NCBI GenBank assembly: GCA_019973575.1
Contig: BPUI01000001.1
Location: forward strand, 1,500,342-1,564,341
Reading direction: 5' to 3'
DNA length: 64,000 nucleotides
Source: Gemmatimonadetes bacterium T265
Lineage (GTDB): Bacteria; Gemmatimonadota; Gemmatimonadetes; Gemmatimonadales; Gemmatimonadaceae
The notes under the pieces are model-generated. The model did no database searches, was not told where the DNA came from, and was given only the letters and a program-made list of their open reading frames with translations. Position numbers and translations under genes: made by a program. Below, in pieces: positions 1-64,000 of the stretch (positions are counted from its first letter, which is position 1; the number at the start of each line of letters is the position of its first letter).

Positions 1-227
1 GCGAGGCCGAACGGCGGGCCGAGCGCGCGGAGCGGCGCGCGGGGGAGCTGGAAGGGCAGGCGGCGGCGCTGCAGCGCGAGCTGGACGACGCGGGGCTCTA
101 CACGACGGGCGAGGGCGTGCGAAAAGCGCAGGAGCTGTCGAAGCGGTTGGACGGCGTGCGTGCGGAGTTGGAGCGCGCGATGGAAGAGTGGGCGGCGGCG
201 AGCGAGGCGGTCGAGAGTGTGGCGTAG
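1..227 (+). CDS. ABC-F family ATPase, C-terminal fragment
   Basis: Only the last 74 codons are in the window; the open frame begins at base 3 and stops with TAG at 225-227. The residues form a charged, Glu/Arg-rich helix followed by a motif reading LYTTGEGVRKAQELSKRL and then RAELERAMEEW, ending with ASEAVESVA. This is the usual C-terminal coiled coil of ABC-F proteins (Uup/EttA/translation-factor type ATPases), which act on ribosomes and do not span the membrane. The ATPase domains lie off the left edge, so the subfamily cannot be named. The next gene starts 38 bp downstream with its own ribosome-binding site. Confidence 0.75.
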   Translation, partial: EAERRAERAERRAGELEGQAAALQRELDDAGLYTTGEGVRKAQELSKRLDGVRAELERAMEEWAAASEAVESVA

Positions 228-264
228 CGGGCGGGCTTCGGAGCGTGGGGTGGAGGGGGACGGG

Positions 265-1629
265 ATGCACGAGGCAGAGATGCCCGAGGTTGGGATAATC
301 GCGGGGCGTCGGCTCGCGCTCGCGTGGGTGGTCGGCGGCGCGGCGCTGGCGGCCGCGTGTACGGCGTCGCGCCCGGCGCCGGCGCCCGCCCCCACGCCCG
401 TCGCGGCCGCGCCGGCGCCGCCCGAGACGACGCTCGCGGCGCTCCCGGCGCCCCGGGACACGGCCCTGGTACCCACGCCGGCGCCCACCCCGCCTCCGGC
501 CGCCCCGGCGCCGCCCCAGCCCCTCGCGCTCGACTCGGCGCCCCCGGTCGATCCCACCGACGCGAGCGGGCGCGTGCGGTGGATCGGGCGCGAGGCGGAC
601 CGCACCCTCGCGCCCGAGGACCGCACGCTCCTGCGCACGGTGTTCGGGATCGACGACGTGCGGCGGATCTACATCCCGACCACCACGCCGGACGACGTCC
701 TGCGCTACGCCGCGCACGCACCCGGCTGCCCGGACGGTGGTGGCCCGAACGACGGGCAACCGACGACGCGGGGCGGGGCGTGCCGGATCGTCGGCGTGCG
801 CATCGGCCTGGCCGCGCCGCGCGACCCGGGCGAGACGTGGGACGCGTTCACCGGGCGCGTCGAGCACGGCGGCCCGCGCGCCTGGACGTCGGCCGGCGGC
901 CGCACGGCCTACGCGGGCCTCGACGCGCTCGACCCCGACGCGCGCCCCGCGTTCGAGCGCATGATCGCGGACGCGCGCGACGCAGGGTTCCCGGTGCACG
1001 TGCGCGAGACCTACCGCACCCCCGAGCGCCAGGCCGCCATCCTCGCCCGCAACGACGGCCGCACCACCACGCTGACCTCTGCGCACTCGCTCGGGCGCGC
1101 GGTCGACATCTCGATCGGCGACGGGCGCGTTAGCCGCCGCTCGACGCACCGCACCTGGGTCGAGTTCCGCCGCTGGGTGCTGGGGCAACAGAACGGGGCG
1201 TTCCGCCTCATCGGCACGCCCGAGAGCACGTGGGACTGGCCGCACATCGAGTACGTCGGCGCGACCAGCGGCGCACCCCTCGGCTACCGCACCCTGGACG
1301 CGCTCGTCGCCGCGGCACGGGCGTGCCGCGCGGGGGCATCGACCGACGCGGAAGCTGCCGAACGGTGCACGCGCGCGTCGCCCCGGCCGGCGGAGGGCGT
1401 GGCGACGATGACGGTGTCGGACGACGAGCCGGTCGCCCGCTCGCGGCGGGGGCGGCGGCACGGGCGGCACGGCAGCCGCCACAGCGGCCGGCACGAGAGC
1501 CGGCACGCCGGGCGCGCGCACGGGGCACGATCGGCGGGAGGCGGCACGCACCACGGCGGCACCAAACACGGGTCGCACGCGGGCTCGTCCAAATCCTCCA
1601 AGTTGTCGAAACACCGGCGGCGGTCGTGA
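265..1629 (+). CDS. M15-type (D-Ala-D-Ala carboxypeptidase-like) lipoprotein with His/Arg-rich tail
   Basis: The predicted protein has 454 residues. I chose the ATG at 265 because a GGAGGGGGA ribosome-binding site lies just upstream. A lipobox (LAAACTAS, Cys about 32) follows a hydrophobic stretch, so it is probably membrane-anchored outside the cytoplasm. A Pro/Ala linker (about 35-95) precedes the folded part. Around residues 273-281 the SAHSLGRAVD motif and at about 322-327 WDWPHIEY match the zinc-binding H...D and H motifs of M15 peptidases, which trim peptidoglycan peptides. The last 60 or so residues are unusual: Arg, His, Gly and Ser rich. The stop overlaps the next start (GTGA), which suggests translational coupling. 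It could instead be a DUF5715-like relative; substrate is unknown. Confidence 0.7.
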   Translation: MHEAEMPEVGIIAGRRLALAWVVGGAALAAACTASRPAPAPAPTPVAAAPAPPETTLAALPAPRDTALVPTPAPTPPPAAPAPPQPLALDSAPPVDPTDASGRVRWIGREADRTLAPEDRTLLRTVFGIDDVRRIYIPTTTPDDVLRYAAHAPGCPDGGGPNDGQPTTRGGACRIVGVRIGLAAPRDPGETWDAFTGRVEHGGPRAWTSAGGRTAYAGLDALDPDARPAFERMIADARDAGFPVHVRETYRTPERQAAILARNDGRTTTLTSAHSLGRAVDISIGDGRVSRRSTHRTWVEFRRWVLGQQNGAFRLIGTPESTWDWPHIEYVGATSGAPLGYRTLDALVAAARACRAGASTDAEAAERCTRASPRPAEGVATMTVSDDEPVARSRRGRRHGRHGSRHSGRHESRHAGRAHGARSAGGGTHHGGTKHGSHAGSSKSSKLSKHRRRS

Positions 1630-2387
1630 CACCCGCGGGGCGCCGGAGCTGTTGGGCCGCGCTGCCCACGGCCGTCCTCGTCGTGGGTGCGCTCACGGCG
1701 GGGGCGAGCGCGCAGGACGACGCGCAGGCCCGGACCGCCACCTGCGGCGGCCAGCGCTACTCCTACACGCTCGAGACGCCGGCGAGTGCCGGGGACGGCG
1801 CGCCCCGGCCGGCAATCCTGCTGCTCCGCGGCGCGGGCGGGTGCGGCGCCGGCATGCTCGCCGCCTGGCGGCCGACTGCCGCGCGCGAGCGCCTCGTCCT
1901 CATCGCCCCCGACCTGCCGACCAGCGCCGCGTTCGAGCCCGTCGCGCCCGCCGTCTTCCGGTGCATGGTCGCCGACGCCCGGCGCGTCGCGGCGATCGAC
2001 TCCGCCCGCGTCTACCTGTCCGGCTACTCGATGGGCGGCTACCTCGCCTTCGACGGCGCGCTGCTCGCGGGCGATGTGTTCGCGGGGGCCGCGGTGTACG
2101 GGGCGGCCATCGCCGACGAGTACGCGGGCATCGTGGACAGCGCCAGCCGCCGGCCGCCGTTCGCGCTCTACATCGGCGACCACGACGCGTTCTACTCGAC
2201 GGCGCAGGTGCGGCGCACGCGCGACCTCCTGGCCGCCCGCGGGTTCCCGGTGCGCTACGTCGAGTTCCCGAACCAGGACCACGCGTACGCGTCCGTGGCC
2301 GCGCAACTCAACGCCGACGCCTGGGCCTACCTCGGCGCGCAGCCACCGCCGGCGCCCGTCCGCCGCTCTGCCAGCCCCGCCCCGTGA
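1626..2387 (+). CDS. secreted alpha/beta hydrolase
   Basis: The GTG at 1626 overlaps the previous stop (GTGA), giving 253 residues. The N-terminus has a hydrophobic segment ending in GASAQ, a likely Sec signal peptide cut before DDAQ. The hydrolase nucleophile elbow GYSMGGY is at about 132-138 (Ser about 134), and the C-terminal half has YIGDHDAF and FPNQDHAY, which fit the catalytic Asp and His of a serine hydrolase fold. It resembles the polyhydroxybutyrate-depolymerase/esterase group with an oxyanion stretch near LLLRGAGGCGAG. Its position between a peptidoglycan peptidase and menA does not reveal the substrate. The stop overlaps the menA start by GTGA. Confidence 0.7.
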   Translation: MTPAGRRSCWAALPTAVLVVGALTAGASAQDDAQARTATCGGQRYSYTLETPASAGDGAPRPAILLLRGAGGCGAGMLAAWRPTAARERLVLIAPDLPTSAAFEPVAPAVFRCMVADARRVAAIDSARVYLSGYSMGGYLAFDGALLAGDVFAGAAVYGAAIADEYAGIVDSASRRPPFALYIGDHDAFYSTAQVRRTRDLLAARGFPVRYVEFPNQDHAYASVAAQLNADAWAYLGAQPPPAPVRRSASPAP

Positions 2388-3253
2388 ACCCCTGGATCCT
2401 CGGCGCCCGCCCGCGCACCCTCCCCGCCGCCGTCGTCCCCGTCGTCGTCGGGACGGCCTGCGCCGCCCCACACGTGACCGCGTGGCGTGCGCTCGCCGCC
2501 CTCGTCGTCGCCCTCGCCCTCCAGGTCGGCGTCAACTACGCCAACGACTACAGCGACGGCGTGCGCGGCACCGACGCCGCCCGCGTCGGCCCGGTGCGCC
2601 TCGTCGCCTCGGGGCTGAAGCCAGCCGCCGCGGTCAGGCGCGCCGCCTTCCTCGCCTTCGGCGTCGCCGCGCTGGCCGGGCTCGCGCTCGCCCTCGCCGC
2701 CGACCCGCGGCTCGTGCTCGTCGGCCTCGCCTGCATCCTCGCCGCGTGGTTCTATACCGGCGGCTCCACACCCTACGGCTACCGCGGCCTCGGCGAGCTC
2801 TCCGTGTTCGTCTTCTTCGGCCTCGTCGCAACAATTGGCACGGCCTACGTCCAGCAGCCCGGCTGGAACGTGGCCACACAGCTCGCCGCCCGCGCCGCCG
2901 GCCCGGTCGGGCTCCTCGCCTGCGCGCTCCTCGTCGTCAACAACCTGCGCGACGTGCCGAGCGACGCAGGGGCCGGCAAGCGCACGCTCGCGGTGCGGAT
3001 GGGGGAGGCGCGCACGCGCGGGCTCTACGCGGTGCTCGTGCTGCTGCCGTTCACGGGGTTGTTCTCGTTCGTGCTCTCGCGTCCGACGGCACTCGCGGCC
3101 CTGCTCGCGCTGCCGCTCGCCTTAGGCCCGATCCGCCGTGTGCGGGCGGGCGCACGCGGGCCGGCGCTCATCCCGGTGCTCGGCGAGACGGGGCGGCTGC
3201 AGCTCGCGTTCGGCGCGCTGCTCGCGGTGGGACTGGTGGTGGGGGCGCGCTGA
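2384..3253 (+). CDS. menA: 1,4-dihydroxy-2-naphthoate polyprenyltransferase
   Basis: MenA is an integral membrane UbiA-family enzyme that joins the polyprenyl chain to dihydroxynaphthoate in menaquinone synthesis. The 289-residue product starts with VNPWILGARPRTL, typical of the family. The first Asp-rich motif NDYSDGVRGTD lies at about 53-63 and the second, NNLRDVPSD, at about 185-193; both bind the Mg-diphosphate substrate. Several hydrophobic helices separate them. The GTG start overlaps the upstream stop, so translation is probably coupled. No other men genes are in the window. A TTA-GGC codon pair occurs at 3122, part of a recurring motif. Confidence 0.88.
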   Translation: MNPWILGARPRTLPAAVVPVVVGTACAAPHVTAWRALAALVVALALQVGVNYANDYSDGVRGTDAARVGPVRLVASGLKPAAAVRRAAFLAFGVAALAGLALALAADPRLVLVGLACILAAWFYTGGSTPYGYRGLGELSVFVFFGLVATIGTAYVQQPGWNVATQLAARAAGPVGLLACALLVVNNLRDVPSDAGAGKRTLAVRMGEARTRGLYAVLVLLPFTGLFSFVLSRPTALAALLALPLALGPIRRVRAGARGPALIPVLGETGRLQLAFGALLAVGLVVGAR

Positions 3254-3263
3254 CGCCCCGCCC

Positions 3264-4616
3264 GTGCCCCCCCTCCTCGCCCGCCTCGGCCTCCGCACGC
3301 CCGCGCTCCGCGCGTGGGCGCTCTACGACGTCGGCGTGGCCGGCGTGTTCATCATCGTCGTTACGGCCGTCTTCCCGATCTACTTCGCCCGGGTGGCGGC
3401 CGCCGGCCTCCCGCCCGGCGTCGCGAGCGCCCGCTTCTCGCTCGGCAGCGCGGCCGCCCTGCTGCTCGCCGTCGTCCTCTCGCCGCTGTTAGGCGCCGTC
3501 GCCGACGCGCGCCCGCTCAAGAAGCGCGTGCTCGCGGTCTCGATGGCCGTGGGCGCGCTCGCCTCCGCCGCGCTCGGGCTCGTCGGGCGGGGCGACTGGG
3601 CGTTCGCCCTCGTCGCATTCGGGGTGCTCAACGTCGCGGTGAATGGCAGCCAGGTCGCCTACGACGCGCTCCTCCCCCACATCGCCCGCCCCGACGAACT
3701 GGACCGCGCCTCCACCGCGGCCTACGGCGTCCACTACCTCGGCGGCGGGCTCGTGCTGCTCGCCGCCCTCTTCGTCATTCAGCACCCGGCCGCCGTCGGA
3801 CTCGGCGCGCCCGCGGCGCGCGACGGCACGCTCCCCACGCGCCTCGTCTTCGTCGCCGTGGCCCTGTGGTGGGCGCTCTTCGCGGTGCCGCTCCTGCGGC
3901 GCGTCCCCGAGCCGCCGCCCGCGCCGCGGGCGCCGGGCGCGCCGGAGCCGACGTTAGGCCAGGCGGCCGCGGGGGCGTTCGCCACGCTCGCCGGCACGGT
4001 GCGCACCCTCCGCGCGCTCCCCAACACGGGCCGCTTCCTGCTCGCCTTCATCCTCTACAACGACGGCGTCAACACGATCATCCGCCTCGCCGCCGTCTAC
4101 GGCGCGGAGCTCAGGCTGCGCGACTCCGCGCTCATCGTCGCGATCGTGATGGTGCAGTTCGTCGGGATCCCGTTCGCCTTCGCCTTCGGCGCGCTCGCCG
4201 ACCGCGTGGGCGCCAAGCGCGCGGTGTTAGGCGCGATCGCCGTCTACGGGGTGATCAGCGCCGTCGCGTACGGGATGAAGACGGAGCGCGACTTCTTCCT
4301 CCTCGCCGCGCTCGTCGCGACGGTGCAGGGCGGGGCGCAGGCGCTCTCGCGCTCGCTCTACGCGAGCCTCACGCCGGCGTCGCGCTCGGGGGAGTACTTC
4401 GCCCTGTTCTCCGTCTTCAGCCGCTTCGGGGGGCTGATCGGGCAGACGGCGTTCTTCGTCATCACGACGCTCACCGGGTCGAGCCGGCTCGGCATCCTGT
4501 CGGTCGTGGTCCTGTTCGCGGGCGGCGCGGCGTTGCTCGCGCCGGTGGACCTGGCCCGCGGGCGGGCGGACGCGCGCGCGCTGGACGCGGGGCCCGGCGC
4601 GGCGGCGGCCGTCTAA
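3264..4616 (+). CDS. UMF1/Atg22-like MFS transporter
   Basis: The GTG at 3264, 10 bp after menA, gives a 450-residue membrane protein. The N-terminus reads ALRAWALYDVGVAGVFIIVV and is followed by regularly spaced hydrophobic helices, with a cytoplasmic loop around residues 215-245 and motifs such as FGALADRVGAKRA between helices in the C-terminal half. The late stretch SLYASLTPASRSGEYFALFSV is characteristic of the UMF1 (vacuole effluxer Atg22-like) branch of the major facilitator superfamily. The transported molecule cannot be inferred. It contains three in-frame TTA-GGC pairs (3489, 3954, 4227). Confidence 0.82.
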   Translation: MPPLLARLGLRTPALRAWALYDVGVAGVFIIVVTAVFPIYFARVAAAGLPPGVASARFSLGSAAALLLAVVLSPLLGAVADARPLKKRVLAVSMAVGALASAALGLVGRGDWAFALVAFGVLNVAVNGSQVAYDALLPHIARPDELDRASTAAYGVHYLGGGLVLLAALFVIQHPAAVGLGAPAARDGTLPTRLVFVAVALWWALFAVPLLRRVPEPPPAPRAPGAPEPTLGQAAAGAFATLAGTVRTLRALPNTGRFLLAFILYNDGVNTIIRLAAVYGAELRLRDSALIVAIVMVQFVGIPFAFAFGALADRVGAKRAVLGAIAVYGVISAVAYGMKTERDFFLLAALVATVQGGAQALSRSLYASLTPASRSGEYFALFSVFSRFGGLIGQTAFFVITTLTGSSRLGILSVVVLFAGGAALLAPVDLARGRADARALDAGPGAAAAV

Positions 4617-4700
4617 CGCGCCGCCCTGCCGGCGCGGGCCGTCCGGGCGCGCCGGCGCGGCGGGGCTCGACAGCCGGGCCGCGCCGCGACAACGTGGGGC

Positions 4701-5237
4701 ATGCCCGATTTCACCATTCGCGCCGCCGAGCCGCCGGACGCCGCGCCGCTCAGCGCCTTCGCGGCCCACGCCTTCGCGGCGACCTTCGGCGACGACAACG
4801 CGGCCGCCGACATGACGCGGTACCTGGCCGAGGCCTTCACGCCCGAGCGCCAGGCCGCCGAGATCACGGACGCGGACGGCGTCGTCCTGCTCGCGGAGGC
4901 GGCGGGTGGCCGCACGGCGCCCCTCGTCGGGTACGCCCACCTCGTGGCCGGCCCCGCACCCGCGGCGGTGACCGGCCCGGCCCCGATCGAGCTGAAACGC
5001 CTGTACGTCGACCGGCGCTGGCACGGGCGGGGCGTCGCGGCCGCCCTGATGGACGCCGCGCTCGTCGCGGCCGCGGCACGCGGCGCGCGCACGGTGTGGC
5101 TCGGCGTGTGGGAGCGCAACGCGCGGGCCGCCGCCTTCTACGCCAAGCACGGCTTCGCCCGCGTGGGGGAGCACACGTTCCTGCTCGGCAGCGATCCGCA
5201 GACGGACTGGCTGATGGCGCGCACGGTAGGCGCGTAG
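4701..5237 (+). CDS. GNAT N-acetyltransferase
   Basis: This 178-residue protein is a single GNAT domain that would transfer an acetyl group from acetyl-CoA to an amine. The core is visible: ELKRLYVDRRWHGRGVAAAL (about 97-116) contains strand beta4 and the Q/RxxGxG/A pyrophosphate loop (R-W-H-G-R-G-V-A), and WLGVWERNARAAAFYAKHGF is the standard later segment. The ATG at 4701 begins MPDFTIRAAE, a normal GNAT start. The acceptor is unknown; FFAR-like peptide, antibiotic or metabolite acetylation are all possible. It sits 84 bp after the transporter gene. Confidence 0.85.
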   Translation: MPDFTIRAAEPPDAAPLSAFAAHAFAATFGDDNAAADMTRYLAEAFTPERQAAEITDADGVVLLAEAAGGRTAPLVGYAHLVAGPAPAAVTGPAPIELKRLYVDRRWHGRGVAAALMDAALVAAAARGARTVWLGVWERNARAAAFYAKHGFARVGEHTFLLGSDPQTDWLMARTVGA

Positions 5238-5385
5238 CCCGCGGTGACGCCGGCGCGTCCCGGCGAGTCTGCCCTTCTTGTGGCACGGACGTGCGGTCGG
5301 CGCTGCAGCTGACCGATGCAGCTGACGTCGTCCCCGCGCACGTCCGCGCCCGAACGCCGTTCGGCGCGGTTCGATCTGGTTCGAA

Positions 5386-5415
5386 CGCGCGCGGCCTGGC
5401 GTCAGGCCGCGCGCG
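5386..5415. promoter_or_regulatory. perfect hairpin in the SusC leader
   Basis: A 13-bp perfect inverted repeat (core GCGCGCGGCCTG / CAGGCCGCGCGC) with a GCGT loop lies 22 bp upstream of the ribosome-binding site of the SusC-like gene. No T-run follows, so a simple Rho-independent terminator is not supported. It may be a leader-RNA structure or an operator. The upstream gap (5238-5385) also holds short duplications such as GCTGCAGCTGACC/GATGCAGCTGAC and GGTTCGATCTGGTTCGAAC, but no gene. Confidence 0.45.
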
Positions 5416-5446
5416 GTAGGTGAACACCCCCACCGCAGGAGGAGAC

Positions 5447-8400
5447 GTGAGGCACCTTCGGAGGCTGCTCCCCGCCGCCGCGGCCGTCGCCGCCGTGTCG
5501 GCCGTCGCGTCGGAGGCCCGGGCGCAACGCCGCGTGACGGGCGTCGTGACCGGCGAAGGCGGCGCCCCGCTCCCCAACGCGACCGTGCAGGTCGTCGGGA
5601 CGGCGGCGGGCACGTACACGAACGAGGCCGGGCGGTTCACGATCCCGGTCCCCGCCGGCGCCGGCACGATCCGCGTGCGGCGCATCGGCTACCGCGCGCG
5701 CACGGTCGCCGTCGCCGCGGGGCAGGCCGACCTCGGCGCCGTCGCCCTCGAGCGCGACGTGCTGCAACTGGAGGCGCAGGTCGTGACCGGCGTCGGGACG
5801 ACGATCTCGCGCCGCAACGCCGCGAACGACGTGGCCGTCGTGTCGGGCGCGGAGCTCAACACCGTGCCGCAGCCGACGGTCGACAACGCGCTCCAGGGCA
5901 AGATCGCCGGCGCGACCGTGACGCAGAACTCCGGCGCCCCCGGCGGCGGCGCGCAGTTCCGCATCCGCGGCGCCAACTCGATCCTCGGCAACACCGACCC
6001 GCTGCTCATCGTCGACGGCGTCATCATCTCCAACGACGTCATCCAGCCCGGGACCAACGCCGTGCTGCAGGCCGTCGGCGGACTCAACTCGAGCAGCCAG
6101 GACAACGGCGTCAACCGCATCGCCGACCTCAACCCCAACGACATCGAGAACATCGAGGTGCTCAAGGGCGCCTCGGCGTCGCAGATCTACGGCTCGCGCG
6201 CGTCCAACGGCGTCATCATCATCACGACGCGCAAGGGGCAGACGGGGCGGCCGCAGTTCAACCTCACGCAGCGCGTCGGCGGCTCCAACATCCTCCGCAC
6301 GATCGACGAGCGGCACTACTCGCTCGCCGAGGCGTACGCGAGCGGCGCGGGCGCGGGGCTCGACTCGGCCGCGGTGCAGGCGAGCTACGCCGCGTGCGGC
6401 GGCTTCTGCGACCACCAGCGCGAGCTGTTCAACAACGCCGGCACGTCGTACGAGACGGACCTCTCGGTGCGCGGCGGCGGCAACACGGCGCAGTACTACG
6501 TGTCGGGGCTCGCCAAGCGCGACGGCGGCCTGGCGGTCAACACCGGCTACGACAAGCAGTCGCTGCGCGCCAACCTCACCACCGCGCTCGGCTCGCGCCT
6601 CAACGCGCAGGTGAGCGCCAACCTCGTGCACTCGCTCGCCGCGCGCGGGTTCACCAACAACGACAACGTCAACGTCACGCCCTACTTCGTCTTCCCCGCG
6701 ACGCCGAGCTGGTTCGACCTGCGCGCGGCGAACGGCACCTACCCCAACAACCCGTTCACCTCGTCCAACCCGCTGCAGACGTTCGCGCTCTCGCGCACGC
6801 CGGAAGAGGTGTGGCGCCAGATCGGCGCCGTGACGGCCGACTACTCGGTGCTCGCGAACGACCGTCACACGCTGACGCTCCGCTTCAACGGCGGGGCCGA
6901 CTTCTACAACCAGCAGGACAACATCAGCGTCCCGGCGTACCTGCAGTTCCAGGCGTCGCAGCCCAACCCCGGCATCCTCACGCTGCAGTCGGGGAACAAC
7001 ATCTACGGCAACTCGGCCCTCACGCTCGCCCACGTCTACCGGCCGGCCGCGGGCTCGTCGTTCACGACCTCGGTCGGCACGCAGTACGAGTACCGCTCGC
7101 AGCGCGTCGGCAACATCGTCGGGCAGAACGTGCTCGCCGGGCAGGAGAACGTGCAGAACGCGTCGACGATCAACGCGTTCGACTTCCGCCTGCGCCAGAT
7201 CGACCTCGCCTACTACGCGCAGGAAGAGTTCCTCACGTTAGGCGAGCGGCTGCTGCTCACCGCCGCCCTCCGCGCGCAGCGCTCGACGGTGAACGGCAAC
7301 CAGGACAAGTACTACGTCTTCCCCAAGGCCTCCGCGTCCTACCGCATCCCGGGGCTGCCGAGCGCGATCAACGAGGCCAAGCTGCGCCTCGCGTACGGCG
7401 TGGCGGGGAACCCGCCGCTCATCACCTCGCAGTTCACCCCCGTCACGACGACCGTCTACGGCGGGCAGAACGCCGTTGTCCCGGGGCTCCGGCTCGGCGC
7501 GGCCAACATCCACCCCGAGCTGCAGCGCGAGGTCGAGGGGGGCGTCGACCTCACCTTCCTCAACAGCCGCGCGACGCTCGGCGTCACCGGCTACAACCGC
7601 TCGATCAGCGACCTCCTGCTCGAGCCGACGGTCGCCGCGTCGCGCGGGTTCACGACGATCGACCTCAACGGCGGCCGCATGTACAACCGCGGCGTCGAGG
7701 TCAACGCGTCGGGGACGCTCGTCCAGACGCGGAACGTGACGTGGGTGCCGCGCCTGACGTTCGCGCGCAACGTGAACAAGGTCACGGCGCTGCCCGACCT
7801 CGTCGGCCACGTCCAGTGCCTCAACGCGGCGGGCACCGCGCTGCAGGCCAACCCGCTGCTCTGCCCGCGCGGCTTCACCGCCGGCGCGTACGGGTTCGAC
7901 CTCGGCCAGGGCCGCGTCGAAGAGGGCGCGTCGCTCACGCAGGTCGTCGGCACCGACACGGTGCCGGGCACCGGCTGCTCCACCGCCGGGTCGACGAGCT
8001 GCGTCACCTACGCGCGCAAGTACGGCGACACCGAGCCCAAGTTCACGCTCGGCTTCTCGAACGAGGTCACCGTGCACGGCGTGCGGCTCTACGCCCTGCT
8101 CGACTGGCGCTACCGGTTCTCGATCATCAACGTCACGCAGAACACGTACGACTTCTTCCACGCCCTGGCCGACACGGCGGGCACGACGCGGCGGCTCGCC
8201 GCCTACCAGGTGACCGCGCCCTACATCCAGGACGGCACCTTCCTCATGCTGCGCGAGGTGACGGCCGGCTACACGCTGCCGGCCGCGCTCTCGCAGCGCA
8301 TCCTCCGCGGCCATTCCAACACCCTCTCGGTCGAGGTGAGCGGCCGCAACCTCGCGATCAGCACGAGCTACGCCGGCCTCACGCCCGAGGTCAGCAACTT

Positions 8401-8488
8401 CGGCAACACGAACGTGGTCCGCAACCAGGACCTCGCGCCGTTCCCGCAGTCGCGCACGTTCTTCGTCTCCCTCAACGTCGGGTTCTGA
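5447..8488 (+). CDS. SusC/RagA family TonB-linked outer-membrane protein
   Basis: I chose the GTG at 5447 over the in-frame GTG at 5420 because GCAGGAGGAG ends only a few bases before it. The product is about 1013 residues. A signal peptide ending in SEARAQ is followed by a carboxypeptidase-regulatory-like domain (about 28-105: VTGVVTGEGGAPLPNATVQV), then a plug domain with the SusC hallmark IENIEVLKGASASQIYGSRA and SNGVIIITTRKGQ, and a long 22-strand-type barrel ending in an aromatic residue (FFVSLNVGF). Such proteins import oligosaccharides or peptides through the outer membrane with TonB energy. The SusD-like partner starts 10 bp downstream. No polysaccharide-degrading enzymes are adjacent, so the substrate is open. 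Confidence 0.93.
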   Translation: MRHLRRLLPAAAAVAAVSAVASEARAQRRVTGVVTGEGGAPLPNATVQVVGTAAGTYTNEAGRFTIPVPAGAGTIRVRRIGYRARTVAVAAGQADLGAVALERDVLQLEAQVVTGVGTTISRRNAANDVAVVSGAELNTVPQPTVDNALQGKIAGATVTQNSGAPGGGAQFRIRGANSILGNTDPLLIVDGVIISNDVIQPGTNAVLQAVGGLNSSSQDNGVNRIADLNPNDIENIEVLKGASASQIYGSRASNGVIIITTRKGQTGRPQFNLTQRVGGSNILRTIDERHYSLAEAYASGAGAGLDSAAVQASYAACGGFCDHQRELFNNAGTSYETDLSVRGGGNTAQYYVSGLAKRDGGLAVNTGYDKQSLRANLTTALGSRLNAQVSANLVHSLAARGFTNNDNVNVTPYFVFPATPSWFDLRAANGTYPNNPFTSSNPLQTFALSRTPEEVWRQIGAVTADYSVLANDRHTLTLRFNGGADFYNQQDNISVPAYLQFQASQPNPGILTLQSGNNIYGNSALTLAHVYRPAAGSSFTTSVGTQYEYRSQRVGNIVGQNVLAGQENVQNASTINAFDFRLRQIDLAYYAQEEFLTLGERLLLTAALRAQRSTVNGNQDKYYVFPKASASYRIPGLPSAINEAKLRLAYGVAGNPPLITSQFTPVTTTVYGGQNAVVPGLRLGAANIHPELQREVEGGVDLTFLNSRATLGVTGYNRSISDLLLEPTVAASRGFTTIDLNGGRMYNRGVEVNASGTLVQTRNVTWVPRLTFARNVNKVTALPDLVGHVQCLNAAGTALQANPLLCPRGFTAGAYGFDLGQGRVEEGASLTQVVGTDTVPGTGCSTAGSTSCVTYARKYGDTEPKFTLGFSNEVTVHGVRLYALLDWRYRFSIINVTQNTYDFFHALADTAGTTRRLAAYQVTAPYIQDGTFLMLREVTAGYTLPAALSQRILRGHSNTLSVEVSGRNLAISTSYAGLTPEVSNFGNTNVVRNQDLAPFPQSRTFFVSLNVGF

Positions 8489-8497
8489 GGCGCGCCG

Positions 8498-9952
8498 ATG
8501 ACTTCGCTCTCCCACGCCCGCCGCCGCGTCGTTGCGTTAGGCGCCACGTTCGGCGCCGCCGCGCTCGCGGCCTGCAACACCGACAAGGTGACGGCCCTCA
8601 ACGGGCCGGTGCTCAACAGCTTCCAGCCGATCACCAGCCGCGGCCAGGTGCAGCAGCTCGCGACCGGCCTCCTCGACCGCGACCGGTCCAACTACACGAC
8701 GCAGCTCATCTTCTTCAGCATTCTCGGCCGCGACCTCTACCGCATCGACCCGTCCGAGCCGCGCTGGACGACGGTGCTCCTCGACAGCCGGACCCCGGAC
8801 AACAGCATCTTCGTCGGCGCGGGGATCTGGACGACGCCGTACCAGACGATCAACGGCGCGAACTTCCTCATCAAGGGCGCGAACGCCACGGGCGTGCTGA
8901 GCGCGGCGGAGAAGTCGGCGACGGTCGGCTTCGCGCAGACGATGAAGGCGCTCGAGTACCTGTCGCTCATCCGCTCGCGCGACACGGTCGGCATCGCGAT
9001 CCAGGCGGTGCAGGACTCCACGGTGCCGATCCGGTGCAAGCCGGCGGCGCTCGCCTACATCAGCGCGCTCCTGGACAGCGGGTCGACGGCGCTCGCCGCG
9101 GCGGGGACGGCGGCGTTCCCGTTCGCGCTGCCGTCGGGCTTCGCGGGGTTCACCGCGCCGACGTCGACGACGGGGACGAGCTTCCGGCAGTTCAACCGCG
9201 CGCTCAAGGCGATCACCGAGATGTACCTCGGCTTCGTCCCGCTCGAGGCGGCGGGCAACCCGCTCACGCCGCCCGACGCGGCGCACATGACCGCGGCGCT
9301 CGCCAACTTCGACTCGTCGTTCTACAACGCGACGCCGACGACCGCGTCGCTCAACACCGGGATCTACTACACGTTCAGCACGGCCTCGGGCGAGACGCAG
9401 AACCCGCTCACCAACACGTCGGTCTACCGCGTCGACCCGAAGGTCGTCGCGAGCGCCGAGCCGGGCGACCCGCGGTTCGCGGCGAAGGTGGACACGAGCG
9501 CCGCGACGTCGGCGCTCAGCATCCCGGCCCAGTCGGACACGGTGACGTCGCGCTACGGGGTGCTCTACCCGCGGGCGGCGACCGACCCGCTCGCCCTCCT
9601 CAAGAACAGCGAGTTGGTATTGAGTCGCGCCCAAGTGCTCTGGACGCTCGGCCGCGACGCGGAGGCGCTCGCGCTGGTCGACGCGGTGCGCCAGGCCAAC
9701 GGGTTGCCGGCGAAGACGAGCGCGAGCTTCACCGACCGCGTCGACTTCCTCGTCAACGGCATCCTGCAGGAGAAGCGCTACGAACTCCTGTTCGAGAGCC
9801 CGACGCGCTGGGTGGACTTCCGCGACATGGGGATCCTGAGCCGCATCGGGGTCGAGCTGCCGCTGTCGGGGGGGAAGCTGCCCTTCCCGGTGTTTCCGAT
9901 CCCCAACGGCGAGACGACGGCCCGCAACGGGAACGTCGCCTGTCAGCCGTAG
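8498..9952 (+). CDS. SusD/RagB family outer-membrane lipoprotein
   Basis: The 484-residue product begins with a signal sequence and lipobox (ALAACNTD, Cys about 26), so it should be a surface lipoprotein. The C-terminal segment VNGILQEKRYELLFESPTRW followed by VDFRDMG is the typical SusD/RagB ending, and LSRAQVLWTLGRDAEALALV is the TPR-like helix pair that contacts SusC. Its place 10 bp after the SusC-like gene shows it is the nutrient-capturing lid of that importer. GAGG at 8486-8489 is a plausible ribosome-binding site overlapping the end of the previous gene. Ligand unknown. Confidence 0.88.
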   Translation: MTSLSHARRRVVALGATFGAAALAACNTDKVTALNGPVLNSFQPITSRGQVQQLATGLLDRDRSNYTTQLIFFSILGRDLYRIDPSEPRWTTVLLDSRTPDNSIFVGAGIWTTPYQTINGANFLIKGANATGVLSAAEKSATVGFAQTMKALEYLSLIRSRDTVGIAIQAVQDSTVPIRCKPAALAYISALLDSGSTALAAAGTAAFPFALPSGFAGFTAPTSTTGTSFRQFNRALKAITEMYLGFVPLEAAGNPLTPPDAAHMTAALANFDSSFYNATPTTASLNTGIYYTFSTASGETQNPLTNTSVYRVDPKVVASAEPGDPRFAAKVDTSAATSALSIPAQSDTVTSRYGVLYPRAATDPLALLKNSELVLSRAQVLWTLGRDAEALALVDAVRQANGLPAKTSASFTDRVDFLVNGILQEKRYELLFESPTRWVDFRDMGILSRIGVELPLSGGKLPFPVFPIPNGETTARNGNVACQP

Positions 9953-10113
9953 GGCAGTCGTAAGGCGGCCGCCGTTCACGAGTCGACGCGGTTCCGCGGC
10001 GGCGCTCGGCACCATGCCGGGCGCCGCCGCGATCGCTTCTCCCCGGCGGATCGGCGGCGCGGCTATCCTCCCGGACGTCTGTCGGAACCCGCCCGCCTTC
10101 CCTCTTCTCCGTC

Positions 10114-12594
10114 GTGCTCCGTACCGCGCACGCGTGCGCGCTCCTGCTGCTGCCGGCCGTCGTCGTCGCGCAGACCGGTCGACCGGGCGGCGTCCGCGCG
10201 CCCGCCGACACGCTCCCGACGTACGCGTCCGCGGCGCTCCGCGCACTCGTCGCCGACGCCGCGCGCGGCAACCGCGTCCCCGACTCGCTCGCGAGCTACC
10301 GCGCCGCGGTCGAGAGCGAGATCGCCGTCTCCGCGCGGCGGGAGGACGGGCAGGAGGCGCTGTTCGGCGTGGAGCAGGTCGCGTCGGTGCTGCGCTGGAC
10401 GCGGGCCGGCTACTACGACCAGCACGTCGTCGGCGACCGGGCGCGGCAGTCGGGACTGTCGTTCTCGCTGCTCTCGGTGGCGCGCACCGGGTGGGCGACG
10501 CCTCTCCTCTACGGCAACCGCCTGCGCCTGCGGCGCGAGGAGCCCCGCCAGCCGCCGAAGGACAAGGCCGCGCGCACGGTCGACAAGATCGAGAACGGGA
10601 TCGGCGGCCGGATCTTCCGCGGCGGGAGCGGATCGGCGGCGGGGGGCGGACGAGGGACGGCGGACACGCTCCCCGTGATCCACCCCTTAGCCGAGGACCG
10701 CGACGCGTACTACCGGTACACGGGCGGCGACACGGTCGTGACGCTCCGCGTGCCGACGGGCGGGGGAGGGGTGCGCGTGATCCCGATCGTGCGCGTGCAC
10801 GTCGAGCCGCGCGGACCGGTCGGGGAGCGGACGGGATTGTTCGTCGGCGACCTCGACCTCGACGCGGTCCAGCACGCGGTAGTCCGGCTCCGCGGCCGCT
10901 TTCTCGTCACGGCACGACCGGACCGCTCGTTGATTGCCCGCCTGCGCGGCGCGGTGGCGCCCAGGGGCTACGCGTACGTGGAGTACGTGAACGCGGAGCG
11001 GACGAGCCCGGGCGGGGCGCGCTACTGGCTGCCGGCCACACAGCGCGTCGAACTGCAGGCGACGGCGCCCGCGGTCGGCGACGTGCGGGCAATCGTGCGG
11101 ATCGTCTCGCGGTTCACCGACGTCGCGATCAATGACACGACGCTCACCGCGGCCGAACTCGCGGCGAACGCGGACTCGATCCTCCCCCTCGCCCGCCGCC
11201 GGCTCACGCTCGCCCGCGGCGACTCGCTCGGCCGCTACTCCGGCTGGCGCGCCCCGATCGGCACGGCCTCTGGCGACGTGCACGCCGACGACTTCGACGA
11301 CCTGGCCCCCGGGATCGCGCAGGTCACCGGGCCGCCGGTCGCGGCGCTGTTCTACCCGCGGATCTCGGACCTCGTCCACTTCAACCGCGTGGAAGGGCTC
11401 TACCTCGGGCTGGGCGGGCGGGTGCGCTTCCGCGACGCCGCGCCGGGGCTGACGGTCGCGGCCACGGCGGGTTACGCGTTCGGCGAGCGCACGGTGCGCG
11501 GGCGGGTCGAGGCAGAACAGAAGCTCGGCGAATCGGGCCGCCGCCCACCGGATGCGGGCGGACCGGGGACGCTGGCCGCGGCCGACGCGGCGCGGTGGTC
11601 GCTGCTCGCCCGCGCGGGGCGCACGCTCGACATCACGAACGACTTCCGCGCGCCCTTCGACTCGGGCTCCTCACTCGGCGCGCTCCTCGGCGCCGACGAG
11701 TACGACTACGTGGACCGCCGGTTCGCCACGGTCGGGGTGGCCCGCGCGGCCGCGGGGAGAGCGTCGCTCCTTCGCGCGGACGTCGGGTTCGCGGACGACC
11801 GCGGCGACAGCACCCACGTGCGCCATCCGATCTTCAGCCGCCACACGCTCTACCGCCCGAACCGAGGGGTGGACGAGGGACGTTACCTGCGCACGTCGGT
11901 CACGCTCGCGTGGCATCCGGACGTGGCTGCCGAGTTCGTGCGCCCGGGGCTCGGCGCGCGGCTGTACGCGGAGAATGGAGTTGGGGATCTGCGCTACACG
12001 CGGATCGAAGGAATGCTCACGGGGCGGCGAGACCTGCTCGACGGGGCGACGGGGCGATTCCTCGGCTTCCCGCTCGCGGGAAGCACGCTCGCGCTCGTCG
12101 GGAGGGTGGACGCGGGAGTGGTGCTCGCGCCGGCTGACCGCGGCCCGCCGTCACAGCAGCTGTTCGAGCTCGGGCGGGCGCAGGGGCTCCTCGGCTACGG
12201 CTACAAGGAGTTCGCGGGGGATCGGGCGGGGGCGGCACGCACGGCGTTGCTGTTCACGGGGCCGTTTCTGCGCACGCCGATCAGGGTGCGACGGCTCCTG
12301 CTGCCGGCGGTGGCGCCGGGGCTCGCGGTGACAGGGCAGCTCGGGGTCGCGGACGTGTCGGGCGCGGCGGCGCGGCGGAGTGTGGCGCGGCTCGGATTTC
12401 GGAACGATACGATCGGGGGTGGAGGGGCGCTGGTGCCGGCGGCGCGGCCGAGTGGCGGCGGGCGGGCGAGTGTCGGGGCGGGGGTGACGTTGTTCGGGGG
12501 GGCGGTGTTTGGGGGGGTGGCGCGGGCGGTGGATCGGCATGCGGACCGGCCGAAGGGGGTGAGAGGGGTGGTGACGTTCAATCAGCCGCTGTGA
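10114..12594 (+). CDS. large secreted beta-barrel candidate, DUF5686-like
   Basis: This 826-residue protein starts at a GTG (10114) with a short signal peptide ending in VVAQ. The N-terminal half has an AEDRDAYYRYTGGDTVVTLR stretch followed by VIPIVRVHVEPRG and a segment GLFVGDLDLDAVQHAVVRL, a layout like the repeat-associated part of Bacteroidota DUF5686 proteins. The C-terminal half (from about 400) alternates hydrophobic and polar residues and ends in a region rich in Gly and aromatic residues (GVVTFNQPL), consistent with an outer-membrane barrel. No catalytic motif was seen. It follows the SusCD pair by 161 bp with no obvious promoter, so co-expression is possible. The DUF assignment is an inference from pattern, not a search. 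Confidence 0.5.
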   Translation: MLRTAHACALLLLPAVVVAQTGRPGGVRAPADTLPTYASAALRALVADAARGNRVPDSLASYRAAVESEIAVSARREDGQEALFGVEQVASVLRWTRAGYYDQHVVGDRARQSGLSFSLLSVARTGWATPLLYGNRLRLRREEPRQPPKDKAARTVDKIENGIGGRIFRGGSGSAAGGGRGTADTLPVIHPLAEDRDAYYRYTGGDTVVTLRVPTGGGGVRVIPIVRVHVEPRGPVGERTGLFVGDLDLDAVQHAVVRLRGRFLVTARPDRSLIARLRGAVAPRGYAYVEYVNAERTSPGGARYWLPATQRVELQATAPAVGDVRAIVRIVSRFTDVAINDTTLTAAELAANADSILPLARRRLTLARGDSLGRYSGWRAPIGTASGDVHADDFDDLAPGIAQVTGPPVAALFYPRISDLVHFNRVEGLYLGLGGRVRFRDAAPGLTVAATAGYAFGERTVRGRVEAEQKLGESGRRPPDAGGPGTLAAADAARWSLLARAGRTLDITNDFRAPFDSGSSLGALLGADEYDYVDRRFATVGVARAAAGRASLLRADVGFADDRGDSTHVRHPIFSRHTLYRPNRGVDEGRYLRTSVTLAWHPDVAAEFVRPGLGARLYAENGVGDLRYTRIEGMLTGRRDLLDGATGRFLGFPLAGSTLALVGRVDAGVVLAPADRGPPSQQLFELGRAQGLLGYGYKEFAGDRAGAARTALLFTGPFLRTPIRVRRLLLPAVAPGLAVTGQLGVADVSGAAARRSVARLGFRNDTIGGGGALVPAARPSGGGRASVGAGVTLFGGAVFGGVARAVDRHADRPKGVRGVVTFNQPL

Positions 12595-12637
12595 AGGGGG
12601 CGTTTGTCGTTCTGGGGCAGCCGTTGTCGGCCGGGTG

Positions 12638-13086
12638 CGGGACTGAGAGGTCGAAGACCCGGTGGTGCAGGCTCGGGTGGGGCGACGGGTGGGGCGGGAC
12701 GTCGCGGGGCGTGTACGTCGGGGGGCGCAGCGGGACGTGCGAGATGGCGCGTCTGCGGGTGGGGCACTCCGGGTGGAGCGAGACGGGCACCACGAGACGG
12801 AACGGGCGGTTCGCCGGGGCCTTACGGCGGGACGGGACGGGCGGGGGCGGGCGCCGTTCCCGCCCCGCGGTACCCGCCGCGTCGTGCCCGCCGCCCGCCG
12901 CTTTCGCCCAACCAGCCGCCCTACTCGTGTCGTGGCACCCGCCCGGTCCTACCCGAATCGCCCTACTCGCAGACGCGCCACCTCGCACGTCCCGCTGCGC
13001 ACGGCGTGTACACGCCCCGCGACGTCCCGCCCCACCCGTCGCCCCACCCGCTCCTGCACCACCGGGTCTTCGACCTCTCAGTCCCG
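12638..13086. repeat. giant imperfect palindrome between convergent genes
   Basis: The stretch 12638-12757 is almost the exact reverse complement of 12968-13086 (about 120-bp arms, a few mismatches and small gaps, for example GTACGTCGGGGGGCGCAG against GTACACGCCGTGCGCAG). Weaker complementarity continues inward to about 12820 and 12905, so nearly the whole 450-bp gap folds back on itself around a G/C-rich centre. It lies between the stops of a + strand gene and a - strand permease gene. No coding sequence is convincing here. It could be a double-sided transcription barrier, a MITE-like element or a structured RNA. Confidence 0.75.
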
Positions 13087-13093
13087 CTCTCCC

Positions 13094-14041
13094 TCACGCT
13101 ACGAGCTTGCGGCGCCCGAGCGCTGCCGGCGGCCCTGCCCGCCCCGCCACGCCGGCCAGCACGACGAGTGTCACCACATACGGCCCCGCCAGAAATAGCT
13201 GGTACGGCAGCGCCCATCCCATCGCCTGAAACAGGTACTGCAGAGCCCCCGCCGCCCCGAACAGCAGCGCCGCGGCCATGACGCCGAGCGGCTGCCATCG
13301 CCCGAGCACGACCACGGCGATCGCGATGAAGCCGCGCCCCGCGCTCATTCCCTCGACGAAGGTGCCGGCCTGTGCGACGACGAGCGTCGCGCCCGCCACT
13401 CCTCCGAGCAATCCGCCCACGAGGACCGCGGCGGTCTGGAGTGGCCGGGTCCGGACGCCGGCCGCGGCAGCGGCTTCGGGCCGTTCGCCGACCGCGCGCA
13501 GGGCGAGGCCCGCGTGGGTGCGGCGGAGCGCCCAGGCGAGCGCGGGGGCGAGCAGGTAAAGCGTGTAGGTGATCGGGGGTTGCGCGAAGAGGGCGCGGCC
13601 GAGGAGGGGGAGGGCGACGAGGCCAGGGAGGGGGAGCGGACCCGACGTCGGAGTTACGAGGGTGGCGCCCGTGGTGCCGTAGAGGGCGCGGTAGAGCGTG
13701 CCGGTCACACCGAGCGCGGCGAGGGTAACGGCCGTGCCGGTGATGATCTGGTCGGTACGCAGCCACACCGCGAAGGCCGCGAACAGCGCGGCGGTCGCGA
13801 GCCCGGCGAGGGCGCCGGCGGCGAAGCCAAGGGCGATCCCCGCCGACCCGGGGGCGAGGCCGGCACCGACGAGCGCCCCGAACGCGCCGGCGATGATCAC
13901 ACCCTCCAGCCCGACGTTGATCACGCCGGCGCGCTCGACGAGCGTTTCGCCGAGGGCCGCGAAGGCGAGCGGGGTGGCGGTGCGGACGGCGGCTTCGAGG
14001 AAGCTGCCCGCGGCCGCGAGGGCGGGGAGGGCGGCGGTCAC
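13094..14041 (-). CDS. BMP-type ABC transporter permease (second permease)
   Basis: The 315-residue product is an integral membrane permease of the BPD_transp_2 type used by BMP (basic membrane protein) nucleoside and sugar importers. The segment LGETLVERAGVINVGLEGVI near residues 25-45 is the family signature after the first helix, and AGRGFIAIAVVVLGRWQPLG is the late cytoplasmic-loop motif that contacts the ATPase. It starts at a GTG overlapping the stop of the first permease (GTGA) and is the last gene of the operon. Its stop is 8 bp from the giant palindrome. Confidence 0.88.
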   Translation of the reverse strand: MTAALPALAAAGSFLEAAVRTATPLAFAALGETLVERAGVINVGLEGVIIAGAFGALVGAGLAPGSAGIALGFAAGALAGLATAALFAAFAVWLRTDQIITGTAVTLAALGVTGTLYRALYGTTGATLVTPTSGPLPLPGLVALPLLGRALFAQPPITYTLYLLAPALAWALRRTHAGLALRAVGERPEAAAAAGVRTRPLQTAAVLVGGLLGGVAGATLVVAQAGTFVEGMSAGRGFIAIAVVVLGRWQPLGVMAAALLFGAAGALQYLFQAMGWALPYQLFLAGPYVVTLVVLAGVAGRAGPPAALGRRKLVA

Positions 14042-15012
14042 GCGCCCGCTTCCGCCGACCGGCGGCGGCGCGTCTCGATCGCGAGGACGACGAAGACGAG
14101 CGTGGCCTCGACCACGCCGGCGACCGTGGCCGGGACGCCGGCGTCGCGCTGCATCGCGCTCGCGCCGGCCTCGAGGGCGCCGAAGAGGACGCCGGTCGCG
14201 ACCACGCCGAGCGGGTGCAGTCCGGCGAGCAGGGCAACGGCGATTGCCGTGTAGCCATAGCCCGGTGAGAAGTTGTCGTACAGCGCGAAGGTCACGCCCG
14301 TGACCTCGACCGCGCCGGCGAGCCCGGCGAGGGCGCCGCTGAGGACGAAGGCGCGCGCCGTCACGCGTGGGACGTCGATCAGGCCGGCGCTGGTCGCGGC
14401 GGCGGCGTTGAGGCCGACGGCGCGCAGGCGGAACCCGGCGGCGGTCGCGCGGAGGACCCACCAGAGTGCGGTCGCGGCGACGAGGGCGAGGGCGAGCCCG
14501 ACGTGCAGGCGCGAGTTGGGAATGAGCAGGGGCAAGCGCGCGCCCGGGGCGAGGGTGGCCGACTGCGGGTAGACGTGGGTCGGCTCCTGCAGCGGACCGC
14601 GGACGAGCCAGCCGACGGCGTAGAGCGCGACGAAGTTCAGCATGATCGTGCTGATGACCTCGAGCACCCCGAATCGCTGCCGGAGCCAGGCCGCGATCCC
14701 CGCCCAGCCCGCGCCGGCCGCGGCGCCGGCCGCGAGGGCGATGATGACGGTCGCGCCGCCGAAAGTCGGGACCAGCAGGGCACCAACGGTCGCAGCCGCG
14801 GCGGCCCCGACGAGCAGCTGGCCTTCTGCCCCCAGGTTGAGCACGCCGGCGCGGAAGGCGATCGCGACGGCCAGCCCGGCGAGGATGAGGGGGGTGGAGC
14901 GGACCAGGGTTGCCGAAACGATCGCGTCGGTCGACCCGAACGCGCCCTGCCAGAACGCGGTGAGCGCCTGCGGGACGGACGCGATCAGCCGGGCCTCGCC
15001 GTCGCCCGGCAG
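14038..15012 (-). CDS. BMP-type ABC transporter permease (first permease), start unclear
   Basis: The frame encodes about 320 residues typical of the YufP-like permease: LILAGLAVAIAFRAGVLNLG and AEGQLLVGAA near the N-terminus and GYGYTAIAVALLAGLHPLGV near the C-terminus. Together with the next gene it should form the membrane channel of the importer. There is no ATG, GTG or TTG in this frame between the stop of the upstream lipoprotein gene (15038) and the conserved core. The coordinates use a CTG at 15012; CTG 14988 and ATC 14985 are alternatives. The usual first transmembrane helix of the family is missing. Either the start is non-standard, or the 5' end carries a deletion or a sequence error. 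Confidence 0.8.
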   Translation of the reverse strand: MPGDGEARLIASVPQALTAFWQGAFGSTDAIVSATLVRSTPLILAGLAVAIAFRAGVLNLGAEGQLLVGAAAAATVGALLVPTFGGATVIIALAAGAAAGAGWAGIAAWLRQRFGVLEVISTIMLNFVALYAVGWLVRGPLQEPTHVYPQSATLAPGARLPLLIPNSRLHVGLALALVAATALWWVLRATAAGFRLRAVGLNAAAATSAGLIDVPRVTARAFVLSGALAGLAGAVEVTGVTFALYDNFSPGYGYTAIAVALLAGLHPLGVVATGVLFGALEAGASAMQRDAGVPATVAGVVEATLVFVVLAIETRRRRSAEAGA

Positions 15013-15037
15013 ATCAGGATCGGGGTATGGCCGGCGG

Positions 15038-17473
15038 TTACCACGGGCAGCCGCCGCCGGTGCCGGCGAATGGTAGACGCCGGTCGCGGTCGACGGCGGC
15101 GGCGCGCAGGATCGCGTCGCGCAGGCGGTTGACAGGCGGGCTGGCCAGCTCCGTCCGCCACGGTCCGCCGAGGAGAGGTTGCGCGCTCCACCCCCACCAC
15201 GCGCCGCCGGCCGCGGCGGCGCGCAGGGCGCGGGCGCGGACCAAGCCGCGGGCGCGCGCGTCGGCGGTGAGCCAGAGCAGGTGTCCCTGCCACGGTGCGG
15301 GCGCGCCCCCACCGGGGCCGGTGCGGCACGACTCTCCCCGCGTGCCGCCAGCGTTCGGCCAGACCGTGCCAGCGCCGGTCGTGAGCCCGCCCGGGACGCC
15401 GACCGCACGCAGGATGCCCTCGGCATCCCACACAGGGGCGGCGCGCAACACATCGCCGACGACCGCGAGAGGCGTCCGGGTCCCCTCGCGTCCGAAGCGG
15501 GCGAGGTACCACTCCCGTGCGGTAGAGGGAACGAGGGTCATGCCGGCGAGCACGTCGACGAGCGCTTCCGCCGTCCCGTCGCCCGGGTCGGGCGCGCGGA
15601 CGCCGGCGTAGCCGACGAGCAGCGGATCCTGGACCGCGGTCAGGGTGGCGTCGCTGCGCCCCTGGCGGGCGAGCGCGACCGCGACGAAGAAGTCGACGCC
15701 ACGCGCGAACAGCTCCGCCGGTCGGTCCTCGTCGCCGCGCCGGCCGGGTGGAGGGGCGCCGAGGGCGGAGCCGGACGCGCCGGGGGGGAGCGTCGTGTGG
15801 ACGCCGGCCATCACGCGGACGGCGTCGGCGAGCGTGCGAAGGCCCGCGGTGTCCCGGGCCCCGTCCGCGCCGATCATCCAGCGGCGATGCGGTGGTGTCC
15901 GGTTCGCGGCCAGATCGACGCGCGTTGCCCGGTCGGTCGCATAGACGCCGCGCACGCCGAGCCGACCGCGGGCGGTCTGCCAGTCGAGGTCGTGGGCGAG
16001 CTCGTGGGCGAGGGTGCCAGCGGAGGTAAGTGGCGGGAGGTAGACCGTCCGGCGCGCGGGGTCGTGCAGCGCGAGGGCGAGATCGTGTTGGGGGCTGTCG
16101 CCGACGCGCAGGGAGAGTCCGTCCAGCGCAAGCTCGGGCAACACCCTGCGCAGGTTGGCGGTGGCCGCGCTCACGGTGTTCGCGACGTGCAGCCCCCAGG
16201 TCGGCGGGATGTTGGCATCGACGCTCACGTCGCGCACCCCGTCGCGCCACTTGAGCGCCGCGACCGCGGTGCGCCCGTCCTGGGTGGCCGTCGCGGTTGC
16301 GAACGCCGGAGCGGCCTGGGCGTCCGCGCGCGCGGCCACCGCCGCCGCTTCGACGGCCCGCGCGAGCTGCTGCCGTTCGACGTCCCCGGCCGGGAGCGCG
16401 GCGCGCACGAGGGTCCACTCCGCGACGAGTGCCTCGTCCGTTCGCGCCCGCGCGAGCAGGCGAGTACGGAGGAGCTCGCTGTTCGTCGGCGTGTGCCCGG
16501 GTACGACGCCGAGGTCGCGGTGAAAGCCGCCGAGCGAGACAACGATCGGGGCGGAGGGGAAGCCGAGCCGGACGCTGGGGAGCGCGCTGAGGCGGGCCGC
16601 GGCGTCGAGCGGGAAGGTCGCGCGCGTGATACCGGCTGCGCTCGTATCCGGCGGCGCGCTCGCCACGGTCGGCAGGGTCGGCGCGAGCGTGGCTGACCGG
16701 AGCACGTCGAGGGCGCGCGCCGCGTCCTGGACGGCGCGGGTGTGGTCGGGCGCGAGGTCGTCGGCGAGCAGCGGGCGCTCGGAGGCGAACAGGCGCGCAA
16801 TACGCCACGAACGCGCCAGTAGCAGGCGAGTTGAATCAGTTTCCGACAGCGGAGCAGCAAGGAGCCGCTCGACGTCGGATTGTGCGAGCCGGCGGTCCCG
16901 CGCCAGCGCTGCCGCGTTGACTGCCGCTACCGCGGTCTGCGGCGTCACCAACCATTCGGCCCGTGCGAGGGCGTACGTGAGGCGGACCGTTTCCTCGCCC
17001 GTGCGGGCCGCGGGTGCGGCGCGGACGAGCGAGTCGATGAACGCGCGGTGCCAGCCGCCGTCGACGAGCACCGTCGGCGGGGCGTCCGGGCCGTCGCCGA
17101 GTGCGGTCGAGTCGACGACGAACGCGTCGCCGCGGCGGACCTGGTCGACGAGGGCCCACGCGACGCGGTCGCGCAACTCGACCGGCAGACGCGGGTCGAC
17201 CGAGGCCTGTTCGAGGAGTCGAAAGGGGGCCGCGACGCCGACGCGCAGCCGTTCGAGGTAGCCGAGCGCGACCGCACCGGCGTCGGTCACCGCAGGGGCG
17301 GTGCGGAGCGAGTCGACGACGCGTGCCGCCTCCGCCAGTTGGCGTCGGTCGTCCTCTCGCACGCTATTGCGTTGGCACGCACCCGCCACGATGGCGAGTG
17401 CGCCCCAGGTCAGAGTCCGGACGACGGAAGGCCTGACAAGACGACGTGGGCGGGCGGGGGAACGGCGGGTCAC
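15038..17473 (-). CDS. large lipoprotein with HExxH zinc-metallopeptidase motif
   Basis: The protein is about 811 residues from a GTG at 17473 (a TTG at 17488 is possible; neither has a clear ribosome-binding site). A signal sequence with lipobox (AIVAGAC) predicts a lipoprotein. The first two thirds are helical and Ala/Leu rich without a recognised domain. In the last third GTLAHELAHDLDWQTARG carries an HExxH motif, followed by RPAELFARGVDFFVAVAL, in which a Glu could be the third zinc ligand. It looks like a gluzincin-type hydrolase, but I cannot place it in a named family. Its position is odd: it is inserted between the ATPase and permease genes of an ABC importer. Confidence 0.6.
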   Translation of the reverse strand: MTRRSPARPRRLVRPSVVRTLTWGALAIVAGACQRNSVREDDRRQLAEAARVVDSLRTAPAVTDAGAVALGYLERLRVGVAAPFRLLEQASVDPRLPVELRDRVAWALVDQVRRGDAFVVDSTALGDGPDAPPTVLVDGGWHRAFIDSLVRAAPAARTGEETVRLTYALARAEWLVTPQTAVAAVNAAALARDRRLAQSDVERLLAAPLSETDSTRLLLARSWRIARLFASERPLLADDLAPDHTRAVQDAARALDVLRSATLAPTLPTVASAPPDTSAAGITRATFPLDAAARLSALPSVRLGFPSAPIVVSLGGFHRDLGVVPGHTPTNSELLRTRLLARARTDEALVAEWTLVRAALPAGDVERQQLARAVEAAAVAARADAQAAPAFATATATQDGRTAVAALKWRDGVRDVSVDANIPPTWGLHVANTVSAATANLRRVLPELALDGLSLRVGDSPQHDLALALHDPARRTVYLPPLTSAGTLAHELAHDLDWQTARGRLGVRGVYATDRATRVDLAANRTPPHRRWMIGADGARDTAGLRTLADAVRVMAGVHTTLPPGASGSALGAPPPGRRGDEDRPAELFARGVDFFVAVALARQGRSDATLTAVQDPLLVGYAGVRAPDPGDGTAEALVDVLAGMTLVPSTAREWYLARFGREGTRTPLAVVGDVLRAAPVWDAEGILRAVGVPGGLTTGAGTVWPNAGGTRGESCRTGPGGGAPAPWQGHLLWLTADARARGLVRARALRAAAAGGAWWGWSAQPLLGGPWRTELASPPVNRLRDAILRAAAVDRDRRLPFAGTGGGCPW

Positions 17474-17488
17474 GACGGGGCAGATCAA

Positions 17489-17525
17489 GAGGAAGCGCCG
17501 AGCGACTCAGGAGGAAGCGCCGAGC
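17489..17525. repeat. 15-bp direct repeat at a gene junction
   Basis: GAGGAAGCGCCGAGC occurs at 17489-17503 and again at 17511-17525. It spans the end of the ABC ATPase gene (stop at 17507) and the gap before the downstream lipoprotein gene, so a small tandem duplication may have altered the junction. Confidence 0.6.
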
Positions 17526-19051
17526 ATCAGGCGGCCGACGACGCGACGGTCGACCGGGGCACGGCGGACCGTTCCGTCGTACACCACGATCATCTCGTCG
17601 GCGAGCCCGAGCACCTCGTCGAGGTCGCTCGCGTACACGACGACGGCGGCGCCGGCCGCGGCCGCCTCGCGCAGGCGCGTGCGCAGGCCTGCCGATGCGC
17701 GAACGTCGAGCCCGCGCGTCGGGTTCTCCGCGACGACCAGCGTCGGTCTGGCGTCCAACTCGCGGGCGACGACGAACTTCTGCTGGTTCCCCCCGGACAG
17801 GGCGCGCGCAGGCGTCGTGGGTGTGCCGCCGCGCACGTCGGCGCGGGCGACGAGCGTGCCGGCGGCGTCGCGCACGCGTGGCCAATCCAAGCGGCCTCGG
17901 CGCGCGCCGGCGCCCGCGAGCGCGAGGTTCTCGGTGAGTGTGCCGTCGAGGAGGAGTGCGTCGCGGTGCCGGTCCTCGGGGATGAAGGCGACCCGCGGCG
18001 GGCGCTCGACCGTGCCCGTCGACGGCGCGAGGCGGCCCGCGAGCACGCGGAGCAGCTCGTGCTGGCCGCTCCCCTCGACGGCCGCGACGCCGACCACCGT
18101 GCCCGCGCGCAGCTCCAGCGTCGCGTCGCGCAGGCGGATCACGCCGGCGGCGTCGGTCACGCCCACTGCACTGACCCGTGTCACGATCGGTCGCCCGTCC
18201 GCCCCCGAATCGCTCGGCGCCGCCCCGGTCGAAGCCATACCTGCGTCGGTGCCGAGCATGGCGGCCGTGAGCAGATGCTCGTCGACCGATGGTTCTGGCC
18301 CGCGGTGGGCGGCCGCGCTCGTGTTCGGGGTCGTGAGCACCGTCCGGCCGCCGCGAAGGACGGTGATCGCGTCGGCGTAGCGGAGTGCGTCCCGGAGCTT
18401 GTGCGTGACGAGCACCGCGGTCCCGCCCGCGTCGACCCACCCGCGGAGCCAGCGGAGCAGCTCTTCCGACTCCGCGGGCGCGAGCACCGCCGCGGGTTCG
18501 TCGAGGATCAGCAAGCGGGCGCTCACTGCGGGCGCATCCGTGCCGCCCACCCCGTCGGGGCCTCCGCCGCGGGCGAGCGCCTTCAGCACCTCGAGTCGTT
18601 GCTGGGCGGCGACGCCGAGGGTGTCGGCGCGGGCGTTGGGGTCGAGCCGCAGGCCCGTAGCGTCGCCGAGTGCGCGGACGCGGGCGGCGGCCTGGCGCGG
18701 GTCGTATCGTCCGCGGCCACCGAGCGCGACGTTTTCGGCCACCGTCATCGTGGGGACGATGGTGAAGTGCTGGTGGACCATGCCGAGCCGGGCGGCGATC
18801 GCGTCGCGCGGGGTCTCGAAGTGGCGGGGGGTGCCGTCGACGCGGATCTCGCCCGCGTTCGGACGCACGAGTCCGAATGCGACCCGCATGAGCGTCGTCT
18901 TGCCCGCGCCGTTCTCGCCCAGCACGGCGTGCAGCGTGCCCCGACGCACGGTGAGCGACGCGCCGTCGAGGGCGCGCACCGCGCCGTACTGCTTTACGAT
19001 GCCGGTAAGGGTGAGCGCCTCGTCGGCCCCGGCTGTCGGTGGATGCGCCAC
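17507..19051 (-). CDS. BMP-type ABC transporter ATP-binding protein (two nucleotide-binding domains)
   Basis: The 514-residue protein has two fused ATPase domains, as in YufO/RbsA-like sugar and nucleoside importers. The first (about 12-245) has Walker A GENGAGKTT, a Q-loop in GMVHQHFTIVPTM, a signature LGVAAQQRLEVLKAL and Walker B LLILDEP. The second (about 270-505) has a degenerate Walker A (VEGSGQHELLRVL) and signature LSGGNQQKFVVAREL, the normal state for this family. It starts at a GTG 4 bp after the DoxX-like gene. Downstream genes are a lipoprotein and two permeases, so the transporter is complete when the BMP binding protein at 21377 is counted. Nucleoside import is an inference from the family. 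Confidence 0.9.
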   Translation of the reverse strand: MAHPPTAGADEALTLTGIVKQYGAVRALDGASLTVRRGTLHAVLGENGAGKTTLMRVAFGLVRPNAGEIRVDGTPRHFETPRDAIAARLGMVHQHFTIVPTMTVAENVALGGRGRYDPRQAAARVRALGDATGLRLDPNARADTLGVAAQQRLEVLKALARGGGPDGVGGTDAPAVSARLLILDEPAAVLAPAESEELLRWLRGWVDAGGTAVLVTHKLRDALRYADAITVLRGGRTVLTTPNTSAAAHRGPEPSVDEHLLTAAMLGTDAGMASTGAAPSDSGADGRPIVTRVSAVGVTDAAGVIRLRDATLELRAGTVVGVAAVEGSGQHELLRVLAGRLAPSTGTVERPPRVAFIPEDRHRDALLLDGTLTENLALAGAGARRGRLDWPRVRDAAGTLVARADVRGGTPTTPARALSGGNQQKFVVARELDARPTLVVAENPTRGLDVRASAGLRTRLREAAAAGAAVVVYASDLDEVLGLADEMIVVYDGTVRRAPVDRRVVGRLMLGASS

Positions 19052-19055
19052 GCGC

Positions 19056-19502
19056 TCACCCGCGGGGCGCCGCGGAGCGAACCGCCGCGGTCCAGACCCA
19101 CCACATGATCACGGGCTGTAGCGGCAGTCGCGCAACGAACAGGGCCTGCACCCACGCCTTCGCTCGGCTCCGCCGGGCCGCGGCGAGCATCTCGACGTTG
19201 GCCGGGAACACAGCCGCGAGCAGGAGCACCAGTCCCCACCCTGCCGCGGTGCGGGTGGGCGCGTAGAGGACGCCGAGCGCGCCGAGGATCTCGCACGCGC
19301 CGCTCGCGAGGACGAGCGCGCGTCGGCCAAGGGGACCCGTTGGTGGTACCCACGGGGGCATTACGCTCTCATACAGTCGCGGTCGCACGAAGTGCAACGC
19401 GCCGGCGAGCCCAAAGACGAGGGCCACGACCCACGGCGCGCCCGGCTCGGGGGCGTGCTCAACGGGCGGAATGATGACGAACACCGCGGCAACCTCGCCC
19501 AT
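19056..19502 (-). CDS. DoxX-like membrane protein
   Basis: A 148-residue protein starting MGEVAAVFVIIPPVEH (ATG 19502) with four hydrophobic segments. FGLAGALHFVRPRLYESVMP followed by P-W-V-P-P and later ASGACEILGALGVLYAPTR match the small DoxX/DUF4345-like family of four-helix membrane proteins, whose roles are mostly unknown. It is the first gene of the ABC operon and ends 4 bp before the ATPase start. Divergent from the Nif3-like gene across 102 bp, which must hold both promoters. Confidence 0.65.
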   Translation of the reverse strand: MGEVAAVFVIIPPVEHAPEPGAPWVVALVFGLAGALHFVRPRLYESVMPPWVPPTGPLGRRALVLASGACEILGALGVLYAPTRTAAGWGLVLLLAAVFPANVEMLAAARRSRAKAWVQALFVARLPLQPVIMWWVWTAAVRSAAPRG

Positions 19503-19604
19503 AGCGACCAAAGGCGCCAGGGCGCATGTTGGCGGGAAAGGTCTGTCACGACGGGGTGTGTCGGGCAGGCCGTCGTGCAATCAGGGCGAGGAGGAGCGGA
19601 CGAG

Positions 19605-20408
19605 TTGACCGGGACCGAAGCGGAGCAGGAAACGGCGGTCGCGCTGAAGGCGATCGTGACATACCTCGACACGTTGCTCCGGGTGGGCGAAATCCCCGAC
19701 TACGGCGGCGCGGTGAACGGGTTGCAGGTCGCCAACTCGGGGCGGGTTCGCCGCGCGGCGGTCGCGGTCGACTTCTCGCGCCCGACCATCGAACAGGCAG
19801 TCGCGGCGGGCACGCAGCTGCTCGTCGTCCACCACGGGATGTTCTGGGGTGGCGCGCAGCCAGTCGTCGGCCCGTCGTACGAGCGCTTACGCCTGCTTCT
19901 CACCGCCGACGTCGCCGTCTACTCGGCGCACCTCCCACTCGACGTGCACCCGACGCTCGGGAACAACGTCCTCCTCGCGTCCGAGCTCGGCCTCACGCCC
20001 ACGGGCGGGTTCGTCCGCTACAAGACCATCGACGTCGGCGTGAGCGGCGAGGACGACCTAGACACGGCCGAACTCGCCGGACGGGCCGCGATGTTCGCGG
20101 CGCGGTGGGGGCACGCGGCGCGGCACACGCCGATCGCGCCCGGGCGACGCACGCGGCGGTGGGGGATCTGTACCGGGGCCGGCGCGTCGAGCGAGTCGCT
20201 GGCGGAGGCGGCGGCGAAAGGGCTCGACACGCTGATCGTCGGCGAAGGCCCGCACCACACGGCGGTCGAGGCGGTCGAGCGCGGGATCGTCGTCATCTAC
20301 GCCGGCCACTACGCGACGGAAACGCTGGGCGTCCGCGCGCTCGGCGACGAACTCCGGCGGCAGTTCGGGATCGCGTGGACGTTCGTGGGGGAGCCGACCG
20401 GGCTGTAG
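19605..20408 (+). CDS. Nif3-like dinuclear metal centre protein
   Basis: I chose the TTG at 19605 because GAGGAG lies 10 bp upstream; it gives 267 residues. The metal-binding motifs of the Nif3/YbgI family are visible: VVHHGMFWGG near residue 70, YSAHLPLDVHPTLGNN about 107-122, and the C-terminal GEGPHHTAVEA and YAGHYATETLG. Members form hexameric toroids binding two metals; some act as GTP cyclohydrolase-like or metal-chaperone proteins, but the function is uncertain. It sits alone on the + strand between two halves of the - strand transporter region. Confidence 0.88.
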   Translation: MTGTEAEQETAVALKAIVTYLDTLLRVGEIPDYGGAVNGLQVANSGRVRRAAVAVDFSRPTIEQAVAAGTQLLVVHHGMFWGGAQPVVGPSYERLRLLLTADVAVYSAHLPLDVHPTLGNNVLLASELGLTPTGGFVRYKTIDVGVSGEDDLDTAELAGRAAMFAARWGHAARHTPIAPGRRTRRWGICTGAGASSESLAEAAAKGLDTLIVGEGPHHTAVEAVERGIVVIYAGHYATETLGVRALGDELRRQFGIAWTFVGEPTGL

Positions 20409-20420
20409 GGCAGGTCGCGT

Positions 20421-21380
20421 TCACACCGTGAGGACCAGCCGCCCGCTCCGGTCGTCGGCCCACGCCTGCTTGACGTCGGCGAGCGGCACCGGGTCGGCGG
20501 CGATGGTGAGCCCCGCGGGCCCGACCGCCCGCAGCATGGCGCCGATGGCCCGCACGAGCGCGGCGTTCGAGACGCTCCCGAGGCCGCTGCCTAACAGTTC
20601 GAGCCCGGAGCTGCGGAGCGCGGCGCCCGGGAGGGTTACGGTCGGCGCGGCGAGCGTCCCGATCTGGACGAAGCGCACGCGCGGCTCGGCCGCCCCCGCG
20701 CCGTGGCCGGCGCAGGCCGTGATGAAGTGCTCGGCCGACGGCCCCCAGAGGTAGTCGAGCACCACGTCGATCCCCTCCTCCCGCAGCTCGCGCCGGAAGA
20801 GGTCGACGAGCACGTCGGCGGGCTGGTCGAGCGGGATCGTCCGGTCGGCGCCTAACGCGGCGAGCGGGGCGACGCTGGCGGCGGTGCGGCCGGTCGCGAC
20901 CACGCAGCGCGCGCCGAGGTGGCGGGCGATCTGGATCGCGAGCCGCCCCGAGGCGCCGGTCGCGCCGTTGACGAGCACCGCCTCGCCCGCGACGAAGCGG
21001 GCGCGCTCGACCAGCGCGGCCCAGGAGGACATGCCGGGGTTGGCGATCGCAGCCGCCGTGACGTCGTCGACGGCGTCGGGCACCTCGACCCATGCGTCGC
21101 GCGGGACGACGGTTCGCTCGGCCATCGTCCCGTGCGGCACGCGGGGGAAGGCGCAGTAGACGCGCCGGCCGTCGTCGAGGCGCCCGACGCCGTCGACGCC
21201 GGGGACGAAGGGCAGGCGCGCGGGGCTGCTGTAGTGCCGGCCCGCGGCCTGCGCGCGGACGAGCTGGCTCGCGGCGGCGGCCGCGACGTGGACCACCACC
21301 TCGCCGTCCGCAGCCGTGGGCGTGGGCACGTCGCCGTAGCGCGGTGGACGGTCGAACGCGTCGACGATCGCGGCCTTCAT
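20421..21380 (-). CDS. quinone-oxidoreductase-like MDR family protein
   Basis: The 319-residue protein is a zinc-free medium-chain dehydrogenase/reductase. The N-terminal GroES-like half has GVDGVGRLDDGRRVYCAF, and the Rossmann half has the NADPH-binding VNGATGASGRLAIQIARHLG at about 137-156. Its ATG overlaps the stop of the BMP binding protein gene (ATGA), so the two are translationally coupled. It may reduce quinones or enones, but the substrate is not deducible. Two in-frame TTA-GGC pairs occur (20589, 20850). Confidence 0.85.
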   Translation of the reverse strand: MKAAIVDAFDRPPRYGDVPTPTAADGEVVVHVAAAAASQLVRAQAAGRHYSSPARLPFVPGVDGVGRLDDGRRVYCAFPRVPHGTMAERTVVPRDAWVEVPDAVDDVTAAAIANPGMSSWAALVERARFVAGEAVLVNGATGASGRLAIQIARHLGARCVVATGRTAASVAPLAALGADRTIPLDQPADVLVDLFRRELREEGIDVVLDYLWGPSAEHFITACAGHGAGAAEPRVRFVQIGTLAAPTVTLPGAALRSSGLELLGSGLGSVSNAALVRAIGAMLRAVGPAGLTIAADPVPLADVKQAWADDRSGRLVLTV

Positions 21381-22498
21381 GAGCGGGCACCCGGCTTCGC
21401 TTCGCTCACTTTCACCCCCGACGCGTTCTTCTCGCCGCCATAGCGCGCGTCGTCCGGGATGGGTTTGAGGCGCCCCGTCTCGATCGCCTTGTCCGCGGAG
21501 TCGATGGCCGCCGCGACGCCGCTCGGGACTTTGGCCGCGAGCGCCGGGTTCATCACGAGGGTGACGACCTTCGTGTCGAGTCCGAGCCGAACGACCTGGC
21601 CATGGAAGGTGCCCGCCTTGACCTCGCGGGCGACGCGCAGGAAGGCGCGCGGCAGGTCGATAACCACGGAGCCGAGCACGACGTCGGGCGCGACGGCGTT
21701 CTGGTTGGAGTTGGAGCCGAACGCGTAGACGCCCCGCTCGCGCGCTGCCTGAAAGACGCCGAGCCCGGCGGCGTCGGCGTTCTGGAAAATCACGTCCGCG
21801 CCGCGCCCAATCTGGGCGAGCGCCTGCTCCTTGCCCGCGCTCACGTCATCCCAGTTGCCGATGAACGAGGAGAGGACGCGCACCTTGGGGTTCGCGGCCT
21901 TTGCGCCAGCGGCAAAGGCCGCGAAGCTCGACTTCACGGGCGGGAGTTCGGTACCGCCGATCACGCCGACGACGCCCGTCTTCGTCGTCCGTCCGGCGAC
22001 GATCCCGGCGAGGTAGCTGGGTTCCTCGAAGGCGAAGGTCATCCCCCCGACGTTGCGCGTCGCGGTATTGCCGGAGGTGGTCACGTAGAACGTGTTCGGA
22101 TACGCCGGTCCGACGCGTACGGCGGCATCCTGGAACTCGAAGCCGTGCCCGAATACGAGGTTGTACCCCTGGGCCCCGTACTGCCGAAAGTTCTCCTCGA
22201 ATTCGGCGGGCGTCTTGGTCTGGACGTGGCTGATCTGGGCGCCGAGCGAGTCGCGGATGGCGAGGAGCCCGTTGTACGCGCCGCCGTTCCACGACTGGTC
22301 GGAGATGGGGCCGGGGGTCAGCAGGGCGACGCGAAACACGCCGCTGTGCGCCGGCGTGGTCGCGGCAGTTCCGGTCGTCGAGTTCGTGCCGCCGGGGGCC
22401 GCGCGTTGCTCGCCGGCACGACCGCAGGCCGTCGCGGCAACAGCGCCGGCAATCATCCCCACGATGTGGGAAACTGTGGAAAGACGACGGATCGGCAT
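21377..22498 (-). CDS. BMP family substrate-binding lipoprotein
   Basis: The 373-residue protein begins MPIRRLSTVSHIVGMIAG followed by a lipobox (AATACGRAG), so it is a lipoprotein; I chose the ATG at 22498 because the arginines then head a normal signal peptide. The core starts FRVALLTPGPISDQSWNGGA, and GYNLVFGHGFEFQDAA, GMTFAFEEPSYLAGIVAG and VIFQNADAAGLGVFQAA are hallmarks of the BMP/PnrA family, which binds nucleosides and related ligands for ABC import. The ATPase and permeases are 2.3 kb away in a separate unit. It is coupled to the oxidoreductase gene downstream. DnaA-box-like motifs overlap its 5' end. Confidence 0.9.
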   Translation of the reverse strand: MPIRRLSTVSHIVGMIAGAVAATACGRAGEQRAAPGGTNSTTGTAATTPAHSGVFRVALLTPGPISDQSWNGGAYNGLLAIRDSLGAQISHVQTKTPAEFEENFRQYGAQGYNLVFGHGFEFQDAAVRVGPAYPNTFYVTTSGNTATRNVGGMTFAFEEPSYLAGIVAGRTTKTGVVGVIGGTELPPVKSSFAAFAAGAKAANPKVRVLSSFIGNWDDVSAGKEQALAQIGRGADVIFQNADAAGLGVFQAARERGVYAFGSNSNQNAVAPDVVLGSVVIDLPRAFLRVAREVKAGTFHGQVVRLGLDTKVVTLVMNPALAAKVPSGVAAAIDSADKAIETGRLKPIPDDARYGGEKNASGVKVSEAKPGARS

Positions 22499-22551
22499 GT
22501 GGGAAAGTACGGAAATCGGCGGCTGGCAACGACTTGGCCGGATGTGGACAA
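22465..22551. promoter_or_regulatory. cluster of DnaA-box-like motifs next to parB
   Basis: Four similarly oriented 9-mers lie within 87 bp: TGTGGGAAA (22465), TGTGGAAAG (22475), TGTGGGAAA (22498) and TGTGGACAA (22543). On the - strand the last reads TTGTCCACA, the DnaA box of GC-rich bacteria; the others are one or two bases off. The first two are exactly 10 bp apart. They overlap the 5' end of the BMP gene and the gap before parB. DnaA binding is an inference. Confidence 0.4.
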
Positions 22552-22569
22552 CACGTGCCACATCCGGCC
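22536..22569. promoter_or_regulatory. parS-like inverted repeat with split centre
   Basis: Perfect 12-bp arms (GGCCGGATGTGG / CCACATCCGGCC) flank the 10-bp centre ACAACACGTG, 20 bp beyond the end of parB. Read another way, it is TGTGG + ACAA + CACGTGCCACA: the parS-like 16-mer found twice nearby, with 4 bp inserted in the left half. It overlaps a TTGTCCACA DnaA-box-like sequence. It could be a decayed or altered ParB site. Confidence 0.45.
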
Positions 22570-22589
22570 GTCGTGCGAGTGGACGCCGC

Positions 22590-23477
22590 TCAGTTGGGGC
22601 GAGTGCCGAGGGCAGAGAGCAGGCGGTCGAAGTCGTCGGCGGAATAGAACGCGATGCGGATCTCGCCCTTTTCTTCGCCCGAGAGGCGGATCGAGACGTC
22701 GGTGGCGAAATGGCGGCGGAGGTGGTCCTCGGTGCGGCGGACTTCGGCCGGGCGGGCGTCGCTTGCGGGCGGGGCGGGGCGGGGGGGACGTTCGAGGATC
22801 GCGCGGACGCGCCGTTCGACCTCGCGGACGCTCGAGCCGTTGGCGACCGCTTCGCGGGCGAGTTCGGCCATCGGGCGTTCCTCGCCCAGTGCGAGGAGGG
22901 CGCGGGCGTGGCCGGCGGTGAGTTCGCGGTCCTGGACCATGCGGCGGACCGAGGCCGGCAGGGCGAGCAGTCGGAGGGTGCTCGCGACGGTCGAGCGGTC
23001 CTTGCCGACCACGTCGGCGATCTGCTGCTGGGTCAGCCCGAACTCGTCGAGGAGCCGCTGGTAGCCTTCGGCCTCCTCGAGCGCGTCGAGGTCGGCGCGC
23101 TGCAGGTTCTCGACGAGAGCGAGGGTGAGCAGCGTGCGGTCGTCGATCGGCTTGACGACGGCGGGGATCTCGGTCCAGCCGATGTTGGTGGCGGCGCGGA
23201 GACGACGTTCGCCGGCGACGAGTTCGTAGCCGCGCCCTTCGGCGGCGGGCCGGACCGTGACAGGTTGTAGAAGCCCGGTGGAGCGGAGGCTGGCTTCGAG
23301 TTCCGCGAGTTCGTCGGGGCGGAAAGTGTGGCGGGGCTGGTACGGGTTGGGACGGATGTCTGCGATCGGGATGGTACGGAGCGCGCTCCGTTCTTCCGTG
23401 GTCGGTTCCGCGGCGTCGCGGGACGCGAGCAGGGCCTCGAGACCGCGGCCGAGCCGGCGGGGCGGGGCGGGGGGCAT
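22590..23477 (-). CDS. parB: chromosome-partitioning protein ParB
   Basis: The 295-residue protein is a CTP-dependent DNA clamp that loads at parS and spreads to organise the origin region. The short N-terminal segment (PPRRLGRGLEALL) is the ParA-stimulating tail. The nucleotide-binding motifs are GERRLRAA (about 87-94) and ENLQRADL (about 115-122). The helix-turn-helix GLTQQQIADVVGKDRSTVAS then TLRLLALP lies at about 143-170. The C-terminal dimerisation part ends at GTRPN. The start ATG overlaps the parA stop (TGATG). The recognition helix has Ser where many ParBs have Asn (VAN), which may relate to the unusual parS-like sites here. Confidence 0.95.
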   Translation of the reverse strand: MPPAPPRRLGRGLEALLASRDAAEPTTEERSALRTIPIADIRPNPYQPRHTFRPDELAELEASLRSTGLLQPVTVRPAAEGRGYELVAGERRLRAATNIGWTEIPAVVKPIDDRTLLTLALVENLQRADLDALEEAEGYQRLLDEFGLTQQQIADVVGKDRSTVASTLRLLALPASVRRMVQDRELTAGHARALLALGEERPMAELAREAVANGSSVREVERRVRAILERPPRPAPPASDARPAEVRRTEDHLRRHFATDVSIRLSGEEKGEIRIAFYSADDFDRLLSALGTRPN

Positions 23478-24286
23478 CAGCCGACCTCCGCTGGTTCGGC
23501 GACGCTCGCAACATCGCGCGCCGTCGTCCGTTCGATGAGTTCCTGGGCGACCGCCATGTATGCCTGCGCGCCCACGGAGGCAACGTCGTACAGCACGATC
23601 GGCTTGCCGAAACTCGGCGCTTCGGCGAGTCGGACGTTGCGGGGGATGATCGTCTGGAACATCTGCGGTCCGAAGTACTCGCGGGCGTCGGCGGCAACCT
23701 GGCGGGAGAGGTTCAGGCGGGCGTCGTACATGGTCAGGAGCACGCCGTCGATGGCGAGCCGCGGGTTGGTGCCCTGTTGGACACGCCGGACCGTGTCGAG
23801 CAGCTGCGAGAGCCCTTCGAGGGCGTAGTACTCGCACTGCACGGGAATGAGGACCGCGTCGGCAGCGGCGAGCATGTTGACGGTGAGTAAGCCGAGCGAC
23901 GGCGGGCAGTCGATGAGGACGTAGTCGTAGGCGTCGCGGGCGGTCGCGAGCGCGTCGCGCATCGCGTGCAGGCGATCCGGGCGGTCGACGAGCTCGACTT
24001 CGGCGCCGGCGAGGTCCGGGGTGGCGCCGAGGACGTCGAGGTGGGGGAACTGCACGGCGTGCAGGACCGCGTCGGCGAGCGAACGTTCGCCGAGTAGGAC
24101 GTCGTAGAGCGACGCGTCGATGCGGCCGCGGTCGACGCCGATGCCACTCGTGGCATTGCCCTGCGGGTCGGCGTCGATAAGGAGCGTGCGCTGTTCCGCG
24201 ACCGCGAGGCTCGCCGCGAGGTTGACGGCGGACGTGGTCTTCCCGACGCCGCCTTTCTGGTTGGCGATGGCGAGGACGCGGGTCAC
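23477..24286 (-). CDS. parA: chromosome-partitioning ATPase ParA/Soj
   Basis: From the GTG at 24286 the protein has 269 residues and begins VTRVLAIANQKGGVGKTT, the deviant Walker A box of ParA/MinD ATPases (KGGVGKT). DADPQGNAT is Walker A', and YDYVLIDCPPSLGLLTVNML is Walker B. It drives segregation by ATP-dependent DNA binding and ParB-stimulated hydrolysis. An upstream extension of the frame exists but overlaps the palindromic parS-like site, so the GTG start is preferred. parA-parB follow each other with a one-base overlap. Confidence 0.95.
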   Translation of the reverse strand: MTRVLAIANQKGGVGKTTSAVNLAASLAVAEQRTLLIDADPQGNATSGIGVDRGRIDASLYDVLLGERSLADAVLHAVQFPHLDVLGATPDLAGAEVELVDRPDRLHAMRDALATARDAYDYVLIDCPPSLGLLTVNMLAAADAVLIPVQCEYYALEGLSQLLDTVRRVQQGTNPRLAIDGVLLTMYDARLNLSRQVAADAREYFGPQMFQTIIPRNVRLAEAPSFGKPIVLYDVASVGAQAYMAVAQELIERTTARDVASVAEPAEVG

Positions 24287-24355
24287 GGCAGCGGCGGCAT
24301 AGCGGCGGGCAGAGGGTAGGGCGACGAAGATACCCGGTTCGCGCGTTGGATCGTG

Positions 24356-24373
24356 GTGTGGCACGTGCCACAC
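24356..24373. promoter_or_regulatory. parS-like palindrome upstream of parA
   Basis: GTGTGGCACGTGCCACAC is a perfect 18-bp palindrome, 70 bp upstream of the parA start. The classical parS is TGTTTCACGTGAAACA; this site keeps TGT..CACGTG..ACA and replaces the TT/AA pairs by GG/CC. The same core recurs at 27277. Position and symmetry suggest a lineage-specific parS that may also repress parAB. Confidence 0.7.
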
Positions 24374-24394
24374 GCGTCGCGTCGTCTGCCCGCG

Positions 24395-25153
24395 TTACCG
24401 GCCGGCGAAGAAGCGCCAGCGCGCGGTCACACTGGCGGTGACGGTTTCGGTGCCTTCGCTGATCGGGGTCGCGGGGGCGGGCGCAGCGCGCGCCATCATG
24501 TCCATCATCACCGGGCGCGGGCGTACGTCGGTCGCGGAGCTCAGTTCGAGCAGGTCGCCAAGTCGACCGCCGGCGGCGGCGGCCATGGCGTCGGCGTCGG
24601 CACGGGCGCGCTCGACGGCGCGGGCGAGGGCGCGGCGTCGGGCGGCTTCGGCCTGCGACGAGTAGAACTGGAGGGACGAGACGGTGTTCGCTCCCTTCGC
24701 GAGCACTGCGTCGAGCACGGGGCCGACCTGGTCGATGCGGCGGAGCTCGACATTGACGGTGTTCTGCACGGTGTACCCGGTCACGCGGGTGCGGCGCGTC
24801 TGCTGGTTGTAGTCGGTGACGGGCGAGACGTTGTAGCCGTTCGTTGAGATCTGCTCCGCGGGAACGCCCTGAGCGCGAACGGCGTCGAGGACGGCGCGTT
24901 GAAGTCGTGCGTTCTGCTGGGAGGCTTCGGCGGCCGTCGCGGCCTGGGTAGAAACGCCGAGCGAGAGGCGGGCGCGGTCGGGGACGACCTCGTCCTCGCC
25001 GGTGCCGGTGACCGTGACGGCGGGTGGGAAGGCACCGATCGGCACTTGGGCGTGGAGGCGGGGGGTGAACACGAGGGCTGCCGCGAGGAGTCCGGCGGCA
25101 ACCGCGGCGGTGGTCGGCGTGGTGCGGGGGTGGTAGGAGAACGCGCGCGGCAT
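24395..25153 (-). CDS. SIMPL domain (DUF541) periplasmic protein
   Basis: A 252-residue protein with a signal peptide ending in RLHAQ followed by a SIMPL (DUF541) domain: VTVTGTGEDEVVPDRARLSL at about 45-64, then the SQQNARLQRAVLDAVRAQGV helix, ISTNGYNVSPVTDYNQQTRR, GYTVQNTVNVELRRID and LARAVERARADADAMAAAAG. These proteins form periplasmic oligomers; some are linked to oxidative stress, but the role is unclear. It stands between parA and mnmG, where many bacteria have rsmG. The stop is 22 bp from the parS-like palindrome. Confidence 0.85.
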   Translation of the reverse strand: MPRAFSYHPRTTPTTAAVAAGLLAAALVFTPRLHAQVPIGAFPPAVTVTGTGEDEVVPDRARLSLGVSTQAATAAEASQQNARLQRAVLDAVRAQGVPAEQISTNGYNVSPVTDYNQQTRRTRVTGYTVQNTVNVELRRIDQVGPVLDAVLAKGANTVSSLQFYSSQAEAARRRALARAVERARADADAMAAAAGGRLGDLLELSSATDVRPRPVMMDMMARAAPAPATPISEGTETVTASVTARWRFFAGR

Positions 25154-25202
25154 CGGAGAGTGGCGGAGGGGTGGAGCGAGGTGACGAGTCGTCGCGGGGT
25201 GG

Positions 25203-27179
25203 TCAGCCGACCGGGACTGCGGGACCGTCGGGGGTGGCGGCGGTTGGACGCCAGCGGGCGGCCTCGAGCAGCAAGTTCTGGAGGTCGCTGGCCGACACAC
25301 CCGGAATGCGACCGGCCTGGGCGAGCGTCGCGGGGCGGAGCGCGGCGAGTTTCTGGCGCGCTTCGGTGGACAGCGAGCGGAACTGCTCATAGGGGAGCGC
25401 GGCGTCGAGGCGGACGTCGCGAAGGCGGGCGACGCGTGCGGCCTCGTCACGCTCTCGGGCCATGTAGGCTGCGTACTTGAGTTCGAGATCCGCGGAGTGG
25501 ACCGCTTCGGGGTGGAGCGTCCCGCCGACGGCGCAGGCGTCGAGCAAGGCCGCAAGCGACACGCCGGGGCGGCGGACGAGTTCGTCGGCGCGGACGGCGT
25601 GCGCGGGCGCGCCGCCGACCGCGGCTCCGGCGGCCGCGGCGGCCGCCAGGACGGGGGCCGCGGTCTCGGGTCGGACGCTCGTGCATTCCGCGAGCGCGAT
25701 CGCGTCGGTTTCGTCGCGGGCGCGGCGTTCGACGGTCGCGCGTTCCGCGTCCGAGTAGAGCCCGAGGGTTTCCGCGAGTGGGGCAAGGCGGCGGAGGGCG
25801 TTGTCCTGGCGGATGGTGAGGCGGAACTCGGAGCGCGAGGTGAAGAGGCGGTACGGTTCGTCGACGCCACGGGTGACGAGGTCGTCGACGAGTACGCCGA
25901 GGTAGGAGGACTCGCGGCCGAGGGTGACGGGGGGGAGGTGAAGGGCCGCGCGGGCCGCGTTGAGGCCGGCGACGACGCCCTGCGCGGCGGCCTCTTCATA
26001 CCCGGTTGTGCCGTTGATCTGGCCGGCGAGCCAGAGCCCGTCGACGGCGCGGACGCGGAGGGTCGGGTCGAGTTGGGTCGGGGGGCAGTAGTCGTACTCG
26101 ATCGCGTAGCCCGCGCGCGTCATGCGGGCGTGTTCGAGCCCGGGGACGGTGTGGAGGAGTTCGAGTTGGACGGCGGCGGGGAGCGAGGTGGAGAGTCCGT
26201 TGACGTACAGCTCTGCCGTGTCCAGCCCTTCGGGTTCGAGGAAGAGTTGGTGGCGGGGGGCATCGGGGAAGCGGACGACCTTGTCCTCAACCGACGGGCA
26301 GTAGCGCGGGCCTCGTGCGCCGATCGCGCCGCCGTACATCGCGCTCTCCTGCAGGTGGGCCGCGATGAGGGCCTTTCCGGGCTCCTCGAGGTAGGTGATC
26401 CAGCAGGGGAGCTGGGGGAGGGTGGGGGTCGCGTCGTCGAAGTGGCTCCATCGGTAGCCCGCGGGTCCAAACTCGGGGCTCGTGCGCTCGCTCTCCTGGC
26501 GGCCGAGGCGCGCGTAGTCGACTGAGCGGCCGTCGATGCGGGGCGGGGTGCCGGTCTTGAAGCGGGCGACGGTAAGGCCGAGTGCGTCGAGCTGTTCGGC
26601 GAGGTGGATGGCGGCGGGGTCGCCGGCGCGTCCGCCGCTCATGCTCGTCGTCGTGCCGATGTGGAGGCGACCACGGAGGAAGGTGCCGGTCGTGATGACG
26701 ACGGCCCGCGCGCCGAAGCGGCGTCCTTCGAGCGTCTCGAGGCCGACCACCGTCCGGCCGCCGTCGGCGAGCAGGAGGTGGGTGGCGGTGCCCTGGACGA
26801 GGTCGAGGCGGCTGTGGCGTTCGAGTTCGGTGCGGACGGCGCGTCGGTAGAGGGCGCGGTCGCACTGGGCGCGCGGGGACCAGACGGCCGCGCCCTTGCC
26901 GCGGTTCAGCATGCGAAACTGCACGGCCGCACGGTCGGTCGCGCGTGCCATGACCCCGCCGAGCGCGTCGATTTCGCGCACGACGGTCCCCTTCGCGACG
27001 CCACCGATCGCGGGGTTGCACGACATCTGGCCGATCGTTTCGAGCGCGCTCGTGACGAGGGCGGTACGCGCGCCGGCGCGGGCGGCGGCGACCGCGGCTT
27101 CCGCGCCCGCGTGCCCACCGCCGATCACGACCACGTCGTACGGTGTTTCGAGGCCTGTGGCGCTCTGCGGACCGGTCAT
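25203..27179 (-). CDS. mnmG: tRNA uridine 5-carboxymethylaminomethyl modification enzyme MnmG
   Basis: MnmG (GidA) works with MnmE to make the cmnm5U34 modification in tRNA wobble positions. The 658-residue protein starts with the FAD dinucleotide fold [20 protein letters not shown] (about 14-33), and contains [30 protein letters not shown] and the later [17 protein letters not shown], all family signatures. The helical C-terminal MnmE-interacting region ends in [17 protein letters not shown]-type sequence near the end. mnmE lies 29 kb away at 56478. The ATG at 27179 is 98 bp from a parS-like palindrome. The gene order mnmG-SIMPL-parA-parB is typical of an origin-proximal segment except that rsmG is absent. 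Confidence 0.96.
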
Positions 27180-27276
27180 GGCCGGGAAGTTACGAGGCAG
27201 CGGTCGCGCGGCACGATTCTCCCCATGGCTCTATCGCGCTTGGTTCTCGCGCCGTTGGTCCTCGCGCTGCGCGCGG

Positions 27277-27296
27277 AGTGTGGCACGTGCCACACT
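27277..27296. promoter_or_regulatory. parS-like palindrome upstream of mnmG
   Basis: AGTGTGGCACGTGCCACACT is a perfect 20-bp palindrome in the divergent gap between mnmG and the 111-residue gene. Its 18-bp core is identical to the site at 24356. Two identical 18-bp palindromes 2.9 kb apart around parA-mnmG argue strongly for ParB loading sites. Confidence 0.72.
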
Positions 27297-27325
27297 GAAA
27301 GACCCTGAACGTTCCGGTCCGCCGT

Positions 27326-27661
27326 ATGGCTCTCGCGATAGTCTCTGGGCATCCCACGCTGGTCATCCGCCGCGCCGCGTACGAGCGCGCCGGGCTCGTC
27401 AGGGCGGCGCTCGACACCCGACTTGGTCTGACGCCGGAGGAGTTCCGGGTGGACGGCGGCCTCGTCGCACTCGGCCCCATCCACGACGAGGACGCGCTGG
27501 GTGGGGTGGTGGCGGAGCTCGAGGCGCTCGGACTCGCGTACTTCGAAGATTTCTTTGAAGTGCCGAGCAACTGGCCGGAGTGGCTGCGCGTGTACGTGGG
27601 GGACGGCGCGGCGTCGGGTGTACCAGGGGCGGGACCCGCGTCGCGACAGGCGCCACGGTGA
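27326..27661 (+). CDS. hypothetical protein, 111 residues
   Basis: The ATG at 27326 opens a 111-codon frame with a protein-like composition: MALAIVSGHPTLVIRRAAYE, then RLGLTPEEFRVDGGLVALGP, EDALGGVVAELEALGLAYFE and NWPEWLRVYVG. Hydrophobic and charged residues alternate as in a small soluble alpha/beta domain. There is no signal peptide, membrane segment or recognised motif. It is divergent from mnmG with the parS-like palindrome between them. I do not recognise the family; the last 15-20 residues (Gly/Pro/Arg rich) may be disordered. Confidence 0.6.
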   Translation: MALAIVSGHPTLVIRRAAYERAGLVRAALDTRLGLTPEEFRVDGGLVALGPIHDEDALGGVVAELEALGLAYFEDFFEVPSNWPEWLRVYVGDGAASGVPGAGPASRQAPR

Positions 27662-27725
27662 CTGAGGCCGCGCGGGTCAGAATTTTGGACGTCGCGCGCG
27701 GCCGGATCAACTTTTCCCCGACTTC

Positions 27726-28628
27726 ATGCTGAGAACTTCCCCGCGCCGCCGCGCGCTCGCGACGACGGTGATGACCCTGGGCGCGGCCGCCGGCGCGGTC
27801 GCGGCATGCGCGTCGAGCCCCGCGCCGCTGTCGGTGACGTTGTACGGTGAGGCGCACGTCGGGCGACCGCCGGCCGCAGCGTTCACGAACGCAAACGGCT
27901 CACCCCGCATCACGCGGGCGAGCGACCGCGACGCGTTCTACACGCGGATCGTCCCGATCCTGGAACGTGACGCCGTCAACCCGCGCATCCAGGTCGACCC
28001 GAATTTTGTGGCCGCCATCTTCATCAAGGAGAGCGGACTCGACACGCTGGCCGTGAGCGCGGTCCCCGCGCTCGGCATCGCGCAACTCACGCCGCGCGCC
28101 GACGCCGACCTGCGCGCAATGGCGACCTCGGCGTCGTTCGCGTGGATGGCACCGGAGGTGAACGGGTGGCCGCGCGATCCGGCCATCCACGCCGACTCGA
28201 CCGCGCCACAGATCAGCGCGGATTCGGTCCGCGCACGGCTGGCGCGCGGAGCCGTCACGAGCCGCACCGAGTACCTGTTTGACCCTGCGCTCAGCACGCG
28301 CGCGGCGGAGTACTGGATCAAGCTGCTGGAAACCAAGTGGACGATGGACGCCTGGCCCGGAGGCTACGGCACGTTCGCCGCCCAGAAGCTCGGCGGGGGG
28401 CAGCCGGTCAGTGGCGATCGGCTGTTCGAGCTCGTGACGGTGAGCTACAACCAGGGATACGTTTGGACCCGGAGCGCGGTCGACCGGCTGGGGGTCGACT
28501 GGGTCAAGCGGCTGCCGGAGCTCGGGGCGGCCGGCGTCGAGGCGGCGGATTATCTCGCCAGGGTAAGGGCGTACACCGTCGCGCTACAGCGAGGGGATTA
28601 CCAGAGAGTGCAGCCGCGCCGGCGTTAG
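27726..28628 (+). CDS. lytic transglycosylase (SLT-like) lipoprotein
   Basis: The 300-residue protein starts MLRTSPRRRALATTVMTLG and has a lipobox (VAACASS, Cys about 26). The catalytic segment VAAIFIKESGLDTLAVSAVP (about 96-115) contains the ES pair of soluble lytic transglycosylases, where Glu about 101 would be the acid, followed by LGIAQLTPRADADL, the GLxQ/M-P motif. A second conserved stretch is VTVSYNQGYVWTRSAVDRLG. It should cleave peptidoglycan glycan strands from the membrane side. An insertion of about 60 residues separates the two motifs (EVNGWPRDPAIHAD... region). The stop is followed at once by a strong hairpin. Confidence 0.83.
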   Translation: MLRTSPRRRALATTVMTLGAAAGAVAACASSPAPLSVTLYGEAHVGRPPAAAFTNANGSPRITRASDRDAFYTRIVPILERDAVNPRIQVDPNFVAAIFIKESGLDTLAVSAVPALGIAQLTPRADADLRAMATSASFAWMAPEVNGWPRDPAIHADSTAPQISADSVRARLARGAVTSRTEYLFDPALSTRAAEYWIKLLETKWTMDAWPGGYGTFAAQKLGGGQPVSGDRLFELVTVSYNQGYVWTRSAVDRLGVDWVKRLPELGAAGVEAADYLARVRAYTVALQRGDYQRVQPRRR

Positions 28629-28629
28629 G

Positions 28630-28719
28630 CGCGTCGCGGGTAGTTCGGGGCGGGTGGAGCGACGCCGCCCACCCACGCCCAACCCGTCGCCCTTCCCGCC
28701 CCGAACTACCCGCGACGCG
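28630..28719. terminator. 25-bp perfect hairpin between convergent genes
   Basis: Positions 28630-28654 and 28695-28719 are perfect inverted repeats of 25 bp with a 40-nt loop. The hairpin begins one base after the stop of the transglycosylase gene and ends at the stop of the convergent 97-residue gene, so it probably ends transcription from both sides. No T-run is present. The arm motif GTTCGGGGCGGG recurs in the gap near 35.2-35.4 kb. Confidence 0.65.
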
Positions 28720-29013
28720 TCAAGTCGTCTTCTTAATGACGATTTTCGGAGGCGGCAGCTGCACATCCGTCGACTGCGGCGTGGTCGGCCCACTGCGCAG
28801 CAGCCCGTGCCAGCCGCACCGCATGCACCAGCTCGGTCGGAACCAGGGCAGCCACTTGTGCCAGAACACCCGCTGGACGCGCAACGTTGGCGCGTCGCAG
28901 TGGAGGCAGCGGTCGCCTTCGGGGAGGAGGTAGAAGAAAAAGACCGTAGCTGCCACGAACCGGAGGACGAACAGTCCGCCGATCACGAGTACGAAAATCG
29001 CCGCGTCCGACAT
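28720..29013 (-). CDS. small membrane protein with two CxxC pairs
   Basis: A 97-residue protein starting MSDAAIFVLVIGGLFVLRFV: one long N-terminal membrane region (about 4-30), then GDRCLHCDAPTLRVQ and PSWCMRCGWHGLLR, two Cys pairs that would bind one zinc as a ribbon or knuckle. The C-terminal tail is Pro/Lys rich. It looks complete. It is 21 bp downstream of the next gene on the same strand and probably in one operon with it. No family name is offered. Confidence 0.7.
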   Translation of the reverse strand: MSDAAIFVLVIGGLFVLRFVAATVFFFYLLPEGDRCLHCDAPTLRVQRVFWHKWLPWFRPSWCMRCGWHGLLRSGPTTPQSTDVQLPPPKIVIKKTT

Positions 29014-29034
29014 CGCCCACCCCCCCGCCTCGCG

Positions 29035-29598
29035 TCAGAGGCGTGCTTCCACCTGCGCCCACTGCTCGACGTACGCCACCCCACCTTCCACCCGGTCGAT
29101 CGCGACGTCCTCGCCCACCGCGACCGGCGCGTCGTCCCACCCCCTGGCATCGACCGTCCACCGGCGGCCGTCGACTTCGTACGCGATCTCCCCGACGCCG
29201 CCCGCCGGGATTGCCCGCGTGACCGTGGCCGGGTGCCCCTGCATCAGGTACCGTGCATCGACCATGTCACGTCGCGCGCTCGGTAAGGCCCATTTGGCGA
29301 GGAGCACCGTCGAGAGCACCGCGCTCGCAAGCCCGGTGGTCGTCGCGACGGTGAGCGTCGCCACGCTGCCCCAGCCCGCGCGGAACGCGAGGTAGCCGGC
29401 CGCGCCAAAGACGAGCGCGAACGCGGCCAACGTCTGCACGTTGAGCACCCGCGACGGCTCCGTGCGCGGGTCGTGTGCGCCCGTCTCCTCGTGTGGAGCG
29501 CGCCCCGACGGCTGCGGGGCGCGCTCCACCCCGTGGAGCATGACGTACACGCCGAGCACGAGCCCGGCGACGAAACAGGCGACGTAGAGCAGCGACAT
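29035..29598 (-). CDS. membrane protein with C-terminal OB-fold-like (NfeD-like) domain
   Basis: The ATG at 29598 gives 187 residues: MSLLYVACFVAGLVLGVYVM is a first membrane helix, two more follow (about 48-68 and 72-95), and the C-terminal part (about 110-187) reads HPATVTRAIPAGGVGEIAYE, then VDGRRWTVDARGWDDAPVAV and GEDVAIDRVEGGVAYVEQW. This arrangement matches NfeD/YqiJ-like proteins, where the OB-fold sits beside flotillin-type partners. No flotillin gene is nearby. The longer start (201 residues) lacks a ribosome-binding site. It precedes the 97-residue CxxC protein by 21 bp. Confidence 0.65.
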   Translation of the reverse strand: MSLLYVACFVAGLVLGVYVMLHGVERAPQPSGRAPHEETGAHDPRTEPSRVLNVQTLAAFALVFGAAGYLAFRAGWGSVATLTVATTTGLASAVLSTVLLAKWALPSARRDMVDARYLMQGHPATVTRAIPAGGVGEIAYEVDGRRWTVDARGWDDAPVAVGEDVAIDRVEGGVAYVEQWAQVEARL

Positions 29599-29697
29599 GC
29601 GGCCAATGTACAGCAGGAACAGCGCACACGATCCTCGCAACGTTCCCGGCGAGGAGACCCGGCCGTCGCCGACGGCGAGCCGGCCCGCCGAGCCCGG

Positions 29698-30621
29698 TTA
29701 GGCGCCGAGGTACTGCTTGAACCAGGCGACCGTCCGCGGCCAGGCCTGACGCGTCGCGTTGAGGTTGGCGCCGGACGAATCACTTTGCTGCCGCAGGAAG
29801 CCGTGGCCCGCGCCCGGATAGACGACGAAGTCGTGGGTGCGGCCGAGCGCGCGGAGTGTCGAGTCGGCCGGCGGGAGCGTGGAGACGACACGCGCGTCGT
29901 TGCCGCCGAACAGGCCGAGGATCGGGACGCGCTCGCGGGCGAGTTCTGAAGAGCGAGGCGCGGTGCCGTAGTAGACCACCGACGCCTTGAGCGCGGGCGT
30001 GAGCTGCGTCGCGGCCGCGACCGCGTGCCCGAACGCGATCGACCCGCCCCAGCAGAAGCCGACCACGCCGTATTGGGGCAGCGCGGACGGCAGGGCGGTC
30101 GCGTAGTCCGCGGCCATCGTGATGCGCCGCTGCACCTGCGACACGTCGAGGTTCGAGATCTGCTGCACCGCGGCCTGCATCCCGACGTTATCCGGGTTCG
30201 CCTGCGCCGGCGAGTCGGTCAGGAAGTCGGGCGCGATCGCGATGTAGCCCTCGGCCGCGAGTTGGTCGGCGACGCCGCGGACCCAGCTCGAGAGGCCGAA
30301 GATCTCGTGGACGACCACGACCACCGGGGCGCGCGAGGATCGCTGCGGGTAGACCACCCATGCGCGCACGGAGTCGCCGCCCGCGCGCACGGTGACGTAC
30401 TCGCCGTGGCGGGGCGAGGCGTTGAGGCGCGCGACCGCCCCCCCCGCGTCGGCCGGGAGGTTGGCGGCGCCGACGCCCGGCGCGGGCGCGGCGGTCGGTG
30501 CGGGGTTCATCCCCGCCATCGCCCCGTGGTCGTGGACCATGCCCGAATTCGACGCGCACGCGGCGAGGGTGACGAGGGCGAGGGCGGGGAGCGGACGGCG
30601 GTGCGGGACGCAGGGCGACAT
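29698..30621 (-). CDS. dienelactone hydrolase family lipoprotein
   Basis: The ATG at 30621 gives 307 residues with a lipobox (LVTLAACASN). After a His/Met/Ala-rich spacer the DLH domain starts near residue 75 (EYVTVRAGGDSVRAWVVYPQ). The catalytic residues are in place: nucleophile Cys in GFCWGGSIAFGH, the Glu of VVVHEIFGLS, Asp in FGGNDARV and His in YPGAGHGFLR. Such enzymes open dienelactones or act as general esterases; here it is extracytoplasmic. It ends 26 bp before... the VanX-like gene lies just upstream on the same strand (gap 26 bp), suggesting one transcript. Confidence 0.85.
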   Translation of the reverse strand: MSPCVPHRRPLPALALVTLAACASNSGMVHDHGAMAGMNPAPTAAPAPGVGAANLPADAGGAVARLNASPRHGEYVTVRAGGDSVRAWVVYPQRSSRAPVVVVVHEIFGLSSWVRGVADQLAAEGYIAIAPDFLTDSPAQANPDNVGMQAAVQQISNLDVSQVQRRITMAADYATALPSALPQYGVVGFCWGGSIAFGHAVAAATQLTPALKASVVYYGTAPRSSELARERVPILGLFGGNDARVVSTLPPADSTLRALGRTHDFVVYPGAGHGFLRQQSDSSGANLNATRQAWPRTVAWFKQYLGA

Positions 30622-30647
30622 GACGACCGGAACGAGAAAGGGCGAGG

Positions 30648-31469
30648 TCAGCGGATGACGAGATCGAACCGACGTGGGTCGGGGACCGGATAGCTGAAAT
30701 GCCACCACTCCTCCGGAAGGTTCACGAAGCCCGCGGCCCGCATCGCGCGGACGAGACGCGCGCGGTTGGCCGCGACCTCCCCGGTGGCGTTGGCGGTGTG
30801 CGCGGCGAGGGAGAACGTGTCGAACGCGGTGCCCATCTTGAGCTCGCGGCCGGTCGCGCGTTCGACCAGCGTCAGGTCGACCGCCACGCCGAGGTTGTGC
30901 CGGCTCTGCTCGGCGATGTACCCGTCGCGGAGCAGGTCGTCGCGGTGCACGCGGTGCGTCCACGCGACCATCGCTTCCGTCGCGCGCACGGGGCGGTACG
31001 CGTCGAAGACCTTGAGCCCGAGCCCGTCGGCGGCGAGCGCGCGCTGCACGTCGGCGAGGGCGGCCGCGGCCTCGCGGCGTAACAGGGCGCGGGGCGCCTC
31101 ATACCCGGGGAGCACCGCGCCCGTGAAGTTGTAGGGCGTGGCGTAGCGCAGGTCGATCTGGATGGTCGGGTCGGCGGCGCGCACGTCGGCTAGCAGCGTC
31201 GCGGCCGTGGCGTCGTCGGCCGGCGGCGCGGGCGGCGCGTTCGGCGTCGCGAGCGACGCGTCCGCCGGCGACGAGGCGGCCGTCGGTGTCGGCGCCCCCG
31301 TCGTCGGCGCCCCAGTCGTGGGAGCGCCGGGGGTCGGCGCGGGCGCGGCGGCCGGCGCCGTCGCGCACGCGGCGAGCGCCGCGCCCGCGAGCGCCGCGCC
31401 GGCGAGCGTTAGGCGGCTGATCGTTAGGCGCGGCGCGGCCGTGCGCCGGAAGCCGCGGTCAGCTCGCAC
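30648..31469 (-). CDS. D-Ala-D-Ala dipeptidase (VanX/DdpX-like) lipoprotein
   Basis: The 273-residue protein starts at a GTG overlapping the end of the upstream gene by 11 bp. A lipobox (LAACATA) and an Ala/Pro/Thr linker with repeated GAPTTGAPTTG precede the M15D domain. Zinc and catalytic motifs are clear: SRHNLGVAVDLTL and EWWHFSYP, plus FDAYRPVRATEAM with the conserved Arg. It would cleave D-Ala-D-Ala or similar peptides in the envelope. Nothing else suggests glycopeptide resistance; a cell-wall recycling role is likelier. Two GCCTAAC motifs occur in the signal region in a different codon phase from the usual TTA-GGC. Confidence 0.85.
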   Translation of the reverse strand: MRADRGFRRTAAPRLTISRLTLAGAALAGAALAACATAPAAAPAPTPGAPTTGAPTTGAPTPTAASSPADASLATPNAPPAPPADDATAATLLADVRAADPTIQIDLRYATPYNFTGAVLPGYEAPRALLRREAAAALADVQRALAADGLGLKVFDAYRPVRATEAMVAWTHRVHRDDLLRDGYIAEQSRHNLGVAVDLTLVERATGRELKMGTAFDTFSLAAHTANATGEVAANRARLVRAMRAAGFVNLPEEWWHFSYPVPDPRRFDLVIR

Positions 31470-32547
31470 GCGCCGCCCCGGCCGCGCCGGCGCCGCACAC
31501 CGCGCTCGTCCAGCGCGCCCGCCACCGGCCCGGCGCCTCGCGCTCGAGCAGGGTGTAGCGGCTGCCGTCGTCCCCCTCGCGGCCGAGGACGAGCGCGGCG
31601 CGCGCCGGCCGCGCCGGGCCGTTCGGCAGCGCCGACGCCGCGCCCGCGGGGAGCTGCACGGCCGCGAGCACGTCCGTCGCGGGCAGCGACTCCTCGGCGC
31701 CGGCCACCGACTCCGCGTAGGTGAGCTGCCACGGGCGCCCCGCGCGGTGCTCGCCGACGAGGAAGATCTGCTCCGCGAACGGCGCGGCCTCGGTGTTGAC
31801 CGTGCGCGTCAGCACGGCCGCGACCGCGCCCGATCCGTCGGCGAGCGTGAAGCGGTGCGCGTCGCGCACGCGAAAGGGCACCCCGCGCAGCGCCGGGCGC
31901 CGCGCGCTGCCGCGGCCGGTGTCGGGTAGCGACGCCGCGAGCCGCGTCACGGCGGCGGCGAGGGCGGCCGAATCACGGGAGGAGAGCACGTCGAGCGAAT
32001 CGAGGGGGAGGGCGGAGGGCTGCGCCGAGCCGGGGGGCACCACGAACCCGACCGACCACGCGGGCATCGCGTCCGCGCCCGACGCCGGCCCGAGGCGCAC
32101 GGCCGACCACGTCGCGCACCCGCCCGCGAGCGGCGCGCCGCCGGCGGCGGAGTCGGCGCGCGCGTGCCCGAGCATGCCCGCGCGCCCAAACAGCACGACG
32201 CCCCCGCCCGGCGCACTGGCCGCGCTCCGGACGGTCCCGCTCTGCGCCTCGGCCACGTCCGGCGTGACGAGCATCTCCGCCCCCGACCCCACCCGCACCA
32301 CGAGTCCGAGCCCGGCCGCGTCGTCCCACGTGTGCTCGTGGCCGCCTGCGGGCGCGTTCGCGGCGACACTGGCCGGGGCGACGTTCTGGGCGGAGGGGCG
32401 GGGTTCGTCGCGCCCGCAGGCGGCCGAGGCGACGCCCAGGACGGCGACGCCGCGGACGGCTAGTGGTAGGGCGCGTGCGCGTCCCCGCCGCCGGGGTGCG
32501 GGTCCGTACCCGGCCGTCTCGCGCGCCCCGCCGCTCGTGGTCGACAC
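31459..32547 (-). CDS. hypothetical lipoprotein
   Basis: I use the GTG at 32547, giving 362 residues; a frame extension upstream is possible but would overlap the divergent transporter region. RALPLAVRGVAVLGVASAAC is a signal peptide with lipobox. The mature part has beta-rich stretches (GLGLVVRVGSGAEMLVTPDV, GGVVLFGRAGMLGH, WSVGFVVPPGSAQP) and near the end PFAEQIFLVGEHRAGRPWQL and YTLLEREAPGRWRARWTSA. No domain is recognised. It overlaps the VanX-like gene by 11 bp, so it is translated in the same operon and is probably also an envelope protein. Confidence 0.6.
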   Translation of the reverse strand: MSTTSGGARETAGYGPAPRRRGRARALPLAVRGVAVLGVASAACGRDEPRPSAQNVAPASVAANAPAGGHEHTWDDAAGLGLVVRVGSGAEMLVTPDVAEAQSGTVRSAASAPGGGVVLFGRAGMLGHARADSAAGGAPLAGGCATWSAVRLGPASGADAMPAWSVGFVVPPGSAQPSALPLDSLDVLSSRDSAALAAAVTRLAASLPDTGRGSARRPALRGVPFRVRDAHRFTLADGSGAVAAVLTRTVNTEAAPFAEQIFLVGEHRAGRPWQLTYAESVAGAEESLPATDVLAAVQLPAGAASALPNGPARPARAALVLGREGDDGSRYTLLEREAPGRWRARWTSAVCGAGAAGAARAS

Positions 32548-32801
32548 GGGCAGTAATGTGGGCGGGCGCACCCGCCTGACGCTACGCACGCCCGTGACGG
32601 CGGTGACGGAGCCGACGCAGGAACAATCGATGACGTGCCACTCGGCGCCTACCACATCACCGCGCGGCCCGTACAGGGCGGGTGGCGCGCCCGCTCCCGG
32701 GGCGCCACGAAGCACGATCTCAGACGCCGGACTGGACGCCCCGGCCGGCGGATGGTAGGATCGGGCGGTGTGGAACCAGGCCACGCCCGTCGCACCGCCC
32801 G

Positions 32802-34067
32802 GTGACCGCCTCCCGCCGCCTCCTCGCGGCCAGCGCCGTCGGCAGTCTGGTCGAGTGGTACGACTTCTTCGTCTTCGCCACCGCGGCCGCGCTCGTCTTC
32901 GACCGCGCGTTCTTCCCGCGCGCCGACCCGCTCGCGGGCACGCTGCTCGCGCTGATGACCTACGCCGTGGGCTTCGTCACGCGCCCGTTAGGCGGCGTGC
33001 TCTTCGGCGCGCTCGGCGACCGCCGCGGGCGCAAGCGCGCGCTCGTCGCGAGCCTGGTGCTGATGGGCGCGGCGACGGTGGGCGTCGGGCTGCTGCCGAC
33101 CTACGCGCAGGCCGGGCCGCTCGCGCCGGCGCTGCTGGTCTTCCTGCGGCTCGTGCAGGGCGTGGCCGTCGGCGGCGAGGTCGGCGGGGCGGTGCTGCTC
33201 GTCGCCGAGTCGTTAGGCGTCGGGCGGCGCGGCGAGTGGGTCGCGTGGCCGCAGACCGGCGGGCCCGCGGGGAACGTCGCGGCCGCGGGGGTGCTCGCGC
33301 TGCTCACGGCCGGGCTCACCGACGCGCAGTTCGCGGCGTGGGGCTGGCGCGTCGCCTTCCTGCTCTCGGGCGCGCTCGTGGGCGTGGGGCTCTGGATGCG
33401 CACGCGCGTCGAGGAGTCGCCGCTCTTCGCGGCCTACCAGGCCCGCGCCGGGCGCCCCCGCGCCCCGCTCGGCGCGACCGTCGCCGCGCACTGGCGGGCC
33501 CTGCTCACCGTGTTCTGCGTGAAGGCGGGCGAGAACGCGCTCTTCTACGTGTTCACGACGTTCTTCGTCGTCTGGGCGACGAAGGTGCTGCACCGCCCGC
33601 GCGGGATGGCCCTCGCGGCCACGCTCGCCGCGTCGGCCGTCGAGGTCGGCGTGATCGTGCTCGCCGGGCGGTGGTCCGACCGCGTCGGGCGGCGCCCCGT
33701 CACGGCCGTCGGGCTCGTCGCCGCGGCCGGGTGGGCGTTCGCGCTCTTCTGGTTGGGAGCCCCCGCCGGCGCGCTCGGCCTCACCCTCCTCGCCGTGGTC
33801 GGCGGGGCCGCGCACGGCGTGATCGTCGGCGGCATGTCGGCCTTCTTCGTCGAGCTCTTCCCGACGGCGGCGCGCTACACCGGCTTTTCGTTAGGCTACC
33901 AGCTCGCCTCGGTCGCGTCGGGGGCCGTCGCGCCGGTGGTCGGGGTGGCGCTGCTCGACCGCTACGGGTCGACGGTGCCCGTGTCCATCTACGCGGCGCT
34001 GATGACCGTGCCCGCGCTCGTCGCCCTCGCCCGCGCGCCAGAGACGCGCGGGCGCGTCCTGGTGTAA
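32802..34067 (+). CDS. MFS transporter, metabolite:H+ symporter (MHS) type
   Basis: The GTG at 32802 gives 421 residues. SAVGSLVEWYDFFVFATAAA at the start is the hallmark first helix of MHS-type (ShiA/ProP/KgtP-like) symporters, and FGALGDRRGRKRALVASLVL is the loop 2-3 motif. RLVQGVAVGGEVGGAVLLVA (helix 4) and RVEESPLFAAY in the central loop also fit, and about twelve helices can be counted. It would take up an organic acid, betaine or amino acid with protons; substrate unknown. Divergent from the lipoprotein gene. Three TTA-GGC pairs (32988, 33213, 33891). Confidence 0.87.
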   Translation: MTASRRLLAASAVGSLVEWYDFFVFATAAALVFDRAFFPRADPLAGTLLALMTYAVGFVTRPLGGVLFGALGDRRGRKRALVASLVLMGAATVGVGLLPTYAQAGPLAPALLVFLRLVQGVAVGGEVGGAVLLVAESLGVGRRGEWVAWPQTGGPAGNVAAAGVLALLTAGLTDAQFAAWGWRVAFLLSGALVGVGLWMRTRVEESPLFAAYQARAGRPRAPLGATVAAHWRALLTVFCVKAGENALFYVFTTFFVVWATKVLHRPRGMALAATLAASAVEVGVIVLAGRWSDRVGRRPVTAVGLVAAAGWAFALFWLGAPAGALGLTLLAVVGGAAHGVIVGGMSAFFVELFPTAARYTGFSLGYQLASVASGAVAPVVGVALLDRYGSTVPVSIYAALMTVPALVALARAPETRGRVLV

Positions 34068-34164
34068 GCCGCGGGGCCGCGTCCTCGATTCGCCGCACTG
34101 GCGCCCGCCCACCGCTCGGCCTATGCTCGGCCCACCCGACGCCACCCCGAGCAGGAGACGAAGT

Positions 34165-34866
34165 GTGAGCGAGGCGGAGCGGCTGTACACGGCGGAAGAG
34201 TACCTGGCGTTCGAGGAGGCAGTGCCCGAGCGGCACGAGTTCGTCCGCGGGCGCATCTACGCGATGAGCGGTGGCACGGACGCGCACGAGGCCGTCAAGA
34301 TCAACGTCACCACCGCCCTCCGCACGGCGACCCGTGGACGGGGGTGCACCGTTCGCGGCTCGGACCTGCGGGTCTGGATCCCGGCTGCCGAGGCGTTCAA
34401 GTACCCGGACGCCTCGGCGCTGTGCGGCCGCGCCGAGTTCAGGGAGCCGGCGCGGAACGTGAGCCTGCTCAACCCGTCGCTGATCGTCGAAGTCCTCTCC
34501 CCGTCGACCGAGCGATACGACCGGACGGGGAAGTTCGCGCTCTACCGGCGTCTCGACAGCCTGCGCGAGTACGTCCTCGTCGCGCACGACCGCATCCGGG
34601 CCGAGCGCTTCGCGCGCGACGACGGCTGGCGGCCGACCGTCCACACCGACCTGTCCGACGTCGTCGACGTCCCGTCGTTAGGCATCGGCCTCCCGCTCCG
34701 CGACGTGTACGACGAGGTGCGCCTCAGCCCGCCGCGCCCGCGCCCGCGGCGCGTGCGCGAGCCGATCGCCGACATCCACGCGTACGCCGCGCGGCGCTTC
34801 CGCGGCGGCGGCGTGGTGGCGTCCGAAGCAGAGGCCGACGGGGAGGTCGAACACCTACCCGTCTGA
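34165..34866 (+). CDS. Uma2 family (DUF820) putative restriction endonuclease
   Basis: The GTG at 34165 is preceded by GCAGGAGACGAA and gives 233 residues. The PD-(D/E)XK-type Uma2 fold is evident: YTAEEYLAFEEAVPERHEFV, GRIYAMSGGTDAHEAVKINV, then KYPDASAL (Asp), IVEVLSPSTERYDRTGKFAL (Glu/Lys) and YRRLDSLREYVLV. Uma2 proteins are common, often in many copies; their biological role is not settled. The tail after residue 200 is Arg/Pro rich. The 3' end overlaps the convergent DUF4031 gene by 12 bp. A second Uma2 is at 44044. Confidence 0.87.
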   Translation: MSEAERLYTAEEYLAFEEAVPERHEFVRGRIYAMSGGTDAHEAVKINVTTALRTATRGRGCTVRGSDLRVWIPAAEAFKYPDASALCGRAEFREPARNVSLLNPSLIVEVLSPSTERYDRTGKFALYRRLDSLREYVLVAHDRIRAERFARDDGWRPTVHTDLSDVVDVPSLGIGLPLRDVYDEVRLSPPRPRPRRVREPIADIHAYAARRFRGGGVVASEAEADGEVEHLPV

Positions 34867-35091
34867 CCGCGGCGGCAGGAACCGCCCCACGAGGTCCCAG
34901 TGCCACGCGTTCCGCCGCTCGCCCGTGCGGGGGTCCTTCAAGGGCTTGAACTGCAGGCGCCGCGGGTCGAGGCCGACGGCGCGACCGTAGGCGAGCAAGG
35001 CCTCGCGGTCGGTCGAGACGAGGTGTGCCATTGGCGTGCCGCGCCAGACGTGGCGGTGAAGCCAGAGGCCGCCGGTCATGGCGTGCAGCAT
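34855..35091 (-). CDS. DUF4031-like small protein
   Basis: The ATG at 35091 gives 78 residues; GTG starts at 35136 and 35145 are also possible. The sequence MLHAMTGGLWLHRHVWRGTP, MAHLVSTDREALLAYGRAVG and LDPRRLQFKPLKD, ending HWDLVGRFLPP, matches the short DUF4031 pattern: WRGxxxxHLxS near the start, xxxLxxFAxxLGxxxxxFQ in the middle and HxDL near the end. Function unknown. It is convergent with and overlaps the Uma2 gene by 12 bp. Confidence 0.6.
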   Translation of the reverse strand: MLHAMTGGLWLHRHVWRGTPMAHLVSTDREALLAYGRAVGLDPRRLQFKPLKDPRTGERRNAWHWDLVGRFLPPRSDG

Positions 35092-35145
35092 GCCGTCGCG
35101 GCGGAGGCGGAATTCGAGGAAGGGGAGCGCGGGCACCGCAGACAC

Positions 35146-35392
35146 TGGCGTCGTTCGGGGCGTCTGGTTCGGGGCGGGGCGTTCGGGGCGGGTAAGGCGT
35201 GGGTGGGGGACCGTGCCAGGTGGGCGCACGCGGGCAGGTCGTTGGGGCGGGGCAGAAAGGCGGGACGAGCACCACGGCGCCCGTCCCGCGGGGCGGCAGC
35301 GGCGGCCGGGTCGGGCACAGCCGGGACAGGCCGACCGCGGTTCCCGTCCCGTGGCGCCGCCCCGGTCCTCTGCCCCGCCCCGAACTACGGCC
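35146..35392. repeat. GC-rich intergenic stretch with inverted copies of a GTTCGGGGCGGG motif
   Basis: No gene is visible. GTTCGGGGCGGG occurs at 35167 and 35181, and its complement CCCGCCCCGAAC at 35374-35385, just before the pilin stop. TTGGGGCGGGGCAGA (about 35243) pairs with TCTGCCCCGCCCC (about 35368). The same motif forms the stem of the hairpin at 28630-28719. The stretch may fold into a transcription-ending structure for the pilin gene. Confidence 0.5.
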
Positions 35393-35785
35393 TTACTGAC
35401 AGGTAATCACGCCCTCTACCCCCGCCGGCGGCAACGGCGTCGCCTTCCCATAAAACACCGCGCAGGTGACCGGCACCGTGGCCGGGTGCACCGCCATCGC
35501 CGAGTACCCGTCCGGTCCCGCCTGCACGATCGTCACGTTCACGCCCTGCGACGCCTGAAGCCCGAGCAGCGCGGCGCTCCCGGCGTAGGTCGCGTGCTCC
35601 GAGAAGTAGCCCTCCTCGGCGAGCACGAGGTTGTGCAGGTCGGACTTCACGTTCGCGAGGTCCGCCTTGGCCGTCGTGTTGGAGAACTTCGGGATCGCGG
35701 CCGCGGCGAGGATCCCGATGATGACGACGACGACGAGCAGTTCGACGAGCGTGAAGCCCGGGCGGCGGGCGGTGGAGCGGGGCAT
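35393..35785 (-). CDS. type IV pilin / pseudopilin-like protein
   Basis: The 130-residue protein starts MPRSTARRPGFTLVELLVVV: a short basic leader, the GFTLVEL prepilin peptidase site (cleavage after Gly, Phe methylated, Glu5), and the long hydrophobic alpha1 helix. The body (about 35-130) has VKSDLHNLVLAEEGYFSEHA, a typical pilin alpha1-C segment, and two Cys residues near the end (VTCAVFYG, VITCQ) that could form the usual C-terminal disulfide. No pilus machinery is in the window, so it may be a major pilin or a type II secretion pseudopilin. polA lies 83 bp upstream on the same strand. Confidence 0.88.
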   Translation of the reverse strand: MPRSTARRPGFTLVELLVVVVIIGILAAAAIPKFSNTTAKADLANVKSDLHNLVLAEEGYFSEHATYAGSAALLGLQASQGVNVTIVQAGPDGYSAMAVHPATVPVTCAVFYGKATPLPPAGVEGVITCQ

Positions 35786-35868
35786 GGGCGGGAACGCGGG
35801 AGGGGACGTCCAGGGCAGACGCCCAGCGGCGGCGCCGGTCACGCCGGCGCGGGCTACCCGGGGGTGGG

Positions 35869-38949
<3,081 letters not shown>

Positions 38950-39263
38950 GCGGGGATGATACGCGCAAGGGCGTCGCGGAGGCGCCCCCGCGCTGTCGCG
39001 ACCGCGCCCGAACGGCCGCGCGGGCTCGGCCGGCTGTCCCCCAGCTTCGGGCGGCATCCGACGGGGCTCGGGGGAGAGCGGGCGAGCCCCGAACACCTCA
39101 CGATCCACGCGGACCGCAAGGGTGAGACGCTGACGCGTTGGGCGAACCGCACGTTGGTCGCAGAAGCGGACTCCCTGTCGGGTGTCGTGTCCCGCTCGGT
39201 CCCGGTGCCGGACGTCATCGGCCGTCGCGCGGAAACGCCGGGCGGGGCGCGCCCGGGCGCGCC
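38950..39263. other. intergenic stretch, no gene seen
   Basis: These 314 bases upstream of polA contain no convincing coding frame, RNA gene or strong repeat. It must hold the polA promoter (reading to the left) and the end of the glycine-rich lipoprotein gene region's downstream neighbourhood. Nothing else could be supported. Confidence 0.5.
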
Positions 39264-40586
39264 TCACTGCGGGGCCTTGTAGGTGATGGTCACCGCGCCG
39301 GGGCCGGCCGTGGTGGCGACCGCCAGGCTGTTGCTGCCGGCGGCGAAGGTGAAGCCGGCGCCGGCCGCCGGCGCCGTGTTGACGTATGAGCCGCCGCCGC
39401 CGCCGGGGCCGCCCGCGCCGCCGCCGCCCCCGCTGTAGCCGCCGCCCCCGCCGCCGCCCTCGTTCGAGCCGCCCCCGCCGCCGAAGCCGCCGACGCTGCC
39501 GCCGCTTGCTCCCGCCGCCCCGCCGCCGAAGCTCGGCGTGCTGGCGTACGTGCCGCCGCCGCCGGCCGGACTGGCGAGGCTGGCGTTGATGCCGTTGCCG
39601 CCAGCGCCGAACAGCCCGCCGCCGCCGCCGCCACCGCTGTTGGCGAAATAGATCACCGTGCCGCCACCGCCCCCGCCCCCGCCGGTCCCGCCGGCACCCG
39701 CGGGCCCGAAGCCCTCGCCCGTGTCGCCGGCGGCGCCCGCGCCGCCCGCGTCCGTCTGCGCGGCCCCGCCGGCGCTGGCGAAGGCCCCGCCGCCCCCGCC
39801 GCCGACCACGAGCGGCGTGGGCTGGCTTCCGGCCGCGGCCGGGGCCAGGAACACGAAGCTGCCGCCCCCGCCCGCGGTGCTGCCGCCCACGCCGCCGACC
39901 ACGACGGTCAGCACCGTGCCGCGCGTCAGCACGAAATCGCCCTGCGCCGTCGCGGCCGCGCCGCCCGGGAACGTGGTGTAGTCGTCGTAATGGGTGCCTC
40001 CGGTCGCGCCGGTGGCGGTGAGGGTGTAGCGCCCGCTGGCGAGCACCGCGTACGTGGTCCCCTGGCCGGTGGGGCCGAACGCGGCCGGCGGCGGCGCGAC
40101 GGTGACCGTGACCTGCTGCACGTTGCCCTTCTTGTCGGCCACGGTGATCGTGGCCGTGGCGCCGGCCGTCGCGCCCGCCGGCACGCTCACGGGCACGCTC
40201 GCCGTGTAAGGCCCGTCCGGCCGCGCCTCGGTCGGCGTCACGCGCGCGGGCACGGCGGCGACCGCCGGGTCGGAGGACGTGAGGGTATACACGCTCTGGT
40301 ACTGCGTGCAGGCCGTGAAGCTCGCGCTCTGCCCCGCCGCGATCACGAGGGCCGCCGGCGTGACCGCGAGCGCCTTGACCGGTGTGGCGCTGCAGCTCGT
40401 GGCGGCGCTCTGGGGGGCCTGGGCGCGGGCGGGGCCGGGGGCGGCGGCACGGACCGCCCGCGGCCCGGTGGCCGGGTCGGCGCAGGCGGCCAGCCCGGCC
40501 GCGAGGGCCGCGGCGAGTGTGGCGGCGCCGGCGGCGTAGGGGGGCGTGGGCGCACGGGTGGGCCGAGACGGACGGGGGTGGGGCAT
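39264..40586 (-). CDS. glycine-rich lipoprotein with Ig-like and ALK/LTK-type Gly-rich domains
   Basis: The ATG at 40586 follows GGAG and gives 440 residues. A lipobox (GLAACADPA) marks a lipoprotein. Residues about 65-165 look like a bacterial Ig-like (BIG2-type) domain: VKALAVTPAALVIAAGQSAS, then DPAVAAVPARVTPTEARPDG. From about 185 on, GGTHYDDYTTFPGGAAATAQ, LTRGTVLTVVVGGVGG, GGGSFVFLAP and PLVVGGGGGGAFAS, followed by long Gly runs (GGGGGGYSGGGGGAGGPGG) match the glycine-rich domain found in animal ALK/LTK receptors and some bacterial proteins (PF12810 type). A cell-surface role is likely. The transposase remnant lies 150 bp upstream. Confidence 0.78.
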   Translation of the reverse strand: MPHPRPSRPTRAPTPPYAAGAATLAAALAAGLAACADPATGPRAVRAAAPGPARAQAPQSAATSCSATPVKALAVTPAALVIAAGQSASFTACTQYQSVYTLTSSDPAVAAVPARVTPTEARPDGPYTASVPVSVPAGATAGATATITVADKKGNVQQVTVTVAPPPAAFGPTGQGTTYAVLASGRYTLTATGATGGTHYDDYTTFPGGAAATAQGDFVLTRGTVLTVVVGGVGGSTAGGGGSFVFLAPAAAGSQPTPLVVGGGGGGAFASAGGAAQTDAGGAGAAGDTGEGFGPAGAGGTGGGGGGGGTVIYFANSGGGGGGGLFGAGGNGINASLASPAGGGGTYASTPSFGGGAAGASGGSVGGFGGGGGSNEGGGGGGGYSGGGGGAGGPGGGGGSYVNTAPAAGAGFTFAAGSNSLAVATTAGPGAVTITYKAPQ

Positions 40587-40736
40587 CGAGGAACTCCGGT
40601 GAGGGGCGCAGGCGCCGGCCCGCAGTGGGTGGTGGCCGCCCCCGGACGGGGCGGCCCGGGACCGGCCGGCGAACACGCCCGTCCCACATGGGCAATCGCC
40701 AACCCGCGCCGATTTCCCTCACGCCCGCGTCCTGTG

Positions 40737-41124
40737 GTGCCGGACCAGACCGCGCAGGTCGCGCGGGCGATCTTCCCGAAGGGCAACGCCGTCATGCGGC
40801 TCTACGACGACCTGCCCGTGGTCGTCGCGGACCGCGACTGCGCCGACCTGTTCCCGGCTCGCGGGCAGCCGGCCGAGGCGCCGGTTCGCCTCGCCCTCGC
40901 CACCCTCCTGCAGTTCCTGGAGGGGCGGACCGACCGCCAGGCGGCCGACGCGGTCCGGACGCCGTACGTGGGGCACGCCAAGACGCATCTCGCCCACCTG
41001 ATGACCGCAGCGGCGCTCAACCTCGTCCGCCGGCTCCGATGGCTGGCCGGCGGACCGAAGGCGCAGACGCGGCAGTCCGCCTTCGCGCGCGGGCCGGCGG
41101 GGCGCCGACGCCGGCCCGCGCCGC
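40737..41124 (+). pseudogene. IS1182-type transposase remnant, internally deleted
   Basis: The frame (GTG 40737) opens with an IS1182/DUF772-like N-terminus: VPDQTAQVARAIFPKGNAVM, DDLPVVVADRDCADLFPARG and LALATLLQFLEGRTDRQAAD with AVR. It then jumps at about 40950-40975 to HAKTHLAHLMTAAALNLVRR and LRWLAGGPKAQTRQS, which is the C-terminal end of such transposases. The catalytic middle (probably 300 or more residues) is missing without breaking the frame. The remaining open frame runs on into the convergent gene. It cannot transpose by itself. Terminal inverted repeats were not identified. Confidence 0.78.
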
Positions 41125-41125
41125 G

Positions 41126-42256
41126 TTACGCCGTCGCGAGTGCCGGCGCCCCCGCCGCGTCCGCCGGCGGCACCGAGGCCGCCCGCGTCCCGCACGACGG
41201 GCAGTACGGGTAAAACGCGTTCTTGCGCGTGCCGCACGCCGGGCACTGGTCGAAGAGGTGCGTGCCGCAGAACGCGCAGTAGTTGGCCGTCCCGGGCGGG
41301 GCCACCCCCTCGGCCGCGCCCGCGACCGTGCCCGACGCGGATGGGCGCCCGGCGATCGGCCGCTCGCACGCGGGGCACACGCCCGCGCTCATCCGCTGCA
41401 GCGCCTCCTCCACCCCCAGCGTGCGCCGCCGCTCGGGCTCGGCCTGGCGCTCGATCGCCTCGCGCCGCGCCACGTAGCGCCGCATCGCGCGGATCACCCA
41501 CACCCCCGCGACCACGCTCAGCGCCGCGCCCACCCCGTACCGCACGTACCCGCCATAGCTCGGCAAATAGGGGACGAGCTCGACGAAGAACGCGAAGAGC
41601 GCGAAGATGACGAACCCGCGGTAGAGCGGCCACCGCTCGTCCCCGCGCTTGCGCGCCACGAGCCAGCCGCCGACCACGAGCAGCGGGAGCGTGAGCAGCA
41701 GCCGGATCCCGAACACGCGGAGCTCCTGCCGAAACCGCGCCCGCTCGTATCGCCCCTCGGCGGCCCCGCGCAGGGCCGCCTCGCGCCGCTCCGCCGCGTC
41801 GGCCGCCTGCGTGGTCGCGAGCGCCGCGGCATCGAGCCGCTCCAGGCGCGCCTGCGCGGCGCGCTCCGCGTCCTGCAGCGCGTCGAGCTCGCGCGTGCGC
41901 CGTACCACTTCGGGGTCCTGCCGCGGGTCGACGGTGGCGGTGCGCGTGGCGATCCAGTTCTGGAGGCCGTCGCGCGCGGTGCGGTACGCGTTGCCGGCGG
42001 CGGTCGAGTCGAGCACGGCCCGGTCGCGCGCGGCCTGCTGCTCGCGCTGCGTCCGGGCGAGCGAGTCGCGGAGCGCGGCCGCCGGGCGCGACGCCCGCGG
42101 GTCGACGAACTGCTCGAGCGTGAGGTCCTGGGTAACGCCGGGCAGGTCGCCGACGAGCTTGCCGCCGAAGCCGATCAGAAACCCGGCGAAGACGAGCGAG
42201 ACCAGCCAGCCGGCGACGCGGAAGAGGCGCTCGGGGGCGCGCAGGGACTTGACCAT
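41126..42256 (-). CDS. membrane protein with coiled coil and double zinc ribbon
   Basis: The ATG at 42256 gives 376 residues. A first membrane helix (VAGWLVSLVFAGFLIGF, about 12-30) is followed by a periplasmic-length coiled coil (about 50-185, rich in Ala, Arg, Glu and Gln), then two or three helices (ELRVFGIRLLLTLPLLVVGG, VIFALFAFFVELVPYLPSYG, GVGAALSVVAGVWVI). The C-terminus has three Cys pairs: VCPACERPI, YCAFCGTHLFDQCPACGT and YCPSCGTRA, a double zinc ribbon. Function unknown; the layout suggests a membrane sensor or scaffold. Its 3' end meets the transposase remnant. Confidence 0.75.
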   Translation of the reverse strand: MVKSLRAPERLFRVAGWLVSLVFAGFLIGFGGKLVGDLPGVTQDLTLEQFVDPRASRPAAALRDSLARTQREQQAARDRAVLDSTAAGNAYRTARDGLQNWIATRTATVDPRQDPEVVRRTRELDALQDAERAAQARLERLDAAALATTQAADAAERREAALRGAAEGRYERARFRQELRVFGIRLLLTLPLLVVGGWLVARKRGDERWPLYRGFVIFALFAFFVELVPYLPSYGGYVRYGVGAALSVVAGVWVIRAMRRYVARREAIERQAEPERRRTLGVEEALQRMSAGVCPACERPIAGRPSASGTVAGAAEGVAPPGTANYCAFCGTHLFDQCPACGTRKNAFYPYCPSCGTRAASVPPADAAGAPALATA

Positions 42257-42447
42257 ACGCGCAATATGGCCGGGGTCGTTGGGCGCCGCGCGCGGGGGCG
42301 CCGCGGGCGGATGACGCGCCACGTCCGGCACCCTGCTCGCGATCGATCGCGCGGCGTTCGGCCGGCGCGCTGCCGCGCGGATAAGTTGGCCGTCGGGTGC
42401 CGGGCGAGGCTCAGCGCCCGCCACACGCGCGTCCTTCGCTTCGGCTC

Positions 42448-43155
42448 ATGCGGTTGCATCGCACACTCCTGCTCGTGGGGCTCCTGACGGCCCCAACCCA
42501 CGCCGCGCGCGCCCAAGCCCCGGCGCGTCGCCCCCAGCCGGCCCCAGCGCTGGCGGCGCCGACAGATTCGGCGCGGCGGCACGCGGCCCTCTACTGGCCG
42601 ACCGACCCCTTCTGGTCGACACGGGCCCCGGACACGGTGCTGGTCGACATCGCGACCACCCGCGGCCGGATCACCGTCGCGCTCCGACGCGCATGGGCAC
42701 CGCACGGGGTCGATCGCGTGTACAACCTCGCCCGCGCCGGCTACTTCGACGACTCACGCTTCTACCGCGTCGTCGACGGCTTCGTCGCGCAGTTCGGCCT
42801 CGCCGGGGATCCCGCGATCGCGGGCGTCTGGAGTCGGGCGACGCTGCCGCCCGACGTCCGGCGCGTGTCGAACGCCCGGGGCACGGTCAGCTTCGGCCAG
42901 TTCAAACCCGACGACCGCACCACGAACCTGTTCATCAACCTGCGCGACAACTCCGAGCTCGACGCGCTCGGCTTCGCGCCGATCGGGCGCGTGGTGCAGG
43001 GCATGGCGGTCGCCGATCGGCTGTATGCCGGCTACGGTGAGCGGCCGATGGCGAAGGCGAACACGACCCGGCTGTACGGCGAGTCGAACGCGTTCCTGGA
43101 TGCGAAGTACCCGAAGCTCGACCGCATCCGGACGGTGACGGTCCGCACCCGCTGA
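42448..43155 (+). CDS. secreted peptidyl-prolyl cis-trans isomerase (cyclophilin)
   Basis: The 235-residue product has a Sec signal peptide (MRLHRTLLLVGLLTAPTHAA, cut near RAQA) and a cyclophilin domain. VLVDIATTRGRITVALRRAW opens it, FYRVVDGFVAQFGLAGDP contains the family core with the catalytic-type Arg and Phe-Gln-like residues, TVSFGQFKPDDRTTNLFINL and LGFAPIGRVVQGMAVADRL close it. It should catalyse proline isomerisation in the periplasm. The ATG at 42448 lacks a clear ribosome-binding site but is the only start that gives a normal signal peptide. Confidence 0.87.
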   Translation: MRLHRTLLLVGLLTAPTHAARAQAPARRPQPAPALAAPTDSARRHAALYWPTDPFWSTRAPDTVLVDIATTRGRITVALRRAWAPHGVDRVYNLARAGYFDDSRFYRVVDGFVAQFGLAGDPAIAGVWSRATLPPDVRRVSNARGTVSFGQFKPDDRTTNLFINLRDNSELDALGFAPIGRVVQGMAVADRLYAGYGERPMAKANTTRLYGESNAFLDAKYPKLDRIRTVTVRTR

Positions 43156-43279
43156 GTCGCTCGCCAGCATGGAGGCCGGCGCACGACACCACCCGCCGCG
43201 AGGGCGCGCGGGTTCTGACACGAGTTTCGGGACACCTCACGGACAAGAGGCCGACCGTGACACGTCAATATTTTCCCCC

Positions 43280-44056
43280 ATGCGCGTCGTCTCCCTCTGC
43301 CCCTCGCTCACCGAACTCGTCTTCGCCCTCGGCCGCGGCGACGCGCTCGTCGGGCGCACCAAGTTCTGCGTGCACCCGGCCGAGCGCGTCGGCGCGGTCG
43401 AGGCGTTAGGCGGGACCAAGGACCCGAAGGTCGCCCGGGTCGTCGCGCTCCGCCCCGACCTCGTGCTGCTGAACGAGGAGGAGAACCGCCGCGAGGACGC
43501 GGAGGCGCTCGCGGCGGCCGGTCTCCGGCTGCACGTGAGCTTCCCGCGCGATGCGCCCGAAACGGCCGGCATGGTCCGGGGCGTCGGCGAGGCGTTAGGC
43601 GCGTCCGGCGCGGCCGAGCGGATCGCGGGCGAGATCGAGGCCCGCACGGCGCGGGTGCGGGCGGGCGCGGCGGCGCGCGCGGCCCGCGGCGAGCGCCCCG
43701 TACGCTGGGCGTACCTCATCTGGCGCCGCCCGTGGATGGCCGCGGGCGGCGGCACCTTCGTCTCGGCCCTGCTGGAGCAGGCGGGCGGGACGAACGTGTT
43801 CGCCGCGGCAGAGGTCCGCTACCCGGAGGTCACGGCCGCCGCCCTGCGAGCGGCGGACCCGAACGTGGTGTTCCTCTCGAGCGAGCCGTTCCCGTTCGCG
43901 GAGCGCCACGCCGAGGAGCTCGTCGCGGAAACCGGGCTGCCGCGCGAGCGGTTCCGCTTCGCGGACGGAGAGTTGCTCTCGTGGCACGGCTCGCGGACCG
44001 TGGCCGGGGTAGACTACGCGGACGCCTTGCTGGAGGACGTGCGATGTCGGACGTGA
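43280..44056 (+). CDS. BtuF-like helical-backbone metal/cobalamin-binding protein
   Basis: A 258-residue protein starting MRVVSLCPSLTELVFALGRG, the usual start of BtuF-like proteins (PSxTE motif). DALVGRTKFCVHPAERVGAV, VVALRPDLVLLNEEENRRED and AAGLRLHVSFPRDAPETAGM follow, and WMAAGGGTFVSALLEQAGG begins the C-terminal lobe. No signal peptide is present, so it may be cytoplasmic, unlike true periplasmic BtuF. No BtuC/BtuD gene is nearby. Two TTA-GGC pairs (43406, 43595). The next gene overlaps its end by 13 bp. Confidence 0.83.
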   Translation: MRVVSLCPSLTELVFALGRGDALVGRTKFCVHPAERVGAVEALGGTKDPKVARVVALRPDLVLLNEEENRREDAEALAAAGLRLHVSFPRDAPETAGMVRGVGEALGASGAAERIAGEIEARTARVRAGAAARAARGERPVRWAYLIWRRPWMAAGGGTFVSALLEQAGGTNVFAAAEVRYPEVTAAALRAADPNVVFLSSEPFPFAERHAEELVAETGLPRERFRFADGELLSWHGSRTVAGVDYADALLEDVRCRT

Positions 44057-44616
44057 TCACCGGTCGGCTGACCGTCGAGGAATTCCTGGCGCTGCCCGAC
44101 GACGGGCGGCGCGTCGAACTCGTGCGCGGAGAGGTCCGCGAGTTGGCCCCTTCGTTTGCCGTAGCCGCCGTCGTCGGGTCGAACGTGATCGGCCTGCTCC
44201 GTGATCACGTCCGCCCGCGCAAGCTAGGCCGCGTGTTCATGGACGGCGCGACGTTCGTCCTGCTCCCGCACCGACACAGCGCGCGCTCCCCGGACGTCGC
44301 GTTCATCCGGACGGATCGCCTGCCGCCGGTTGGCTTCCGCCACGGTGAGCCCGTCCGGATTCCGCCCGACCTCGCCGTCGAGGTGCTGTCGCCGAGCGAA
44401 ACGGCGTCGATCCTGGAGGACAAGCTGGCCGACTACCGCGAGGCCGGCACGCCGCTCATCTGGGTAGTCGACCCCGAGCGGCGCCTCGTCGTCGTGCACC
44501 CGGCCGACGCGCCGTCGTACACGCTGCGCGAGGGCGACACGCTCACCGGCGACCGCGTGCTCCCCGAGTTCCGCCGCGCGGTGGCCGAGCTGTTCGAGGG
44601 CGTCGCGCGCGCGTGA
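44044..44616 (+). CDS. Uma2 family (DUF820) putative restriction endonuclease
   Basis: A 190-residue Uma2 protein. RLTVEEFLALPDDGRRVELV and GEVRELAPSFAVAAVVGSNV precede SPDVAFIRTDRLPPVGF (Asp), then DLAVEVLSPSETASILEDKL (Glu and Lys), DYREAGTPLIWVVDPERRLV and the C-terminal TGDRVLPEFRRAVAELF. This is a shorter, more typical member than the one at 34165. The ATG lies inside the end of the BtuF-like gene (13-bp overlap), so they are probably translated together. Role unknown. Confidence 0.9.
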   Translation: MSDVITGRLTVEEFLALPDDGRRVELVRGEVRELAPSFAVAAVVGSNVIGLLRDHVRPRKLGRVFMDGATFVLLPHRHSARSPDVAFIRTDRLPPVGFRHGEPVRIPPDLAVEVLSPSETASILEDKLADYREAGTPLIWVVDPERRLVVVHPADAPSYTLREGDTLTGDRVLPEFRRAVAELFEGVARA

Positions 44617-44629
44617 GCGCGTCCCGCTG

Positions 44630-45343
44630 ATGGCGCCGCCGCGCAAGCAGGGGCTGGCCTCGCTCGCTCAGGCGTTCGACGAGCTCTCCTTCGGCCCGTC
44701 GCGCATCCTCAACCTCCGCGCGCACCTCCCCACCCGCGCCCAGGCCGTCGCGCGCTGCGAGAGTTGGCTGCGCGAGCAGCAGGCCGGCGGCGTGCGCGAG
44801 GTGCTCGTCATCACGGGGCGTGGCGAACGGAGCGTCGACGGCGTGAGCGTGGTCCGCCAGGGCGTGCTCGACCTCCTCTCCTCCCTCTCGCGCCGCCACG
44901 TCGTGGCCGGCTACCGCGAACACACCGCGGGGTCGTTCGTCGTCGACCTGCAGCCGTTCGCGGCGGTGCACGCCTCGCGCGCCAACGCCCCCGCGCCGGC
45001 GCCCGCCCCCGCCGACCCGCGCACGCTCGCCGCCCTCGCGGCCGAGACGCGCGACGCGCTCCGCACCCTCGCCGTGACGCACATGCAGGCACTCGGCGCG
45101 CACTCGCCGACTCGCCGGATGGTCGAGGCCGAAATGCTCGCGTGGTTCGAGAAGCTGTCGGCGACGGTCATCGCGCGCGAGCCCGCGCGCCCCGCGCCGG
45201 CACGCGACGCCCCGACACCGCCGCGCGCGGGGCGCGCCCGCCCGCCGCGCCCGTCGGGGGCCCGCGACGTTCCAGGCGACGCGAACCGCGAGGCCGCGCT
45301 GCGGCGCGCGATCCAGGACGCGCTCGAAGCGATCGGCGCGTGA
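44630..45343 (+). CDS. Smr domain protein
   Basis: The ATG at 44630 gives 237 residues. LRAHLPTRAQAVARCESWLR followed by VREVLVITGRGERSVDGVSV and VRQGVLDLLSSLSRR is the Smr (MutS2 C-terminal) domain, with the TGRG loop at about 59-62 (LDLH replaced by LNLR at the front). Smr domains nick DNA or RNA. GYREHTAGSFVVDLQPFAAV ends the domain. The C-terminal half is Ala/Pro/Arg rich with one helical segment (about 120-175). It stands 13 bp after the Uma2 gene. Confidence 0.78.
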   Translation: MAPPRKQGLASLAQAFDELSFGPSRILNLRAHLPTRAQAVARCESWLREQQAGGVREVLVITGRGERSVDGVSVVRQGVLDLLSSLSRRHVVAGYREHTAGSFVVDLQPFAAVHASRANAPAPAPAPADPRTLAALAAETRDALRTLAVTHMQALGAHSPTRRMVEAEMLAWFEKLSATVIAREPARPAPARDAPTPPRAGRARPPRPSGARDVPGDANREAALRRAIQDALEAIGA

Positions 45344-45395
45344 GGCGGCGCTCACACGCTCGACCACGCCCGACCGCGGCTTGGCTGGCTGCGCC

Positions 45396-47693
45396 TTACG
45401 CCGCCGCGAGGGCCACGGGTTCGGCCGCGGTCCTCGCCCCGTGCTCCGCGAGCCATGCTGCGAGCGCGCCCGGATCGAGCGGCCGCGCGAATAAATAGCC
45501 CTGTCCGTACACGCACCCGATCCCCGCGAGGTGCGCCCGCTGCGCCTCGGTCTCGATCCCCTCCGCGACCGTGCGCAGTGCGAGAGCCTCGCCGAGGGCG
45601 ATGAGCGTGCGCGTGACCGCGGCCGGCGGTCCGCCGCGCGTCACACGGTCCACGAACGCGCGGTCGATCTTGAGCACGTCGAGCGGGAACTGCTGCAGGT
45701 GGCCGAGCGCGGAGTAGCCCGTCCCGAAGTCGTCGATCGCGATCTGGACGCCGTGGTCCCGCAGCTCGGTCAGTCGCGCGCGCATCACGTCGGGGCGGGC
45801 GACGACCGAATATTCGGTGATTTCGACGGTCAACGCCCCCGGCGGCAGGCCGGTCTCGCGCAGCACGTCGAGCACCTCCGCGACGAACCCGGGGTGCTCG
45901 ATCTGCTGCCCCGACACGTTCACTGCGATGGCCAGGGAGCCGCCGTGCGGCGCGGCAAACCCCGCCGCCCGCCACGCCGCCGCCTGCCGGCACGCCTCGC
46001 CCATCACCCACCGGCCGAGCGGGACGATGAGCCCCGTTTCCTCTGCGAAGGGGATGAACTCGCCGGGCGGAACGAGTCCGCGCTCCGGGTGGCGCCACCG
46101 CACGAGCGCCTCCACGCCGACCGCGCGTCCCGTGTCGAGCGCGACGATTGGCTGGAAGGCGAGGCACAGCTCCTCGCGCTCCAGCGCCTGGCGGAGGTCC
46201 GCGGCGAGCGCGAGGCGACTGAGCGCGGCCTCGTGCATGTCCGGTTCGAACACCGCCCAGCGCCCCTTGCCCGACGCCTTGGCGCGGTACATCGCGGCGT
46301 CGGCGTTGCGGAGCAGGGTGTCCACCGCGGCCTCCCCCATTCCATCGACCAGCGCCCCGCCGCGAGCAATGCCGATGCTCGTGCCAACGAACGCGCGCCG
46401 CGCCTCGATCGTGAACGCGGGGCGCAGCGCGGCGAGCACGCGTTCGGCGACGCGGATCGCGTCCGCGTCGTCGCCCACGCGTTCGAGCAGCACGGCGAAC
46501 TCGTCGCCCCCGAGCCGCGCGACGGTGTCGCTCCCCCGCGTGGCGTCGAGCAGGCGGGCCGCGACTTCGACGAGGAGCGCGTCGCCCGCCGCGTGGCCGA
46601 GCGAGTCGTTGACCGTCTTGAAGCCGTCGAGGTCGAGCACGAGGACCGCGACGCGCTCCGGGTCGCCGACGCGCGCCGCGCGCGCGAGCGCCTCGCCGAG
46701 CCGCTGGGCGAAGCGCACGCGGTTGGCGAGGCCGGTGAGCGCGTCGTGGTACGCCTGCCGGGCGAGCGCCTCGGCCGTCGCGCGGGCCTCGGTCACGTCC
46801 CGGATCAGGCAGAGCACGTCTCGCACGTCGCCGCCCGCGCCGAGCGGGTGCGCGACGACGTCCACCCAGCGCTCGACGCCGTCCGCGCGGCGCATGCGGG
46901 TCTCGAACTGCCGCGCGCGCCCGGCGAGCACCATCGCGAAGCTCGACTCGCGCGTCTGTTCCGACTCGGGCGCGATGAAGTCGTGGAACGTGCGGCCGAC
47001 GAGCGTGCCGGGCGACACGCCGAACCCCGCGGCCGCGGCCGGGTTGGCGGCCGTAATGCGCCCCGACCGGTCGACCGTGCCGATCATCACCGGCGCCTGC
47101 TCGACGAGCGTCTGGTGCCACTCGCCTGCCTGCCGCACGAGTCGAATGAAGGCGTGCAGGAGTGCGGCGACGCCGGCCAGCATGAGCGCCATGAACCCCC
47201 AGACCGTGACCGCCTGCGCGAGCGTCGGCGTCGGCGGCGTCGAGCCCGACAGCGGGTATGGGCGCAGGATCCCGAACGTCTCGGCGAAGAGCGGGATGCC
47301 GTACGCGACGGCGCACCAGGCGGTGAGTGCCGCGAGCCGACGGCCGGGGAGGGCCACGGCCGAGACGACGAGCAGGAATGCGTACGCGCTGGTGCCGAGC
47401 CAGACCGTGCCGCCGACGAGGTACTGTGTAACCGCTACCCCGGTGATGTCGCCGAGGATGATGAGCGTGCGGTAGCGCACGCGCCGGTCGGCGTCGTGCA
47501 CCCGTTCCATCATCCATCCCAGGGTGACCCCCGCCGCGAGCCAGATGGCCAGGGTCAGGATCGCCGCCCGGCTGGTGGGCACGCCGAGCGCCCCCTCGAT
47601 CGTGACCTTGATGAGGATCAGCGCGAGGATGATGTTCCGATGCCGGTCCGAGCGGCGGAGCCATTCGGCGGCGGCGGCGGCGTACGAAAACAT
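45396..47693 (-). CDS. membrane PAS-GGDEF-EAL protein (c-di-GMP turnover)
   Basis: From the ATG at 47693 the protein has 765 residues: six membrane helices (about 20-200), a PAS domain (about 215-325, QAPVMIGTVDRSGRITAANP), a GGDEF domain (about 335-500) and an EAL domain (about 510-750). The GGDEF motif is intact (RLGGDEFA), with an RGSD inhibitory site exactly five residues before it. EAL motifs are intact too: [40 protein letters not shown] and EGIET. It could both make and break c-di-GMP. Its paralogue at 49014 starts in the same way ([11 protein letters not shown] against MFSYAAAAAEW), which supports this start. Confidence 0.9.
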   Translation of the reverse strand: MFSYAAAAAEWLRRSDRHRNIILALILIKVTIEGALGVPTSRAAILTLAIWLAAGVTLGWMMERVHDADRRVRYRTLIILGDITGVAVTQYLVGGTVWLGTSAYAFLLVVSAVALPGRRLAALTAWCAVAYGIPLFAETFGILRPYPLSGSTPPTPTLAQAVTVWGFMALMLAGVAALLHAFIRLVRQAGEWHQTLVEQAPVMIGTVDRSGRITAANPAAAAGFGVSPGTLVGRTFHDFIAPESEQTRESSFAMVLAGRARQFETRMRRADGVERWVDVVAHPLGAGGDVRDVLCLIRDVTEARATAEALARQAYHDALTGLANRVRFAQRLGEALARAARVGDPERVAVLVLDLDGFKTVNDSLGHAAGDALLVEVAARLLDATRGSDTVARLGGDEFAVLLERVGDDADAIRVAERVLAALRPAFTIEARRAFVGTSIGIARGGALVDGMGEAAVDTLLRNADAAMYRAKASGKGRWAVFEPDMHEAALSRLALAADLRQALEREELCLAFQPIVALDTGRAVGVEALVRWRHPERGLVPPGEFIPFAEETGLIVPLGRWVMGEACRQAAAWRAAGFAAPHGGSLAIAVNVSGQQIEHPGFVAEVLDVLRETGLPPGALTVEITEYSVVARPDVMRARLTELRDHGVQIAIDDFGTGYSALGHLQQFPLDVLKIDRAFVDRVTRGGPPAAVTRTLIALGEALALRTVAEGIETEAQRAHLAGIGCVYGQGYLFARPLDPGALAAWLAEHGARTAAEPVALAAA

Positions 47694-47870
47694 GAGCGAG
47701 CGTTGGAGTACGCCGGGGCGGCGGGGCGGGATCGTCTGCTGTGGACGCCGGGTCCGGGGTGACGTCACAGCTGCGGCACGAGCGGCTTGCACGGCGTGTG
47801 GTAGGGCGGACGGGTTTGCGCGCACGTTTCGGGACGCGGGCCGCCGTGCGGCGCCGCATCATCTGTCCCC

Positions 47871-49088
47871 ATGACAGACATCCATCGCATCACCGACCCC
47901 GACGCCCGCTGGGCCGCCGTCCTCGACCGCGACGCCGCCGCGGACGGACACTTCGTTTACGCCGTGCAGAGCACGCGCATCTACTGCCGTCCGAGTTGTC
48001 CGTCGCGGAGGCCGCGGCGCGAGCGGGTGACGTTCTTCGACGCGCCGGCCGCTGCCGCGGGCGCGGGCTTTCGGGCCTGCCGCCGGTGCGCGCCCGACGC
48101 GGCGGGTACGGCACCTCGCACGCGCACCGCGGCCGCGGTCGAGCGCGCGCGGGCGCTCCTCGACGCCGCGGCCGCGGCGGGCGGCGACCGCGTGTCGCTC
48201 GGCGCGCTCGCCGGGGCGACGGGGGTGAGCGCGGCGCACCTGCAGCGTGCCTTCACCCGGATCGTCGGCGTCTCGCCCGCGCGCTACGCGGCCGCGCGGC
48301 GGGCGGCGCGATGGAAGGCGGCGCTCCGCCGCGAGGGGAGTGTGAGCCGCGCCACCTACAACGCGGGGTACGCGGCCGCGAGCCGCGCCTATGCCGTCGC
48401 CGATGCGCACCTCGGCATGACGCCGGCCGCCTACCGCCGCGGCGGCGCAGGCGTGCGTCTCTGGTGGACGACGTTCGACACGCCACTCGGCCGCGCCCTC
48501 GCCGCGGCGACGGCGCGCGGCGTGTGCGCAGTGCTGCTCGCGGGCGTGGGAGAGGACGACACGGCGCTGGAAGCCGCGCTCGCCGCGGAGTACCCCGCCG
48601 CGGAACGCCACCTGGCCGGGGACGCCGCCGATGACGACGGCGAGGTGGTTGCGGCGCTCGCCCTCCTGGACGCGACACTGGCGGCCGTGCGGGCACGGGC
48701 GGGTGGGCGGTCAGAGGCATCGCTGGCGACCGGAGACGTGCTTCCGGTCGACGCGGCCGGGACCGCGTGGCAGCGGCAGGTCTGGGACGCGCTCCGCGCG
48801 ATCCCGGCAGGCGAAACGCGCACCTACGCCGAACTTGCGGCCGCGCTCGGCCGACCGACGGCGGCGCGGGCGGTCGCGCGGGCGTGCGCGACCAACCGCG
48901 TCGCGCTCGTCGTGCCGTGCCACCGCGTGGTGCCGGCAGGAGCGGCCGCGCGCAGGTTCGCGGCCGCCGCGGTGAGTGGTTACCGGTGGGGGCCGGCGCT
49001 CAAGGCGCGGCTCCTAACCATTGAACGCGCCGTCGCTCGCGACGACGCCCGAGGTGGCGCCGCCGAGGTCGACCGTCCCCAGCGCTGA
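47871..49088 (+). CDS. ada: bifunctional Ada: AraC-type regulator and O6-alkylguanine-DNA alkyltransferase
   Basis: The 405-residue protein has the three Ada parts. The N-terminal methyl-phosphotriester domain (about 1-80) has the four zinc Cys in [10 protein letters not shown] and ACRRCAPDA. The AraC-type helix-turn-helix pair (about 85-185) includes [20 protein letters not shown] and [20 protein letters not shown]. The alkyltransferase domain (about 190-385) has VPCHRVV with the active Cys, preceded by [16 protein letters not shown]. It repairs alkylated DNA and activates its own gene. The 3' end overlaps the convergent GGDEF gene by 75 bp. Confidence 0.93.
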
Positions 49089-51740
49089 CGCGCGCACCCA
49101 GTCGGCGACCGCCTCGGGCGCGAGCGGGCCGGCGAACAGAAACCCCTGCCCGAACGGGCAGCCGAGTGCCGCGAGGGCGTCGTGTTGCGCCCGGGTCTCG
49201 ATTCCTTCCGCCACGACGCGCGCGGAGAGCGCGCCGCCCAGTGCGACGAGCGTGCGGGTGACCGCGGCGGGCGACCCGCCGTGGGTGATCTGCTCGACGA
49301 ACGCGCGGTCGATTTTCAGCACGTCGAGCGGGAATTGTTGGACCTGGCTCAGCGCCGAGTAGCCGGTGCCGAAGTCGTCGATCGCGATCCGGACGCCGAG
49401 CGCGCGGAGCGCTGTGAGAACGTCGCGCACCAGCTCCGGGTCGCCGACCACGGAGTGTTCCGTGATCTCGAGCGTCAACGCCACCGGCGGGAGCCCCGAC
49501 GCGCGCAGCGCCCCGGCCACCTCGGCCACGAATTCGCCGAACTGTAGCTGTTGGGCGGACACGTTGACAGCGACGCCGAACGGCGCGCCCGCCTCCACGC
49601 CCTCCCACCCTTCGGACTGCCACACTGCGGCCTGTCGGCAGGCCTCGCCCAGCACCCAGCGGCCCAGGGGAACGATGAGCCCCGTCTCCTCCGCGACGCC
49701 GACGAACTCCGCGGGGAGGATGAGGCCCCGCTCCGGGTGTCGCCAGCGGACGAGCGCCTCGACGCCGGCCGCACGCCCGGTGTTGAGCGAGACGATCGGC
49801 TGGTATCCCAGGCAGAACTCGTCGCGGTCGAACGCGCCCCGCAGGTCGGCGGCGAGCGCCGCGCGCGCGACCGCGGCCTCGTGCATCGCGGGCTCGAAGA
49901 GGACCCAGCGCCCCTTCCCGCGGGCCTTGGCCTCATACATCGCGACGTCCGCGTTGCGGAGCAGCGCGGACGCGTCGGGCGGTACCGTATGGCCGGGAAC
50001 GCCGTCGGGGGCGCTCGTCCCGCGGGCGATCCCGATGCTCACGCCGACGACCATGCGGCGGCCACCGACCGTGAACGCGTTGCCGAGTGCGGCCAGGACG
50101 CGCTCGGAGACCGCGGCCGCGTCGGCGTCCTCCTGCACGCGCTCGAGCAGGACGGCGAACTCGTCACCGCCGAGCCGCGCGACGACGTCCCCGCCGCGGG
50201 TCGCCTGCAACAGGCGTTCGGCGACCTCGACGAGGAGCGCGTCGCCGGCCGCGTGGCCGAACGAGTCGTTCACCGTCTTGAAGCCGTCGAGGTCGAGGAC
50301 GAAGACCGCGACCCGCCCCGGGTTCCCGGCCGCGTCCGCGCGCGCGAGCGCCTCGCCGAGCCGGTCGGCGAAGTAGGCGCGGTTGGCAAGGCCGGTGAGC
50401 GCGTCGTGGTAGGCCTGTCGCACGAGCGCCGCCTCGAGCTCGGCGCGCTCGGTCACGTCGCGCGTGTTGAACACGAGCCCGCCGACCGCGGGCTCGGCGC
50501 GCAGGTCGCGCCCGACGCTCTCGACCTGGCGCCATGAGCCGTCGGCGTGGCGCACCCGGTAGCGCAGCGTCACGGGCGCGCCGCGGGCTGCCCGAAGCGC
50601 GTCGGCGAACATCGGGACGTCGTCGGGGTGCACGAACTCGTGCATGCGTCGGCCGACCGCCTCGTCGGGGTCGTAGCCGAACTGCGCGTGCACCGACGGG
50701 CTCACGTACAGGTAGCGCCCGGACGGGTCGGCGATGGTGATCGCGTCGGACGAGTGCTGGACGAGGGCGCGGAAGCGAGCCTCGCTCGCCTCGATCGCGC
50801 CCGCCGCGGCCCGCGACTCGGTCACGTCGCGGACGAGGGCGAGCACGCCCGTGACCGGGTCCCCGTCGTGGGGCTTGCCCACGTCGTGCACCGGATGAAG
50901 CGTGACGTCGGCCCACAGCTCGCCGCCGTCCGCGCGCCGCAGGCAGGTCACGTACTGCTGGGGGCGGCCGGCGAGCGCGGCGGCGAGATGCGTCCGGATC
51001 TCGTCGCGCCCGTCGTCGGGCACCCAGTCGAGCGCCGAGGTGCCGAGCAGGGCCGCGACGGTGGCGCCGAGCCCTTGGGCGCCGGCGGGGTTGATGGTGG
51101 TGATGCGCATCGCCCGGTCGAGCGTGGCGATGATGATCGGCGCCTGCTCGAAGACCAGCCCGTAGCGGCCCGCGGTGCGGCGCAGCATGCGGACGAAGGT
51201 CGTCATCAGCCGCGCGAGGACGGCGAGAAAGACGGCGGCCCCGGCCCACACCGCGAGGGCCTGCCCGAACGTGGGCGGGTCCGCCGGAGTACCGGCGAGC
51301 GTGACCGGCGGCAGCACGCCGAGGGCGGTGGCGAACAGCGGCACGCCATACGCGACGGCCGCGAGCGCGGTGAGCGCGTACACCGCCGTCTCGGAGAGCG
51401 TCGCGGCCGAGAAGGCGATCGTGAAGACGTAGGGCAGCGCGCCGATCAGGCCGATCGCGCCGCTCGCGTACTCGACGACCGCGACGCCGATCAAGTCGCC
51501 GATGAACACCGCCACCCGCCAGTGCTCGACCTGGCGCGGGTCGCGCAGGCGCTTCATGACGGATGCCGCCGCGACGCCGGCGGCGATCCACACGCCGAGG
51601 GTCACGAACACCGTGTGGTGGATGCGCAGTCCGCCCGCCGCCTGCGCCGCGGCGGCGAGCAGCACGGCCGCGAGCACCGCACCGCGATAGCGGTCGGCTC
51701 GGCGGAACCACTCCGCGCTGGCAGCGACGAAAGGGGTCAT
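49014..51740 (-). CDS. membrane PAS-PAS-GGDEF-EAL protein (c-di-GMP turnover)
   Basis: A 908-residue paralogue of the protein at 45396 with one extra PAS domain. Six N-terminal helices (about 20-205), PAS ([20 protein letters not shown]), PAS ([20 protein letters not shown] and [18 protein letters not shown]), GGDEF (RLGGDEFA with RGGD I-site five residues before) and EAL ([35 protein letters not shown]). All catalytic motifs are present. The membrane part is typical of this pair, and a gene duplication is likely. The last 75 bp overlap the 3' end of ada on the other strand. Confidence 0.92.
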
Positions 51741-52006
51741 CTCTGCGGCATCACTCCGGCGGGCGTCAGGTGCTGCGGCGGACCGACCCAAAAACAACGA
51801 CCAACACAAGTCGGCCGTCATACTTCGCAATGCGCGGGCCGGTGTCGGCCGTCACTGCGGCGCGCACGCCTCCGGCGCTGCCCGACACCACGTGGCATGC
51901 CACGCCAGCGCCGGCGGTGGCCGGCGCGTTACTGTGCGCGCGTCCGGTACGCCCCCGCGCGGTACGCCCCCACGTGGGTGCCTTTCTCTCTCCCGACCCG
52001 CCCTTC

Positions 52007-54223
52007 GTGCCTCGTCCCCTTTCGACGGCTGGTACCTCGCTGGCCGTCGCCGCCGCGTGCCTGTGGCCGACCGTCCGTCTGGTCGGTGCCCAGCCCACGA
52101 CCACGCAACCTGCGGCCACGCAGCCGGCGGGTGCCGCGCCGGTCACCCTCGTCGGCTACACGCCCGCGCACGCGGCCGCCGAGCAGGCGCTCGAAGCGAG
52201 CGCCGTCGCGCGCCCCGACCCGGCGCGCGCGGAAGCGCACTCGCGCGCCCTCTCGGCGGAGGCGCACGTGGCGGGCACGCCCGCGCAGGCCCGCACGCGC
52301 GATTACGTCCTGGCGCAACTCCGCGCCATGGGACTGCCGACCGAAACCCGCGCGTATCGCGTCTTCCTGCCGCACGCGACGTCGGTAACCGTGTCGTACG
52401 GCGGCGCGGCGGCCGACAGCGCCACGCTCGACCTGCGCGAGCCCGCCGTGGCTGGCGATACGACGAGCACGCTCGCGCAGTACCCGACGGTCAACGGTAC
52501 GAGCGGCGCGGGCGAGGGGGTGGGCGAGGTCGTCTATGCCAACTACGGCCTCATCGACGACTACCGCGTCCTCGACTCGCTTGGCGTGTCGGTGCGCGGC
52601 AAGGTCGTCGTGGCGCGCTACGGGCGGAGCTTCCGCGGGATCAAGGCGCGCGAGGCGGAGAAGCGCGGCGCGGCGGCGCTCCTCATCTACAGCGACCCGC
52701 AGGACGACGGCTACGTGCGCGGCGACGTCTACCCCGAGGGGCCCATGCGCCCCGCGGCCGGCGTGCAGCGCGGCTCGGTCTACAACGGCGACGGCGACCC
52801 GAGCACTCCAGGCTACGCGAGCGCCGAGCACGCGCCGCGGCTCGCCGAGTCCAAGATGGACATCGCGCACATTCCCGTCGTGCCGATCTCGTACGGCAAC
52901 GCGCGGCAGCTACTGGCCGCGGTGCGCGGCGCAGGCATCCCGCAGCCGTGGCAGGGGGGCTTGCCGTTCCGCTACCACGCGGGGCCCGGCCCCGTGCGCG
53001 CGCGGGTGCGCGTCGCCGACGACCGGGCGACGAACGCGTACAAGACGATCTGGGACACGTTCGGCGTCGTGCGCGGTACCGACCTCGCCGACGAACTCGT
53101 GCTGATCGGCGGACACCGCGACGGCTGGGGCCCGGGCGCGGCCGACAACGTGAGCGGCACGACGAGCGTGCTCGAGGCGGCGCGCGCCGTCGCGGAGGAG
53201 CTCAAGGCGGGACGGCGGCCGCGTCGCACGATCGTCTTCGCGACGTGGGACGCCGAAGAGTGGGGACTCGTGGGATCGACCGAGTTCGTCGAGGACGACA
53301 CGCTCCGCCTGGCACGGCACGCGGTGGCGTACCTCAACCAGGACGTCGCGGCGCAGGGGGTGGTGTTCGGCGGCGGCGGGTCGCCGTCGCTCCGCGGCGT
53401 CCTCCGGAACATCGTCGGCCAGGTCCCCGACCCCGCGGGGGGCAGCGTACTTGACGCGTGGCGCCGCCGCGCCGCGCCGCGCCCGTCGGTCACGCCGGGG
53501 GTGCCGCGCGCGGACGCGCCGACCGACCCGGTGACGGGCGACCCGGGCGGCGGGAGCGATTTCGCGGGTTTCTACAACCATCTGGGGATCCCGATCGCCG
53601 AATGGGGCTTCGGCGGTCCGGCCGGCGTCTACCACTCGCAGTATGACTCGTTCACCTGGATGCGCCGCTTCGGCGACCCGGGGTTCCGCTATCACGCGGC
53701 CGCGGCGCGCATCGGGGCGGCGATGGTCCTCCGCCTCGCGGACGCGGACGTGCTGCCCTACGACTACGCGGAGTACGCCCGCACGCTCGTTCGGGCATTG
53801 CCCGCGCTCGACGCGCGCGGCGCGACGGCCGGCGCGGGCCCGACGGTTACCGCGCCGGTCGCCGCGGCACTCGGCGCGATGGAGCGCGCGGCGACGGCGT
53901 TCGCGGCTGTGCGCGATTCGGCGCTCGCCGCGGCGACGCCGCCGTCAGCCCGGTCGCTCGCAGCAGCGAACGAGGCGCTCAAGCGGGTGGAGCGCACGAT
54001 CACGCGCCCCGAAGGGCTGCGGACGCGGACGTGGTTCCGGAACCTGGTCTACGCGGCGGACGAGGACAACGGCTACGCGACGGTGGTGTTTCCGTCGATT
54101 GCGGAGGCACTGCGGGACGGAGACGGCGCGCGGGCAGGGCGGGAGGCCGCGGATCTGGCGGGGCGGATCGGGGCGGCGACGGGGGAGATTGAAGCGGCGG
54201 GGAGGGCGTTGGGCGGACGGTAG
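52007..54223 (+). CDS. secreted M28 peptidase, glutamate carboxypeptidase II/PSMA-like
   Basis: I chose the GTG at 52007 because it begins a short signal peptide (VPRPLSTAGTSLAVAAACLW...VGAQ); GTG 51974 is also possible. The product has about 738 residues. A PA domain (about 150-330) contains GLIDDYRVLDSLGVSVRGKV and RGIKAREAEKRGAAALLIYS. The M28 core follows: GGHRDGWGPGAADNVSGTT (zinc His and bridging Asp), TWDAEEWGLVGSTEF (catalytic Glu and zinc Glu), NQDVA (Asp) and YHSQYDSF (His). The C-terminal helices (about 600-738) match the transferrin-receptor-like dimerisation domain. It would release C-terminal acidic residues or other amino acids outside the cell. Confidence 0.88.
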   Translation: MPRPLSTAGTSLAVAAACLWPTVRLVGAQPTTTQPAATQPAGAAPVTLVGYTPAHAAAEQALEASAVARPDPARAEAHSRALSAEAHVAGTPAQARTRDYVLAQLRAMGLPTETRAYRVFLPHATSVTVSYGGAAADSATLDLREPAVAGDTTSTLAQYPTVNGTSGAGEGVGEVVYANYGLIDDYRVLDSLGVSVRGKVVVARYGRSFRGIKAREAEKRGAAALLIYSDPQDDGYVRGDVYPEGPMRPAAGVQRGSVYNGDGDPSTPGYASAEHAPRLAESKMDIAHIPVVPISYGNARQLLAAVRGAGIPQPWQGGLPFRYHAGPGPVRARVRVADDRATNAYKTIWDTFGVVRGTDLADELVLIGGHRDGWGPGAADNVSGTTSVLEAARAVAEELKAGRRPRRTIVFATWDAEEWGLVGSTEFVEDDTLRLARHAVAYLNQDVAAQGVVFGGGGSPSLRGVLRNIVGQVPDPAGGSVLDAWRRRAAPRPSVTPGVPRADAPTDPVTGDPGGGSDFAGFYNHLGIPIAEWGFGGPAGVYHSQYDSFTWMRRFGDPGFRYHAAAARIGAAMVLRLADADVLPYDYAEYARTLVRALPALDARGATAGAGPTVTAPVAAALGAMERAATAFAAVRDSALAAATPPSARSLAAANEALKRVERTITRPEGLRTRTWFRNLVYAADEDNGYATVVFPSIAEALRDGDGARAGREAADLAGRIGAATGEIEAAGRALGGR

Positions 54224-54243
54224 GACCGTCCCCAGCCGTGTTA

Positions 54244-56304
54244 CTACGGCATCACCAATACCTCTACCTTCGACCCCTCGATCCCGCCGTGGTACACCCG
54301 CATCGTCGCCGCCTTGAAATCCTCCGGCCGTGCGAAGTTGATGTTCGGGACGAACGTCTGCGGGTTCCGGTCGACGAGCGGGAACCACGTACTCTGCAGT
54401 TGCACCATGATCCGGTGCCCGCGGCGGAAGGTGTGGTTCACGTCCGGCGTCGTCCACGCGACGCGCGTCGGGGTGTTCGGCGTCATCGGCTTGGGCGTCG
54501 TGAACGAATCGCGGAAGCGTGCCCGCATCGGCTCGCCGCGCACGAGCTGCTGGTAGCCGCCGTAGTGGAATCCCTCGGGGAGCCCCGCCGGGTCGGGGGC
54601 GGAGTCGGGGAAGACGTCGATCAGCTTGACGACGTAGTCGGCGTCGGTCCCGCTCGTGCTCACGCGCAAAGTCGGCGCGACCGGGCCCGCGATCGTCACG
54701 TCCTCCGCGAGCGGCGCCGTCTGGTAGACGAGGACGTCTGGGCGGCGCGAGGCGAGGCGCTGGTCCGCCGTCATGTACTCGCGCGGCACCTCGGGGTCCA
54801 GCTCCTCCGTGAACGGCACCGGGTGTGCCGGGTCGCTCACGTAGGTGTCGGTGCCCGTCGCCGCGCGGGCGGCGGCGCACGCGGGCGTCAGCGTCCCGTT
54901 CGCGCCTCCACGCGGGCAGAGGGCGAGCGTGCCCGCCGGGCCTAACGTGAGCGCCATCGGGCGCGCCGCGGCGGGCGGCCACTGCGGGTAGCGGCGCCAC
55001 GCGTTCCGCCCCGTCTCGAAGACCAGCGCTTCGGGCAGGTCGGGCGCGGGCGCGCCCTTGAGGTGGTGCAGGAAGAAGGGGAACTCGACCGAGTCGCGGT
55101 ACCACGGGCCGGTCGCGGCGTCGAAGCGCGCGTTGCCCAGCCGGTCCGCGTCGCCGCGCGACCACTGGCCGTGCGACCACGGGCCCATCACCAGGCGCAC
55201 GTCGCCGCGCGGGCTCTGCGCGTTCGCCGCGCGGTACGTCGCGAGCGCGCCGAAAAGGTCCTCGGCGTCGTACCAGCCGCCGACGACGAGCATCGCCGGG
55301 CGCATGTCGCGCAGGTGCGGGCGCGTGTTCTTGGCCGCCCAGTAGGCGTCGTAGTTCGGGTGGGCGATCAGCTCCTCCCAGATGCGCAGCGAATCCCCCG
55401 ACGCGTAGTTCACCGGCGTCTTGAGCCCGCGCGCGAACCCCTCGGCCGCCATCCGCCGGCTGCCCGGGCCCACGGGGCCCATCGCGAGGTAGAAGGCGTA
55501 GCCGTCCGGCGTCCCCGGGTCGAACGGGCAGGCGACCGGCGGGGCGGGGTTCGGCACCGGGCGGCTGAAGCACACGTCGAAGCCGAAGTTGGCGGCGAGC
55601 ATCTGCGCGCCGCCGTGCAGCACGTCGTCGCCCGAGGCCTCGTCGGTCATCGGCGCCTGCGGACTCGAGGCGACGAGCGCGGGGTGGGCGTCGATGCTCC
55701 CCGCCGCCGTGTAGAAGCCGGGGTAGCTGATCCCCCAGATGCCGACGCGCGGGGCGACGTGCGGCACGTTCTTCAGAATCCACTCGATCGTGTCGTACGT
55801 GTCGGTGCTCTCGTCGGTGAGGATGCCGTTCACCGGTAGGCGGCCGCCCGCGGGCACGTCGGCCGCCGTGCCGCGGTGGACCGTGGTGGCGGGGTGCGCC
55901 CGGTCGTTGTGCGGCGTCATCTCGTAGAACGCGCCCTCGCTCATGTAGCGCCCGCGCACGTCCTGGTAGACGAACACGAAGCCCTCGCGCGTGAAGGCCG
56001 ATGACGGGCCGAGCGAGGGGCGGAAGGCGTCGGCACCGTACGGAGCGACCGAGTACGGGGTGCGGTCGAGCATCACCGGGTAGGCGTGCGTCGTGTCGCG
56101 CGGGACGTAGATGCTCGTGAACAGCTGCACCCCGTCGCGCATCGGGATGCGCACCTCGCGCTTGAGGTAGTGCGCGCGCACGTAGGCCGAGTCGACCGTC
56201 GGGGCGGACTGGGCGGACGCGGTGGAGGTCGCGGTGGCGGTGGCGGTTGCGGCCGCGGAGGTGAGCAGAAACAGGGCGGCGGGGAGCGTGCGGGGCGTAA
56301 GCAT
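54244..56304 (-). CDS. secreted CocE/NonD family hydrolase (X-Pro dipeptidyl-peptidase-like)
   Basis: The 686-residue protein begins MLTPRTLPAALFLLTSAAAT and a signal ending in ASAQ. The alpha/beta core has IPMRDGVQLFTSIYVPRD, DVRGRYMSEG and the nucleophile GIWGISYPGFYTAAG (Ser in GISYPG), with VVGGWYDAEDLFGAL and MGPWSHGQWSRGD supplying the Asp and His. The C-terminal galactose-binding-like jelly roll (about 470-680) ends SKVEVLVMP. Relatives cleave X-Pro peptides, cocaine or acyl esters. It is convergent with the M28 gene, only 20 bp apart. Confidence 0.9.
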   Translation of the reverse strand: MLTPRTLPAALFLLTSAAATATATATSTASAQSAPTVDSAYVRAHYLKREVRIPMRDGVQLFTSIYVPRDTTHAYPVMLDRTPYSVAPYGADAFRPSLGPSSAFTREGFVFVYQDVRGRYMSEGAFYEMTPHNDRAHPATTVHRGTAADVPAGGRLPVNGILTDESTDTYDTIEWILKNVPHVAPRVGIWGISYPGFYTAAGSIDAHPALVASSPQAPMTDEASGDDVLHGGAQMLAANFGFDVCFSRPVPNPAPPVACPFDPGTPDGYAFYLAMGPVGPGSRRMAAEGFARGLKTPVNYASGDSLRIWEELIAHPNYDAYWAAKNTRPHLRDMRPAMLVVGGWYDAEDLFGALATYRAANAQSPRGDVRLVMGPWSHGQWSRGDADRLGNARFDAATGPWYRDSVEFPFFLHHLKGAPAPDLPEALVFETGRNAWRRYPQWPPAAARPMALTLGPAGTLALCPRGGANGTLTPACAAARAATGTDTYVSDPAHPVPFTEELDPEVPREYMTADQRLASRRPDVLVYQTAPLAEDVTIAGPVAPTLRVSTSGTDADYVVKLIDVFPDSAPDPAGLPEGFHYGGYQQLVRGEPMRARFRDSFTTPKPMTPNTPTRVAWTTPDVNHTFRRGHRIMVQLQSTWFPLVDRNPQTFVPNINFARPEDFKAATMRVYHGGIEGSKVEVLVMP

Positions 56305-56324
56305 GAGGTCGGGCGGGCGTGGAC

Positions 56325-56418
56325 CCTCCGCGTGCGCGGGGGTGACGGGACGGGGACGGTCCCCGCCACGCGCGGGGGAATGGGCGGCAAGCAGTCACCC
56401 CCGCGCACGCGGGGGGCC
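56325..56418. repeat. REP-like palindrome upstream of mnmE
   Basis: CCTCCGCGTGCGCGGGGGTGAC (from 56325) pairs with GTCACCCCCGCGCACGCGGG (from 56394), forming a stem of over 20 bp with one or two mismatches. Inside it GGGGACGGTCCCC forms a smaller hairpin. The motif resembles REP elements that give PACAGVT/PRARGG when translated in other proteobacterial and GC-rich genomes. It lies between two divergent genes. Confidence 0.6.
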
Positions 56419-56477
56419 ACCCCTCCGCCACATCGTAGCTTGCAACGGCCAACCCCCCGCCGCCGTTGTCCGCTCCC

Positions 56478-57866
56478 ATGCCCGACCTGCTCGCCGACAC
56501 GATCGCCGCCCTCGCTACCGCGCCCGGCCGCGGCGGCGTGGCCGTGCTGCGCGTGAGCGGCTCCGACGCGCTCGCGGTCGCGGGGCGCGTTGCGGGTGCA
56601 GACGGCGCTTGGCCGCCGCCGCCGCGCACCGCCGCCCTCCGTGCCGCCCGCGATCCGACGACCGGCCGCTTGCTCGACCGGGTGCTCGCGACCGTCTTCC
56701 CGGCCCCGCGCTCGTACACGGGCGAGGACGTGGTCGAGCTCTCCACCCACGGCGGCCTCGCCGCCCCTGCCGCGGTGCTCGCCGCGCTCGTCGCCGCCGG
56801 CGCGCGCCCGGCCCTCCCCGGCGAATTCACCCGCCGCGCCGTACTCCACGGCAAGCTCGACCTTGCGCAGGCCGAGGCGACGGGCGACCTGATCGACGCG
56901 CGCACCGACGCGATGCGCGACGTCGCGCTCCGCCAACTCGACGGCGGCCTTTCGCGCCGCATCGCCGCGCTCCGCGACCGCGTGCTCGACGTCGAAGCGC
57001 TCCTCGCCTACGACGTCGACTTCCCGGACGAGGACGACGGGCCGGTGCCGCGCGCCCGCGTCCTGGCCGCGGCGGAGGCGGCGCTCGCCGACGTCGACGC
57101 GCTGCTCGCGACGGTGCCGGCCGGGCAGATCGCGCGCGACGGGGCGACGGTCGTTCTCGCCGGCCCGCCGAACGCGGGGAAGTCGTCGCTGTTCAACGCG
57201 CTCGCGGGCGAGGCGCGGGCGCTCGTCACGCCGGTCGCGGGCACGACGCGCGACGCGCTTGAGGTCACCATCGAACAGGCGGGTGGCGGCACCGCCACGG
57301 GCCGCCCACCGTGGCCGCTCCGCCTCGTCGATACGGCGGGCCTCCGCGACACGTCCGACCTCGTCGAACGGCTCGGCGTCGAACTGAGCGAGCGCTGGGT
57401 GCGTCGCGCGCACGTCGTGCTCGCGTGCGGCGAGCGCGCGGCCGACGTTGCCCGCACCGCGGCCCACGTCGCCGCGCTCACCGACGCGCCGGTGCTCCTC
57501 GTGCGCACGAAGGCCGATCTCCCGCTGGACGAACTCGACGATTCTGCACTGCTTGCAGTGAGCGCAGAAACTGGCGCCGGACTGTCTTCATTAACGGCGG
57601 CCGCGGTCGACGCGGTGTCCGCCCGCTACGGCGCGCCCGACCCCGACCTCCCCCTCGTCACGCGCGAGCGCCACCGGCGCGCGCTCCGCGACGGGCGCGA
57701 CGAGTTGGCGCTCTTCATCGACGCGTGGCGGAGCGACACGCTCCCGGCCGTGGTCGCCGCGGTCCACCTCCACGCGGCCGCCGGTGCACTCGGCGCCGTG
57801 ATCGGCGGCGTCGACGTCGAGGACGTGCTCGACCGCGTCTTTCAGTCGTTCTGCGTGGGGAAGTGA
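56478..57866 (+). CDS. mnmE: tRNA modification GTPase MnmE
   Basis: A 462-residue protein from the ATG at 56478 (a TTG at 56466 would add four residues). The N-terminal folate-binding part has DTIAALATAPGRGGVAVLRV and SYTGEDVVELSTHGG with GEFTRRAVLHGKLDLAQAEA. The G domain (about 215-375) shows GPPNAGKSSLFNAL (G1), GTTRD (G2), DTAGLRDT (G3), TKAD (G4). The C-terminus ends FCVGK, the strictly conserved ending with the functional Cys. With MnmG (25203) it modifies U34 of tRNAs. Confidence 0.96.
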   Translation: MPDLLADTIAALATAPGRGGVAVLRVSGSDALAVAGRVAGADGAWPPPPRTAALRAARDPTTGRLLDRVLATVFPAPRSYTGEDVVELSTHGGLAAPAAVLAALVAAGARPALPGEFTRRAVLHGKLDLAQAEATGDLIDARTDAMRDVALRQLDGGLSRRIAALRDRVLDVEALLAYDVDFPDEDDGPVPRARVLAAAEAALADVDALLATVPAGQIARDGATVVLAGPPNAGKSSLFNALAGEARALVTPVAGTTRDALEVTIEQAGGGTATGRPPWPLRLVDTAGLRDTSDLVERLGVELSERWVRRAHVVLACGERAADVARTAAHVAALTDAPVLLVRTKADLPLDELDDSALLAVSAETGAGLSSLTAAAVDAVSARYGAPDPDLPLVTRERHRRALRDGRDELALFIDAWRSDTLPAVVAAVHLHAAAGALGAVIGGVDVEDVLDRVFQSFCVGK

Positions 57867-58567
57867 ACCGTGCGGGCGCGCCGCGCATCGCCCACGGCCG
57901 CCGCGCACGCGGTGGCCGCCGCCGCGGTCCCCACCGCCTCCTCCCACAACCCGCCGAGTGAGGTGACGAGGTCCCGGACCGGCCCGCGGGCGTCGTCGAG
58001 CGCGTCGCTCGCCCGGCGCGCCGCCGCTCCCGCCCGCGCGGCCTCGTCCCGCGCGTCGGCCATCTCGGCGGCCGCCGTTCGCGCGGCTGTGGCCGCGTCC
58101 TCCGCGAGCCGCCGCAACGCGTCTGCCACCGCCGCGAACGCCCGCCCCTCGTCCCCGACGCGCGCGGCCTCGATCGACGCGTTGAGCGCGGTCCGCTGCG
58201 TCTGGCGCGCAAGCCGCGCGAGCGCGCCGACGAGCGCCTCCCCGCGCGCGACGGCGGTCCCGATCTCGCCGACGGCCGCGACCGCGGTTCGCGCGTGTGC
58301 CGCCGCGGCGCCGAGCGCGGCGTCGGATTCCGCCGTCGCGCGTCGGTGGTCGGCAAGCGCCGATGCGACGGTCCGCGCGCCGTCCACGACGTCCTCCGCG
58401 GCCGTCGACACGTCGGCGAGCGCCTCGTCGACGACGTCGCCATTCGAGTTGCCGCCGATCGCGGCGAACTCGCCGCCGACGATCCCGGCATGGGCAACCG
58501 CTGCGCCCGAGTCGGCAACTGGCCTAGCTCTGGCACTGTAAGATCCCGTCCGGAAATCGTTCACCAT
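57842..58567 (-). CDS. soluble methyl-accepting chemotaxis-like protein
   Basis: The ATG at 58567 has GAGG a few bases upstream and gives 241 residues. It is an all-helical, Ala-rich coiled coil with the MCP hairpin tip QTQRTALNASIEAARVGDEG followed by RAFAAVADALRRLAEDAATA, which corresponds to the CheA/CheW-binding region of chemoreceptors. No membrane segment or sensor domain is present. Its 3' end overlaps mnmE by 25 bp. The start is only 11 bp from the start of the divergent kinase-like gene, which suggests a shared promoter region and related jobs. No other chemotaxis genes are in the window. Confidence 0.78.
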   Translation of the reverse strand: MVNDFRTGSYSARARPVADSGAAVAHAGIVGGEFAAIGGNSNGDVVDEALADVSTAAEDVVDGARTVASALADHRRATAESDAALGAAAAHARTAVAAVGEIGTAVARGEALVGALARLARQTQRTALNASIEAARVGDEGRAFAAVADALRRLAEDAATAARTAAAEMADARDEAARAGAAARRASDALDDARGPVRDLVTSLGGLWEEAVGTAAAATACAAAVGDARRARTVHFPTQND

Positions 58568-58578
58568 GTCCTCGTAGT

Positions 58579-59907
58579 GTGCCTGTGCAGCATCGCACGC
58601 TTCCGCAGTTCGTCGCGGCAAGCCTCATCCTTCGTGCTCCGTTCCTGGCTCGGCACTGGCAGGACCGTGCCCGTGCGGCGACACCGCGGCGACCCGCCGC
58701 GGGGGGCCGATCGCACCCCGAGTCGCTCGTCGCAGACGCCCGGCCCGTCGCCGGGGCAGTGCCGGACAGCCTCGACGCCGAACACGTCCTCCGGGCCCTC
58801 GCCGACGAGGTAACCGCGTCCACCGCCGCCGCACTCCTCGCGGCGGAACACCCGCTCGGCGCCGTCGACGCGTTCAACCCGCTCGACGACCCCGAGTCTC
58901 CCGACAAGGACGCCCGACTCTCGGCCGAAGTCATCCAGCTCGGCTGGCAGGCCGGAGGCCGCGCGTTCGCGGCCGGACTCTCGGTCCACCACGTCGTCCG
59001 CGACGCCGACCTCCTCCTCGCCATCATCCTTGCCGATCTCGAACGCGAGGTCGAGGCGCTACCCGCCAACGTTGTCGCGACACCAGCCGACACGTTCGGC
59101 GCAGCACGGCGCCTGCAGCGCGGCATGGGCCGGTACACGCAGGCAGCGGCCGCCGGGTTCGTCCACGCGCTCCTCGCCAACATGCGCGAGCGCTACCGCA
59201 TACTCCGCCACGATCTCCGCAACCCGCTCGGCACGATCCGTAGCGCGCTCTCGCTCATGGACGACGAGACCGTGCCCGAGGAGATGCGCCACGGACCGGG
59301 GATCCGCTCGATGGTCGCGCGCAACGCCGGCTCGCTCGACGACCTCATCGCGACCGGGCTGGACGACGCGGCCGCCACCGCGCTGCTCGTCCCACCCCAG
59401 GACGTCGCCCTACGCGACATCGCGATCGCCGCGCGGCGCGAGGTACGCGACGCGGCCCGCCTCGCCGGCTGCGAGGTGGTCGTCGGCGACGTGCCGTCCG
59501 CCCCGCCGTCGTACGTCGACGCCGTCGCGCTGGAACTCACGCTCACCGCGCTCCTCCTCGCCGCGCTCGCCCGCGCTGATTCGGGCGCCACCGTCCGAAT
59601 CGACTGTACGGACCGCGCGATGACGGGCCGCGGCGCGAGCGCGTCGGCCGACGGGCGGCCGTACGTGGTCATGCGCGTCACGCTCGTGCGCGCAACAGCG
59701 CCTCGGTCAGGCGACGACCCTGAGACCCGCTGGGAACCGCACGGCCTCGCGCTCGCCGCATCGCTGGCCGTCGACCACGGCGGGAGCCTGAGCGCCGACC
59801 CCGCCGGGTCGGCCGCGGCCGACCCGGCGGCCCTCGCCAACGCCGACGCGCTCTACCTGTGGCTGCCCCTCTCGGACACCGCCGCGCCGGCCCCCGCGGC
59901 CGTGTGA
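58579..59907 (+). CDS. histidine-kinase-like protein with degenerate ATPase domain
   Basis: From a GTG at 58579 the product has 442 residues and no membrane segment. The N-terminal 200 residues (FVAASLILRAPFLARHWQDR, AFAAGLSVHHVVRDADLLLA and IILADLEREVEAL) resemble the RsbRD/stressosome-type helical sensor. The dimerisation helix has an intact H-box RILRHDLRNPLGTIRSALSL near 205-225. The following ATPase-like region lacks the usual N-box Asn (VALELTLTALLLAALARADS) and has a poor G-box (WEPHGLALAASLAVDHGGSL). It may be a phosphotransferase of the Spo0B/ChpT kind rather than an autokinase. The true start is uncertain. Confidence 0.68.
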   Translation: MPVQHRTLPQFVAASLILRAPFLARHWQDRARAATPRRPAAGGRSHPESLVADARPVAGAVPDSLDAEHVLRALADEVTASTAAALLAAEHPLGAVDAFNPLDDPESPDKDARLSAEVIQLGWQAGGRAFAAGLSVHHVVRDADLLLAIILADLEREVEALPANVVATPADTFGAARRLQRGMGRYTQAAAAGFVHALLANMRERYRILRHDLRNPLGTIRSALSLMDDETVPEEMRHGPGIRSMVARNAGSLDDLIATGLDDAAATALLVPPQDVALRDIAIAARREVRDAARLAGCEVVVGDVPSAPPSYVDAVALELTLTALLLAALARADSGATVRIDCTDRAMTGRGASASADGRPYVVMRVTLVRATAPRSGDDPETRWEPHGLALAASLAVDHGGSLSADPAGSAAADPAALANADALYLWLPLSDTAAPAPAAV

Positions 59908-59978
59908 CCAACCCCGCCGACCGCCGCCGGACGCCCCCGACCGGCTAACCCGAGCGGCGTCCGCTTCGGTAGGTACGA

Positions 59979-60587
59979 TCAGCCGGGAAGGCTCAACCGG
60001 CCAACGACTTCCGCGGCGCGCACGAGCGACAGGACGGGGACCCCAGCCGCTTGCTCGATCGCCTCACGCCCTCCTTCCTCCCGGTCGACGATGGCGAGCA
60101 CGCCGACGACCACGCCGCCGGCCGCCCGCACCGCCTCGACGGCCTGCAGCGCGGAGCCGCCCGTCGTGATCACGTCCTCCACCACCGCGACCCGGTCGCT
60201 CGACCGGAACGGCCCCTCGATGCGCTGCCCGGTGCCGTGCGCCTTCGGCTGCTTGCGCACGGTGAAAGCGCGCACCCACTCCCCCGCCCCGCGGGCGACG
60301 GTGCTCGCGTACGCCACGGCGTAGGCGATCGGATCCGCGCCGAGCGTGAGCCCGCCGACGGCGTCGACCAACCAGCCGGACTCGGCGAGCAGGTCGAGGC
60401 CGAGTGGGCCGATGAGCGCGAGGCCGTCAGGACTCATCGTCGTGAGCCGCGCGTCGATGTACAGATCCGACGTGCGCCCCGACGCCAGCGTAAAGGTCCC
60501 ACGCCTCGCCGACCGCTCGGCGAGCAGGTCGGCGAGGCGCGCGCGCCGCTGGGCGGTCGAAGCGGATTCGGCGGAGAGCGTGGACAT
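59979..60587 (-). CDS. pyrE: orotate phosphoribosyltransferase
   Basis: PyrE makes orotidine monophosphate from orotate and PRPP. The 202-residue product has the PRTase signature VAVVEDVITTGGSALQAVEA at about 128-147. FTLASGRTSDLYIDARL at about 33-49 and FTVRKQPKAHGTGQRIEG at about 100-117 are also typical (orotate loop, flexible loop with Lys-His-Gly). The ATG is at 60587. It is convergent with the kinase-like gene across a 71-bp gap that has only a short hairpin. No other pyr genes are here. Confidence 0.94.
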   Translation of the reverse strand: MSTLSAESASTAQRRARLADLLAERSARRGTFTLASGRTSDLYIDARLTTMSPDGLALIGPLGLDLLAESGWLVDAVGGLTLGADPIAYAVAYASTVARGAGEWVRAFTVRKQPKAHGTGQRIEGPFRSSDRVAVVEDVITTGGSALQAVEAVRAAGGVVVGVLAIVDREEGGREAIEQAAGVPVLSLVRAAEVVGRLSLPG

Positions 60588-60782
60588 GCGGGCAGAGTGG
60601 GGGGCCGGGCGACCGCAGGTCGGGCGACCTCGGTTCGCGGTGCGCGGGAGCTTACGGATGACCGCCTCCGTTGACAACGTTTCCCTTGACAGACCGTACT
60701 CCTCCGGTTGTTTCGCTCGTTACCGGTGTCATCGCCCGCCGCCACTACTTCGGCCGACCCGACTGGCTCGCCGTCCGGGTCC

Positions 60783-62123
60783 ATGGCCGCCCCGCCGCTG
60801 CTCACACCGACGCTCGCCGAACGCGCGGTGCGGGCCGGTGCGGCGTCGTACACGGACGCCGCGCGCGCCGCCGCCCTCGCCCTGCTCGCGTCGTGCGCCG
60901 GCGTCGTCGCGGCGTTGTGGACGGCTCACCGCGGACTCGCGGCAGCCGCCGACCTGCTCCCGCCGGCCGATGCCGCGGTCATGGGCCGCTACCGCACCGC
61001 CAGTTGGCTCCTCGGCGCCGCCTCGCTCGGCGCGCTCGCGGTCGGCCTCGTCCACGGCGAACGCATGCGCCGCCGCGCCGCGGCTCGTGCCACCGAGTTG
61101 GAACGCCTGTCGGCAGAACTGATCCGCGCCAACCGCGCGAAAAGCGAGTTCCTCGCCAACGTCTCGCACGAGCTGCGCACACCCCTCAACGCCGTGGTCG
61201 GGTTCGCGGAACTCATCGAGGACGGCGTCTACGGCGAGCTCACCCCGCAGCAGGCCGGGCCCGTACGACGGATCGCGGCAGCATCAACCCACCTACGCCA
61301 CATCGTCGACCAGATCCTCGACCTCGCGAAGATCGCCGCGGGCCGCCTCGAGGTGCACACCGAATCGGTCGCGCTCCGCCCGTTCGTCCTCGAAGTCGCG
61401 GGAGAGATCGAATCGTTGGTCCAGGACAAGGGGCTCGCCCTCTCAATCGCCGTCCCGAACTCCCTCCCGCGCCTCCGCAGCGACCCGCTTCACGTCCGCC
61501 AGGTACTCGTCAACCTGCTCGGCAACGCCGTCAAGTTCACGCCGGCCGGCGGACGAGTCGGCGTGCGGGCGTCACTCGTCGACGCGCCGCCGGGCGCCCC
61601 CCCGTTCGCGCCCAAGCAGGCCGCAGCGGACGACGAGGCCTGGGCCGGGATGCGCCGGCTGCTCCCCGGCCGTCGCGCGCCGGCCATCGACGCGAGCTCG
61701 CCCGACGGCGGTCGGTCTTCCGTCGTCCCCTGGATCGCGCTCCAGGTGAGCGACACCGGCGTCGGCATCCGCCCCGCCGACCAGGCCCGCGTCTTCGACG
61801 AGTTCGAACAGGTCGGCCCCCGCACCGGCGACGGGGCCGACCGCGGCACGGGATTGGGCCTCGCCATCTCGCGCCGCCTCGCCCAACTGTTGGGCGGCGA
61901 TCTCACGCTAGAGAGCGCACCCGGGCAGGGCTCAACGTTCACCCTCTGGCTGCCGGTCGACCCGGTCGATGTCCCCGCCGACGCCGACGGGATGGAGCCC
62001 GGTCACGCGGCGCGCCCACCCGTTGCGGGCGAGCGCCGCGCGGGGGACCCGCGCGCCGGCGGGCGGCGGCGCAGCGACCGGAACGACGCAACGCCGGCGG
62101 GCGGCTCTCCCGTGCAACGGTAG
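60783..62123 (+). CDS. membrane sensor histidine kinase
   Basis: The ATG at 60783 gives 446 residues; a TTG at 60708 would add 25. Two membrane helices (about 25-50 and 75-100) bracket a short periplasmic loop, followed by a coiled coil. The HisKA domain has FLANVSHELRTPLNAVVGFA (His about 132), and the ATPase has the N-box VLVNLLGNAVKFTPAG, DTGVGIRPADQARVFDEFEQ (G1, F-box) and GTGLGLAISRRLAQLLGG (G2). A Pro/Ala/Arg insertion of about 45 residues lies between N- and G1-boxes. No response regulator gene is adjacent, so it is an orphan kinase. The C-terminal tail (about 405-446) is disordered. Confidence 0.9.
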   Translation: MAAPPLLTPTLAERAVRAGAASYTDAARAAALALLASCAGVVAALWTAHRGLAAAADLLPPADAAVMGRYRTASWLLGAASLGALAVGLVHGERMRRRAAARATELERLSAELIRANRAKSEFLANVSHELRTPLNAVVGFAELIEDGVYGELTPQQAGPVRRIAAASTHLRHIVDQILDLAKIAAGRLEVHTESVALRPFVLEVAGEIESLVQDKGLALSIAVPNSLPRLRSDPLHVRQVLVNLLGNAVKFTPAGGRVGVRASLVDAPPGAPPFAPKQAAADDEAWAGMRRLLPGRRAPAIDASSPDGGRSSVVPWIALQVSDTGVGIRPADQARVFDEFEQVGPRTGDGADRGTGLGLAISRRLAQLLGGDLTLESAPGQGSTFTLWLPVDPVDVPADADGMEPGHAARPPVAGERRAGDPRAGGRRRSDRNDATPAGGSPVQR

Positions 62124-62144
62124 CGTACTGGCGGTCGCGGTGGT

Positions 62145-63431
62145 TCAGTGCAGCGCGGCGAGTCGCGCGTCCGTCCCCACGAGCGGCGGCAACCCGTTCT
62201 CGGGTCGGTCGAGGTAGAAATACGCGACCGCCGACACGTCGTCCGCGCGGTAGAACGTCACGCCGCCCTGGGTCGGCAGGCCCGGGTTCGTCAACGGCAC
62301 TGGCGCCCCCGCGGCGTTGAGCGAGTGGAACGACGCCCGGCTCCCCTGGTCGATTGTCAGCGGGCGCAGCCGGACACCGGCGGCCTGCATGCGCAGGACT
62401 TCCGCCCTTGATGCGCTCCCGATCTGCTGGAGCACGACCTCGCAGTCGCGGGCGAAATAGATCGGGTCGGGCACGTGGTACCGGTAGAACGCCCAGCGCC
62501 GTTCCCGGTCGTTCGCGATCAGGCTGCCCTGGTACCGGTTCGCGTACACCCCCTGCCCCCACCCCGAGCCGATGTAGTCCTCGGATCCCGTACCGACGAG
62601 CGTCGCGGCGTCACGGTCGCCGTCGAGGTACATCTTGACCGCTCCCTCTCCCCACCACGTCATGCCGTACGACGGGTCCGGGCGCACCCCCACGTTCATG
62701 CCGAGGAAGCGCCCGCGCCCGGTCACGCGCGGGAGAACGCGGAAGTCCTCCCCGAGCCGGGTCGGGCGTTCGCGATGCCAGTACGCGTGGAAGTAGAGCG
62801 CGCCGGGTGGTTGTGCGGCCACCCGCGTGTAGTCGACGTCGTAGTAGACGTTCTGCAGGTCGCTCCCGGTGTCGTTGGTGAGCACGACGCGCGCGCGCGT
62901 GCGGAACGGCATCGGTACGTACGACTCGAACGACCGCCCTTCGGGGCTGGCGAAGAGCGCCGACTCGAACGGGACCATCTGTCCGAGTCCGACGCCGAAG
63001 AAATCGCCGAGCGGGGCGGAGACGGCGGGCGTCGTGGCGCCGTCCCAGAACATCTCGATCCTGACCCCGCGCAGCATCTCTGGGGCGCGGTTGTTCACCG
63101 TGATCCACACGCGACGGATCGTCCCCGCGCCCTGGACGTCGGCGAGGACGAGCGACTTGAAGGCGGGGAGCGTCTCGAACGGGTGCCCCTTCCCACCGCT
63201 GTTCTCGCGCCCCCCCTGCCCCTTGGCGCCGGTCGGGTTTTCTGCGCTGCTCCACCGCGACTCGACGCCGGCCGGGTACTCGTAGAGCGCCGGTTCCGAT
63301 GCCGCGGGCTCCCGGGTGGCCTGCGCGCCGGCGCTGCGGCCCTCGACGCACGTGAGCAAGGCCAGGAAGTACGACGCCGCACGCCATCCGCGTGCGCGTC
63401 CTGCGCGAAACCGCCCTGAGCGAAACCGCAT
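62145..63431 (-). CDS. secreted DUF2961 / GH172 family protein
   Basis: A 428-residue protein with a signal peptide (MRFRSGRFRAGRARGWRAAS then YFLALLTC...SAGAQ). The DUF2961 core is clear: PAGVESRWSSAENPTGAKGQ and GGRENSGGKGHPFETL, then GTIRRVWITVNNRAPEMLRG, and the later GTGSEDYIGSGWGQGVYANR, whose Glu is the conserved family residue. GH172 members include alpha-D-fructofuranosidases and difructose-dianhydride enzymes, so it may act on plant-type fructans or arabinofuranosides. It lies 22 bp after the convergent kinase stop. Confidence 0.86.
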   Translation of the reverse strand: MRFRSGRFRAGRARGWRAASYFLALLTCVEGRSAGAQATREPAASEPALYEYPAGVESRWSSAENPTGAKGQGGRENSGGKGHPFETLPAFKSLVLADVQGAGTIRRVWITVNNRAPEMLRGVRIEMFWDGATTPAVSAPLGDFFGVGLGQMVPFESALFASPEGRSFESYVPMPFRTRARVVLTNDTGSDLQNVYYDVDYTRVAAQPPGALYFHAYWHRERPTRLGEDFRVLPRVTGRGRFLGMNVGVRPDPSYGMTWWGEGAVKMYLDGDRDAATLVGTGSEDYIGSGWGQGVYANRYQGSLIANDRERRWAFYRYHVPDPIYFARDCEVVLQQIGSASRAEVLRMQAAGVRLRPLTIDQGSRASFHSLNAAGAPVPLTNPGLPTQGGVTFYRADDVSAVAYFYLDRPENGLPPLVGTDARLAALH

Positions 63432-63481
63432 GTGCCTCCGGCGTGTGGCGGCGTCGGGCGCTCGCCCAGACGCCGCGCGAC

Positions 63482-64000
63482 TCAGCCGCGCTTGAACATC
63501 CCGCGCAGCCGTCCGATCAGCCCGCCCGACTCTTCCCCCTCGTGCGCCGCCGCGCCGCGCGCGGGCGTGGTCGGCGCCGGCTGCGCGATCGCGTCGCGGA
63601 GCGCGGCCGCAAAGGCGCGGACGTCCGGGTAGCGGTCCTCGGGCTTCTTCGCGAGCCCCTTCATCACCACGGCCTCGACCGCGGGATTGAAGAGCACCCC
63701 CTCCTTGGCTTCGCTCAACGGCTGCGGCGGCTGCGAGAGGAGCTGCGTGAACATCTCGCGCGGCGACTTGCCCGTGTACGGGTGACACCCGGAGAGCAGG
63801 AAGTACGCGATCGTCGCGAGCGAGTACTGGTCCGCCGCCGGCGTGACCATCTCGCCCGAGAGCGCCTCGGGCGCGACGTACATGAGGGTGCCGACAAAGA
63901 ACCCGGCCCGCGTGAGCCGCTCGTCCGCGGTCTGGTCGGCCGCGGCGGCGATCCCGAAGTCGAGCAGCTTCACCTGCCGCGTGACCGGGTCCCACATGAC
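63482..64000 (-). CDS. Ser/Thr protein kinase, C-terminal part (runs off the right edge)
   Basis: The frame is open to the end of the window, so the kinase N-terminus (including the Gly loop and catalytic HRD) is outside. Visible are VKLLDFGIAAAADQTADERL (DFG, magnesium binding), the GTLMYVAPEALSGEMVTPAA activation-segment/APE motif, DQYSLATIAYFLLSG (subdomain IX) and KKPEDRYPDVRAFAAALRDA (subdomain XI). The tail after the domain is short, Gly/Glu rich and basic (RLRGMFKRG), with no transmembrane helix. It is a Hanks-type kinase, common in this kind of bacterium. Confidence 0.85.
   Translation of the reverse strand, partial: VMWDPVTRQVKLLDFGIAAAADQTADERLTRAGFFVGTLMYVAPEALSGEMVTPAADQYSLATIAYFLLSGCHPYTGKSPREMFTQLLSQPPQPLSEAKEGVLFNPAVEAVVMKGLAKKPEDRYPDVRAFAAALRDAIAQPAPTTPARGAAAHEGEESGGLIGRLRGMFKRG

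Follow-up and report, generated by a model that had tools for sequence, protein, structure and literature searches.

A histidine kinase relative with a degenerate ATPase domain, and a pared-down chemoreceptor beside it, in the Gemmatimonadaceae

A divergent gene pair in Gemmatimonadetes bacterium T265 encodes a relative of histidine kinases that keeps its phosphoacceptor histidine in the absence of the ATP-binding motifs, and a chemoreceptor reduced to its signalling hairpin. The first protein, here called KIN, is most likely, to judge from its motifs, a pseudo-histidine kinase acting as a histidine phosphotransferase. As a whole, our best explanation is that KIN is a kinase that has lost ATP binding and is kept for its DHp domain, as a phosphotransferase, and that the pared-down chemoreceptor (MCP) is its neighbour in a genomic slot; we give this explanation an even chance. 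KIN would then be one group standing next to the intact RsbRD_N-HisKA-HATPase kinases of the Gemmatimonadaceae, derived from a histidine kinase ancestor; it is probably soluble and dimeric, and its RsbRD-type N-domain may serve as a sensor or as part of the dimer. A phosphoryl group would most likely pass from a receiver domain to His211 and from there to a response regulator, which KIN may also dephosphorylate, the H-D-x-x-N motif being kept.

The locus

The window (the whole stretch of 64,000 nucleotides that was analysed) holds both frames at the places given by the sequence-only reading, divergent and with starts 11 bp apart: the MCP frame runs on the minus strand from an ATG at 58567 to its end at 57842, and KIN runs from a GTG at 58579 to 59907. 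The features are:

56466–57866, plus strand: mnmE, whose tail shares 25 bp with the end of the MCP frame
57842–58567, minus strand: MCP signalling hairpin of 241 aa without sensor, transmembrane segments or HAMP (PF00015, 2e-10)
58088–58234, minus strand: tip of the MCP hairpin, residues 112–160, including LARQTQRTALNASIEAARVGDEGR (column conservation against four long orthologs)
58568–58578, no strand: 11-bp spacer from the MCP start codon to the KIN start codon (positions of ATG and GTG)
58579–59907, plus strand: KIN, a putative pseudo-histidine kinase of 442 aa with an RsbRD-like N-domain, a DHp domain and a degenerate CA domain
58597–59163, plus strand: N-terminal helical domain of KIN, residues 7–195, homologous to RsbRD_N of intact relatives (hhalign)
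59164–59367, plus strand: DHp domain of KIN, residues 196–263, where conservation among the orthologs is highest (HisKA, 3.8e-5)
59209–59211, plus strand: codon of the presumed phosphoacceptor His211 (RHDLRNPLGTI), H in 10/10 orthologs and 34/34 relatives
59398–59874, plus strand: degenerate CA (ATPase-like) domain of KIN, residues 274–432 (HATPase_c 0/10; CA-like fold modelled)
59533–59580, plus strand: lost N-box of KIN, ELTLTALLLAALARAD, whose counterpart in the relatives resembles ELCLTNYISNAIKYAD (alignment)
59979–60677, minus strand: pyrE (TIGR00336, 147 bits, cut-off 106.8), at 11/11 KIN loci
60708–62123, plus strand: histidine kinase with HisKA and HATPase_c and no receiver match, with homologs at 11/11 KIN loci

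Alignment of the first helix of KIN (TLPQFVAASL...RHW) with the orthologs in G015 and G016 supports the KIN start; for the MCP frame, TTG at 58621 and GTG at 58564 are alternative in-frame starts within the first 200 bases. A scan of positions 57700–60100 for sigma-70-like promoters and terminators found none, and no response regulator was recognised among the identified ORFs of the KIN locus. The domain content of the kinase at 60708–62123 was also confirmed in its G065 and G148 copies. The labels mnmE, pyrE, dnaA, dnaN, polA, Ser/Thr kinase, CheA, CheR, FliD, FliS and STAS were checked on one copy each, and gene labels for copies at other loci are tblastn-based.

KIN keeps the phosphoacceptor box and lacks the ATP-site motifs

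In Pfam, the window KIN matches HisKA at 3.8e-5 and 24.1 bits, slightly below the cut-off of 26.9, and eight of ten KIN orthologs match the same family. HATPase_c is absent from the window KIN at E<=1 and from all ten orthologs at E<=0.1; it was matched in every one of 34 intact RsbRD_N-kinase relatives. The alignment covers ten of the eleven KIN proteins (G145 was found later and left out), and all ten have the phosphoacceptor-box residues H, D(+1) and N(+4) (HDxxN). In the CA domain, which aligns loosely with that of the relatives and has its F-box column gapped in all ten KIN proteins, both N-box asparagines and the Asp, Asn and Gly of G1 occur in 0/10 KIN versus 34/34 relatives (in G014 the N-box stretch itself is missing), while the first, middle and third glycines of the G2 box occur in 0, 4 and 1 of ten KIN and in 33 or 34 of 34 relatives; a later ATP-site glycine is kept in nine of the ten. 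We rejected the possibility that KIN is an ordinary active HisKA kinase: its H-box is kept, but N-box and G1 residues and HATPase_c are all missing.

In KIN, conservation is strongest in the DHp domain and no longer in the catalytic one. Mean pairwise identity among eight long KIN proteins is 0.62 in DHp helix 1, 0.54 in helix 2, and 0.39 and 0.27 in the CA domain; among the 34 relatives the CA values are 0.60 and 0.55, and those of the DHp helices 0.51 and 0.35. This bears out, across ten aligned orthologs, the earlier description of a degenerate kinase with an intact H-box and no Asn box, and the phosphotransfer proposed with it gains inferential support from the kept H-box, the lost ATP-site residues and a DHp domain conserved above the CA. 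In G014 and G148 the CA domain is shortened or nearly gone, with RHDI..N..GT still present, and the H-box of G145, read by eye, is RHDIVNAIGAV. The same pattern is to be expected of a heterodimerising pseudokinase or of a phosphatase.

The asparagine at H+4, found in all ten KIN proteins, is associated in kinases of the HisKA type with phosphatase activity, so that KIN might be mainly the phosphatase of one response regulator, with no net phosphotransfer. For such activity the histidine is dispensable in many kinases, yet it is kept in 10/10 KIN, and we consider this reading unlikely.

An N-domain far diverged from RsbRD_N

Pfam finds RsbRD_N (PF14361) in none of the ten KIN orthologs at E<=0.1, which indicates that the N-domain has diverged far from that of the relatives. 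The RsbRD-like N-terminus proposed at the outset nonetheless holds as a distant homology, because a full-length profile match links KIN to the 34 RsbRD_N-carrying relatives (hhalign 99.7%, 338 columns). In a tree of the sampled sequences, KIN forms one side of a branch with support 100/100, four KIN rows being flagged for odd composition. The sole hydrophobic stretch of KIN, residues 313–331, lies within the CA domain.

Structural models of KIN are weak (mean pLDDT 60.9 for the whole protein and 59.6 for DHp plus CA); in them the CA region takes a CA-like fold, with a best Z of 14.2. The modelled N-domain (residues 1–191 or 6–191) matches phycobiliproteins at Z of about 12 in a similarly weak model, and is perhaps globin-like, as is the N-domain of RsbR; a Z of about 12 for a helical bundle may also reflect a common arrangement of helices. 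A profile search of solved structures with KIN gave one match, 6oap, at E 0.41.

KIN compared with known phosphotransferases and pseudokinases

Precedents for a carrier of the KIN type are ChpT and the pseudo-histidine kinases, as described in passages of PMC9981736. ChpT and Spo0B are kinase-related histidine phosphotransferases with a DHp histidine and, in ChpT, a non-working CA-related domain (from parts of PMC9981736 and PMC5898713). With its DHp histidine kept and its CA domain degenerate, KIN would, on the strength of these motifs, belong to the class of pseudo-kinase phosphotransferases. It has the phosphoacceptor DHp in common with ChpT and Spo0B and the degenerate CA in common with ChpT, but differs from both in its RsbRD-type N-domain and in grouping with the HisKA kinases found in its family. 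Pfam holds both a ChpT and a Spo0B family; neither was found in the window KIN (E<=1) or in the ten orthologs (E<=0.1), and neither protein is among the structure matches listed for the weak KIN models, which does not speak against a shared fold.

PhyT likewise has a degenerate ATPase domain and relays phosphoryl groups from SdrG to PhyR via its histidine, according to parts of PMC5898713. PhyT (PhyP) of Sphingomonas resembles KIN in its degenerate ATPase domain and conserved histidine, and serves a general stress regulator from a single-domain regulator. PhyT, however, is membrane-bound and carries HRxxN (HWE/HisKA_2), whereas KIN is of the HisKA type, with HDxxN in 10/10 and a hydrophobic stretch only inside the CA domain. 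Neither Pfam nor the other sequence searches placed KIN in the ChpT, Spo0B or PhyT families. Among the papers listed in literature searches, none dealt with the KIN protein.

The main rival to the phosphotransferase reading is heterodimerisation with an intact relative: KIN would be a regulatory pseudokinase whose partner is either an intact RsbRD_N kinase in its own cell or the neighbour kinase, His211 being phosphorylated in trans or the partner inhibited, as in ChrS/HrrS or RetS/GacS. The genome has two candidate partners, RsbRD_N-HisKA-HATPase_c kinases sharing the domain order of KIN (G000:C1:2004381 and 760263), and the pseudokinase ChrS(CA-fs) acts with HrrS and forms heterodimers with it (part of PMC9491836). 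DivL, RetS and ChrS(CA-fs) are kinase-derived regulators like KIN, and the first two are among the matches of the KIN model; such matches, however, are expected for any DHp-CA model, and active kinases score equally. In DivL a Tyr replaces the phosphoacceptor His. Against this reading stands the KIN N-domain, which has moved far from those of its relatives. We regard heterodimerisation as possible, with about half the probability of our preferred explanation.

A chemoreceptor pared down to its hairpin

With a PF00015 match of 2e-10 and 41.2 bits (cut-off 34.6), the MCP frame is no chance product of high-GC DNA. Open frames are cheap at the local G+C: from base composition, 241 open codons would arise by chance with a probability of about 0.05, and GC3 is uninformative on coding (0.89 in the MCP frame, 0.90 in its antisense frame). 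The four long orthologs beside KIN (530–580 aa) have three to five hydrophobic segments, of which one of the five in the G016 receptor is not N-terminal, versus none in the window MCP; HAMP is found in three of the four (G128, G065, G015), and Pfam finds none in the window copy. Of the columns invariant in the long orthologs, the window MCP retains 20/23 in the tip and 11/32 in the arms.

The window MCP is thus a membrane chemoreceptor pared down to the cytoplasmic signalling hairpin, with a fairly well kept tip, as the first reading had it in describing a signalling tip without sensor or membrane part. It shares the MCP signalling domain and tip with its HAMP-containing relatives at the same locus, but lacks sensor, hydrophobic segments and HAMP, and QTN has become QTQ at the tip. 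Most MCP classes have a sensor or transmembrane part and HAMP, yet soluble MCPs exist. Among the five KIN-paired receptor loci, only the window copy has this form.

With these losses, the drifted arms, the cheap open frame and the missing catalytic motifs of KIN, both genes could be functionless, decaying remnants. Such decay is improbable given the well-kept tip and the KIN orthologs, which at 24–54% identity to the window KIN all have an open frame and, in 10/10, the H-box residues.

A common slot

Eleven genomes were found to carry KIN, all of them Gemmatimonadaceae. This presence is patchy (11/179 family genomes), but the neighbours are constant, pyrE and a second histidine kinase lying at 11/11 loci. 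A wider contig search gave no new ortholog: its matches within the family (G128, G065, G010) had already been counted, and two spirochaete matches were distant (E 2e-6 and 7e-6).

The receptor adjoins KIN at five of ten scorable KIN loci and is absent from the other five; G010 is left out of this count, its contig starting inside KIN. Of 18 loci fetched, nine have the receptor only, six neither gene, and three (L165, L167, L175) are unscorable; in genomes without KIN, 9/9 scorable receptor loci (11 fetched) have a full-length receptor at this very slot. The six loci with neither gene were picked by a neighbour-kinase match and are therefore uninformative on how frequent that kinase is. Receptor orthologs were defined as matches of at least 350 bits, 39 in 38/179 genomes among the matches listed; partial matches, some of them maybe truncated receptors elsewhere (G114, G115, G116), and G016 (214 bits) were not counted. 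Among the matches listed, a receptor beside KIN at 5/10 loci compares with a full-length receptor in 35/168 KIN-less genomes (Fisher p 0.047, kinship uncorrected).

The receptor is the more widespread tenant of this slot, which is flanked on one side by an AraC-type gene (or mnmE) and on the other by pyrE, and MCP and KIN appear as neighbours by common slot and as a weak candidate for one module. The two-protein module of the sequence-only reading fared poorly in this linkage check, and an obligate module was rejected. Its further suggestion of a stressosome-like assembly is not supported by the domain content: Pfam finds no STAS in the window KIN (E<=1) or in the ten orthologs (E<=0.1), C-terminal or otherwise, and a separate RsbRD_N-STAS protein is encoded elsewhere in the genome. 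Their divergent starts and the count above might suggest that MCP and KIN assemble by themselves into a stressosome-like or CheA-free complex, but this is most unlikely: each gene occurs without the other, and three of the paired genomes have a HAMP-MCP protein as the receptor.

Signalling context and wider meaning

CheW-family matches occur at three places in the genome, one of them in a frame with Hpt and HATPase_c that can accordingly be taken as CheA; CheR, FliD and FliS are present too, leaving potential partners for the MCP hairpin. Lacking a receiver domain, the neighbour kinase cannot feed KIN directly under the usual His-to-Asp rule.

A bolder picture would make KIN the central phosphotransferase of a relay confined to the Gemmatimonadaceae, encoded in many relatives in a dnaA-dnaN-pyrE-polA neighbourhood and fed by RsbRD_N stress kinases and the sensor-stripped chemoreceptor, so that stress and chemosensory input would converge on a switch close to the origin, making the relay an independently invented counterpart of CckA-ChpT-CtrA in Caulobacter; we hold this very unlikely.

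To our knowledge, histidine phosphotransferases derived from dead kinases have been described from few lineages (ChpT, Spo0B, PhyT). If KIN is such a phosphotransferase, its family would hold a dead group beside living relatives, and because catalytic-domain loss is graded within it (G148, G145, G014), the sequences could reveal the route from kinase to carrier, and domain swaps could test it. The window MCP, for its part, illustrates the paring of a chemoreceptor to its signalling hairpin.

Genes at the locus

The window's genome measures 5.63 Mb in 6 contigs (the window being G000:C1:1500342-1564341), and the genes at the locus run in the order mnmE (+), MCP-like (-), KIN (+), pyrE (-) and histidine kinase (+). 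Three of them concern us here:

57842-58567, minus strand: MCP-like, 241-aa MCP signalling hairpin; start ATG at 58567; MCPsignal match 2e-10
58579-59907, plus strand: KIN, 442-aa degenerate histidine kinase; start GTG at 58579; HisKA match 3.8e-5, under the curated cut-off
60708-62123, plus strand: neighbouring histidine kinase

The start codons of the divergent pair have 11 bases between them, and in KIN HATPase_c has no match at E<=1; the sequence-only reading had described a soluble chemoreceptor tip beside a kinase with an H-box but no ATPase Asn box, and these observations hold. The ends of mnmE and the MCP frame overlap tail to tail by 25 bp (57842-57866).

Distribution and kinship of KIN

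KIN turned up in 11 genomes (G000, G015, G016, G010, G128, G060, G065, G059, G014, G148 and G145), every one from the Gemmatimonadaceae, when 59 genomes of relatives, 179 of the family, 288 of the order and an even draw of 395 from the phylum (this last at E<=1e-25) were searched. Lower-scoring matches form a separate group of kinases with RsbRD_N, HisKA and HATPase_c, and 34 of these relatives were aligned with 10 KIN (alignment A4, 44 proteins). HATPase_c and RsbRD_N were both matched in 34/34 relatives, and neither was matched in any of the 10 KIN at E<=0.1; HisKA was matched in 8/10 KIN. Because a profile comparison joins KIN to its RsbRD_N-bearing relatives (338 columns, probability 99.7%), the KIN N-terminus is, by profile, a diverged RsbRD_N. 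A tree, unrooted, with long inter-group branches and four KIN rows of odd composition, separates the KIN sequences from the others by a branch supported at 100/100.

Motifs lost and kept

The H-box keeps its H, D(+1) and N(+4) in 10/10 aligned KIN, and the eleventh, that of G145, reads RHDIVNAIGAV. The two N-box Asn with the following K and Y, and likewise the G1 Asp, Asn and Gly, are present in 34/34 relatives versus 0/10 KIN, where the G014 row has gaps at all these columns and a few more KIN rows have them at single ones; the three G2 Gly are kept in 33, 34 and 34 of 34 relatives versus 0, 4 and 1 of 10 KIN. When the eight long KIN are compared with one another, mean pairwise identity reaches 0.62 and 0.54 for the two helices of the phosphoacceptor (DHp) domain and 0.39 and 0.27 for the two halves of the ATPase-like (CA) domain; among relatives the CA halves stand at 0.60 and 0.55 and the DHp helices at 0.51 and 0.35. 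The KIN of G014 and G148 have an even shorter catalytic part and retain the H-box. Such a pattern marks a protein that has been retained for the helix bundle bearing its phosphoacceptor. A low-confidence model of KIN (mean pLDDT 60.9) has a CA-like fold, its best match being 7z8n_A (Z 14.2, rmsd 3.5, 145 residues aligned).

In place of the N-box, KIN residues 313-331 (window 59515-59571) form a helix, the sole strongly hydrophobic stretch of the protein. In genus g15 (loci L103, L105 and L135) KIN is further reduced, with the CA domain shortened or nearly gone and the H-box altered to RHDI, its H, D and N retained.

A candidate phosphotransferase

Histidine phosphotransferases that derive from kinases form an accepted class, represented by ChpT and 'pseudo-HK' (PMC9981736) and by PhyT, in which the ATPase domain is degenerate and the His relays from SdrG to PhyR (PMC5898713). 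KIN resembles these in parts, without a family match. Of the phosphotransfer or stressosome-like module proposed from the sequence alone, the stressosome idea is unsupported, and phosphotransfer is the best reading of KIN: KIN would lack ATP binding, act as a dimer and exchange phosphoryl groups with a partner. The neighbouring kinase has no receiver domain, so such a relay would need a receiver encoded elsewhere as its phosphoryl source. The chief rival is that KIN heterodimerises with one of the genome's two RsbRD_N-HisKA-HATPase_c kinases, for which the heterodimer of ChrS with HrrS (PMC9491836) offers a model.

The genome's other RsbRD_N proteins (L177, L179) include an RsbR-like RsbRD_N-STAS protein and a kinase that carries HATPase_c and an HDLRTPLGAI box and may resemble the ancestor of KIN more closely in type. 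The neighbouring kinase has a sensor part whose length differs among genomes.

Pairing with the receptor

Many relatives share the order dnaA-dnaN-(unnamed ORF)-X-[MCP]-[KIN]-pyrE-[kinase]-STPK-polA, X being AraC-type (HTH_18) in the tested copy and replaced by mnmE in the window and G015; a search of the window for dnaA found none. At 11/11 KIN loci the second kinase lies beside pyrE, both being neighbours of KIN; at receptor-only loci this kinase is found in 4/9. The slot before pyrE occurs in four states: MCP with KIN (five: G000, G015, G016, G128, G065), KIN without MCP (five: G060, G059, G014, G148, G145; G010 was not scorable) and, among 18 further loci, MCP alone (9) or neither (6), with 3 not scorable. 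Linkage stands at five KIN loci and fails at the five lacking the receptor, and an obligate pair is unsupported. Of the 179 genomes of the family, 38 carry a full-length receptor and 35 of these lack KIN; co-occurrence with KIN (5/10 versus 35/168; Fisher p 0.047, in a test that ignores kinship) is at best slightly above chance. Given these counts, the divergent pairing comes down to two genes sharing one slot.

The receptors of G128, G065 and G015 have 3 to 5 hydrophobic segments followed by HAMP and MCPsignal; that of G016 has hydrophobic segments, and no HAMP was found in it. The window's copy is truncated, with no hydrophobic segments. Of the columns invariant in these four long receptors it keeps 20/23 in the tip, which reads QTQ versus their QTN, and 11/32 in the arms. 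The better-kept tip hints at use, a hint and no proof because the long receptors likewise keep their tips (0.53-0.76) better than their arms (0.31-0.53). A soluble hairpin would have partners, since the genome encodes CheA (Hpt, HATPase_c, CheW), CheR, a single receiver, FliD and FliS, with CheW-family matches in three places and three MCPsignal matches, one under the cut-off. Relatives yield, in a different search, up to 11 matches to the window MCP, versus those three (L112, L113). Besides its copy at the locus, G128 carries another full-length relative of that receptor (L165), on a short contig with no recognised neighbours.
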